A stretch of 40,178 nt of DNA from Vicinamibacterales bacterium (GTDB lineage Bacteria > Acidobacteriota > Vicinamibacteria > Vicinamibacterales > UBA8438): the NCBI GenBank assembly GCA_029940535.1, contig JAPYUM010000018.1:17161-57338 (forward strand). Direction: 5' to 3'. The notes under the pieces are model-generated. The model was not told where the DNA came from, searched no databases, and saw nothing but the letters and a program-made list of their open reading frames with translations. Below, one piece after another: positions 1 through 40,178 of the stretch (position 1 is its first letter; every line of letters begins with the position of its first letter). The position numbers and the translations under genes were made by a program.

Positions 1-4
1 GGCG

Positions 5-53
5 GCGCCCCGCACCCCACGCGGTCGCTTCGCGGGGACCCCGAGTGCCCCAC
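5..53 (+). repeat. 49-bp dispersed repeat, copy 1
   Basis: This GC-rich stretch matches the reverse complement of 7211-7260 at 45 of 49 positions; the shared core is CGCGGGGACCCCGAGTGCCC. The two copies face each other and enclose four genes. No open frame uses it. It is probably a member of a genome-wide intergenic repeat, but only these two copies lie in the window. Confidence 0.7.
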
Positions 54-217
54 TCCGCGACCGCGGGGCGCGCATTGTCGCGCGCCCGGGTAAGCTGCGC
101 GGTTGCCGACGCGACTACGTGGACACGCCAACCTCGTTGTCCGGCCTGGTGGCGCCTCGAGCTGACACGGAAACGCGACTATCATGGCGCAAACCGGAGC
201 GGACGGAGGCGACATAG

Positions 218-1384
218 ATGGACAGACGTACGCTGCTCAAGACCGGCGGACTGGCTGCCTTTGGGCTGAGTGTGCCTGGCTGTGTAACCCGGTCGGCTCT
301 GTCGCCGTCGCGTCGCCCACGAGTGGCGCTGCCGACGGTGAACGCGTCATGGGAACGGGTGATTCGCACCACCGTGGGGCTGCGACCGTTCCGGCCAGCC
401 GGTTTCATGCTGCAGGGGACGAAGCTCGACGACCGGCTGCTCATCCACAACTACGGCCACGGCGGCGCCGGACACTCGCTATCGTGGGGCTGCGGGGCGG
501 TAGTGGCCGAGCTGGCGCTTACGCAGGAGGGTCGCCGGGCCGCGGTCGTCGGCTGCGGCATCGTGGGGTTGGCGTCGGCGAGGCAGCTCCAGCGTCGCGG
601 GTTCGAGGTCACGATCTACACCAAGACCGTTCCGCCCGACACCACGTCGAACATGGCGCTCGCCGGGTTCACGCCCACCTCAGGACTCGTCGACCGCGCC
701 CGGCGGACGCCGGTGTGGGACCGGCAGTTCCGGCGGGTGTTCGATGACTCGTCCCGGGAGCTCCAGCTTCTGGTCGGTCGGCGATATGGGGTGTCGTGGC
801 TCGACACCTATAGCACGACCGACCGACGGCCAGCCGACCGGCCGGATGACGATGGTGGGGCCTTGCTGCCCGCGTCCCTGCGCGGCCCTCGCGACGTGCT
901 CGAGCCCGGTGAGCACCCGTTCCCGCTGCGCTACGCCATACGCCAGCTCTCACTTCGCATCGAGCCGTCCATCTATCTCGAGGCCATGGTGCGGGACGTG
1001 CTGGGATTCGGAGGACGCATCGCGATCAGAACGTTCGACGAACCGCGCGACCTGTTGGCACTGTCTGAGCCGGTCATCGTCAACTGCACCGGGCTGGGCG
1101 CGCGCACGCTGTTCGGCGACGACGAGCTGACCCCGGCGAAAGGGCAGCTCACGTTTCTGGCGCCGCAAGCCGAGGTCAACTATCGGACCCAGGGTGGCCT
1201 CACGCCGCAACCCGGTCTCGGCCTACACATGATGCCGCGCGCCGACGGCATCGCACTGGGTGGGACTTCCGAGCGGGGCGTGTGGTCGCTCGAGCCGGAC
1301 GAAGAAGCCCGCCGCCGGATCGTCGAAGGTCATATCGCGCTCTATGGGGCCATGCGCCCACCAGATATGTCTCATCTCGACTGA
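218..1384 (+). CDS. Tat-exported FAD-dependent D-amino-acid-oxidase-like protein, apparently circularly permuted
   Basis: A 388-residue flavoprotein of the DAO fold that probably oxidises an amine or D-amino acid outside the cytoplasm. The N-terminus has a Tat-type signal (RR at 3-4, hydrophobic core 10-20) and C22 could be a weak lipobox. The FAD Rossmann motif GCGIVG is at 112-117, an NCTGLGAR motif at 289-296 and GGTSERG at 348-354. Oddly, the motifs that normally close a D-amino-acid oxidase, VGLRPFRP (53-60) and HNYGHGGAGHSLSWG (77-91), stand before the Rossmann motif, and the protein stops soon after the strand that normally precedes them. This reads as a circular permutation. The start is set by an SD-like GGACGGAGG at 201-209. 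The family call is firm; substrate and permutation are inferred. Confidence 0.85.
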   Translation: MDRRTLLKTGGLAAFGLSVPGCVTRSALSPSRRPRVALPTVNASWERVIRTTVGLRPFRPAGFMLQGTKLDDRLLIHNYGHGGAGHSLSWGCGAVVAELALTQEGRRAAVVGCGIVGLASARQLQRRGFEVTIYTKTVPPDTTSNMALAGFTPTSGLVDRARRTPVWDRQFRRVFDDSSRELQLLVGRRYGVSWLDTYSTTDRRPADRPDDDGGALLPASLRGPRDVLEPGEHPFPLRYAIRQLSLRIEPSIYLEAMVRDVLGFGGRIAIRTFDEPRDLLALSEPVIVNCTGLGARTLFGDDELTPAKGQLTFLAPQAEVNYRTQGGLTPQPGLGLHMMPRADGIALGGTSERGVWSLEPDEEARRRIVEGHIALYGAMRPPDMSHLD

Positions 1385-1413
1385 CCACGTAAACGTCGCG
1401 CGGTCGGCCAGCG

Positions 1414-1419
1414 TATAAT
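1414..1419 (+). promoter_or_regulatory. -10-like TATAAT ahead of the DUF5916 gene
   Basis: A perfect TATAAT lies between the DAO stop and the next gene. No clear -35 box sits 16-18 bases upstream. A transcript starting near 1426 would have a leader of about 150 bases before the chosen start at 1578. Confidence 0.35.
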
Positions 1420-1577
1420 CAAGAGATTGCGTGGTGACCGGCCCACAGCGGCCATCGCCCACTCGTTGCCGGAAGCGCGGGCCTCACCGCGACCCCTCCG
1501 GCGAGCCGGGCAGTCCGGCGCGTTCTGCTCGGTGCTTCGTTGCGTTTTGGCCTGACTATCAACGTGAACTGATATCT

Positions 1578-4574
1578 ATGTCACATCGACTCGCCATGTG
1601 CGCCGTTTTGCTTCTGACTCCCGTGCGGCCGATGGCATCCGTGCACGAGCGGCCGTCGACCCAACTGCCGCACTTGGCGCGTCAGGTTCCGGCGGCGCAG
1701 GAGGTGCCGGCTGGAGTGTCCGGCCAGGATTCCGTACCCACGGACCGGCCGGACGGCACGTTCGCCGTCCTTCCGTTTATCAATATCTCGCGCGACGAGG
1801 CGGACGACTGGCTCGGGGACGGGTTCGCCGAGACCGTGGCGGCAGACCTGGCCGCATCGCCCGGAGTCACCGTGGTGGGGCGCGACCAGGTCGCATCAGC
1901 CCTGACCGGAGGCACCGGCGAGACCCTGGATGCCGCTGCCGCCACCCGACTGGGCCGTAGCGTGGGGGCGAACTGGGTGGTGACCGGTGGTTTTCAGCGA
2001 GTGGGAGAGCGTCTGCGTATTACCGCGCGACTGCTCGACGCGGGGACGGGGTCAGTCACCGATTCGGTGACGGCCGACGGGACCATGGACGAGGTCTTCG
2101 ATCTGCAGGATCAGATTGTGGCGGGTTTGCTGCGCGGGCGCACGTCCGCGGTGACCCCGACCGGGCCGGAGCGGAGAGCCCGAACGGAGGCCGGTCCGTT
2201 GCCGACGTCTGAAGGGCCGGGTCTGGACAACGCGCCGGCTCGGGAGCGCGAGGCCGTTGGTGGAGCGGGCCGCGCCGCGCGGGCCCCGCGCGCGCCGGAG
2301 CGTGGACCGGGCAGCCCCGTGCCGGGCGGCCTCGTGATACCCAGGGCCGAGCCCGCCGGCCGGGCCGACGGCGGCGGTCTCGGAGGCCCCGTGGCGGTGG
2401 CAGTCTCCGCTGGTGTCCTCGCGGGTCGTCCCAGTGTCAACGCCAGCTTTGCGGCCGAGCCGCCGACCGTCGATGGGACGCTGGACGATGCCATCTGGCG
2501 TTCGGCTGCCCGCCTTACCGAGTTTGTTCAGGTGGCACCGGTCGAGGGGGCCCCGGCCACCGAAGACACCGAAGTGTTCGTGGCCTTCGACAGCACGCAT
2601 CTCTACCTGGGCATGCACGCCCACTATTCCAATCCCGGGATGGTGCGAGCCAGCCGCGTCGACCGCGACCGCGCGTCATACAGCGACGACACGATCTCGA
2701 TCTATTTCGACACATTTCTCGACCAGCAGCGCGCGTTCGTCTTCACCCTCAACGGCTACGGCGTCCAAGGAGACTCGTTGATGGGCGGCAGTCGCGGCGG
2801 CGGTTTCCGTGGCGGTGGCTATAGCGGCGGGGGCGGTGTGCCAAGTGGCGATCGGTCCTGGGACGCGTTGTTCGAATCGGGCGGCATGCTGGTCGACGAC
2901 GGATGGACCGCGGAGTTGGCGATTCCGTTCAAGAGTCTGCGGTATCCGTCCAACGACACGCATCGGTGGGGGTTCCAGGTCGCGCGCTCCATACGCGGCA
3001 AGGACGAAACGGTGGTCTGGGCGCCGGTGTCTCGTGACGTGTCCGGATTCCTCCCCCAGATGGGGTTGCTCGACGGCCTACGGAACCTGTCCACCAGCCG
3101 AAACCTCGAGATCTTGCCGACGTTCACGGCTATTCAGGTTGGCAATCTCGATACAACGACGGGGGCGTTTCCCGAGGAACGACAGCCCGAGGGCGGTGTC
3201 AACTTCAAATACGGATTGACCCCGAACCTGACGCTCGACTTGACCTACAATCCCGACTTTTCGCAGATCGAATCGGACCGGCCACAGATCGAGGTTAACC
3301 AGCGGTTCCCGCTCTTCTTCTCTGAGCTGCGCCCGTTCTTCCTGGAGGGGCAGGAGATCTTCAACGTTCAGGGTCCGGTGACCTTTGTGCACACCCGGAC
3401 CATCGTCGACCCACGCTATGGCGCCAAGGTGACTGGCAAGGTCGGCAAGGCCACCCTCGGTCTGCTCTTCGCCAACGACGAGGCAGCCGGGAAGCTTGAT
3501 GATCCGTCCGAACGCGGCTTTGGACAGAGTGCGAACACGGTGATCGCTCGCGCCCGGTATGACCTGTACTCGCAGTCGCACATCGGCGCCGTTTTCACAG
3601 ACCGGGAGTTTCTGGGTAGCTACAGCCGCCTGACCGGCGTCGACAGTCGCCTCCAGGTCACGCCCACGGCCTCCATCGACTTCGCCGCGCTCACGACGCA
3701 GAATCGTGGTGTCGACGGTCTCGACACGACCGGCTCGATGTTCGATGGGGGGTATCGACACAGCGGCCGAAACCTGAGCTATAACGTGTCGGCATATCAG
3801 ATCGATCCTGACTTCGACACCGAAGTTGGTTTTATTCGGCGGCGAGACATCCGTCGCATCTCCTCCAGCGCCGGCTATCGCTGGTGGCCCGAGAGCTGGC
3901 TGATCAACTGGGGACCCCAATTCAGCTACAGCCGCAACTGGAACTACGACGACGTGCTGGAGGACGAAGAGGCCCGGATGAGTCTGCGGATGTCGTTCGC
4001 GAAAAACCTGTCGTTCAACGGCAGCATTCGCCGGGAGATGGAGCGGTTCGGCGGCATCAACTTCGACAAGAACCGGTATTCCCTGGGCGGGAATGTCAAT
4101 ACCAGCCGTCTGTTGTCGTTCGGCGGAAGCTACAACTGGGGCGACCAGGTGCGTTTCAGCGGCACACCCTTCTTGGGTAATGGCTCGAGCGGCCGGCTGT
4201 TCACGTCTATGCGACCGCATCCCCGGCTCCAGAGCTCGATCCAGATAAACACCAGCCGTCTCATCGACCCGTTCGACGAGTCTGAGGTGTTCGACGTCAA
4301 GATCTTCCGGGCCCAGACCACCTATCAGTTCACCGACCGGTTGCTGCTCCGTAACATCCTGGAGCACAACACGTTCAGCGGTACCCTCGGGGCCAACTTC
4401 CTGCTCACGTATCGTGTCAACTCGGGAACCGTGTTCTTCGTCGGGTACGACGATCGGTATCAGCAGGGCGACCTGATCTTCGATGACGACGATGAACCGC
4501 TGTATTTCACGACCGATTTCGAGCGCACGAACCGCGCGTTCTTCACAAAGATTTCTTACTTGTTTCGGTATTGA
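1578..4574 (+). CDS. TolB/FlgO-like domain fused to DUF5916 outer-membrane protein
   Basis: About 998 residues in three parts. After a hydrophobic N-terminus, residues about 60-187 look like the TolB-like/FlgO/CsgG alpha-beta domain (AVLPF, then a GANWVVTGGF strand and a DLQDQIV helix). A Pro/Gly/Arg-rich linker follows to about 285. A CBM9-like domain starts near 290 (VDGTLDDAIWRSAA) and leads into the DUF5916 core (DPDFSQIESD-like and LRPFFLEGQEIF motifs) and a long series of amphipathic strands ending in FRY, as expected for a TonB-receptor-like barrel. A glycine-rich RGGG/YSGGG tract lies at 2781-2841. DUF5916 function is unknown; an outer-membrane site is inferred. The frame is open back to 1431, but the hydrophobic segment follows ATG 1578, which I prefer although its ribosome site is weak. 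Confidence 0.85.
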   Translation: MSHRLAMCAVLLLTPVRPMASVHERPSTQLPHLARQVPAAQEVPAGVSGQDSVPTDRPDGTFAVLPFINISRDEADDWLGDGFAETVAADLAASPGVTVVGRDQVASALTGGTGETLDAAAATRLGRSVGANWVVTGGFQRVGERLRITARLLDAGTGSVTDSVTADGTMDEVFDLQDQIVAGLLRGRTSAVTPTGPERRARTEAGPLPTSEGPGLDNAPAREREAVGGAGRAARAPRAPERGPGSPVPGGLVIPRAEPAGRADGGGLGGPVAVAVSAGVLAGRPSVNASFAAEPPTVDGTLDDAIWRSAARLTEFVQVAPVEGAPATEDTEVFVAFDSTHLYLGMHAHYSNPGMVRASRVDRDRASYSDDTISIYFDTFLDQQRAFVFTLNGYGVQGDSLMGGSRGGGFRGGGYSGGGGVPSGDRSWDALFESGGMLVDDGWTAELAIPFKSLRYPSNDTHRWGFQVARSIRGKDETVVWAPVSRDVSGFLPQMGLLDGLRNLSTSRNLEILPTFTAIQVGNLDTTTGAFPEERQPEGGVNFKYGLTPNLTLDLTYNPDFSQIESDRPQIEVNQRFPLFFSELRPFFLEGQEIFNVQGPVTFVHTRTIVDPRYGAKVTGKVGKATLGLLFANDEAAGKLDDPSERGFGQSANTVIARARYDLYSQSHIGAVFTDREFLGSYSRLTGVDSRLQVTPTASIDFAALTTQNRGVDGLDTTGSMFDGGYRHSGRNLSYNVSAYQIDPDFDTEVGFIRRRDIRRISSSAGYRWWPESWLINWGPQFSYSRNWNYDDVLEDEEARMSLRMSFAKNLSFNGSIRREMERFGGINFDKNRYSLGGNVNTSRLLSFGGSYNWGDQVRFSGTPFLGNGSSGRLFTSMRPHPRLQSSIQINTSRLIDPFDESEVFDVKIFRAQTTYQFTDRLLLRNILEHNTFSGTLGANFLLTYRVNSGTVFFVGYDDRYQQGDLIFDDDDEPLYFTTDFERTNRAFFTKISYLFRY

Positions 4575-4599
4575 GCGCGCGTGCTCAATGGAGGTTGCC

Positions 4600-5724
4600 G
4601 TGCTGCGAAACCTTGCCGCCGCTGCTGCCGGGTTGGTTGTTGCCACCGGTAGTGTCGCCCTTGCTCAGAACCCGTCGCTCGATAGGGTCACGCTCCCCCC
4701 CGGCTTCTCGATCGAGGTCTACGCACCGGATGTGCCCAACGCGCGGTCGATGGCGCGGTCGCCGTCTGGCACGCTGTTCGTTAGCACCCGGCAGGCCGGG
4801 AGTGTGTATGCCGTGGTCGACCGCGACCAGGACTATCGAGCCGACGAAGTGATCACGCTCGCCAGTGGACTCAACATGCCCAATGGCGTCGCGTTCCGGG
4901 ACGGTGCGCTCTATGTGGCTGAGGTGAATCGGATTCTGCGATACGACGACATCGAAGGTCGCCTCCAGAATCCGCCAGAGGCAGTGGTTGTCGACGAGGC
5001 CTTTCCGACGGAGCGATCGCATGGCTGGAAGTTCATCCGGTTTGGGCCGGACGGCAAGCTCTACGTCCCAGTCGGGGCGCCATGCAACATCTGCGACCGG
5101 ACCGGTGAGGATCAACGGTTCGGGACCATTACACGTATGAATCCGGATGGGAGCGGGCAGGAAGTGTTCGCCCACGGCGTACGCAACTCCGTGGGTTTCG
5201 ACTGGCATCCGGCAACTGGTGAGCTCTGGTTCACCAGCAACGGCCGCGATCGGCTTGGCGACACGAGCCCGGGAGACACGCTCAACTACGCGCCCGACCC
5301 GGGCATGCACTTCGGTTTCCCGTTCTGTCACCAGGGCGACACTCCGGACCCCGAATTCGGCGAGCGCCGCGGGTGCGACGAGTTCGCAGCTCCCGCGCAG
5401 GTCCTGGGGCCGCACGTGGCGTCGCTGGGGATGCGTTTCTATACCGGTTCGATGTTTCCCGCGAGCTACCGAAATCAAATTTTCATCGCCGAGCACGGTT
5501 CTTGGAACCGCACGCCTGAGGCGGGGCACACCGGCTATCGCATCACGGTCGCGACGCTGGACGGGAATCAGATCACCGATTACTCGGTCTTCGCCGAAGG
5601 CTGGCTCGGGTCCGACAATAACTCCTGGGGTCGTCCCACCGATATCGAAGTGCTGCCTGATGGTTCGCTGCTCGTCACCGACGACGGCGCCGGCGCCATC
5701 TATCGAATTACCTACGACGAATAG
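4600..5724 (+). CDS. Secreted PQQ-type sugar (sorbosone/glucose) dehydrogenase-like beta-propeller
   Basis: A 374-residue exported six-bladed propeller of the glucose/sorbosone dehydrogenase family, which oxidises aldoses or related sugars with PQQ in the periplasm. A signal peptide covers residues 1-23, ending VALAQ. Family marks are LPPGFSIEVYA, the RSHGWKFIRFGPDGKLYV segment with the putative catalytic His, HGVRNSVGFDWHP, and EHGSWNR near the C-terminus. Length is normal and no haem motif is present. The start is GTG 4600 because GGAGG at 4590-4594 lies five bases upstream; an ATG at 4588 overlaps that ribosome site and is less likely. It follows the DUF5916 gene by 25 bases, so the two are probably co-transcribed. 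The exact substrate cannot be read from sequence. Confidence 0.85.
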   Translation: MLRNLAAAAAGLVVATGSVALAQNPSLDRVTLPPGFSIEVYAPDVPNARSMARSPSGTLFVSTRQAGSVYAVVDRDQDYRADEVITLASGLNMPNGVAFRDGALYVAEVNRILRYDDIEGRLQNPPEAVVVDEAFPTERSHGWKFIRFGPDGKLYVPVGAPCNICDRTGEDQRFGTITRMNPDGSGQEVFAHGVRNSVGFDWHPATGELWFTSNGRDRLGDTSPGDTLNYAPDPGMHFGFPFCHQGDTPDPEFGERRGCDEFAAPAQVLGPHVASLGMRFYTGSMFPASYRNQIFIAEHGSWNRTPEAGHTGYRITVATLDGNQITDYSVFAEGWLGSDNNSWGRPTDIEVLPDGSLLVTDDGAGAIYRITYDE

Positions 5725-5778
5725 CACTACGCGCTGAGGCGTGATGCCTCGGCCACCCGACGACGTCATATCGCCATT

Positions 5779-5804
5779 CGTAGCCGCGGGTCTTTAGACC
5801 CGCC
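5779..5804 (+). repeat. REP-like palindrome, copy 1
   Basis: The palindrome GCGGGTCTTTAGACCCGC (5786-5803) has an eight-base-pair stem around a two-base centre and is preceded by CGTAGCC. The same unit with one base changed occurs at 36416-36443. It lies between the sugar dehydrogenase and the M24 peptidase. Confidence 0.75.
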
Positions 5805-5863
5805 CCCTCGGGATCCTTCCGCACCCTGCGGTGTCCATTGCACGCCCCTGATATCCTCAGGCA

Positions 5864-7195
5864 ATGACACCTTTGCGGCGCTCCTGTCGTCTGGGCCTCA
5901 TCTGTCTGCTGGCTGCGACTACCGGTCCCGTATTCGCCCAGATCACGCCGGAACTCGTTCGCGAACGCACCGAGCGCGAGTGGACGCTGAAGGCCGACAA
6001 GATGCGCCGGCATCTGCTGCCGCTGATGCGGGTGCACGGCATCGATCTGTGGATCATCTTGAGCCGAGAGAACACGCCTGACCCGCTGCTGGAACTGTTC
6101 GGCGGCTATGGTGTCACCGGGTGGTACGGCCACCGCAACGCGTATCTGTTCCACGATGCCGGGTCGAGCCGCGGTCTGGAGACCACCGCCATCGGCACCC
6201 ATCTCAGCGGTCACCTGGGCCGCTTCTACGACAACACCGTGCTGTACGGAGAAGACGGGCTGCAGCCCCACCTGCGTGAGTACATCGCGGCGAGAGATCC
6301 ACGTCGCATCGCCATCAATCAATCCCGCACCATCACCATGGCCGATGGGTTGACCGCCGAGTTGAAGGACTATCTGGTCGACACGCTCGGGCCGTCGTTG
6401 ACGGATCGCCTCGTTTCATCGGAACCGCTCGTGGTCGACTACGCGTCCACTCACACGCCGGCCGAAGACGCGGTCCAGCGCGAGGCCAGCACCGCCACCT
6501 ACGCCATCTTGCGGCGCGCGTTGTCGAACGAGGCGATCACGCCGGGGCGCACCACATTGATGGACGTGCACTATTGGATCACCGCGGAGTGGAAGCGCCA
6601 GGGGTTCGAGTTCAACTTCCCGGCGTCGCTCGACCTCCAGCGCGTGGGTGGCCTCACGCTGGATGACGCGGCGGACCCGGTGATCGAGCCGGGCGACCTG
6701 CTCCATGTCGATTTCGGCGTGCGGACCTCCGGCATCGTGGCCGACCAGCAGAAGATGGCCTACGTCTTGAGAGACGGTGAGACCGCGCCCCCCGATGGGC
6801 TGGTGCGGGCGTTCGAGGCATCCACACGCGCTGCCGCCCTGGTCCTCGAAGCGATGCAGGTCGGACGCACCGGGGCCGAGATCAAGCGGCTGGCGGAGGC
6901 CGCCGCCGTGGCCGACAGCATCGACTTGCTCGTGTACTCGCACGTGCAGGGTTACTGGGTGCACGACGCCGGCATGTGGGCCATTCACGATTGGCCCGAG
7001 CGGTATGGCGACCACCCTCGCCTCACGCTCAAGGATGGCGACTGGGTGTCGCTCGAGTTCGCGGTGACCGCGGCCGTGCCTGAATGGGACGGTCAGACGG
7101 TGACGATCATGCGTGAAGAAGACACCCGCATCACGTCCGATGCCGCGCCCGAGTATCTGTCCGGTCCCCAGATGGAACTCTGGGTCATTCGCTAG
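5864..7195 (+). CDS. Exported M24 family metallopeptidase (Xaa-Pro aminopeptidase-like)
   Basis: A 443-residue pita-bread-fold peptidase or hydrolase with a cleavable signal peptide (residues 1-25, ending PVFAQ), so it acts outside the cytoplasm. The N-terminal half is a creatinase/prolidase-type domain and the C-terminal half is the M24 fold. The five expected metal ligands can be placed at D283 and D294 (VDFGVRTSG...AD), H360, E398 (LEFAV) and E419 (REEDTRIT). The region around H360 (SHVQGYWVH) differs from the usual GHGIG and the LEPG motif is LEFA, so specificity may differ from classical aminopeptidase P. The start is the first ATG before the signal peptide; its ribosome site is weak. 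It likely releases N-terminal residues from proline-containing peptides, but a non-peptidase creatinase-like role is possible. Confidence 0.85.
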   Translation: MTPLRRSCRLGLICLLAATTGPVFAQITPELVRERTEREWTLKADKMRRHLLPLMRVHGIDLWIILSRENTPDPLLELFGGYGVTGWYGHRNAYLFHDAGSSRGLETTAIGTHLSGHLGRFYDNTVLYGEDGLQPHLREYIAARDPRRIAINQSRTITMADGLTAELKDYLVDTLGPSLTDRLVSSEPLVVDYASTHTPAEDAVQREASTATYAILRRALSNEAITPGRTTLMDVHYWITAEWKRQGFEFNFPASLDLQRVGGLTLDDAADPVIEPGDLLHVDFGVRTSGIVADQQKMAYVLRDGETAPPDGLVRAFEASTRAAALVLEAMQVGRTGAEIKRLAEAAAVADSIDLLVYSHVQGYWVHDAGMWAIHDWPERYGDHPRLTLKDGDWVSLEFAVTAAVPEWDGQTVTIMREEDTRITSDAAPEYLSGPQMELWVIR

Positions 7196-7210
7196 GGTTC
7201 AGCGGGGAGC

Positions 7211-7260
7211 CGTGGGGCACTCGGGGTCCCCGCGGAACGGCCGCGTGGGGTTCGGGGCGC
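7211..7260 (-). repeat. 49-bp dispersed repeat, copy 2 (inverted)
   Basis: This is the reverse complement of the element at 5-53 with four mismatches. It sits 15 bases after the M24 stop codon, so the copies bracket the first four genes in opposite orientation. Confidence 0.7.
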
Positions 7261-7279
7261 AGCCCCGTCTGAAGAGGAC

Positions 7280-7298
7280 GAACGCCTCGACAGGAAAC
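7280..7298 (+). repeat. Remnant of the MITE-like repeat (right end only)
   Basis: Nineteen bases, GAACGCCTCGACAGGAAAC, match the right terminal arm of the repeat at 15979-16111 with one difference. No left arm is visible nearby, so this is a solitary end or relic. Confidence 0.5.
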
Positions 7299-7317
7299 AG
7301 CCTGCCCGCGGTCGGTG

Positions 7318-7346
7318 TTGTGGGAACGTCGGCCCTGCGTTATCGT
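7318..7346 (+). promoter_or_regulatory. Possible promoter for tRNA-Ser
   Basis: TTGTGG (7318-7323) and TATCGT (7341-7346) are 17 bases apart and lie 42 bases before the tRNA. Both boxes are imperfect, so this is tentative. Confidence 0.3.
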
Positions 7347-7388
7347 AGGTGGCTCGGGGCCGGTCCGACGGTCCCACTAGTTCGTCGC

Positions 7389-7478
7389 GGTGAGGTGGCC
7401 GAGTGGCTGAAGGCGCCGGTTTGCTAAACCGGTGAGGGGGGAACTCCTCCCAGGGTTCGAATCCCTGCCTCACCGCCA
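7389..7478 (+). tRNA. tRNA-Ser (anticodon GCU)
   Basis: The acceptor arms GGTGAGG (7389-7395) and CCTCACC (7468-7474) pair fully and are followed by discriminator G and an encoded CCA. The anticodon stem CCGGT/ACCGG encloses loop TTGCTAA with anticodon GCT at 7423-7425, reading AGC and AGU. A long variable arm (GAGGGGGGAACTCCTC) is present, as expected for class II tRNA-Ser, and the T arm contains GGTTCGAATCC. Confidence 0.97.
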
Positions 7479-7505
7479 TTCATCTCTGCTTGCTCCACTT
7501 ACCGA

Positions 7506-8348
7506 TCAGCGAGCGGTCGTCTCCGCTCGCGATCGAGATGGTCTGACGAGGCTGACCGGTTGGGCACTCAGGTCCCTGCCGACGCAGACGAACGCGGCAT
7601 CGCCTGGTTCGGCTCGCCGGGCCGTGTATCCAGACGGCGCGGCGGTCTCCGCGAAGCCGGCCCGCTCGAGCAGCCGGCAGAACTGGTGTGGCGAATACCA
7701 GCGGGTCGTCTGGACCGCCTCAGGCCGCTCGATGGTCCGGTCGCCGAGCCTGACGGTGTACCGAATTGCCGAGGCGCGTATCTGTCGGCCGGGATCGTCG
7801 CGCACGCGTTCCCAGCATTCGATCGTCGCGCCATCCTCCCGCCGCACCGCTTGTCGCCTGGGCCGCCACCCCGCATCGCGACGGGCGCGGCCGGGCTCCG
7901 CCGCGTCGGCTGGCTGCTCCAGGGCGACCAGCACCTGTCCGCCGGGGGCCAGATGTGCATGGAACCGCGCGAGGGCCCGTTCGGCGTCCGCTGGATCGAG
8001 GAGCAGCATGAACGAGCCGGCGGGGACAAACAGAGTGCGGAACCGCCTGGGGAGCTCCAGGCGCTGCATGGCCTGAGCGTGCACTGCGGCCGTCAGGCCG
8101 CGCTGCTCCGCCTTGTGTCGACAGATCTGGAGCATCTCCGGCGATGAGTCCACTCCCTCCACGTCCAGTCCCTCCGCGACACAGTCGAGCAGCAGCCGTC
8201 CGGTGCCGCACCCGATCTCCAGCGCGGGCTCGCCATGGTCGCGGATGATGTCGCGGAAGTAGCCGGCGTCACCGATCGCGTCATTGGTGACGAGGAGATC
8301 GTAGGTCGTAGCGACAATGCCGCTGTAATCCAGTGTCGCCAGGCTCAT
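7506..8348 (-). CDS. Class I SAM-dependent methyltransferase
   Basis: About 280 residues with the Rossmann-type SAM site: motif I EIGCGTGRLLLD, the acidic post-I loop GVDSSPEML, and a later LAPGGQVLVAL strand. The C-terminal half carries RWYSPHQFCRLLERAGF, typical of small-molecule methyltransferases in this superfamily. The start is ATG at 8346-8348, which overlaps the stop codon of the upstream DinB frame (ATGA), implying translational coupling. The substrate is unknown. The final 25 residues (Arg/Ser-rich) look poorly constrained. Confidence 0.85.
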   Translation of the reverse strand: MSLATLDYSGIVATTYDLLVTNDAIGDAGYFRDIIRDHGEPALEIGCGTGRLLLDCVAEGLDVEGVDSSPEMLQICRHKAEQRGLTAAVHAQAMQRLELPRRFRTLFVPAGSFMLLLDPADAERALARFHAHLAPGGQVLVALEQPADAAEPGRARRDAGWRPRRQAVRREDGATIECWERVRDDPGRQIRASAIRYTVRLGDRTIERPEAVQTTRWYSPHQFCRLLERAGFAETAAPSGYTARRAEPGDAAFVCVGRDLSAQPVSLVRPSRSRAETTAR

Positions 8349-8870
8349 CGTGGGTCGTCCGCCACGGGTTCGTTCCACTCCGCTGTTGGCCGGCCAAACC
8401 ACACCCACGCGATGTAATCAAACTGTGGAGGCTCTTCGCCAAGCTCGCGCAACCGGGTATTGAGCTGTCCACGATGGTGGGTGGAATGGCTCGTCACCTG
8501 CATCGCGCTGTCGCCAACGCTCGGGCAGATGCGGCCGGCGCCCAGACTGCGCTCGATCTGTTTCGCGAATGACTCCGGCAACCGCCGCGTGGTCAACGGA
8601 GGCGAAGAACTTCTTCACCTCGGCGTAATAGGGGTTCGCCCATCGCCACACCGCGGCGAGATTCGGGATATCCTGGAAGTTGGGAGCTTCCCACGGCTGG
8701 TTTGTCCACGTGTTCAGAAAGACCCGCTGCACCAAATGGATATGCACGAGCTTCTTCTTGACTACCTCATCGTTCGAGGCCCGCTCCGCCCCGAGAATGA
8801 CTGACCACACCCTGGCATCTGCCCATTCCATGTGGGAGTAGAGCTCCCGGAGCGATTTAACCGTGAACAT
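8345..8870 (-). pseudogene. DinB-family protein, interrupted by a frameshift
   Basis: The N-terminal part begins at ATG 8870 behind a GGGAGGG ribosome site (MFTVKSLRELYSHMEWADARVW) and shows the first DinB metal histidine in LYSHMEWAD. The C-terminal part, with the hallmark HSTHHRGQ motif and the LGEEPPQFDY tail, is in another frame ending at 8345. The switch must fall near 8576-8596, just after FFASVDHAAVA. The joined product would be about 170 residues, the normal size for DinB/YfiT four-helix proteins, which bind a metal and often act in thiol transfer or resistance. The ATGA overlap with the downstream methyltransferase start supports the second frame as genuine. It may be a recent mutation or an assembly error. 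Confidence 0.8.
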
Positions 8871-8966
8871 CGGCAATGCCCTCCCCCGTCTTCGCCCCAT
8901 CCCGGCGGGAACGGGCGACTAGGGCGATAGTCTACGTCGCAGACTCCACCGGTGGTCGACACACTC

Positions 8967-9000
8967 GAAGCAACGCCGTCAGGCGGACGGATCAGAAACC
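8967..9000 (-). repeat. Truncated tandem copy of the MITE-like repeat
   Basis: Read on the minus strand, GGTTTC starts immediately after the CTAG end of the neighbouring full copy and continues to the conserved GACGGCGTTGCTTC, then stops matching. It is a partial second unit in the same orientation. Confidence 0.6.
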
Positions 9001-9135
9001 CTAGCAGGTTGCTGAAAATGGCTCGAGGGGGTTTTCTGACGAGGCGTCTGTGTGGCAAGGCGCGACGAGGGAGCATGCAGGCGGCATGTGACCGAGGAAG
9101 CAACGCCGTCCACGCGGGCGCCTCGTCGGAAAACC
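9001..9135 (-). repeat. MITE-like repeat, copy A
   Basis: About 135 bases with terminal inverted arms: minus-strand GGTTTTCCGACGAGGCG at one end and CGCCTCGTCAGAAAACC at the other, one mismatch. The inner block GGACGGCGTTGCTTCC...GTCAC...CTCCCTCGTCGCGCCTTGCC matches the copy at 15979-16111 closely. A further tail ends CAGCAACCTGCTAG. On the minus strand it begins directly at the TAA stop of the carboxylesterase. Confidence 0.85.
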
Positions 9136-10722
9136 TTAGAGATTCACGATCGGCTGCATGATGCGGCGCTGGGCGGCGATGGGGTCATTGACAATTTGGC
9201 TACGGTCGTTCCAGACCATGGTCGCCCGCTCTGCCGCGTCGTAACGTCGCCACTCCGGCAGCTTGCCCACGTTCGGATTCCCGGTTCGGGCGAAACCGAC
9301 CACGGTGTCGCTGATCTTGTCGGCCAAGGCAACGGCACTGGCGGCGCCCTGCGTGAGAGGATGCGTACGCACATTGTCAAAGATGAACGGGATGTCCAAG
9401 GTATGTGGACTCAGCATACCGCGTCCGGTCTGGTCGGTTTCCCAGGTGAGGTAATAGAGATAGGTCGCGCCCGGGTTGAGGGCGGCACGGCGCTCGGCGA
9501 TGGTGATGGAGGCCATGACATACCGGTAGTCGCTGTACACCAGAAAGTAGATCTCCGATGGTGACGCGCCGGGATTTTCCTCGCGGTAGACGTCGACCAC
9601 CTCGCGGGCATGGTGCTCGCCGACCAAGTCATGCACCCGCGCTCGCATCCCCGCGTCGTTCAGCACAAAGCCGGGCTCGTCGCCAAAGAAAGTCATCTCG
9701 GTGCGGTTGGCGCCGACAATGACCGGCACGTCCGGGTTGACCGGCGACGCCACGGGCCAAAACGGGTGGTGAGGCAGCACGTCTCCATCCATGGTCGGCG
9801 CGAACGTGCCGCCGCCCACGTCGAGAGGCATGGCGGACACCGTGTGATAGGCCGCCATCAGACGACGCAGCGGAACCTGCTGAATGCTGGGCAGGGTCGT
9901 CCGGCTGAGACCAAGCTCGTCCAACAGTCGCACCGCCAGCTCGGTGGCCGGCTCGCGCTCAGGCAGTCGCAGAGTCGCGCCGCTCTCGATCATGGCCGCA
10001 TGAAACAGTCCTGTGGCCGCCGGCATACCCAGCAGCGTGGCGACCTTGCGGCCGCCGCCGGATTCACCGAACACCATGACTCGGTCGGGATCGCCGCCGA
10101 ACTCCTCGATGTTGTCCTGCACCCAGCGCAGCGCGTGCACGATGTCCTGCATGCCCAGGGTGCCCGAGCTGGCGAACGATGGGTGACCCATGTCGCCGAA
10201 ATGGGTGAACCCCATCACGTTGAGCCGGTGGTTGATCGTGACGACGACCACATTGCCTCGCAGCGCGAGATTGGTCCCGTCGTAGCGGGGCGACGACCCC
10301 GACAGCGTGCGGAAGCCCCCGCCATGACACCAGAACATGACCGGGCGCTTGCCGCCATCGGCGATGCCGCGAGTCCACACGTTCAGCACGAGGCAGTCCT
10401 CGCTCTCGCGACCATCCTGCTGCCGGCCACTGGCCGGATCGCTCTGCGGAGCCGCGGCGCCGTACTCGAACGCGTCTCTAACCCCGGACCAGGCCGCCGG
10501 GTTCTGCGGCGGCAGGAAGCGGTTGGCGCCGCCGGTGTCGGCGCCGTAGGGAATACCCTTGAAGACGTTGACCGATCCGACCCGGAGCCCGCGTATGGGG
10601 CCGAACCGGGTGCGGGCGTCCGCCGTCGAGGGCTGTGCCTGGACCAAGCGGCTTGGCAGCAGCAGCCCGCCCAGGCCCGCGAGACGGACAAACTCCCTGC
10701 GTGGCCAGCGGTTGATGGTCAT
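9136..10722 (-). CDS. Tat-exported type-B carboxylesterase
   Basis: A 528-residue alpha/beta hydrolase. The Tat signal has RR at 8-9 (RREFVRLAG) and ends near residue 30. The oxyanion loop is CHGGGF (132-137); the nucleophile is S221 in FGESGGG, with E342 (ANRTEMTFF) and H440 (SPHTLDIPF) completing the triad. Length and the EDCLVLNVW motif are typical of carboxylesterase/lipase family B. The start at 10722 is preceded by an AAGGAAAGAAGG ribosome site; the longer open frame to 10797 lacks support. It probably hydrolyses esters in the periplasm or at the surface. It is divergent from the kinase gene, and its 3' end abuts repeat copy A. Confidence 0.9.
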   Translation of the reverse strand: MTINRWPRREFVRLAGLGGLLLPSRLVQAQPSTADARTRFGPIRGLRVGSVNVFKGIPYGADTGGANRFLPPQNPAAWSGVRDAFEYGAAAPQSDPASGRQQDGRESEDCLVLNVWTRGIADGGKRPVMFWCHGGGFRTLSGSSPRYDGTNLALRGNVVVVTINHRLNVMGFTHFGDMGHPSFASSGTLGMQDIVHALRWVQDNIEEFGGDPDRVMVFGESGGGRKVATLLGMPAATGLFHAAMIESGATLRLPEREPATELAVRLLDELGLSRTTLPSIQQVPLRRLMAAYHTVSAMPLDVGGGTFAPTMDGDVLPHHPFWPVASPVNPDVPVIVGANRTEMTFFGDEPGFVLNDAGMRARVHDLVGEHHAREVVDVYREENPGASPSEIYFLVYSDYRYVMASITIAERRAALNPGATYLYYLTWETDQTGRGMLSPHTLDIPFIFDNVRTHPLTQGAASAVALADKISDTVVGFARTGNPNVGKLPEWRRYDAAERATMVWNDRSQIVNDPIAAQRRIMQPIVNL

Positions 10723-10829
10723 GCCTTCTTTCCTTGAGGACGATTCGCCACGACTCATTGTGACAGCTCTCGGGTGCTCTTGACCTCTGCTCTCCAAGCG
10801 GCCAAGCTCGGCAACGGGGTCTTGAGGAC

Positions 10830-11327
10830 ATGCACGACACAGATACGGACGCGGAGGCGAACGCGGCGGTTACGGCTGAAGTCGTAGTGCCGACGGACGC
10901 AGTCTCGCCCAGCGAGGCGTTCCTGCACCTCTGACCGGAGACCGGTCTGCTTCCCGGTCGGGAGGCCCGCGACGATGGCTTGGCCGCGCTCGAGCAGCGT
11001 CTCCTCGGCGGATTTTCCGCCGCCGTGGTGTTGGCCGGCGTGTTGGTCACGCTGGGTGAACTCCCGTCGACCGGCGGTGGAGAGACGGTGGCGCGTAGCG
11101 GCGTCCTCGCGGTGATGGCCGCAATCGCGGTACTGCTCCAGGCACGATCGACGTGGCGGTTATCGCATATCCGGGTCGTCGAGGCGGCGACGTTCCTCAC
11201 CTTGACGCTCATTCGGGCGAGCGACCCCGCTGGACGCCCCGTCTTCGATGCGGCGGCCAGCGTTCGGTAGTTCGAGACCGGGCTCGTCCTCAGCGCGAGC
11301 GGGCTCGTCGCTCTCGTCGCGTCGTTC
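10830..11327 (+). pseudogene. Membrane N-terminus of the Ser/Thr kinase, interrupted by two in-frame stops
   Basis: One reading frame runs from ATG 10830 (GAGGA at 10824-10828) straight into the kinase below, but is broken by TGA at 10932 and TAG at 11268. Between and after the stops it encodes four likely membrane segments (around FSAAVVLAGVLVTL, GVLAVMAAIAVLL, VEAATFLTLTLI and LVALVASFVIYTLF). The amino-terminal 34 residues are soluble and acidic. Because the frame is never lost, the damage is two substitutions rather than indels. Either the sensor part has decayed and the kinase persists from a later start, or the stops are sequence errors. Confidence 0.7.
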
Positions 11328-12350
11328 GTGATCTATACCCTGTTCAACTACGCCTTCGATCAACGTAAACGCACCTTCTACGACCTCGAAGAGCGGGTCG
11401 GCAGTGGTGGGATGGGAGAAGTCTGGAGGGGCCGACATCAGACCTTGGCCCGGCCGACGGCGATCAAACTCATCCGCGAGGACAAACTCGCCGGTGTCGA
11501 CACCGATGCCACCCGCCGCGTGCTTCGACGGTTCGAGCGAGAGGCGAAGGCGACCGCTGCCCTGCGTTCTCCCCATACCATCGAGGTCTACGACTTCGGG
11601 GTCACTGGAGACGGGCACTTCTACTACGCGATGGAGTTGCTGGTTGGCCTGGATCTGCAAGCGCTGGTCGAACAGTACGGACCGCTTCCGGCCGAGCGGG
11701 TGGTCCATTTGTTGCTCCAGGCCTGCGACTCGCTGGCAGACGCCCACGAACATGGTCTGACCCACCGGGACATCAAGCCGGCGAACCTGTTCCTCTGCCG
11801 TTTGGGACCGAGCGGCGATCATCTCAAATTGCTCGACTTTGGCCTCGTCCAGGAGGTCCAGCCCGTGGCGCCGTCGAGCAAGCTGACCGCGGAGGGCACC
11901 ACCGCCGGTACCCCAGCCTACATGGCTCCGGAAATGATCGTCGCCCGCGGTGGCGTGGATCGGCGCGCGGACATCTATGCGCTGGGCTGTGTCGCCTATT
12001 GGCTGTGCACCGGGACCATGGTCTTCGAGACCGAGAGCGGTGTCGAACAGATCGTGGAGCACGTCAAGACGGTGCCCACAACCCCCTCAGCCCGCACCGA
12101 ACTCCCGATTCCTCCCGCCCTCGAGGCGATCGTCATGAAATGCCTGGAGAAGAAACCGGGTGAACGCTTCGAGAGTGCCGCCGCGATGGCCGGCGCGCTC
12201 CGTGTGGTGCCGCTGTCCTCACCGTGGGACACGGAGCGAGCCGACGCCTGGTGGGCTTCCTGGACGGCTCCCGCGGTGGCCGCTCAGCTGGTCCCTGCGA
12301 TGGTACGGACCACGAGCGCCGGCCAACTCACCCAGACCCAGACCGGGTGA
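11328..12350 (+). CDS. Hanks-type serine/threonine protein kinase
   Basis: A 340-residue product from GTG 11328, with all kinase motifs intact: glycine loop GSGGMGEV (25-32), K47 in AIKLI, HRDIKPAN (146-153), DFG (170-172) and APE (200-202). It should phosphorylate Ser/Thr on target proteins in the cytoplasm. There is no ribosome site at 11328; in the intact ancestor the kinase domain would have followed four membrane segments encoded from 10830, now separated by two stop codons. Residues 1-10 are the end of the last membrane helix. The C-terminal tail after the C-lobe is short. Whether a product is made is uncertain. Confidence 0.85.
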   Translation: MIYTLFNYAFDQRKRTFYDLEERVGSGGMGEVWRGRHQTLARPTAIKLIREDKLAGVDTDATRRVLRRFEREAKATAALRSPHTIEVYDFGVTGDGHFYYAMELLVGLDLQALVEQYGPLPAERVVHLLLQACDSLADAHEHGLTHRDIKPANLFLCRLGPSGDHLKLLDFGLVQEVQPVAPSSKLTAEGTTAGTPAYMAPEMIVARGGVDRRADIYALGCVAYWLCTGTMVFETESGVEQIVEHVKTVPTTPSARTELPIPPALEAIVMKCLEKKPGERFESAAAMAGALRVVPLSSPWDTERADAWWASWTAPAVAAQLVPAMVRTTSAGQLTQTQTG

Positions 12351-12455
12351 TCGCGAACAAGGGCAGGGCTACAATACGTCGTTGGGATGACGCGGGCGGC
12401 AGGCGCTCCGTCTCGACCGTCAAATCACCACAAGGTCGCCAAGGGACCTCAAAGG

Positions 12456-12950
12456 ATGACGCACGTATCCCGTTCGCTTCACGCCACGGTGCTCGGGGCG
12501 GTGCTGATTGCGCTGCCAGCTGTCGCTCAACCGCGTGGCGGAACAGAGGCGGTTGCGGAGGTCCTGGATGCTCTCCACGAAGTTGCATCCGACGCTGACT
12601 TCGATCGCTACTTCAGCCTCTATGCGAGCGAGGCGGTCTTCCTCGGCACCGACGCCACCGAGCGTTGGAGCCGTCCAGAGTTCATGGCATACGCGAAGGC
12701 TCGCTTCGACACCGGGACCGGTTGGACCTACGAGATGCTCGAACGGAACATTTCCGTGGCGCCAGATGGGCAGACCGCGTGGTTCGACGAGCGCCTCGAC
12801 AGCGCGGGGCTTGGCGAGACCCGGGGCAGCGGGGTACTGGTCATGGAGGACGGAGGGTGGAAGATCGCCCAGTACAACCTCACGATCCCGATCCCGAACG
12901 AACTGTCGCGCGACATCGTTCGACAGATCAGGGACCGGGAGGCTCGTTGA
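12456..12950 (+). CDS. Exported NTF2/SnoaL-like protein
   Basis: A 164-residue protein with a signal peptide (residues 1-25, ending PAVAQ) and one SnoaL/DUF4440-like cone: DALHEVASDADFDRYFSLY, EAVFLGTDATERWSR, then the GSGVLVMEDGGWKIAQYNLT hairpin. Members are ligand-binding or small enzyme folds with varied roles; none can be assigned here. The start is ATG 12456, with AAGGGA nine bases upstream; earlier in-frame codons lack the signal peptide. A -10-like TACAAT is at 12370-12375. The next gene begins 100 bases downstream on the same strand. Confidence 0.8.
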   Translation: MTHVSRSLHATVLGAVLIALPAVAQPRGGTEAVAEVLDALHEVASDADFDRYFSLYASEAVFLGTDATERWSRPEFMAYAKARFDTGTGWTYEMLERNISVAPDGQTAWFDERLDSAGLGETRGSGVLVMEDGGWKIAQYNLTIPIPNELSRDIVRQIRDREAR

Positions 12951-13049
12951 CTCGGACTGATCCGGAATGTGACCATTCATCGGTCAGCCAGTTCGAGCCG
13001 CTTTCTTGTCCCGCCTCCGTCGTCCCCTGCAGCAAGGAGACTTAGCCAT

Positions 13050-14024
13050 ATGTCTAACCGACCGTTCGCAGCGTCGTCGTTCCTGCTCGTCGTCGTCGTG
13101 TTGACGCCGGTCGAGACGTTGGCCCAGAGCGCCGCTCCCCCGGCGGGGTCGGGACCTCGCACCGCGTGGGGGGCGCCGGACCTGCAGGGTATTTGGGACT
13201 TCCGCACGATCACGCCGCTCGAGCGCCCGGATGAGTTGGCGGGCAAGGAGGTGCTGACGGCCGAAGAGGCGGCCGAGTACGAGCAGCGTTCGCTCAATCG
13301 GCAGAACAAGGATCTACGTGCTGAGGACGGTATCTCCGCCCAGCGCGACGTCGCCAACGCGTACAACCAGTTTTGGTGGGACTACGGTGACCGGCTCACC
13401 GAGGACCGGCGCACCTCGCTGGTGGTCGACCCGCCGGACGGCAAGATTCCTCGTAACCCGGAGGCGTTGTCTCGGTTTGCCGCGCTGGCGGGTGCCATGG
13501 GGGGTACGCCGGCCGGGCCGGAAGACCGGCCGCTGTGGGAGCGGTGTATTCTCGGCTTCAATTCGGGGCCCCCGATGCTGCCCAGCGCCTACAACAACAA
13601 CGTGCAACTGTTGCAGACCCCGGACACGGTGGTGATCTTCAACGAGATGGTTCACAACGCCCGCATCGTCCCACTGGCCTCTCAGCCCCGTCTGCCCGAT
13701 GACCTGCGGCTGGTGACGGGAGACGCGCGCGGCCACTGGGAGGGGGCGACCCTGGTCGTCGAGACGACGAACTTCCTCCGCGAGACTGGCTTCACGGGGG
13801 CCGGCGCGGGCCTGCAACTGACCGAGCGCTTCACCCGCGCCGACGGTGACACGTTGCTGTATGAGTTCACCGTTGACGACCCGGAGGCGTTCTCGGCGCC
13901 ATGGACCGCCGTGATTCCGATGACCAGGTCGGACAGCCCGATGTTCGAGTACGCCTGTCATGAAGGGAACTACGGCATGACCAACTTGCTCGCCGGCGCG
14001 CGGGCCGAGGACGCCGGCCGGTAG
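13050..14024 (+). CDS. Conserved secreted protein of unknown function
   Basis: 324 residues with a signal peptide (1-26, ending ETLAQ). The body has no catalytic motif I recognise; conserved-looking blocks are GAPDLQGIWDF, CILGFNSGPPMLPSAYNNN, GDARGHWEGATLVVETTNF and a C-terminal FEYACHEGNYGMTNLLAGAR. I have seen this architecture as an expanded hypothetical family in Acidobacteria, but its function is unknown. The start is well supported by AAGGAGA at 13034-13040, nine bases before ATG. The amidohydrolase follows after 16 bases, so they probably share a transcript. Confidence 0.8.
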   Translation: MSNRPFAASSFLLVVVVLTPVETLAQSAAPPAGSGPRTAWGAPDLQGIWDFRTITPLERPDELAGKEVLTAEEAAEYEQRSLNRQNKDLRAEDGISAQRDVANAYNQFWWDYGDRLTEDRRTSLVVDPPDGKIPRNPEALSRFAALAGAMGGTPAGPEDRPLWERCILGFNSGPPMLPSAYNNNVQLLQTPDTVVIFNEMVHNARIVPLASQPRLPDDLRLVTGDARGHWEGATLVVETTNFLRETGFTGAGAGLQLTERFTRADGDTLLYEFTVDDPEAFSAPWTAVIPMTRSDSPMFEYACHEGNYGMTNLLAGARAEDAGR

Positions 14025-14040
14025 GAAGGAACACGCACGC

Positions 14041-15453
14041 GTGCGAAGCACCGCTCCGGCTCGACAGGTTTGGTTCATCCGGCTTGCCGGTCTGCTCGTC
14101 GTGGCCAACACTGGCTGCGGAGGGGAGTCTGGCGCCCCCATCCCGCCGTCATCTGGCCCCCAGTCTGTGTGGGCGCTTACCGGGGGACGGGTCATCGTCG
14201 GCGACGGTGACGTCATCGAGGATGCCACGCTCGTCGTACGCGACGACCTGATTCTCGATGTGGGCCGTGCCGGTGACGTCGAGGTGCCGGTTGCCGCGAC
14301 GGTCATCGACCTGACGGGACAGACCGTGATGCCGGCGCTCGTGAACACCCACGCCCATCTGGGATGGGAGCGCTATACGGGCTGGGGCTCGGAACAGTTC
14401 ACCCGCGAGAACCTGATCGATCATCTGTATCGTCACGCCTACTTCGGCGTCGGCACCATCATCTCGACCGGCAGCGACCGGGAGGCGATTGCGCACGAGG
14501 TCTGGCAGGCGCAACAGTTGGGCGACGTCGGTGGCGCCCGCTATCTGTTGTCGCCGGGCGTCGGGACACCGGGAGGTGGACCGAATCCGCGCTTCACCGA
14601 CGACGACGGCTGGTGGGGCCTGAACTCGGTGAGCAGCGCCACCGAGGCCCGTGACGCCGTCCGGGCGCTGGCTGCGCGCGAGGTCCAGATTCTCAAGATC
14701 TGGGTCGATGCTCGCGATACGCGGCGCGGCGCCGGGGTGAAGTTGGAGCCGGAGATCTATGCGGCCGTCCTCGACGAAGCCCAGGTGCACGACATTCGCG
14801 TCATCGCGCACGCGACGACGCTCGAAGACCACAAGCGGCTGCTCGCGGCCGGCGCCCGACGCTTCATTCACATGCCATACGACCGCGCGGTCGACGACGA
14901 GTATCTGGCGCTCGTCGCCGCGCGCAACGCGTTCATCGTCCCGACGCTGGGCATGGTGACGAAACGGGAGCCCTACCGGCGTCCCGTGTTCGACGATCCC
15001 TTCTTCCAGCAGCAGGTCTCGGCCGACGTGGTCTCGATGCTGAGGGACGCGGCCGCGGACACCCCCGGCGCCGAGCAGACCAGGACTGCCGCGGCCGAGG
15101 AGCGGGCGCGGGTGATCGCTGACAACTTCGCGCGCCTGGGTGACCACATCATTCTGGGCACCGACGCCGGTGCCGTCGGAGATTTCTTTGGCTACGCGGA
15201 CCACCTCGAGCTTGAGCTGTTCGTCGAGTTGGGCATGACGCCATCCCAGGCGATTGTCGCCGCCACGACGCGTGCGGCCCGGGCGTTCGGTCTGACCCGG
15301 GTCGGCAGCATCGAGGCCGGGCAGTTCGCCGACTTTATGGTGCTCGCCGCGAATCCGCTCGACGATATCCGGAACACCAGAGAGATCGCCCGAGTCTACC
15401 TGCGGGGCGAAGAGGTCGACCGGGACGCGCTGCGGGCGGGCTGGGTCCGTTGA
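14041..15453 (+). CDS. Exported amidohydrolase (imidazolonepropionase/prolidase-like), possible lipoprotein
   Basis: A 470-residue TIM-barrel metal-dependent hydrolase. Metal-site residues are visible: HAH at 104-106, the likely carboxylated K219 (ILKIWVD), H257 (VIAHATT), H277 and D375 (ILGTDAGA). The signal peptide ends near NTGC, so C26 may be lipidated. The sheet domain split over both ends (VWALTGGRVIVGDGD and FADFMVLAANPLDD) is standard for the family. GTG 14041 is the start, about ten bases after AGGAAGGA. It cleaves an amide, cyclic amide or dipeptide bond; the substrate is not evident. It forms a probable operon with the preceding unknown protein. Confidence 0.88.
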   Translation: MRSTAPARQVWFIRLAGLLVVANTGCGGESGAPIPPSSGPQSVWALTGGRVIVGDGDVIEDATLVVRDDLILDVGRAGDVEVPVAATVIDLTGQTVMPALVNTHAHLGWERYTGWGSEQFTRENLIDHLYRHAYFGVGTIISTGSDREAIAHEVWQAQQLGDVGGARYLLSPGVGTPGGGPNPRFTDDDGWWGLNSVSSATEARDAVRALAAREVQILKIWVDARDTRRGAGVKLEPEIYAAVLDEAQVHDIRVIAHATTLEDHKRLLAAGARRFIHMPYDRAVDDEYLALVAARNAFIVPTLGMVTKREPYRRPVFDDPFFQQQVSADVVSMLRDAAADTPGAEQTRTAAAEERARVIADNFARLGDHIILGTDAGAVGDFFGYADHLELELFVELGMTPSQAIVAATTRAARAFGLTRVGSIEAGQFADFMVLAANPLDDIRNTREIARVYLRGEEVDRDALRAGWVR

Positions 15454-15466
15454 GATCGGGCTGATT

Positions 15467-16111
15467 GTGAGATCGTCCAGTCGGTTGATGCACCACCTCG
15501 CCCAGAGCGGGGCCATCCTGAGCGACGACGGGCGTTATCGCTACGCGTTGCACCGCCCGGCGCGACGGACCGATCGGCCGGTGCTGTTCGTGATGCTCAA
15601 CCCGTCCACGGCGGACGCGCTTGCCAGCGATCACACCCTCACGAAATGTCAGCGATTCGCCAAGAGGTGGGGGCTGGGACCGGTGCTGGTTGGGAACCTC
15701 TTCGCGTGGAGGGCCACCGCGCCTCGTGATCTGTGGCTGTCACAACAGCACTGCGATATCGTCGGGCCGGATAACGAACGCTGGCTCGACGCACTGATGG
15801 AGCACGCAGAGCGCGTCGTTGTCGGGTGGGGCGACCAACCTGGCGCCAACGAGCAAACGACTCGGTTTCTGCACCGGTACCAGAGGCGCACGCTCACCTG
15901 CCTCGGCACCACGAAGTCCGGCGCTCCCAAGCATCCGTCCCGCCCGGCCTACGGCACGCGTTGTGTGCCCTTCACCCCGGTTTCCTGCCGACGTGCCCGT
16001 CTGGACGGCGTTGCTTCCTTGGTCACAGCCCGCCTGGCTGCTCCCTCGTCGCGCCTTGCCAGCCGAACACCTCGACAGGAAACCGCTCTTCCTCGTTCTT
16101 CAGCGACCTAG
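15467..16111 (+). CDS. DUF1643 protein with a C-terminal tail encoded by a repeat element
   Basis: The first 170 residues are a complete DUF1643 domain: FVMLNPSTADALASDHTL, NLFAWRATAPRDL, GWGDQ and the closing LGTTKSGAPKHP...YGTRCVPF. DUF1643 function is unknown. From residue 171 the frame enters the MITE-like repeat at 15979; the last 44 residues and the TAG stop are supplied by the element. In the other two full copies a stop codon stands exactly where this one has CC. The tail is basic and low-complexity and probably not part of the original protein. The start is GTG 15467 or ATG 15488; neither has a strong ribosome site. Confidence 0.8.
   Translation: MRSSSRLMHHLAQSGAILSDDGRYRYALHRPARRTDRPVLFVMLNPSTADALASDHTLTKCQRFAKRWGLGPVLVGNLFAWRATAPRDLWLSQQHCDIVGPDNERWLDALMEHAERVVVGWGDQPGANEQTTRFLHRYQRRTLTCLGTTKSGAPKHPSRPAYGTRCVPFTPVSCRRARLDGVASLVTARLAAPSSRLASRTPRQETALPRSSAT
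15979..16111 (+). repeat. MITE-like repeat, copy B
   Basis: Starts GGTTTCCTGCCGACG, carries the block GGACGGCGTTGCTTCCTTGG...CTCCCTCGTCGCGCCTTGCC shared with copy A, then the inverted arm CCTCGACAGGAAACC and a tail ending CAGCGACCTAG. It overlaps the 3' end of the DUF1643 frame and lies in the same direction relative to its upstream gene as copies A and C. Confidence 0.85.
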
Positions 16112-16260
16112 TAGGTTACCGGGTGCTGCAGTGGTACGAGGTCGTCCGATAAATTCGTGGCGGGACGGGAAGAAACACCGTCCCTGCGTGGTCTCCACCC
16201 CTGCGAGCCAGTCGCATTCTGGGCCGCCGCGGAAGGCGGCGGATCCGAGGAGGTTGTGGC

Positions 16261-16626
16261 ATGTCAAAGGAAGTACGAAACAAGATCGACGCTCTGCTGA
16301 AGGACGTCCCGACTGGACGGCGGCAGGCGCTGCGACGCTTGTTGATGGGGGCGGGCGTGCTCGCGTTGCTGCCGAGTTCGACGCTGCTCGCTCTGGAACC
16401 GGGTCAGAGGCAGGGCAAAGGCGGGGGGCGGGACGGTGGCAAAGGCGGACGTGGCGGCAAGGGCGGACGTGGTGGCAAGGGCGGACGTGGTGGCAAGGGC
16501 AAAGGCGGGTTCCCCGGTGACGGGAGCGGCAAGGGAAAAGGTGGGTTCCCCGGTGATGGCAGTGGCAAAGGTAAAGGCCGGGGCAAGGGTCGGCGCGGGG
16601 GCGGCGGCGACGCACCCGACGCGTAG
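16261..16626 (+). CDS. Small Tat-leader, Gly/Lys/Arg-repeat peptide (putative modified-peptide precursor)
   Basis: 121 residues. Residues 1-44 form a leader: a charged amphipathic start (KEVRNKIDALLKDV), a twin-arginine at 20-21 and a hydrophobic stretch 28-44, like a Tat signal. Residues 45-121 are almost only G, K, R with F, P, D and S: three GGKGGR units (59-76), two perfect 12-residue units GGFPGDGSGKGK (82-93, 94-105) and a GRGKGRRGGGG end. The repeats are also DNA repeats (18 bp at 16435-16488, 36 bp at 16504-16575). A strong GAGGAGG (16247-16253) fixes the start. It is followed 62 bases later by a PqqD-methyltransferase fusion, so I infer an exported substrate peptide. It could instead be a simple basic, polyanion-binding secreted protein. 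Confidence 0.75.
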   Translation: MSKEVRNKIDALLKDVPTGRRQALRRLLMGAGVLALLPSSTLLALEPGQRQGKGGGRDGGKGGRGGKGGRGGKGGRGGKGKGGFPGDGSGKGKGGFPGDGSGKGKGRGKGRRGGGGDAPDA

Positions 16627-16644
16627 TCGCAGGGAGTGAGATTG

Positions 16645-16671
16645 CCCGGGCCGCCGTCGCGGCGGCCCGGG
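16645..16671 (+). promoter_or_regulatory. Intercistronic hairpin between peptide and methyltransferase genes
   Basis: CCCGGGCCGCC and GGCGGCCCGGG are perfect arms around GTCGC, giving an 11-12 bp GC-only stem. There is no T-tract, so partial attenuation or mRNA protection is more likely than full termination. It would favour excess precursor over enzyme. Confidence 0.7.
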
Positions 16672-16688
16672 TCCATCCTCGAGTCGGC

Positions 16689-17837
16689 ATGCTCATCCTC
16701 AGTCCATCGGTGCTGCTCTCAACCACGGCCGACGGCTATGTCGCGTACGACGTCCACCTCGATCGGCTCTATCGCCTGAACCCCACCGCCGCGCTCGTTG
16801 TCGAGCTCTGCGACGGCACGCGAGACCTGGCGGCGCTGGAGCGCGACCTCGCCACTGTCGTCCGCGACGACTGGCCGCACTGGCGCGACTGGCTCGCGAC
16901 GGCGGTGTGCGACAGACTGGTCTACGAGTCGATGCCGGATGGGGTGCCGTCAGTGGCGGCGGCTGGTCCGGCCGAGCTTGCGACACAGGCGGATGAGCTG
17001 CAACAGCGCGACCGCGTTCTGGCCGCCTTCGTGTGCCAGCAACGGGCGTCCGGACTGGCCCCGGACGATCCTGCGGTGTCGCTGCGTCTGGGCGAACTGG
17101 CGCACATCGTTGGTCGTCGCGACGACGCGAGGAACGCCTACCAGCATTACCTCTCGCAGTGCCCGGATGACGCGGAAGTTGCCCATCTCATGACCGCGCT
17201 GAGCGACGAAGCTCCCCCGTCACGTGTCTCCAATCGGTGTATCGAACAACTCTATGGTCGGTTCGCTGGGTTCTACGACGAGAACATGCTCGGCGAGCTG
17301 GGTTACTGCGCGCCCGAACGGCTCCATCGCGCCGCGACGTCGGCGCTGGGCACTCGGACCGGTCTGAGCGTGCTGGACCTCGGATGTGGCACCGGGTTGA
17401 ACGGCTCGCGGTGGCGCGATCAGGCGACCCATCTGACCGGCCTCGACCTGTCCGAGCCGATGATCGCCAAGGCGCGGGCGAGAGGCGTCTATGACCGTCT
17501 CGACACCGCCGAGATCACGGCCTGGCTTGACACCGCGTCGGAGCGATTCGATGTGATCGTCGCCTGCGACACGCTCATCTACTTTGGCGATCTGACACAG
17601 GTCGTGCGACCGGCCCGACCACGTCTGACGGCGGGCGGCGTGCTGGCGTTCTCGCTGGAGCGAGGCGAGTGCGATGCCTACCAGCTCTCGGACTCGGGTC
17701 GGTTCACCCACCGTCCTGACTACGTGTCGAGCGTGGTCTCGGCGGCCAACCTGACCCTCGTCAGCCTCGACGAGACCGTCGTCCGCCACGAGTACGGACA
17801 ACCGGTCATCGGACTCCTCGCCGTCTGTCGCCGCTAG
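16689..17837 (+). CDS. PqqD-like domain / TPR linker / SAM methyltransferase fusion
   Basis: 382 residues in three parts. Residues 1-82 match the PqqD-like peptide-binding fold (DGYVAYDVHLDRLYRLNPTAALVVELCDGTRD), the RiPP recognition element used by many peptide-modifying enzymes. Residues about 100-175 are helical and TPR-like (LRLGELAHIVGRRDDARNAYQHYL). Residues 185-382 are a class I methyltransferase of the TPR-methyltransferase type (COG4976-like), with motif I VLDLGCGTGLNG (228-239), GLDLS (251-255) and VIVACDTLIYFGDL. I infer that it binds the leader of the adjacent Gly/Lys/Arg peptide and methylates it. The ribosome site at 16689 is weak, consistent with low expression relative to the peptide. 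Its TAG stop is the first base of repeat copy C. Confidence 0.85.
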   Translation: MLILSPSVLLSTTADGYVAYDVHLDRLYRLNPTAALVVELCDGTRDLAALERDLATVVRDDWPHWRDWLATAVCDRLVYESMPDGVPSVAAAGPAELATQADELQQRDRVLAAFVCQQRASGLAPDDPAVSLRLGELAHIVGRRDDARNAYQHYLSQCPDDAEVAHLMTALSDEAPPSRVSNRCIEQLYGRFAGFYDENMLGELGYCAPERLHRAATSALGTRTGLSVLDLGCGTGLNGSRWRDQATHLTGLDLSEPMIAKARARGVYDRLDTAEITAWLDTASERFDVIVACDTLIYFGDLTQVVRPARPRLTAGGVLAFSLERGECDAYQLSDSGRFTHRPDYVSSVVSAANLTLVSLDETVVRHEYGQPVIGLLAVCRR

Positions 17838-17954
17838 GTTTCCGGGCGAGGCGTTCGTAAAGGGCGGACGTCGCGGCATTGGCTCAGCGGGGCCACAGCC
17901 CGCCTGGCTGCTCCCTCCTTGCGCCTGGCCAGACGAACGCCTCGCCCGGAAACC
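17837..17954 (+). repeat. MITE-like repeat, copy C
   Basis: A 118-bp unit with perfect 22-bp inverted ends: GGTTTCCGGGCGAGGCGTTC plus GT at 17837-17858 and its exact complement at 17933-17954. The middle has CACAGCCCGCCTGGCTGC as in copy B. It starts at the last base of the methyltransferase stop codon and could fold into a long hairpin acting as a terminator. The CAGCRACCTRG tail of A and B is missing. Confidence 0.85.
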
Positions 17955-18023
17955 GCTCATGCGGGGCGCGGCCGCGTGCTACGCTCGGGAATCTACCGAC
18001 GCCACAGCAATCCGGGAGGCTTC

Positions 18024-19706
18024 ATGACTCGTAGGATTCGCACGATCGCTTGGCGCGTGTTGGGCTCAGCCGTGCTTTTTTCCGCGGCCTGTTCTCCGCC
18101 ACCGGCTGAAGCACCGACCCTCGAAGCGCCCGAGTCGGTCGAACTGTCGGTTGAGGTGCCGGTACGGGTGACCGGAGGCGACCTGCGGGGCGCCGTGTCG
18201 ACGATCGATCCTGAGATCATGGCGTTTCGGGGAATACCGTTCGCGGCGCCGCCCGTGGGCGACCTCAGATGGCGTCCACCGGAGGCGGTTGTCCCCTGGG
18301 ACGGCGTGCGCGATGCGGGCGAGGCCGGCGCTATCTGTGTCCAGGGTGGTGGCCAGGATGTTGTGCAAAGCGAGGACTGCCTGTTTCTGAATGTCTGGGC
18401 GCCGCGACACATATCCGAGCCACTGCCAGTGCTGTATTGGATTCATGGCGGCGGCTACACGGGCGGCTCCGGCTCGACCCAGATCTACGATGGTGCGAGA
18501 CTCGCGGCCGGTGGCTCGGTGGTGGTCACCATCAACTACCGGCTGAATGTGTTCGGGTTTCTCGCTCACCCGGCCCTATCGGCCGAATCGCCCCATGACG
18601 CCTCGGGCAACTACGGGTTGATGGACATGGTGGAGGGGCTTGGGTGGGTCCGCGACAACATCTCCTCGTTTGGGGGCGATCCAGATCGGGTGACCATCTT
18701 TGGAGAGTCGGCCGGCGCCGGGGCCGTGATGTCGGTGATGGTGATGCCGCAGTCAGCCGGCCTGTTCCATCGCGCGATCGCCGAGAGCAACTGGGTTCAC
18801 GGGTGGGATCGCCCCCTTCGGGGTGAGGCCACCGGGTTCGATTCGGCCGAGGCCCAAGGTCTCAGTGTCGCCGCGGCGCTGCATGCTGAGGCAGATACCG
18901 CCGACGCGTTGAGCGTGCTCCGCGCTGCCGACGCGCAGGCGGTGCTCGCGGCGGCCGACGCCGACGCCGGCAGCCCGTTCCTCCGGTCTGGGTATGTCTG
19001 GGCGCCCAATGTCGATGGCTGGACCATCCCGGATGATCCCCTCGCGCTCTACGCGAGCGGTCGTCAACATGATGTGCCGCTGATCGTCGGTATGAACGGG
19101 AACGAAGGGTCGCTGATGACCCAGGGGCTGCCGATCGCGGGCTCCGAGGACTTCACGGAACATGTCAAGTCGGTCTACCCCGGACAGGCGGACGAGATGC
19201 TCGCGCACTACGACGTCACGTCGGACGAGGGGGCGCAGCGTGGGATAGACCACCTGGTGCACGACATGTATTTCGCGGGGCCGGTTCGGGCGCATGTGCG
19301 CAGCCAGGCGGCGCTGTCGTCGCCCGTGTGGCTCTATCACTTCACGCACGAGCCGCCGACGCCCTGGGGCGAGACGCTGGGAGCCCATCATGCGGCCGAA
19401 CTGGTGTATGTCTTCGGCACCCTGACCACTACGGACGATCCGGGTGAGCGGCCACTCGGCTTGAGCCCGGTCGGCCAGTACACGGAGGTCGACCACCAGC
19501 TGTCGGACGCGATACGCGCCTACTGGCTCCAATTCGCCGCCACCGGCGATCCGAATCGTCCCAATCTCCAGGTCTGGCCGGCGTTCGACACCGGATCGGA
19601 CACGCACCTGGAGTTGGGGGCCGACGTCACGACGGGGCACGGACTCCACCGTGCTGGGGCCGCCCTGTGGGACCAGCTGCAGGCCCATCGGCGCGTGGCA
19701 GACTAG
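18024..19706 (+). CDS. Lipoprotein type-B carboxylesterase
   Basis: 560 residues. A short signal peptide ends in FSAAC, so C23 is a likely lipidation site and the enzyme is membrane-anchored outside the cytoplasm. The oxyanion loop is HGGGY (141-145); the triad is S229 (FGESAGAG), E361 (NGNEGS) and H456 (AHHAAELVYVFG). Family markers EDCLFLNVWAP and FGGDPDRVTIFGES are intact. The start follows CGGGAGG at 18013-18019. It differs from the Tat carboxylesterase at 9136-10722 in export route and sequence, so the two are distant paralogues. Substrate unknown. Confidence 0.9.
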   Translation: MTRRIRTIAWRVLGSAVLFSAACSPPPAEAPTLEAPESVELSVEVPVRVTGGDLRGAVSTIDPEIMAFRGIPFAAPPVGDLRWRPPEAVVPWDGVRDAGEAGAICVQGGGQDVVQSEDCLFLNVWAPRHISEPLPVLYWIHGGGYTGGSGSTQIYDGARLAAGGSVVVTINYRLNVFGFLAHPALSAESPHDASGNYGLMDMVEGLGWVRDNISSFGGDPDRVTIFGESAGAGAVMSVMVMPQSAGLFHRAIAESNWVHGWDRPLRGEATGFDSAEAQGLSVAAALHAEADTADALSVLRAADAQAVLAAADADAGSPFLRSGYVWAPNVDGWTIPDDPLALYASGRQHDVPLIVGMNGNEGSLMTQGLPIAGSEDFTEHVKSVYPGQADEMLAHYDVTSDEGAQRGIDHLVHDMYFAGPVRAHVRSQAALSSPVWLYHFTHEPPTPWGETLGAHHAAELVYVFGTLTTTDDPGERPLGLSPVGQYTEVDHQLSDAIRAYWLQFAATGDPNRPNLQVWPAFDTGSDTHLELGADVTTGHGLHRAGAALWDQLQAHRRVAD

Positions 19707-19800
19707 TTACCCCGCCCCGGAATCTGGAGGTGTTGGGGCTCGGCGCGCCGGTCGTGTCCCGCGGGGCAAACGCAATAGTCGGGTGCGGCGTTTGTTTGGT

Positions 19801-19829
19801 TTGAGATCCTTGCGTCTCTGCAGTAGGAT
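19801..19829 (+). promoter_or_regulatory. Sigma-70-type promoter for the first cytochrome/copper-monooxygenase pair
   Basis: TTGAGA (19801-19806) and TAGGAT (19824-19829) are separated by exactly 17 bases. Initiation near 19836 would give a leader of about 50 bases. Confidence 0.55.
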
Positions 19830-19886
19830 CCGGTAGTAGTTCGCAGAGGTTCTACTGATCAGTCCAGCGTGAAAGGAAGTTGCTGT

Positions 19887-21242
19887 ATGACGAGCGCCAC
19901 ACGGAAGTTCCTCGGTGTTCTGCTTTGCGCGTTTGCCGTCGCGGCCTTGGCGCCGATGTCGGCCGTTGCGGCCGAAGACGAGGTGCCGACCTTTACGAAG
20001 GACATTGCGCCGATTTTCCAGGCGAAATGCGAAGCGTGCCATCGGCCCGGCTCGATCGCGCCGATGTCTCTGGTCACCTACCAGGAGTCACGGCCGTGGG
20101 CCCGGTCGATCAAGGACCGTGTGGTCAGCCGGCAGATGCCACCCTGGCACGTGGATCCCACGGTCGGTATCACCGAGTTCAAGAACGACCGTTCCTTGAC
20201 CGCTGAGGAGCTCGACCTTGTCGTCCGCTGGGTCGACGGCGGTGCCCCGGGTGGCAACCCCGAAGACATGCCGGCTGCGGTGGACTGGCCGGACGAGTCC
20301 AAGTGGTACTTCGCTGATCAGTTCGGCGGTCCGCCCGATCTGATCGTCGAATCGACCCCCTACACGGTGGCGGCCGAGGCGACTGATGCCTGGTGGCGGC
20401 CGACGGTGCCGACGGGGCTGACCGAGCAGCGCTGGGCGCGCGCCATCGAGACGCGGCCGGGGACGGTCCAGGGTCGCAAGGTCACCCACCACGCGATTTC
20501 CCGGCTCGTGCAGGAAGAGCCGGACGATGAGATCCGCGCGGCCAACTCGGCGAACGCGGTTGGTGGCGTCGCGGATCGGTCCCGGGGCGCCGGCACCTTC
20601 ATGGAGTGGGCGGTCGGCAAGCAGGGCGAGGTCATGCGTCCGGACAGCGGCAAGCTGATGATGCCGGACTCTGAGATCGCGTGGGACATCCATTACTCGG
20701 CCGTCGGTGAGGAGATCACGGACAACGTGCAGCTCGGCGTCTACCTCTACCCGAACGACGCGCCGCCGAAGTACCGGCAGGTGCTGCACCTGATGGGCAC
20801 CGGCCAGATGGACATTCCGGCCAACGGCACTTCGGTGACCGAGGGCTTCTTCCCGCTGCAGCGCGCCGGCCGGGTCGAGAGCTTCCAGCCGCACATGCAC
20901 CTGCGTGGTACGGCGATGTCGATGGAGGCGATTCTGCCGACTGGTCGTCGCCAGCTCTTGAGCCACGTGGGCGACTTCAATTTCAACTGGCACAACAGCT
21001 ACGTGTACACCGACGAGGCGGCGCCGTTGCTGCCGAAAGGCACACTGCTCAAGATCACGGCCTGGTATGACAACACGGCCACGAATCGGTCCAACCCGGA
21101 CTCGAACGTCTGGGTCGGCAGTGGCAGTCGCACGGCCGACGAGATGGGCCACGCGTGGGTGAACGTGACCTACTTCGAGGACGAGGAATACGAGTCCGAG
21201 GTCGCGAAGCGCGAGGCCGCGACGCAAGGAGACGGGCAGTAG
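19887..21242 (+). CDS. Exported c-type cytochrome fused to PHM-like copper monooxygenase (paralogue 1)
   Basis: 451 residues with a signal peptide (1-29). A small cytochrome c domain follows, with CEACH at 48-52 and a likely axial Met in RQMPPWH (84). The rest resembles the two copper domains of peptidylglycine hydroxylating/ascorbate-dependent monooxygenases. All six copper ligands can be placed: HH 201-202 and H269 (DIHYS) for CuH; H336, H338 (HMHLRG) and M420 (DEMGHAW) for CuM. I infer that haem feeds electrons to copper for hydroxylation of an unknown substrate in the periplasm. GAAAGGAAG eight bases upstream sets the start. It pairs with the gene at 21370; a second such pair is at 28458-30748. 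Confidence 0.85.
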   Translation: MTSATRKFLGVLLCAFAVAALAPMSAVAAEDEVPTFTKDIAPIFQAKCEACHRPGSIAPMSLVTYQESRPWARSIKDRVVSRQMPPWHVDPTVGITEFKNDRSLTAEELDLVVRWVDGGAPGGNPEDMPAAVDWPDESKWYFADQFGGPPDLIVESTPYTVAAEATDAWWRPTVPTGLTEQRWARAIETRPGTVQGRKVTHHAISRLVQEEPDDEIRAANSANAVGGVADRSRGAGTFMEWAVGKQGEVMRPDSGKLMMPDSEIAWDIHYSAVGEEITDNVQLGVYLYPNDAPPKYRQVLHLMGTGQMDIPANGTSVTEGFFPLQRAGRVESFQPHMHLRGTAMSMEAILPTGRRQLLSHVGDFNFNWHNSYVYTDEAAPLLPKGTLLKITAWYDNTATNRSNPDSNVWVGSGSRTADEMGHAWVNVTYFEDEEYESEVAKREAATQGDGQ

Positions 21243-21294
21243 CGCTCGTGTGCTGAAAAGGGGCGCCGTCCGCATCGCGGGTGGCGTCCTTCGT

Positions 21295-21315
21295 CGTTCG
21301 GTCCCTCACCGAACG
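21295..21315 (+). promoter_or_regulatory. Intercistronic hairpin in pair 1
   Basis: CGTTCGGT and ACCGAACG form a perfect eight-base-pair stem around CCCTC between the copper enzyme and its companion gene. There is no T-tract, so the hairpin probably tunes mRNA stability or relative expression. Confidence 0.5.
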
Positions 21316-21369
21316 TACGTCGTGTCGTCGGTTCCTTTCACATTCGTCCGGCAAGTTGGGAGTGCGATT

Positions 21370-22284
21370 ATGCATGCGTTTCGTCGTTCCGTCATCGCGC
21401 TAACCGCAGTAGCGGCCTGTTTATTCATCGTGGGCGTCGCCCAGGCGCAGATTCCACGGTTGCCACATCCGCTCGAGCCGACCGGGGCGACCGGCGAGGC
21501 CATCTGGCCCGCGTACGAGTCCTGGTCAAGAAACGCGGACGGCACCCTGACGCTGTCGCTTGGCTACTTCAACCGCAATGACGAGGTGGTGGAGATCCCG
21601 ATTGGAGCGGACAACAACATGGGGCCTGGTGATCCAGACAAGGGTCAGCCGACTCACTTCCTGCCTGGCCGCCACATTGGCGTCTTCTCCATCACGGTGA
21701 CCGAGGCAGAGGCCGAGCGAAAGGTGACCTGGGCGATTCGTGTCAACAACCAGTTGTCGGAGATCGCGTTCTGGCAGAACCCGGAATATTTTGCCGACCC
21801 GTACCTGGACGCAGCCAACGGTAATACGCCGCCCCTGCTTACGCTTGGCCCCGACGGCGACGACCTCACTGGCCCAACGCCCGATGTGGCAGCCAGCTAC
21901 ACGGCCACCGTGGGGCGACCGCTGACGCTGCTGGCGAGTGCCGCCGACAAAGCGTTGGGGGGCGAGTCGCGAGCCGCCGATGGCGACGACGACGATGCGC
22001 CGCGCCGCAGACAGCGTCGCCCGCCGCTGAGCGTCACCTGGAAGAAATACCGCGGGCCGGGCGAGGTGACCTTCGTGGCGGACGGGATCGACGCGGCCGC
22101 GGAGTTGACCCATTCGTTCGACGATCTCGCGGGCGGTGAAACGAGCACCGCGGTGACTTTCAGCGAGCCGGGTCAGTATCGGCTGATGGTGATTGGTAAC
22201 GACTCCACGATTGCCGCGGGCGAAGGCAGCACCAGGCAGTGTTGCTGGACCACGGCTCAAGTCGACGTGACGGTTGGTCCCTGA
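21370..22284 (+). CDS. Secreted companion protein with CCWT motif (paralogue 1)
   Basis: 304 residues, signal peptide 1-27 (ending AQAQ). I do not recognise the family. An N-terminal beta-rich part (WPAYESWSRNADGTLTLSLGYFNRN, EIPIGADNNMGPG, THFLPGRHIGVF) is followed by an Ig/PKD-like C-terminal part (VTWKKYRGPGEVTF, then SEPGQYRLMVIGND) and a closing CCWTTAQVDVTV. A basic acidic-repeat insert (DGDDDDAPRRRQRR) lies before the second part. The same order of motifs appears in the protein at 29903-30748, which also follows a cytochrome/copper enzyme, so the two gene types are a unit. GGGAG seven bases before ATG 21370 sets the start. It might be a partner, copper carrier or scaffold. Confidence 0.75.
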   Translation: MHAFRRSVIALTAVAACLFIVGVAQAQIPRLPHPLEPTGATGEAIWPAYESWSRNADGTLTLSLGYFNRNDEVVEIPIGADNNMGPGDPDKGQPTHFLPGRHIGVFSITVTEAEAERKVTWAIRVNNQLSEIAFWQNPEYFADPYLDAANGNTPPLLTLGPDGDDLTGPTPDVAASYTATVGRPLTLLASAADKALGGESRAADGDDDDAPRRRQRRPPLSVTWKKYRGPGEVTFVADGIDAAAELTHSFDDLAGGETSTAVTFSEPGQYRLMVIGNDSTIAAGEGSTRQCCWTTAQVDVTVGP

Positions 22285-22331
22285 CGGTCTACCCTGGACC
22301 TCTGGCGACCGAGTCGTCTGGCGATCCGACG

Positions 22332-22357
22332 CTACGGCGCCCACCGTGGCGCCGTAG
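22332..22357 (+). terminator. Hairpin between convergent genes
   Basis: CTACGGCGCC and GGCGCCGTAG are perfect ten-base arms around a six-base loop, placed between the convergent stops at 22284 and 22373. The minus-strand gene runs into it as well, so it may terminate both transcripts, although no long T-tract follows. Confidence 0.6.
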
Positions 22358-22372
22358 TCCTGCAACGCACTC

Positions 22373-23314
22373 TTAATAGCCCCGCTTGGGATCGACCGCC
22401 GATGGGGGGCGTCGACCCGCCTCCAGATGGGTCAGCGCCTCGAGGAACGCGGCGCCCGCCTCCTCGAGGCGTGTGACACCGGCCACGTGGGGCGTGATCA
22501 CGACACCCGGGGCGCACCAGAGCGGCGAGTCGGGCGGGAGTGGCTCGGTGTCGAACACGTCCAGCACGGCCCCCGCGACCGTCCCGGCGTTCAGCGCATC
22601 GAGGAGTGCCGCGGTATCAAGAAGCCCGCCTCGGGCGACGTTGATGACCACCGCGCCACGACAGTGGGCGAGCACGGTGACTCCGACGAGCCCTCGGGTC
22701 TCGCGAGTCAGTGGCGCCGCCAGGACGAGCCAGTGCGCCTCGGAGACGCTGTCGGCGAGCCGCTCCACCGGGTGTACATGCTCGAACGGAGGCGTGGGGA
22801 AGCCGGACCTCGACACGCCGATGCTCGAGCATCCCAACGCGTTGAACTGAGTCGCGATCGCCGACCCCACCGACCCCGTCCCGATGATCACGGCGGTCGT
22901 TCCCCGTACCCCAGCCGGCTCGACCGGGGCCCAGCGACCCGCCTGTTGGTCTCGGTGAAACGGGAGTATGCGCTGCGACACCGCCAGGGCGTGGCCGACG
23001 CAATACTCGGCCATTCGGGCGCCAAGGGCTCCGGTGGTGCGCGTGAGCGTGACCTCGTCCGGCCAGCGCTTCCGGCCCAGCAACCCGTCGACGCCCGCCC
23101 CGGTCGAGTGCACCCAGCGGATCGATGACCGGTCGAGCGCGATCGGTGTGGTGAATCCGACGAGTGCGTCGGCCCACTGGGGGTCCGACTCGGTGAGCGT
23201 GGACGTGGTTCGCACCCGACAGTCGAGGTCTGACCGGCGTGCCGCGAGATAGGTCGCCAGGGCGTCCCCTCGGTCGTCCGTTATCAGCACATGCCGGATA
23301 CGTATTGCGGGCAT
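22373..23314 (-). CDS. D-isomer-specific 2-hydroxyacid dehydrogenase
   Basis: 313 residues, a cytoplasmic NAD(P)-dependent reductase of 2-keto acids. The nucleotide-binding motif IIGTGSVGSAIA is present, followed by the catalytic set Arg in NVARGGLLD, Glu in VFDTEPLP and His in ITPHVAGVT. The N-terminal catalytic subdomain includes VHSTGAGVDGLL. Length is typical. The start is ATG 23314, eight bases after the stop of the upstream glycosylase gene, suggesting an operon. The frame is open to 23440 but that extension overlaps the glycosylase and is not conserved in character. The exact keto acid is unknown. Confidence 0.88.
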   Translation of the reverse strand: MPAIRIRHVLITDDRGDALATYLAARRSDLDCRVRTTSTLTESDPQWADALVGFTTPIALDRSSIRWVHSTGAGVDGLLGRKRWPDEVTLTRTTGALGARMAEYCVGHALAVSQRILPFHRDQQAGRWAPVEPAGVRGTTAVIIGTGSVGSAIATQFNALGCSSIGVSRSGFPTPPFEHVHPVERLADSVSEAHWLVLAAPLTRETRGLVGVTVLAHCRGAVVINVARGGLLDTAALLDALNAGTVAGAVLDVFDTEPLPPDSPLWCAPGVVITPHVAGVTRLEEAGAAFLEALTHLEAGRRPPSAVDPKRGY

Positions 23315-23321
23315 CGGATGG

Positions 23322-24023
23322 TCAGAAGGTGACGGGCTCGCGCCCGTCCCGTGTGGAAAGGTAGTAGTGCCACAGCAGCCGGGCCGCCACCGCTCGCCAG
23401 GGTGCCCATCGAGCCGCGAGTGCCCGTAGCCGGGCGTCATCAGGCCGCCGGCGGAGTCGTTTGACCTGTTGCGCTGCGGTGGCTAGCGCCAGGTCGCCGT
23501 CCGGCCAGATGTCCGGCCGTCCGAGCGCCATCAGCAGGTAGATGTCGGCGGTCCAGGCACCGATGCCACGGATTTCGATGAGCCGCCGCCGGACCTCCCG
23601 GTCTTCCGCCCGACCCAGCGCCCGCAGATCGAGGCCACCACTCTGGATGAGCTGGGCCAGTCCCAAACAGTAGCTGGCCTTCTGTCTCGTGACACCGGCC
23701 GTCTGAATGTCGGCGGCGCTCAGCGACGCGATCCCCTCGGCCGTGACCTCGCCAAACGCGTTGCGCATCCGGACAAACGTCGCTTTTGCCGAAGCCAGCG
23801 ACACCTGCTGCTCCAGGATGATCTGCACCAGCGTCGCGTACCCAGGCGCGCGTCCCCACAACGGCGGTGGACCGAATCGCTCGGCGATGCGAGCCAGATC
23901 AGGGTCCACCGCGCACACGGCGTCGACCCCCTCGAGCAGGCGGGCCTTCGTCAGGCGTCGATTCGTGTCGACCAACGGCGCCCGCATCCGGGCAATGTTG
24001 AGCTGAGCGATGTGATGAGTCAT
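23322..24023 (-). CDS. HhH-GPD DNA glycosylase (AlkA / 3-methyladenine glycosylase-like)
   Basis: 233 residues. The helix-hairpin-helix and GPD region is clear: LIEIRGIGAWTADIYLLMALGRPDIWPDGDLAL, where the final Asp is the catalytic residue of this superfamily. The upstream LVQIILEQQVSLASA helix is also typical. It lacks the AlkA N-terminal TBP-like domain and the iron-sulfur cysteines of Nth, so it fits the shorter AlkA-like glycosylases that excise alkylated purines. It is cotranscribed with the dehydrogenase eight bases downstream. Confidence 0.88.
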   Translation of the reverse strand: MTHHIAQLNIARMRAPLVDTNRRLTKARLLEGVDAVCAVDPDLARIAERFGPPPLWGRAPGYATLVQIILEQQVSLASAKATFVRMRNAFGEVTAEGIASLSAADIQTAGVTRQKASYCLGLAQLIQSGGLDLRALGRAEDREVRRRLIEIRGIGAWTADIYLLMALGRPDIWPDGDLALATAAQQVKRLRRRPDDARLRALAARWAPWRAVAARLLWHYYLSTRDGREPVTF

Positions 24024-24027
24024 GCCA

Positions 24028-24237
24028 TCAGCACTCGCAGCACGGGAGTCCCGGCGCGGTGTCCACGGCGGGAAGCTCGCGTCCGGTATTGCAGCACAGG
24101 CGCTGACGGTCCCGCGCGGTCGTCGGAAGATGGGTGAGTGAGTGCATCGTCGATTCGAGCACCGTTCGCAGGACCGCGTCGCGTGGGCGGGCCAGCCGGT
24201 AGTGCACCCACAGTCCGTCCAGATGTAATGCGAGTGC
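24028..24237 (-). pseudogene. C-terminal remnant of an ArsR-family repressor
   Basis: Sixty-nine codons remain open after a TAG at 24238-24240. They begin LHLDGLWVHYRLARPRD, the wing-strand signature of ArsR/SmtB regulators, then continue as the usual final helix and a Cys-rich end (LCC, LPCCEC). The DNA-binding helices are missing, so this is a truncated gene. It points away from the operator-like palindrome at 24254-24269. Confidence 0.65.
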
Positions 24238-24253
24238 CTACGATGGTTAATAT

Positions 24254-24269
24254 ATTCGTATAGGCGAAT
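24254..24269. promoter_or_regulatory. ArsR-type operator-like palindrome
   Basis: ATTCG and CGAAT are separated by six bases in an A/T-rich island (24247-24276) that stands out from GC-rich surroundings. It lies between the divergent arsR and arsM remnants, where an ArsR operator and overlapping promoters are expected. Confidence 0.5.
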
Positions 24270-24308
24270 CTAATAACGGCACCAAACATTCTCGAGAGGT
24301 GCCCGGCC

Positions 24309-24458
24309 ATGATGAGAGACCGCGAGATCAGCGATGTGGTGAGACGCAAGTACGGAGAGATCGCCGAGCGTGTCGATGCCGGCGCGGGCCCGTCGCGACC
24401 GTGCCTGCTCTGCGGTAGTGCCTGCACTCGCCTTGGAGGGCCGGACGCGTGGGCCTAG
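24309..24458 (+). pseudogene. N-terminal remnant of an arsenite methyltransferase (ArsM-like)
   Basis: Forty-nine codons starting MMRDREISDVVRRKYGEIAE, which resembles the first helix of ArsM/UbiE-type arsenite methyltransferases, followed by a CLLCGSAC cysteine pair typical of their N-termini. The frame stops at TAG 24456-24458, one base out of phase with the TAG of the opposing aldolase-like gene. The SAM domain is absent. The gene was cut where the lipoprotein gene now ends. Confidence 0.6.
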
Positions 24459-25429
24459 TGTCCAGCGGCGGCCCGCCCTTTCTCGATCGTCTCGAACCCG
24501 TTCTCGCCCCAGTTCATCACGAAGACGCTGAAGCCCTGCCTCAGGCGCGTCTCGATGTCATCGGCGTTGGCGGGATAGCCGCACGCGACGTTGAATTCCT
24601 GGCACGCCGAGAGGACCTGCTGGATCGCCGCTTCCCAGGCCCCGGCGTCCACCTGCCGACGCCCCTCCGCGTCGGTCGAGCTGAACAGCCGTCGCAACGT
24701 CCCGGCCCCGGGCCACAGCACCCCGATCCCGGGCACGGCCGCAATCTCTCGCACATGCGCGAGCCCTTCGTGGCTTTCGATGATCGTGTGGTTGAGGAGT
24801 GCGCCGTCTGGATTCAGCGGCCAGAGATCCGCTCTCTTGCGGTACTCTTCCTCGGTCAGGTTCCAGTAGGTGGGCGCCCATCCCACGTCGTCACTTCGCG
24901 TCCCGCCGTTCGACCCGAACCGCATCGCGTCCAGTCCGAGACGCAACTCCTCCACCGACTCCACGCCGACGAACACGATCGCGCTGACCCCCGCGTTCAA
25001 CTGCTGGCCGATGTGGGCGACGGAGTCCGGGTCGTTGGAGATTTTCTGCATCTTCACCACGAGCGGATGGGTTTCCGCCGTACTGCCGGCGTCACGCATC
25101 GCCGACATGAACTCCGCAAACGCGGGCAATGCGCGCTCTACGCCACCTTCCATGCTTCCGACGAACACGAAGTCGCCTCGCTCGTAGGCGGTCGTCTCGC
25201 CGGCCAGTTGTTGTGCCGTCTTGACTGGCCCCGGGTCCTCCGAACCGGGAACCGAGCGCCGCCGCGCCCGTGGCGCGTAGAGACCGAATACCGGCTGGTC
25301 GCGTCGCTGCAGCGCGATCATCGGGTTCAGCTCGCTCGAACGCGGGGGCGCCGCCGCCGTGCCCGCGCCCTCGTCCGACGCGCACCCGAGCACGGTGATC
25401 AACAAAAGTCCAGCAGACCATGAACGCAT
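24455..25429 (-). CDS. Lipoprotein of the HpcH/HpaI aldolase family
   Basis: 324 residues. The N-terminus is a clear lipoprotein signal with lipobox VLGC (C16), which is unusual for this normally cytoplasmic TIM-barrel family. Family motifs include NAGVSAIVFVGVESVEEL, NHTIIESHEGLAHVREIAAVPGIGVLWPGAGTL and a closing FVMNWGENG. The metal-ligand Glu of the IES motif is present, but the usual GPxDLS motif that provides the Asp ligand reads GAGTLRR, so ordinary metal-dependent aldol cleavage is doubtful. ATG 25429 follows GAGGGA. It lies between the arsM remnant and arsC and may have been inserted into an older ars operon. Confidence 0.8.
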   Translation of the reverse strand: MRSWSAGLLLITVLGCASDEGAGTAAAPPRSSELNPMIALQRRDQPVFGLYAPRARRRSVPGSEDPGPVKTAQQLAGETTAYERGDFVFVGSMEGGVERALPAFAEFMSAMRDAGSTAETHPLVVKMQKISNDPDSVAHIGQQLNAGVSAIVFVGVESVEELRLGLDAMRFGSNGGTRSDDVGWAPTYWNLTEEEYRKRADLWPLNPDGALLNHTIIESHEGLAHVREIAAVPGIGVLWPGAGTLRRLFSSTDAEGRRQVDAGAWEAAIQQVLSACQEFNVACGYPANADDIETRLRQGFSVFVMNWGENGFETIEKGRAAAGH

Positions 25430-25543
25430 AGTGCATTCTCCCTCGAATGACGCTCGACACACTCTCGGCTCGATGAAACCGTTGGAGACACCGGCCCGGC
25501 CGTCGCGTTGACCAGGTGACACCGCCCAGGCAAGATCTCCCTT

Positions 25544-25978
25544 GTGTCAGAACCCACCGTGCCCGGCGCCCGGCCGTCCCAATCCGGCCTGCTGTTTCTG
25601 TGCGTCGCCAACTCCGCTCGCAGCCAGATGGCGGAGGGGTTGGCACGGGCCCGTTTTGGCCCCCGCCTCCTGGTGCAAAGCGCCGGGTCGGTTCCCAGCG
25701 TCGTCAACCCGCTTGCGGTGGCGGTCATGGCAGAGCTCGACATCGACATCTCACGTCAGTGGTCGAAGCATGTGGATACCATCGAACCGGCCGGCGTGGG
25801 CACCGTCGTCACGCTCTGCGCGGACGAGGTCTGCCCGGCCGTCCTCGCCGACGCGACCGCGCTGCACTGGGCGCTTCCGGACCCGGCCGGCGGGTCCGGG
25901 CCCGAGGCCGATCGACTCGTCAGATTTAGGAGGACGCGCGATGAGATCGCGCGTCGACTCGCGCAACTCGACCTTTAA
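25544..25978 (+). CDS. arsC: Arsenate reductase / low-molecular-weight phosphatase-like protein
   Basis: 144 residues. The P-loop CVANSARS (C20 to R26, CX5R) and QMAEG follow the N-terminal strand, and C92 and C97 in TLCADEVCP provide the extra cysteines of the thioredoxin-coupled ArsC type. The DP loop is LPDPAG. It would reduce arsenate to arsenite in the cytoplasm. The start is GTG 25544; it is divergent from the lipoprotein gene with 114 bases between them. The nearby arsR and arsM remnants support the arsenic assignment over a pure tyrosine phosphatase. Confidence 0.85.
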
Positions 25979-26042
25979 CCTTTCGCAAGGCGGCGAGTGC
26001 CGGAGTGTGGCGTGTCCGGGGTGGGGGGAACACGGAGGCTGG

Positions 26043-26858
26043 TTACCAGCGGAGAACCCGTCGGCCCCGCCATTCAGGGCCTTCGATGACGAATCGCCAT
26101 TCGGGATTACGCCGTTCGTCTCGCAGGGCCTGTCGCACGATGTCGAATGTCGCCAGGTGCTCGTCGGCGCATTCGAAGTAGGTGACGAAGTCGTACTCGT
26201 CCGCCCGCTGATACCCGTCCGGGTTGTGGTAGAGCCGCCGGTAGATCGTCTGAATGCCGGCCTCCGCCGCCTGAGCGTGGCCTGCCACCGGACCACCCTG
26301 CTCCTGATCCATATGCGGATAGAAGTAGACGTGCCGCTCCAGCATGCTCATGTTCCACCAGGCCGCCGTCTTGCTCATCGGAATGATGATGACGTTCCCG
26401 GCGGACCGGCCGGACTGCCGCGCGGCGGCATCTTTGTCTACGTACTCGTGCAATGCCGCGCTGGTGTAGCGGGGCGCTTTCATCGACCCATCGATGGCCC
26501 GGACGGTGGCCGCGTCGCCCAGTCGGCGCTCGAGCTCCGCTTCAATCTCGCCCAACCGCGGACGATACTTCGTGGTCACGTGCGCCACGCACTCGGCCGA
26601 CAACAGGCCGTCGTTGCACGGCCGCGGGGTGGCCGCTACGAGGAACTGGACCGTTTCGTTTGACGATGGGTTCGGACCCTCGTCGGCATGGAAGTCGTTG
26701 AAGAATCCGCGCGCAATACAGGACCCCGCTCTGCGAAGCGTGGCCCGCGCGCGTGCATCCTTGCGGCGCAACGTGACGAACAGAAACTTGGAGTACATCA
26801 AGGTTCTGTCCAGCGCACTGGTCGTCTCGCCGTTGGTACTGGGCACTCGGAAGTACAT
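26043..26858 (-). CDS. Chlorite-dismutase-family haem protein (tentative)
   Basis: 271 residues from ATG 26858. The C-terminal half fits the chlorite dismutase/HemQ superfamily: IIIPMSKTAAWWNMSMLERHVYF, then RRLYHNPDGYQRADEYDFVTYFE, where H211 would be the proximal haem ligand, and a final EWRFVIEGPEWRG strand. The N-terminal half (MYSKFLFVTLRRKDARARATLRRA) may be the paired, diverged domain. It could degrade chlorite, use peroxide or sense haem. It is divergent from the rhomboid gene. The open frame extends to 27113, but that part overlaps the opposite gene. Confidence 0.55.
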   Translation of the reverse strand: MYFRVPSTNGETTSALDRTLMYSKFLFVTLRRKDARARATLRRAGSCIARGFFNDFHADEGPNPSSNETVQFLVAATPRPCNDGLLSAECVAHVTTKYRPRLGEIEAELERRLGDAATVRAIDGSMKAPRYTSAALHEYVDKDAAARQSGRSAGNVIIIPMSKTAAWWNMSMLERHVYFYPHMDQEQGGPVAGHAQAAEAGIQTIYRRLYHNPDGYQRADEYDFVTYFECADEHLATFDIVRQALRDERRNPEWRFVIEGPEWRGRRVLRW

Positions 26859-27060
26859 GCGTTGCTCTGAAGTACGTATCGGTTCGGGTTCTCGCGATCC
26901 GGCCGTGCACCACGCAGAAACCGCGCAGGACGGGCATCCGGAACGGACTCGCCTGGTGGCCACCGGGACCTCGGATGCCACCCCGTGCCCCCGCGGCGGA
27001 TGTATCCTAAGTGTACGGGCCGTGGCAGGGACCCGTGGTCCCGTTGCCGCCCCACACCAG

Positions 27061-28260
27061 ATGATTCTGCCGCTCGGCGACGAGCCCAATCCCAGTTCCG
27101 TTCCGGTTGTCACCTACGCGTTGATCGCGGTCAACTGCGCCGCCTACCTGTTCGTCACGCTCCCGCTCAGCTTTGTCGGTCCCGAACCGGGCGACCCCGT
27201 GGTTGTGGAGTACCTCATGGCCCTCCAGCAGGCGATGTCGCGACCGCTGTCTCCCCGCGCGGTCGACGCGATCATGCGCGGACTCAGCCAGTACGACCTG
27301 TTTGTGTTCCAGTGGGGTTTCCGGCCGGTCGCACCGCAGACGCTCGACCTTCTGACCGCCATGTTTCTGCACGCCGGCTTCTTCCATCTCGCCGGCAACA
27401 TGCTCTTTCTGTGGATCTACGGCGACAACGTCGAGCACCGCCTGGGTCGGGTGCGCTACCTGGTCGCATATCTCGGCACCGGTGTGGCCGCCACGCTTTT
27501 TCACCTGCTCATCGCCGGGTCTTCCCCGCTTCCCCTGCTGGGCGCCTCGGGCGCGATCTCCGGTGTGTTGGGCTTCTACTTCGTGTGGTTCCCGCGCAAT
27601 CGGGTGCGGCTCTGGGTCATGTTGTTCCCGTTCTTCATGAACGTGATCCACGCGCCGGCTCGGTGGGTCCTGGGCTTCTACGTGGTCGTCGACAACATCC
27701 TGCCGCTGGTGGCGTCGGCGGGGACGCCCGGCGGCGGGGTCGCGTATGGCGCTCACATCGGCGGATTTCTTGGTGGCGTGGTCGTGGCCTGGGTGGCCAA
27801 CCGCGGCGCTGTCGTGACCCGACCGACCGACTTCGGCACGCAGCCGGCGCCTGGTGCGCACCACGAGCCGCCGGGTAGCCTGGCCGCCTTGATCGAAGAT
27901 GGCGACTTCGAGGCGGCCGCACGTCTGTATGTCGGATTGTCAACGCGGGAGACGACGCGCGCGATGACCGAACGCCAGTCCCTGCTGCTCGGCAACTGGA
28001 TGGCAGCCAGGGGACATATCCACGCCGCCCTCGCCGTCTTCCAACGACACCTGGCCGACTATCCGATCGGCGAGGGCGCCGCTGACGCCCATGTCGGCGC
28101 CGGCCTGCTCCAGCTTCGCGCCTTTGGGCAGCCGACCGCCGCCTATCAGCACCTGGTCGAGGCCCTGGAGCTCAAGCCCAGCCCACGCACCGAGTCGTTG
28201 GCGCGCCAGGGCCTGGCGCAGATCACCGCGCTCCAGAAGTTCCAGCTCAATTCGATGTGA
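27061..28260 (+). CDS. Rhomboid intramembrane serine protease with C-terminal TPR domain
   Basis: 399 residues. Six or seven membrane segments occupy about 15-250, with the catalytic Ser in GASG (S163), His in AHIGG (H232), and HLAGNMLFLWIYGDNVE in helix 2. An inserted loop (40-85) between the first two helices is larger than usual. After a Pro-rich linker the soluble C-terminus (268-399) shows repeated helix pairs (DFEAAARLYVGLS, GHIHAALAVFQRHLADYP, TAAYQHLVEALEL), a TPR-like module that may present substrates. It cleaves membrane proteins. The ribosome site is weak; ATG 27061 is the first codon of the conserved N-terminus. Confidence 0.88.
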   Translation: MILPLGDEPNPSSVPVVTYALIAVNCAAYLFVTLPLSFVGPEPGDPVVVEYLMALQQAMSRPLSPRAVDAIMRGLSQYDLFVFQWGFRPVAPQTLDLLTAMFLHAGFFHLAGNMLFLWIYGDNVEHRLGRVRYLVAYLGTGVAATLFHLLIAGSSPLPLLGASGAISGVLGFYFVWFPRNRVRLWVMLFPFFMNVIHAPARWVLGFYVVVDNILPLVASAGTPGGGVAYGAHIGGFLGGVVVAWVANRGAVVTRPTDFGTQPAPGAHHEPPGSLAALIEDGDFEAAARLYVGLSTRETTRAMTERQSLLLGNWMAARGHIHAALAVFQRHLADYPIGEGAADAHVGAGLLQLRAFGQPTAAYQHLVEALELKPSPRTESLARQGLAQITALQKFQLNSM

Positions 28261-28296
28261 TCGCCGCCCGCTGGCTCGCCGCCGTTGGCACCGGCG

Positions 28297-28326
28297 TTGC
28301 CCGTCGCATTCACCCTTCGATATAAT
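28297..28326 (+). promoter_or_regulatory. Promoter of tRNA-Gln
   Basis: TTGCCC (28297-28302) and a perfect TATAAT (28321-28326) are 18 bases apart. The tRNA starts 18 bases after the -10 box. No terminator is visible between the tRNA and the next gene. Confidence 0.6.
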
Positions 28327-28344
28327 CAATGGTGCGACTGTCGT

Positions 28345-28418
28345 TGGGACGTCGTTCAATGGTAGGACAGGCGGTTCTGGTCCGTCTAATCGGGGTTCGA
28401 ATCCCTGCGTCCCAGCCA
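28345..28418 (+). tRNA. tRNA-Gln (anticodon CUG)
   Basis: Acceptor arms TGGGACG (28345-28351) and CGTCCCA (28408-28414), discriminator G, encoded CCA. The anticodon stem GGCGG/CCGTC encloses TTCTGGT with anticodon CTG at 28377-28379. The D arm (GTTCAATGGTAGGAC) and T loop TTCGAAT are standard. Confidence 0.96.
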
Positions 28419-28457
28419 CCATGGCCCGACACGCCGATTTCGAGGAGGAACAGCGGA

Positions 28458-29801
28458 ATGGAACGGATTGCCACAACGCAGACGCGTCTGACCCTGGGTG
28501 TCATGACACTGAGCGCGGCGCTGGTAGCACCGGGCGCGGCGATCGCGCAAGAGGCGACACCGACATACAGTAAAGATGTGGCTCCGATCTTCCGCGAGAA
28601 GTGTGAAGCGTGCCATCGCCCGGGCTACATCGCACCGATGTCTTTGCAGACCTACTCTGAGTCGCGGCCCTGGGCGCGGTCCATCAAGAACCGCGTCGAG
28701 ACGCAGCAGATGCCGCCGTGGCACATCGACCAGTCGGTCGGTATCCAGTCGTTCCAGAACGACCGGTCGCTGAGTCGCGAGCAGCGAAACACGATCATTC
28801 GTTGGGTCGACGGCGGCGCGCCGCAGGGCAACCCCGCCGACATGCCCCCGGCCGCGGTCTTTGCTGACGATGACGTGTGGAACTTTGCCGACCTGTACGG
28901 CGGACCACCCGATCTGGTCATCAAATCGACGCCGTACACCATGCTGGCGCTGACACAGGACCATTGGTGGAAGCCGGAAGTGCCGACCGGCCTGACCGAG
29001 GACCGCTGGATCCGCGCCATTGAGATCAGGCCCACCACGGTGGCCGGCCGCAAGATCACGCACCACGCCTTGGCCCGGTTGCAGCAGGAAGATGAGGACC
29101 TCGGCGCCGCGTCTGACGTGGGCGCCGGGCTGCTGATGGAGTGGGCCGTCGGGAAGCAGGGTGAGATCATGCGCGAAGGTAGCGGCAAGCTGATCAAAGC
29201 CGGTTCCAGCATCGTGTGGGATATCCACTATTCGTCGGCTGGCGAAGAAGTCACCGATACGGTCGAGTTGGGTCTCTACTTCTACCCGAAGGGGCAAGAG
29301 CCGAAACATCGCCAGGTGCTCTCGGCGTTTAGTTCGCTCGAGGGTGGCAGCGACAACCTGTCGATCCCGCCGAATACGGTCACGGCGACCGAGCGGTTTC
29401 ACGTGTTGAAGCAGAACGGACGGATCGAGAACTTCCAGCCCCATATGCACCTTCGTGGCAAGGGCATGCAGATAACTGCGGTCCTGCCGGACGGCACGAA
29501 CCGCGTGCTCAGCCGGGTGAGCAACTTCAGCTTCAACTGGCACAACAACTACGTCTACGATGACGATGCGGCGCCCCTGTTGCCGAAAGGCACGGTCATT
29601 GCCGTCAAGTCCTGGTATGACAACACGTCGGCGAATCGCGCCAACCCAGACCCGGATCAGTGGGTGGGCTACGGCGATCGCACCGTCGACGAGATGGGTC
29701 ACGCCTGGGTCAACGTCACGTATATGGACGATGAAGACTTCCAGGCCGCGGTGGCCGAGCGTGCGGAGCGCACCGCGACGACTGACGAGGACGGCGAATA
29801 A
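28458..29801 (+). CDS. Exported c-type cytochrome fused to PHM-like copper monooxygenase (paralogue 2)
   Basis: 447 residues, clearly paralogous to the protein at 19887 along the whole length. Signal peptide 1-30; CEACH at 49-53; likely axial Met in QQMPPWH; copper ligands HH 202-203, H257 (DIHYS), H329 and H331 (HMHLRG), M413 (DEMGHAW). The acidic C-terminal tail (TTDEDGE) is also shared. The start is fixed by GAGGAGGA at 28442-28449. It begins 39 bases after tRNA-Gln with no terminator between, so transcription may run on from the tRNA promoter. The substrate is unknown and may differ from paralogue 1, since the region 290-320 diverges most. Confidence 0.85.
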   Translation: MERIATTQTRLTLGVMTLSAALVAPGAAIAQEATPTYSKDVAPIFREKCEACHRPGYIAPMSLQTYSESRPWARSIKNRVETQQMPPWHIDQSVGIQSFQNDRSLSREQRNTIIRWVDGGAPQGNPADMPPAAVFADDDVWNFADLYGGPPDLVIKSTPYTMLALTQDHWWKPEVPTGLTEDRWIRAIEIRPTTVAGRKITHHALARLQQEDEDLGAASDVGAGLLMEWAVGKQGEIMREGSGKLIKAGSSIVWDIHYSSAGEEVTDTVELGLYFYPKGQEPKHRQVLSAFSSLEGGSDNLSIPPNTVTATERFHVLKQNGRIENFQPHMHLRGKGMQITAVLPDGTNRVLSRVSNFSFNWHNNYVYDDDAAPLLPKGTVIAVKSWYDNTSANRANPDPDQWVGYGDRTVDEMGHAWVNVTYMDDEDFQAAVAERAERTATTDEDGE

Positions 29802-29849
29802 TCTCGCAGTCACCCGTCCAGGAGGTCGGATAGTTGATCGGGACATCAG

Positions 29850-29880
29850 GAGCCGCTCCGTCATCACCGGAGCGGCTCCG
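29850..29880 (+). promoter_or_regulatory. Intercistronic hairpin in pair 2
   Basis: GGAGCCGCTCCG and CGGAGCGGCTCC are perfect 12-base arms around a seven-base loop, between the copper enzyme and its companion and just before the companion ribosome site. There is no T-tract. Confidence 0.65.
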
Positions 29881-29902
29881 TCACGTACAAGGAGGGTGCG
29901 GT

Positions 29903-30748
29903 ATGCGGCGGTTCCGTTTGGCCAGGCTGGCGTTGGCTAGTGCCGGGGTGCTGGCAACCATGCTGCTGGCCGCGTCGGCATCGGCGCAGATACCGAAAGC
30001 CATACGCGATTTCGGGGCTCCGGTGTATCCGGCGTTCGAGGGGTGGTATGAGAACGACGACGGCACCGCGACGGTGCTCATCGGGTTCTTCAACTCGAAC
30101 CAGTCGGAGACGTTGGAAATCCCGATCGGAGAGCAGAACCACTTTTCGCCGGGGCCTGAAGATCGGGGACAGCCGACCACGTTCCCACCGGGTCGCTCGT
30201 GGGGTGTCCTCACGATTGAAGTGCCGAGAGATTTTGATGGCGAACTCTCGTGGACGTTGGTCGGCAACGACCAACCTGTGACGGTTCCGTTCCATCTTCG
30301 GGCGGCCTACTTTGTCGAACCGTTCAAGGACCAGTCCAACAACAACGAGCCGCCGACGATCAGATTCGCCGCGGCCGGCACGCCGTTTAGCGGTCCCCCG
30401 GTCGGGATCGCGCACACGATGACGGCGCCCGTCGGAAGCGCCGTGGCGTTACCGGTGTGGCTCTCTGACGTCACGCCGGATCGAAACGTCCGGGAGAACC
30501 CCTTCCGTCGCCGTCCTCCCCAGGTGCTCCGCTGGCACAAGTTGCGCGGGCCCGGTGACGTGGAATTCGACGAACCGGAGCAGGAGTTCGAAGATGCGGG
30601 CGACCACAATCCGACAACGACAATAACGTTCGAGGCCGCTGGCGAGTACTGGCTGCGGGCCGAAGTGCTGGACTCGACCGGTGACGGGGGGAGTGGGTTT
30701 CAGTGTTGCTGGACCTCGGCGGTGGTGCAGGTGACGGTAACCGAGTAG
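29903..30748 (+). CDS. Secreted companion protein with CCWT motif (paralogue 2)
   Basis: 281 residues, signal peptide 1-28 (ending SASAQ). It shares the motif order of the protein at 21370: YPAFEGWYENDDGTATVLIGFFNSN, EIPIGEQNHFSPG, TTFPPGRSWGVL, then RRRPPQVLRWHKLRGPGDVEF and a final CCWTSAVVQVTV. The acidic/basic insert of paralogue 1 is replaced by a short NPFRRR segment. Family and function are unknown; an N-terminal beta domain plus an Ig/PKD-like domain is my reading. AAGGAGGG at 29889-29896 fixes the start. An intrinsic terminator follows at 30774. Confidence 0.75.
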   Translation: MRRFRLARLALASAGVLATMLLAASASAQIPKAIRDFGAPVYPAFEGWYENDDGTATVLIGFFNSNQSETLEIPIGEQNHFSPGPEDRGQPTTFPPGRSWGVLTIEVPRDFDGELSWTLVGNDQPVTVPFHLRAAYFVEPFKDQSNNNEPPTIRFAAAGTPFSGPPVGIAHTMTAPVGSAVALPVWLSDVTPDRNVRENPFRRRPPQVLRWHKLRGPGDVEFDEPEQEFEDAGDHNPTTTITFEAAGEYWLRAEVLDSTGDGGSGFQCCWTSAVVQVTVTE

Positions 30749-30773
30749 CGTTCTTGGGGCGACGGTTTGTCTG

Positions 30774-30816
30774 GGCGCCGGTCGCGGAGGGTCTCCGGGG
30801 CGGCGCCTTTTCTTTT
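30774..30816 (+). terminator. Probable intrinsic terminator after pair 2
   Basis: GGCGCCG (30774-30780) and CGGCGCC (30801-30807) form the base of a hairpin with inner GGAG/CTCC pairing, followed by TTTTCTTTT. Confidence 0.7.
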
Positions 30817-30826
30817 GCGTGGCGAG

Positions 30827-30856
30827 GGAATAACCGGTCCCCCCACCTGGTCTAGA
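30827..30856 (+). promoter_or_regulatory. Sigma-E-like (ECF) promoter
   Basis: GGAATAA (30827-30833) and TCTAGA (30851-30856) are 17 bases apart, close to the GGAACTT/TCTGA pattern used by RpoE-type factors. It precedes the ECF sigma gene and suggests autoregulation. The boxes were matched by eye. Confidence 0.45.
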
Positions 30857-31007
30857 CAGATACGCGGGTCGTCCGCGGCCGAGACACGGTTGTGAGAGGT
30901 GGTCTACACTGCGATTCTTGACACGCCAGACGTTGGGCGTCGGCGTCAATCAACTCAGTGTCGCCGCCGCCGGATCTTCGGCCGCTCTCGCAGGTGAGGC
31001 CGAGCCG

Positions 31008-31610
31008 TTGCAGTCGCGAGTGGGACACCAGGTGGATCCGGATCGCGCGCTTGTCGACGAGGCGAAGTCCGGGAGTCTCGTTGCGTTCGAGAGTCTGGTC
31101 CGGCGGTATCAGCATCGGGTGGTGAACTACGTGCAGGCCATCGTGCGAGATTCCGGCGAGGCGGAGGACGTCGCTCAGGAGACCTTCATCCGGGCGTATC
31201 GCTCGCTCGGCCGTTTCCGGGGTGACAGCGCGTTCAAGACCTGGCTGTACACGATTGCGACCAATACCGCGCGAACGGCGCTGGAACGGCGCGGTCGTCG
31301 GGAGCGGGTGGCCGATCAGAGCCTCGACGACGACGCTCGGGCGCTGACGGCCGAGCAGGTCCCGTCGCACGGGCCCGACCCGGAGTCGACGCTCGTGACG
31401 CGCGACGCGATCGATCGGGCGCTTGCGACGTTGCCTGACGAATTACGGGTGGCCGTCGTCCTCCGTGATGTGGAGGGCCTTGACTACAAGGAGATCGCCG
31501 CGGTGACCGAGGTGCCAATGGGCACGGTGGAATCGCGCATCTTTCGGGCCCGGCGCAAGCTGAGAACGTTGCTGCACCCGCTGGTGAACACCCCGGTCAG
31601 GCGTCGATGA
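31008..31610 (+). CDS. ECF-family RNA polymerase sigma factor
   Basis: About 200 residues with sigma region 2 (FESLVRRYQHRVVNYVQAIV, then AEDVAQETFIRAYRSLGRFRGDSAFKTWLYTIATN) and region 4 (LPDELRVAVVLRDVEGLDYKEIAAVTEVPMGTVESRIFRARRKLR). It directs RNA polymerase to stress promoters, probably RpoE-like. The start is uncertain: TTG 31008 has AGGTGAGG eight bases upstream; GTG 31032 and TTG 30918 are alternatives. Its stop overlaps the region of the anti-sigma gene, as usual for such pairs. Confidence 0.88.
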   Translation: MQSRVGHQVDPDRALVDEAKSGSLVAFESLVRRYQHRVVNYVQAIVRDSGEAEDVAQETFIRAYRSLGRFRGDSAFKTWLYTIATNTARTALERRGRRERVADQSLDDDARALTAEQVPSHGPDPESTLVTRDAIDRALATLPDELRVAVVLRDVEGLDYKEIAAVTEVPMGTVESRIFRARRKLRTLLHPLVNTPVRRR

Positions 31611-31621
31611 TGGAGGTACGC

Positions 31622-32098
31622 ATGTCTTGCGATGATGTTGGACCGTTGCTACTCCGTCGGCTGGAGGGGCGGCTCGAGGGTGATGACCGGCATCGGCTGG
31701 CCGGTCATCTGGAACACTGCGCGGCATGCCGCGAGGAACTACAAGCGCAGGAGGCAGTCGCGGCCACGCTGTCGTCTCGACCCGCGGCCGAGGTGTCGCC
31801 GGGGTTCGCGAGTCGGGTGATGGCCGCCGTGGAACCGGCTCCGGCGTGGCTCGACATGCTGAACTGGCGCGCGTGGACGTTTCGATTGGCGCCGGTGGCT
31901 GCCGCCCTGGTCTTGGTGGCGTCGCTTGGATACGGCCCGACCGAGGCCGCTGAACCGATGGAGTTTGCGGACCTCGTGGCCGAGTGGGTCGTTAAAGACG
32001 ACGACGAGACGTTGCCGGCATTCGCGCTGTTCTGGGAGGACGACGTGGCCGACGAGACGCTGTTGGAGGCGGTGTTGACGGCCAATCCGGACAAGTGA
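31622..32098 (+). CDS. Anti-sigma factor with ZAS zinc finger
   Basis: 158 residues. The N-terminal zinc-binding anti-sigma motif is HLEHCAACREE (H-x3-C-x2-C). A single membrane segment lies around FRLAPVAAALVLVASLGYG, followed by an acidic periplasmic C-terminus. It should hold the preceding sigma factor inactive at the membrane. GGAGGT at 31612-31617 supports ATG 31622; the ATG at 31607 overlapping the sigma stop is an alternative. Confidence 0.85.
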   Translation: MSCDDVGPLLLRRLEGRLEGDDRHRLAGHLEHCAACREELQAQEAVAATLSSRPAAEVSPGFASRVMAAVEPAPAWLDMLNWRAWTFRLAPVAAALVLVASLGYGPTEAAEPMEFADLVAEWVVKDDDETLPAFALFWEDDVADETLLEAVLTANPDK

Positions 32099-32146
32099 GA
32101 ACGATGTCGAGGCGTCCAATGACCGCGTTCGATCAGGAGCCGTACG

Positions 32147-32611
32147 ATGAATAGCCCGGGCATGCGTCTGTGGGCAGGTCTCTTCGTGCTGGTCGTCTTC
32201 GTCTCGGGTGTGGCGGGGGGAGTCGCCCTCAGACCGTGGATGTCATTGAGTGGTGACTCGCCGCGGCCAGAGTTCGGCCGCCTAGGGCCGCGCGGCGGGC
32301 GGCCCTCCGGGCCACCGAGCGGTCGCCTGCTCGACCGGATTGTCACCGAGATCGATCTCACCGATGACCAGGAACAGGGGCTGCGCACGGTGTTCGAGAC
32401 GCGCGGGGAGCGCATGCGCGAGATCAACGACCAGGTGCGTGGTTTGTTCGAGACCGAACAGACCCAGATGAATGACGAGATCGCCGCTATTCTGACTCCC
32501 GAGCAGATGGAGATCTTCAACAACGAGATCCTGCGGATGCGTGGCGCGCGCGGTCGACGGGGCGGCCGTGGCGGTCCGCGTGGCCCAGGGTTTCGTCAGT
32601 TTCCTCGATAG
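32147..32611 (+). CDS. Spy/CpxP-like periplasmic stress protein
   Basis: 154 residues: N-terminal membrane anchor (8-30), Pro/Gly-rich spacer, then a helical hairpin with two LTxxQ-type motifs (IDLTDDQEQGL and ILTPEQMEIF), the signature of Spy/CpxP/periplasmic heavy-metal sensor proteins, and an Arg/Gly-rich tail (GARGRRGGRGGPRG). It probably acts as a periplasmic chaperone or senses envelope stress for the sigma/anti-sigma pair upstream. AGGAG eight bases before ATG 32147 sets the start. Confidence 0.75.
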   Translation: MNSPGMRLWAGLFVLVVFVSGVAGGVALRPWMSLSGDSPRPEFGRLGPRGGRPSGPPSGRLLDRIVTEIDLTDDQEQGLRTVFETRGERMREINDQVRGLFETEQTQMNDEIAAILTPEQMEIFNNEILRMRGARGRRGGRGGPRGPGFRQFPR

Positions 32612-33028
32612 CCGCGCCGCCGGCGCGCCCTCCGCCATTCCGTCTACAGATTTGTAAGTACGTGTGCAGTCCCGGGGCTGGACGACCTGCCACACCCTCT
32701 TTCCGGCGCTGTCTGGCGGTTCTGGCCACGGCACGGAGTCTGCATCCGTCGACAAGGCGGTAGACTCCCATGCACCAGCACATGCCCTCCCCGGCCCCGC
32801 GTTGGCACCTGTCTCGCCTGATGCCTGGAGCGCTCCCCCGAAAGGTCACGCACCTAGGCGTCACGTCCGTTGTCGCTGATCTTCAAACCGTCGCCGGTAC
32901 TTGGACCGGATCCCGGGATCCAGAGGTCGCCTGACTGCCGTCGCAGAATGGAATCGACTGCAAGGCCCCGGATCGGCAGAGGGTGCACTGGGGCGCCGCC
33001 CCTGTCCCGGCGATAATCACTGTAAACG
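32612..33028. other. Intergenic region with no recognised gene
   Basis: About 400 bases without a credible gene. A 14-bp palindrome GGATCCCGGGATCC is at 32908-32921. A 54-codon frame from ATG 32770 has no ribosome site or recognisable features. Confidence 0.6.
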
Positions 33029-33057
33029 TTGGTCTCTGAGGCGCGTATGGTTAAGAT
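33029..33057 (+). promoter_or_regulatory. Sigma-70-type promoter of the PQQ dehydrogenase
   Basis: TTGGTC (33029-33034) and TAAGAT (33052-33057) with a 17-base spacer, about 60 bases before the GTG start. Confidence 0.55.
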
Positions 33058-33115
33058 AAGGTTTCGTTTCGGTCTGTGCGAGCGACCCCGTTCGCGCGAA
33101 GCAAGGAGAAACTAC

Positions 33116-35122
33116 GTGAAGAGTTCCGATCACACCGGTTTGACGGTGGCGACGGTGGCGTCATTGGTGATGCTGATCACAGCGCCGGCTATCGCCCAAG
33201 ACGACGGTGGGTGGACCCACTGGGGCGCCGACGCCTCGAGTAGTCGCTACGCGCCGTTCGATCAGATCAACGCCGACAACTTTGAAGATCTCGAAGTGGC
33301 ATGGGCCTGGCGGGGCGACAACTTCGGGCCGCATGTGTACAACATCATGCGCTCGACCCCCATCTATGCCAATGGCACGCTGTATTCGGTAGCGGGCGAG
33401 CGACGCACGGTCGTTGCCATCGACCCGGCGACCGGGGAGACGCTCTGGACCTTCCGCGAGCCCTCAACCAAGCGCTGGGAAGACTCGATGCGCAAGAGCT
33501 ACGGCAAGGGTGTCGCGTATGAAGAGGTGAACGGTGAGGGGCGTATCTACATCGTGTCGCCGGCGTTTTTTCTGCACGCGCTCGACGCCGATACCGGTAT
33601 CCCGATTCCGAACTTCGGTGACAACGGCACCATCGACCTGCTGGCCAATTTTGGCTACGAGTATCACCCGACGGATGGACTACCCGCAGAAGTCGGCTAC
33701 ATCACCAACTCGTCGCCCCCGATCGTGACCAACGGTGTGGTCGTCATCGGTAACAGTCACGAGCAGGGCTACCAGCAGACCCGTCGTGAGAACGTCCCCG
33801 GGCACGTGTTGGGGTACGACGCGACGACCGGCGACTTCCTGTGGAAGTTCAACGTGATTCCGCAGTCAGAGAGTGAGTTCGGGTTCGACACCTGGGAAAG
33901 CGATGCGTGGTCCTACACCGGCAACGTGTCCGCGTGGGCGCCGCTGTCGGCCGACGCGGAACTGGGTCTGGTCTATGTCGCCACCGACCCCCCGACCAAC
34001 GACTTCTGGGGTGGGTTCCACCCGGGTGACAATCTGTTCGCCACCACCATCCTGGCGCTCGACGTCCGGACCGGCGAGCGGCGGTGGCACTTCCAGACGG
34101 TGCATCACGACATCTGGAACTATGACAATCCGACTGCGCCCAACCTGGTCGACATCACGGTGGATGGCCAGCGGATTCCGGCGCTGGTGCAAACCACCAA
34201 GCAGTCGTACGCCTATGTGCTCAACCGGGCCACGGGCGAGCCGGTCTGGCCGATCGAGGAGCGTCCGGCGCCCCAGGGGCACGTGCCCGGCGAGTGGTAC
34301 TCACCGACACAGCCGCATCCGACCAAGCCGGCCGCATACGAGATGCAGAACGTCAGCATCGACGAGCTGATCGACTTCACGCCGGAACTGCGGGCCGAGG
34401 CGACCGAGATTCTCGAACAGTACGAGTATGGTCCGCTCTTCACGCCGCCGCTGCACCGGGGGAACGACCTTGGCAAGCGGGCGGCCATTCATTGCCCTGG
34501 GTCGAACGGTGGAACCAACATCATGGGTGGGTCTTCGATCGACCCAGAGACCGGCATCCTCTATGTGGCCTCAACGAAGGCGTGCTCGGCGCCGATGTTG
34601 ACGCCAGGACTCGCGGCTGACGCCGAAGACCCGAATCCGATCGGGAAGACCGTCATGGAGTGGGTCGCGGGCCCCGGTGGCGTGCGTGGCCCCCAAGGGC
34701 TGCCGTTGTTCAAGCCGCCCTACGCCCGTATCACGGCGATTGACCTCAACACCGGCGAGACGCTCTGGTGGATTCCGAACGGCGATACACCAGAACGCAT
34801 CAAGAACCATGCGGCGCTGCAGGGGGTCGATATCGGCAACACCGGGTCGCCGTCCCATCCGACGCAGGTCACCACCAAGTCGTTGCTCATCTACGGAGAA
34901 GGCCGCGGAGGGGCGGCGGTCTTGCATGCGCACGACAAGGCGACCGGTGAGCGTATCGGGACGGTCCAGATTCCGGCGCCGACCAACACCGCCGTCATGA
35001 CCTATATGCACGACGGCGTCCAGTACATCGTCGCACCCGTCGGCGGGCGCGGGGGCGGCGGGCGCGGTGGCCGCGGTGCCCAGTTCCCCGGCTCGTTCGT
35101 GGCCCTGCGGTTGCCCCAGTAG
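33116..35122 (+). CDS. Exported PQQ-dependent dehydrogenase (quinoprotein)
   Basis: 668 residues, signal peptide 1-28 (ending PAIAQ). An eight-bladed quinoprotein propeller: opening WTHWGADASSSRYAPFDQIN, repeated tryptophan-docking motifs such as DPATGETLWTFREP, RTGERRWHFQT and LNTGETLWWIP, and the HHDIWNYD segment near the active-site Asp. It resembles membrane-glucose-dehydrogenase/alcohol-dehydrogenase types but has no haem c domain and no N-terminal membrane domain, so electrons must leave through a separate carrier. The C-terminus carries GGRGGGGRGGRGAQ. The GTG start has AAGGAGA six bases upstream. A strong terminator follows. Confidence 0.9.
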   Translation: MKSSDHTGLTVATVASLVMLITAPAIAQDDGGWTHWGADASSSRYAPFDQINADNFEDLEVAWAWRGDNFGPHVYNIMRSTPIYANGTLYSVAGERRTVVAIDPATGETLWTFREPSTKRWEDSMRKSYGKGVAYEEVNGEGRIYIVSPAFFLHALDADTGIPIPNFGDNGTIDLLANFGYEYHPTDGLPAEVGYITNSSPPIVTNGVVVIGNSHEQGYQQTRRENVPGHVLGYDATTGDFLWKFNVIPQSESEFGFDTWESDAWSYTGNVSAWAPLSADAELGLVYVATDPPTNDFWGGFHPGDNLFATTILALDVRTGERRWHFQTVHHDIWNYDNPTAPNLVDITVDGQRIPALVQTTKQSYAYVLNRATGEPVWPIEERPAPQGHVPGEWYSPTQPHPTKPAAYEMQNVSIDELIDFTPELRAEATEILEQYEYGPLFTPPLHRGNDLGKRAAIHCPGSNGGTNIMGGSSIDPETGILYVASTKACSAPMLTPGLAADAEDPNPIGKTVMEWVAGPGGVRGPQGLPLFKPPYARITAIDLNTGETLWWIPNGDTPERIKNHAALQGVDIGNTGSPSHPTQVTTKSLLIYGEGRGGAAVLHAHDKATGERIGTVQIPAPTNTAVMTYMHDGVQYIVAPVGGRGGGGRGGRGAQFPGSFVALRLPQ

Positions 35123-35146
35123 CCGAGGCGGAGCAGCAGAAGTGGA

Positions 35147-35183
35147 GGCGGTGTCCCGACCGATCGGGGCGCCGCCTTTTTTT
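35147..35183 (+). terminator. Rho-independent terminator
   Basis: A 13-bp stem (35147-35159 with 35164-35176, two G-T pairs) around a four-base loop is followed by seven T residues, 24 bases after the PQQ dehydrogenase stop. Confidence 0.93.
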
Positions 35184-35211
35184 ACGGCCTGCGCGCGACA
35201 GGGGGGCGATG

Positions 35212-35352
35212 CTACTCAGCGCGCAACGTCACCACCGGGTCAATGCGCGTCGCGCGTCGAGCCGGAGTCAAGGTGGCGGCGAAACAGACCAGGCCGAGGA
35301 TGACGGCGACCATCGTCCCCGGCTGGCGTTCCCATAGCCAGTCAATGGACAT
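35212..35352 (-). pseudogene. C-terminal fragment of an ADOP/MacB-type ABC permease
   Basis: The minus-strand frame ends PARRATRIDPVVTLRAE, the near-invariant close of FtsX/MacB-like permeases of the acidobacterial duplicated orphan permease type, preceded by one hydrophobic helix (GTMVAVILGLVCFAATL). About 46 codons are recognisable; the rest of the roughly 800-residue protein is absent. It sits between the terminator and the start of the reductase gene. Confidence 0.7.
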
Positions 35353-35418
35353 TTCGAGGTGGGTCAGCTTGCGGGAAGAGCCGGAGACCGGCATCATGCT
35401 GCTTCGACAAGGAGAGCG

Positions 35419-36399
35419 ATGGCAGAACGTAAGATCGGCACCGTGGTGCACAAGGAACTGATCACCCCGGGTCTCATGCGCTTCCGGTTGGCGCCGGAGG
35501 GCGACAGCCAGTTCCCGGACTACGAGGCGGGGCAGTACATCGCCCTTCGACGGGACGACTGCAAGCTGACTCGAAAGACCGGCGTCGGGCAGGACGGCAA
35601 GCCGATCTACGAGCCGGAGTACGACCCGTGGGGCCGACAGACTGTCGGACCGGTGACGCACTCCTACTCGATCGCCTCCGCCCCCTCAGACACGCGGGAA
35701 CATGGGTGGCTCGAGTTTCTCATCGCGCTCGAAGACGGGGTGCACGGCCTCTCAGGTCGGTTGAGCGACGCTCTCTTTGGCATGGGTCAGGAGACCGGCT
35801 GTGACGTGACGTATCACGATCGCATCGCCGGGAACTTCACACTTGCGGGTCGGGTTCACGACGCTCAGAGCGTGCTCATGGTCGGCACCGGGACCGGCGT
35901 GGCGCCGTTTGTCTCGATGTTGAAGGAACTGAAGGCGCGGAGCGACGGTAGCGACGGCCGTCGCTACACGCTCGTGCACACCAATCGGACCGCGCTCGAG
36001 CTGGCCGACCAGGACACGCTGTTCGAGATCGAGGCGGCCGGACGTTTCGATTTCATGTATGTACCCACCATTAGCCGCCCGTCGCAGGACGTCGCCATCG
36101 ACCCGCGGATCGGGCAGGGGCGCGCCAACAACGTCGTGCGTCACATCTATGGCCTGCCCACCGCCGAGGAAGACAAACAGACCAGCGCGAAGAGCGACGT
36201 CTCGCGGGTGGCGGCCGAGCTGGCACTCGCCCGACTCGTGCATCCGGTATTGCCCCGCCACGTCAATGTGAGCGACCTGCGGGACCGAGTAGACCCGGGA
36301 AGTAGTGTGCTGCTGACCTGTGGGAATCCCGCCTCGATGACTGATTTGCAATCAACCGCCGCGCGGCGCGACCTTCGGTTCGAATTGGAAGAGTGGTAA
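35419..36399 (+). CDS. Ferredoxin-NADP reductase-like flavoprotein
   Basis: 326 residues. The FAD domain has the HSYSIASAP motif (RxYS type, with H in place of R) and the NAD(P) domain has LMVGTGTGVAPFVSMLKEL. The end FELEEW supplies the C-terminal aromatic often stacked on FAD. It passes electrons between NADPH and ferredoxin or flavodoxin. Two insertions are longer than usual (KTGVGQDGKPIYEPEYDPWGR and the DKQTSAKSDVSR stretch). AAGGAG at 35409-35414 sets the start at ATG 35419. Confidence 0.85.
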   Translation: MAERKIGTVVHKELITPGLMRFRLAPEGDSQFPDYEAGQYIALRRDDCKLTRKTGVGQDGKPIYEPEYDPWGRQTVGPVTHSYSIASAPSDTREHGWLEFLIALEDGVHGLSGRLSDALFGMGQETGCDVTYHDRIAGNFTLAGRVHDAQSVLMVGTGTGVAPFVSMLKELKARSDGSDGRRYTLVHTNRTALELADQDTLFEIEAAGRFDFMYVPTISRPSQDVAIDPRIGQGRANNVVRHIYGLPTAEEDKQTSAKSDVSRVAAELALARLVHPVLPRHVNVSDLRDRVDPGSSVLLTCGNPASMTDLQSTAARRDLRFELEEW

Positions 36400-36415
36400 C
36401 GCCATCGGCATGGCG

Positions 36416-36443
36416 TTCGTAGCCGCGGGTCTTCAGACCCGCC
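36416..36443 (+). repeat. REP-like palindrome, copy 2
   Basis: GCGGGTCTTCAGACCCGC (36425-36442) preceded by TTCGTAGCC matches the element at 5779-5804 except for one central base. It lies between convergent genes and could also act as a terminator hairpin. Confidence 0.75.
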
Positions 36444-36462
36444 GTCGGGAGGCCCGCCAGTT

Positions 36463-36903
36463 CTATCCCTCGGCGTCCGGAAAGCTCACCGCGTCGATGA
36501 TCGCCAGGCCCCGATCCAGGGTCTTGTGGACCGGACAGCGGCTCGCGACCTGCGCCAGTCGGGTGCGCTGCGCCGCCGTCAGGTCGCCATAAATCGTGAC
36601 GGTGCTGTGGATCTGCTCGATCACGCCACTGGCCTCCTCGTCGCAATCGAGACAGTCGTCGGCATGAACCCGATCGAACTCGAGTTCCACGTCGACGCCG
36701 CTCAGCGGGAGGTCCTTGTGCGTCGCGTAGAGGCGAAGGGTCATCGCCGTGCACGCCGCGAGACTTCCGAGCAGGAACTCGTACGGGGTCGGTCCAGAAT
36801 CGGCCCCGCCCGCGGCCGGCGGCTCGTCGCTGCGCCAGAGAAACCGTCGGGCGCGAATGTCGACCGCGGTACCTTTCTTCAGTGACGCCGTGACGGTGGC
36901 CAT
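36463..36903 (-). CDS. OsmC-family protein
   Basis: 146 residues with the paired redox cysteines of OsmC/Ohr peroxidases, C51 (LGSLAACTAMTLRLYA) and C123 (ASRCPVHKTL). A short acidic insert with two extra cysteines (DDCLDCDEE, C84 and C87) could bind a metal. It probably reduces organic hydroperoxides. Its ATG overlaps the TAA of the oxygenase gene (TAATG), so the two are translationally coupled. Confidence 0.88.
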   Translation of the reverse strand: MATVTASLKKGTAVDIRARRFLWRSDEPPAAGGADSGPTPYEFLLGSLAACTAMTLRLYATHKDLPLSGVDVELEFDRVHADDCLDCDEEASGVIEQIHSTVTIYGDLTAAQRTRLAQVASRCPVHKTLDRGLAIIDAVSFPDAEG

Positions 36904-37871
36904 TATTGTGGGTCCTTGTCCTGTCGTCTCCAGCGGGCGGCGTCTGCCGCTGGCATCTGTTTCAGCAGTCGACGCTGCGTGACGCCGGGAGGTCCAAGCT
37001 GCAATTGATAGAGATGACGCACGGTGTCGGGGTCGACCGTACTCGGGACGGCGGCCTGGTGCGCGCCGGTGGTGTTGACGAACGCGACCGCGGTATTGGG
37101 CTGACCGGCGACCGTCTTGACGACCTCGACGTCGGCATCTTTAATCCAGAGCGCGCCGTGCGAGTCCGCTTCTCGTTCCCGGTGCACCCGGCATAACTCG
37201 GTGCCGAACAGCTCCGTGGTCTTGCGTGATGGCAGGTAGACGAGGCAGGTCAGGAATGCCCAGCGTGGGTCGCGGTGCGGCTTGATGACATAGCCTGGTT
37301 GCCGGCGGAGGATCCGCGACATCAACACGTCCAGCGTGATCCCGGCTTCAGCCATCGAGTCGTAGGCCGGCCAGTGTCGATGGACGAGTGCGTTCAGGGG
37401 CCGCTGGAATGCCGCGACGAGCGCAGGGGCCAGGGCCTGGCTGACAGCGCGCGAGTAGAACGCCGCCCACACTTCACGACTCACCAACGGCGCGAGGTCC
37501 GACGGTACCATGAGCTCCTGATGATTCCGCGCGAGGTGCTCGAAGAACAGCGCCGGGGGGATTGTCTTCACCAGACGGTCGTACGATTCTGGCGGCAACA
37601 GCGAGTCGATCACGAGATGTGGAAACGGGTCTTCCTCGAGGCGGGCCGCGGCAACCGCGGCCGCGACGTGTTCCGCGGTTGGAATCGGGTCAAATGTGGC
37701 CAATGCGTCCCGCAGCCGTACCGTGGTTTTCTCGGTCGTCTCGTGCGCCGCCACGAGTTGTCGCACACGCGGCCGCAGCCGATCGACCTCGGCGCGTAGC
37801 GCGTCCGCCTCGTCAAGCGAGTGGAGCAGGCGACGTGGTGTGAGCCGGGCGAGTCGAGAGAGCGAGAACAC
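36903..37871 (-). CDS. 2OG-Fe(II) dioxygenase-like protein with coiled-coil N-terminus
   Basis: 322 residues. Residues 15-60 are a charged helix likely to form a coiled coil. The double-stranded beta-helix carries the iron triad H199, D201 (KPHRDPRWAF) and H271 (TTGAHQA). This pattern resembles proline-hydroxylase-like enzymes and sugar- or nucleotide-associated dioxygenases; the substrate is unknown. The start is GTG 37871, nine bases after the serine hydrolase stop. It is part of a three-gene minus-strand operon. Confidence 0.78.
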   Translation of the reverse strand: MFSLSRLARLTPRRLLHSLDEADALRAEVDRLRPRVRQLVAAHETTEKTTVRLRDALATFDPIPTAEHVAAAVAAARLEEDPFPHLVIDSLLPPESYDRLVKTIPPALFFEHLARNHQELMVPSDLAPLVSREVWAAFYSRAVSQALAPALVAAFQRPLNALVHRHWPAYDSMAEAGITLDVLMSRILRRQPGYVIKPHRDPRWAFLTCLVYLPSRKTTELFGTELCRVHREREADSHGALWIKDADVEVVKTVAGQPNTAVAFVNTTGAHQAAVPSTVDPDTVRHLYQLQLGPPGVTQRRLLKQMPAADAARWRRQDKDPQ

Positions 37872-37880
37872 GAGCCGGGC

Positions 37881-39155
37881 TCAGTCCGTGATGGCCTGGT
37901 AGATGAGAGCTCGGAGCCGACCATGGTCGTCCAACCCACCGGCTGGAATCAGTTGAGTGAGGTAGACCACCACCAGTTCCTCCGTGGGGTCGACCCAGTA
38001 GGTCGAGTGATAGGCGCCGCCCCACCCGAATTCGCCCTTTGAACCGGGGAGGCCGCGGGCGCCGACGTTCTCGACGATCGAAAACCCAAGCCCAAATCCC
38101 TGACCCGCCCGGAACGGCTGGTCGGTCAGGTGGTTGGTGGTCATCAACTCCACGGTCTTCCGGCTCAGCAGCCGCGTGCCCTCTAGCTCGCCGCCGTTGA
38201 GCATCATCTGCAGGAACCGCGCGTAATCTGTGGCGGTCGACAGCAACCCGGCCCCGCCGGAGAAGCTCTTTCGGGGCCCGTCCGCGTAGGCGCCCTGTCC
38301 CACCATGTGTCCCGGTTCGGGGGCGCGCTCAAGACCGCCGTCGACGGCCGAGTACACGGTGGCGAGCCGGTCTCGTTTCGCGGGCGGCAGGTAGAAATGC
38401 GTGTCGACCATGCCCAACGGACCAAGCACGCGGGTCTCCAGGAATTCGTCCAGCGGTTGGCCGCTGACTGCCTCGATCAACGCCCCGAGAATGTCGGTGT
38501 TGTACCCGTAGATCCACTGCTCGCCAGGGTGGGCGTCGAACGGAAGTCTCGCGACCCGAGCGATGGTGTCACCCACCGGCTCGTCGCGGTCGGCGAAATA
38601 CCAACCCTGAATGCCGGCCGCTTCCCACAGGTCGCTGGCCGGTCCGTTGCCATAACTGACGCCGGAAGTGTGTGTGAGCAGCTGGCGGATGGTGACGCGG
38701 CCGCGCGCGTCGACCACGTCGTAGCCTCCGTCCGTCCGCGCGACCGCGACCTGGGTCGATGCGAACTCCGGCAGGTAGCGACCGACCGGGTCGGAGATCA
38801 GGAGCTTGCCTTCTTCCTGCAACAGCATGACGCCGGTGCTGACGATCGCCTTGGTCTGTGACGCGATGCGGAACATCGCGTCCTCGCCCATCGCCGCGCC
38901 CGAGGCCAGATCCCGCTGCCCGAACGCGTTCAGATACGCCACGCGGCCCCGCCGGGCCACCAGCACCACGCCGCCGGCCAGCTTGCCGTCGTCGACATAG
39001 CCTTGCATCGCGTCCGTTAGCCGGGCAAGTCGCTCGGCCGACAGGCCCACGGCGTCAGGTTCCGCTCGGGGCAGATCTTCGGCCGTCTGGACAGGGGTGA
39101 CGACGGCGGTCAGGGCCAGCAGCAGGAGAAGAGACGTAGCGCGTCGTACGGTCAT
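37881..39155 (-). CDS. Exported serine hydrolase (class C beta-lactamase family)
   Basis: 424 residues with a signal peptide (1-25). The catalytic SxxK is SQTK (99-102), the Tyr is Y216 in [11 protein letters not shown], and the third motif is WGGAYHS in place of KTG. Length and the [11 protein letters not shown] block fit EstB/DD-peptidase-like beta-lactamase-fold enzymes that usually act as esterases or peptidases. ATG 39155 is preferred, with GAGGT upstream. It leads the operon with the dioxygenase and OsmC genes. Confidence 0.9.
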
Positions 39156-39388
39156 CAAATACCTCGCAGGTTATCGGTGTCGACGCAGTATAGCCGGATC
39201 AGGCGGGTGCGCAGGCCTTGGACCACCTACCCGGTCGGGCCGGCAGTCTCTGCCGTCGCGCGTCGTATTCGGGTCCTGATGGAGGAGGTCGAGTGGCTGC
39301 TCCTCGTGCCCGGCCACCGGGATGCCGCTCGTGTCCAAGCACCCTGTGGGCGCACCTCGACACCCCGTCGAGCCGACATCATCCTCCG

Positions 39389-39410
39389 GGACCCTGGTCG
39401 ACCAGGGTCC
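39389..39410 (-). terminator. 22-bp perfect palindrome after the outer-membrane protein gene
   Basis: GGACCCTGGTC and its exact complement lie 33 bases past the stop of the minus-strand gene at 39443. It would form a hairpin, but no T-tract follows on that strand. The rest of 39156-39442 shows no gene. Confidence 0.45.
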
Positions 39411-39442
39411 TCAGGCGTGCACCACCGGCCCGTCGCCTCCGC

Positions 39443-40149
39443 CTATGAAGGCCCGAATCTGAATCCGAGGCTGAAGCTGGCGCCGCTCAGGCTGTCACCG
39501 AGGTTGAAGTCGTCGCCGGTGGCTCGATATCCGACACCCACGTTGACCCCAAACCAATCGGTGACTCGCGTGAGCAGGCTGACATGGGGTTCGGCGACCG
39601 CGAACTCGTCGTAGTAGCCCCCGAAGCCCCCGAACCTGCCGCCGCGTCCAAACCCTCGTCCGGGCCCTCGGCCGAACCGCCCGGGAAACGAGAGCGCGGA
39701 GAGGTCAGCGTCGAACCGGTCGTGGGTCTCTCCGAGTTCGTCGTGGTCGACAAACGCACCCACGTTCCCATACCGCGTCGCCGAGCCCAGTCCGACGAGC
39801 GCCCGCACGGACAGGTCGAACCGTCCCCCCGTCTTGGTCGACCATGCGACGAGGGGACCGAAATAGCTCAACTCGGTGAGGTCGCTCTCCAGCCAGTAGG
39901 CACCGGCTCCGATCAGCAGACGTCGGTCCAGGAGGTACCCGCCGTAGGCGCCAGCCATCGCGGTCGCGTCGCCGTCGACCTCCGTGAAACGGAAGTCCGG
40001 CGCCACGACCCATCCGTTGTCGATTTCTTCAACGCTCAACCCGGGTCGTGAGTCGTCCGGGGTCTGGGCCGCGGCCGGAACCGAAATTACCTCGTCAGGA
40101 CGGCCACGGCGAGTGTCTGGCGGCGCGCCGCCCGGAACGCTGCCGTCAT
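39443..40149 (-). pseudogene. Small outer-membrane beta-barrel-like protein with a frameshifted signal peptide
   Basis: The main frame encodes about 198 residues of alternating strands (AGAYGGYLLDRRLLIGAGAYW, VNVGVGYRATG, ASFSLGFRFGPS) with a glycine/arginine-rich loop (RGPGRGFGRGGRFGGFGGYY). It has no good start of its own. An ATG at 40149 with a GAGGAGGAA ribosome site encodes MTAAFRAARRQTLAVAVLT and then stops at 40087-40089, while the main frame carries VISVPAAAQ just there. Joining them restores a normal signal peptide, so a single-base indel near 40090 is likely. The family is not recognised beyond the barrel-like pattern. Confidence 0.6.
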
Positions 40150-40178
40150 TGTTCCTCCTCGTTGCGTGGGAGGCTCAC

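Follow-up and report, generated by a model that had tools for sequence, protein, structure and literature searches.

A candidate RiPP-like module of two genes: a Gly-Lys repeat peptide with a Tat-type leader and a PqqD-TPR-methyltransferase

The closest known RiPP system appears to be that of the bufferins. Bufferins and other signal-peptide RiPPs have an MNIO enzyme and a DUF2063-RRE partner (PMC12452194). In the bufferin study, the partner protein is suggested to keep the signal peptide masked up to the end of modification, and EF-hand-bearing MNIO substrates are on record (PMC12452194). Sec signal peptides on RiPP precursors were termed highly unusual in 2025 (PMC12452194). Multi-lysine methylation in bacteria is known for few surface proteins. 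These include OmpB and AtaA, with PKMT and KmtA (PMC11784438), and mycobacterial HBHA (PMC8467707). In the literature searched, no natural Tat-leader RiPP was found, and no paper described Tat peptides together with a PqqD-TPR-methyltransferase.

Here we describe a pair of genes in a stretch of 40,178 nucleotides from a Vicinamibacterales bacterium, called the window throughout. The window is part of contig 171 of a 4.8-Mb genome. The pair contains the following features.

16248..16254, + strand: Shine-Dalgarno sequence AGGAGGT, 6 nt upstream of the ATG of the peptide gene (sequence scan)
16261..16626, + strand: gene for the 121-aa precursor peptide (15/17 loci have a homologue immediately before the enzyme gene)
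16261..16392, + strand: leader, a putative Tat signal, residues 1-44 (family leader motif)
16393..16623, + strand: Gly/Lys/Arg repeat core, residues 45-121, with 11 GK and 6 GR dipeptides (presumed methylation site)
16644..16672, + strand: intercistronic hairpin with a 13-bp stem (z -4.2 vs shuffles)
16689..17837, + strand: PqqD(RRE)-TPR-methyltransferase gene, 382 aa (ORF, Pfam, AlphaFold2)
16689..16928, + strand: predicted PqqD-like/RRE winged-helix domain, residues 1-80 (Pfam, AlphaFold2, PDB and NCBIfam profiles)
16968..17201, + strand: predicted TPR-like helices, residues 94-171 (Pfam, AlphaFold2)
17232..17834, + strand: predicted SAM-dependent Rossmann methyltransferase domain, residues 182-382, motif I LDLGCGTGL (Pfam, AlphaFold2, Foldseek)

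The first-pass annotation had described a 121-residue peptide with a leader and a repeat core, followed by a PqqD-methyltransferase, and both ORFs lie where it placed them. The peptide gene encodes MSKEVRNKIDALLKDVPTGRRQALRRLLMGAGVLALLPSSTLLALEPGQ, followed by the Gly/Lys/Arg core. Sequence comparison indicates that both ORFs are real rather than chance, because the enzyme has full-length homologues with 65-69% identity in the same family (G001, G016, and G022), each with a peptide gene upstream. Partial or broken enzyme copies were found in G002, G018, and G026. We consider it probable that the RRE domain binds the Tat leader and that the enzyme, still in the cytoplasm, methylates lysines of the core before Tat exports the peptide.

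The module is flanked by a gene for a DUF1643 protein before it and a carboxylesterase gene after it (Pfam). Neither neighbor is common to the homologous loci. An all-against-all comparison of neighboring genes found no third gene common to these loci, and a larger cluster with a protease, transporter, or second enzyme was ruled out on this ground. The Rfam scan of the window returned two tRNAs only. A dispersed palindromic element of ~117 nt flanks the two-gene module on both sides. It is MITE/REP-like, and its terminal inverted repeats are perfect over 22 nt (GGTTTCCGGGCGAGGCGTTCGT). Its copies lie at 17837-17958 and 15978-16088 of the window, and the upstream copy is diverged. The element occurs at about 40 places in G000, and a relative is also present in L037 (G018).

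The two genes differ in their ribosome sites. The peptide gene is preceded by a Shine-Dalgarno match of 4 nt or longer in 13/13 loci and the enzyme gene in 2/15; in the window, no such match lies upstream of the enzyme ATG. A hairpin is present between the genes in 13/15 loci, with a mean z of -3.2 over all 15, and the hairpins of different loci are unrelated in sequence. Those of L088 and L091 end in T-rich tails and are terminator-like; the window hairpin contains no T-run. A consensus scan of 15900-18100 found no sigma-70-type promoters and no T-tailed terminators. The natural reading of this layout is that substrate would be made in excess over enzyme. The first-pass annotation had proposed this from the strong peptide ribosome site, the hairpin, and the weak enzyme site, and the arrangement proved to be conserved.

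The enzyme is predicted to have a confident three-part fold. The AlphaFold2 model was built from 13 sequences and had a mean pLDDT of 92.7 and a pTM of 0.85. It contains an N-terminal winged helix with predicted strands at residues 2-4, 8-13, 16-21, and 26-30, a helix at 32-40, a short strand at 42-45, a helix at 47-74, and a strand at 78-80. TPR-like helices are predicted at 94-171, followed by the Rossmann domain from 182. The PqqD-like recognition fold named in the first-pass annotation was recovered by profile searches. PqqD (PF05402) matched residues 17-55 with an E of 6.6e-5 and 23.6 bits, 0.2 bits above the Pfam cut-off of 23.4 bits. This match is thin alone, but it recurs in 13/13 homologues, with a best E of 6.6e-7. 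A profile of the first ~95 residues from 15 loci matched a sole PDB chain at E <= 10. That chain was TfuB1 (6jx3; E 0.0036), a lasso-peptide recognition element, and the similarity spans RRE residues 4-46. The NCBIfam matches of the same stretch were RRE/PqqD families. Together, profiles and model indicate an RRE/PqqD fold for the N-terminal domain.

The remainder of the enzyme contains a TPR-like match at residues 105-171, which is under the curated Pfam cut-off, and a Methyltransf_12 match at residues 229-319 (E = 1.3e-14). The SAM motif reads GCGTGL in 12/13 homologues and GCGSGL in L094. It is strongly conserved over the 13 homologues, as is the C-terminal domain. Foldseek against the PDB matched SAM methyltransferases, including NodS and NTMT1, which are N-methyltransferases. 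These structural matches leave the substrate unfixed. The best NCBIfam matches of the whole enzyme were small-molecule methyltransferases, e.g., BioC, far under their cut-offs.

GK is retained in the core even though its length and sequence vary. GK dipeptides are present in 14/14 cores, with 6 to 19 in each. Core L079 is essentially (GK)n, and core L094 is (GGK)n. D, S, and P vary between cores. Cys is missing from 13/14 cores and occurs once in L088. The first-pass annotation had read the core as GGK/GGR units; GK/GGK is indeed found family-wide, but R is optional. Arginine is absent from L079 and L096 and occurs twice each in L088, L091, and L094. The analogy to RGG substrates of arginine methyltransferases was therefore abandoned. 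As a rule for the whole family, arginine methylation is rejected, since the cores do not conserve R; a PRMT/RGG substrate identity, for which a conserved RGG arginine was sought, was ruled out in the same sense. Across the family, lysine rather than arginine is the constant charged core residue. If the modified side chain is common to the family, it would be lysine, since GK occurs in every core and R is absent from two.

The same module could use a methyl acceptor other than lysine, such as Asp (isoaspartate via a methyl ester), Arg, or an N-terminus. Enzymes with a class I methyltransferase fold act on a wide range of acceptors, and the peptide alpha-N-methyltransferase NTMT1 is among the structural neighbors. 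The window core contains D within its FPGDGSG units, as well as 8 R. Against this, D is missing from L080 and L094, R is missing from L079 and L096, and K in GK context is present in all cores. A mature N-terminus would not exist until the peptide had been exported and was out of the enzyme's reach. We regard a non-lysine acceptor as unlikely and retain methylation of the core lysines as the preferred reading.

Three Planctomycete peptides encode an EF-hand (FDKDGDN-type) inside the core. These are L089:804-1199, L090:677-1192, and L091:1624-2016. The EF-hand_1 match is above its cut-off in L090.

Homologues of the enzyme were also sought in a wider scan of 84,980 species genomes. Among the 17 homologous loci whose upstream DNA could be read, 15 have the peptide gene directly before the enzyme gene. 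The paired loci are the window, L037, L039, L040, L041, L042, L079, L080, L088-L091, and L094-L096. Their peptides all have a Tat-type or Tat-remnant leader and a GK-rich core. They span Acidobacteriota, Planctomycetota, and one unplaced bacterium, and their flanking genes differ. The concern raised with the first-pass annotation, that methyltransferase homologues might never lie near such peptides, is thus answered by co-occurrence in two phyla and the unplaced bacterium. Enzymes with 43-51% identity are encoded by G140, G141, and G111, which belong to other families of the order; the wider scan added Planctomycetota, other Acidobacteria MAGs, and RI_372 (L096), which is the unplaced bacterium. 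The Planctomycetota carriers are a Gimesia MAG (L088), two Planctomicrobium MAGs (L089 and L091), and the isolate Aporhodopirellula aestuarii (L090). Two Acidobacteria MAGs (L094 and L095) also carry the pair.

Two loci are exceptions. G141 (L078) encodes an apparently intact enzyme with a hairpin before it and no adjoining peptide. In G564 (L140), the enzyme is frameshifted and the PqqD part is lost. In L037, L039, and L080, the module is damaged or incomplete. The peptide ORF of L037 (G018) has an apparent ATT start at oriented position 2802, behind a perfect AAGGAGG. Its enzyme is frameshifted, and the copy may be decaying or misassembled. In L040, a truncated second copy of the enzyme part (G016:C41:40015-40233) lies upstream of the intact module and appears to be a decayed duplication.

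The module is rare. The leader profile (A7) matched strongly, at E < 1e-12, in 8/162 genomes of the order, and the next leader match had an E of 0.0016. The enzyme N-terminus matched strongly in 9/162 genomes, which were the same 8 and G141. With a wider leader profile (A13), further matches appeared at E ~1e-5: in G104, a fragment at the end of a contig, and in G095, an ordinary exported protein. Outside the order, no genome among 193 of the class contained the module, and one further genome was found among 396 of the phylum. The order of G543 contained two module genomes among 397, one of them with a pseudogene. No plasmid homologues of the peptide were found. One Planctomycete contig (L181; G794:C416), found by profile, encodes a leader-motif peptide (LAGVRPARRDFL) with a G/K-rich GGGGK core. 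No enzyme was present in the 264 nt left on the contig, and none was found in a search of the genome set to which G794 appears to belong. L181 is either an orphan precursor or the result of an incomplete assembly or contig break.

The closest relatives without PqqD (G022:C72, G030, G061, G079, and G085) lie behind a gene for a ClpB-like ATPase and have no such peptide. A phylogenetic tree placed the PqqD-bearing enzymes and the sampled enzymes without PqqD in separate groups with 100/100 support. Within the PqqD-bearing group, Acidobacteriota and Planctomycetota were not cleanly resolved. Because the PqqD-less relatives have no peptide and form a separate tree group, presence of PqqD goes hand in hand with linkage to the peptide. 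The TPR-methyltransferase without PqqD behind a ClpB-like ATPase gene (L036, L044, L045, L046, and L047) recurs in several genomes of the order and is a second conserved methyltransferase association.

The two genes might instead be functionally unrelated members of an operon, one encoding a secreted polycation of low complexity and the other a methyltransferase for small molecules. Low-complexity GK peptides arise easily, and the BioC-type NCBIfam matches, although far under cut-offs, point the same way. This is improbable given the pairing in 15/17 loci of two phyla amid differing flanking genes, the PqqD-less relatives that have no peptide, and a leader motif that is specific to the family. 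The leader-guided pair remains the reading that we prefer.

The precursor leader appears to be a Tat-type signal. In the window, the candidate recognition motif consists of L13, V16, R20 R21, and L24. It is followed by a hydrophobic stretch and an A-x-A-like region at which cleavage is presumed. The family leader motif, LxxV/IxxxRRxxL, is present in 12/12 leaders and in 0/28 ordinary Tat signals taken from loci of the same genomes. Counted back from the twin Arg, L at 7 residues and V/I at 4 residues occur in 12/12 leaders, and both together occur in 0/28 controls. Fisher's test gave 1.8e-10, a p-value made too small by shared ancestry; since the family members share ancestry, the 12 leaders do not count as independent events. 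The leader was alignable in 13 loci. The cores have diverged past column-by-column alignment, and the leader motif is still kept.

Eight loci (L079, L088-L091, and L094-L096) contain the canonical RRxFL Tat motif. The Tat-type leader claimed in the first-pass annotation gains from TIGR01409, which scored above cut-off in two homologues, L088 and L094. The window signal, RRQALRRLL, is a weaker version, and a profile search with the window peptide's own Tat signal gave no family match. Most cores begin with Q, E, or D behind the A-x-A-like site, which looks as expected for cleavage by signal peptidase I. The features of a Tat substrate, i.e., an RRxFL-type motif, a hydrophobic region, and an A-x-A-like site, are thus present in the family and weaker in the window. 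An AlphaFold2 model of a readthrough fusion, based on the natural in-frame readthrough of L041, gave leader helices with pLDDT ~70 and an output without contacts. In another reading, the main role of the PqqD domain would be Tat proofreading as a chaperone of the peptide, with the methyltransferase acting elsewhere or sensing S-adenosylmethionine and the peptide exported unmodified. This would suit a leader motif that overlaps the Tat signal, as expected of an export-guarding domain, and a fold that does not fix the methyltransferase substrate. It is highly improbable given the strongly conserved SAM motif and C-terminal domain of the 13 homologues and the fact that fusion of an RRE to a modifying enzyme is the common arrangement for leader-guided modification (PMC12710340).

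In the preferred reading, one precursor and one enzyme make up a compact RiPP-like module. The enzyme, through its PqqD/RRE domain, would bind the leader around L-x-x-[V/I]-x-x-x-R-R-x-x-L, which would also be the Tat signal. Binding would keep the unstructured Gly-Lys core beside the methyltransferase domain, which would methylate the lysine side chains repeatedly in the cytoplasm. The Tat signal may be masked while it is bound, so the RRE may double as an export check. Masking, as suggested for bufferins, is plausible here because the leader motif overlaps the Tat signal. Release would expose the signal, and Tat export and removal of the leader by signal peptidase I would follow. The end product outside the cytoplasm would be a cationic peptide rich in methyl-lysine.

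The central idea of the first-pass annotation came through all of the tests run, with lysine probably in the place of arginine. Counting against the preferred reading are the G141 enzyme without an adjoining peptide, the L181 peptide without a detectable enzyme, and the narrow margin of the window protein over the PqqD cut-off. More tentatively, the family may form a new RiPP-like class in which a Tat signal serves as the leader and is read by an RRE fused to a lysine methyltransferase, with an export checkpoint. Its product would be a secreted, hypermethylated poly-(Gly-Lys) peptide, sometimes with a calcium-binding EF-hand in Planctomycetota. If true, the module would join RiPP leader recognition to Tat export and bacterial multi-lysine methylation. 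It would also make it possible to study the competition between a recognition domain and a translocase for a single signal. With only two genes, the module is easily tested.

Judged by analogy, the system appears to work like a RiPP and to fit no described class that we found. It has a conserved leader and a variable core next to a modifying enzyme, and that enzyme contains a candidate leader-recognition element of the RRE/PqqD fold. Its closest enzyme relatives are the PqqD-less TPR-methyltransferases beside ClpB-like ATPases, which share the TPR and methyltransferase parts at 35-39% identity but have no peptide gene, other neighbors, and a separate place in the tree. The daptide pathway also contains an RRE and a methyltransferase, and both give weak profile matches to the window enzyme. 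There, however, they are separate proteins of a multi-gene pathway, and the window enzyme is far under both cut-offs. The lasso RRE TfuB1 (6jx3) and PqqD have profile similarity and Pfam PqqD membership in common with the window domain. They are separate small proteins that act with a protease/cyclase or a radical-SAM enzyme, whereas the window domain is fused to TPR helices and a methyltransferase.

Like OmpB, AtaA, and HBHA, the proposed product is an exported lysine-rich protein with repeatedly methylated lysines. Those substrates are large adhesins, and no RRE or leader guidance is described for them. Membership in the OM-PKMT/KmtA group was ruled out, with PKMT_2nd scoring 15.9 against a cut-off of 27.8 bits and no regulatory-domain match listed.

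Bufferin membership was also ruled out. The methyltransferase is not an MNIO enzyme, 13/14 cores contain no Cys, and there is no third common gene. Bufferins use Sec, an MNIO iron enzyme, and Cys-containing cores; the window system would use Tat and a methyltransferase. Bufferins carry the RRE-type domain on the partner of the enzyme, whereas the window RRE is fused to the enzyme itself. In both, an export signal replaces the classical leader, and modification precedes export by a general pathway, as proposed here for the window system. Like some bufferin-type precursors, the peptides of L089-L091 contain EF-hands.
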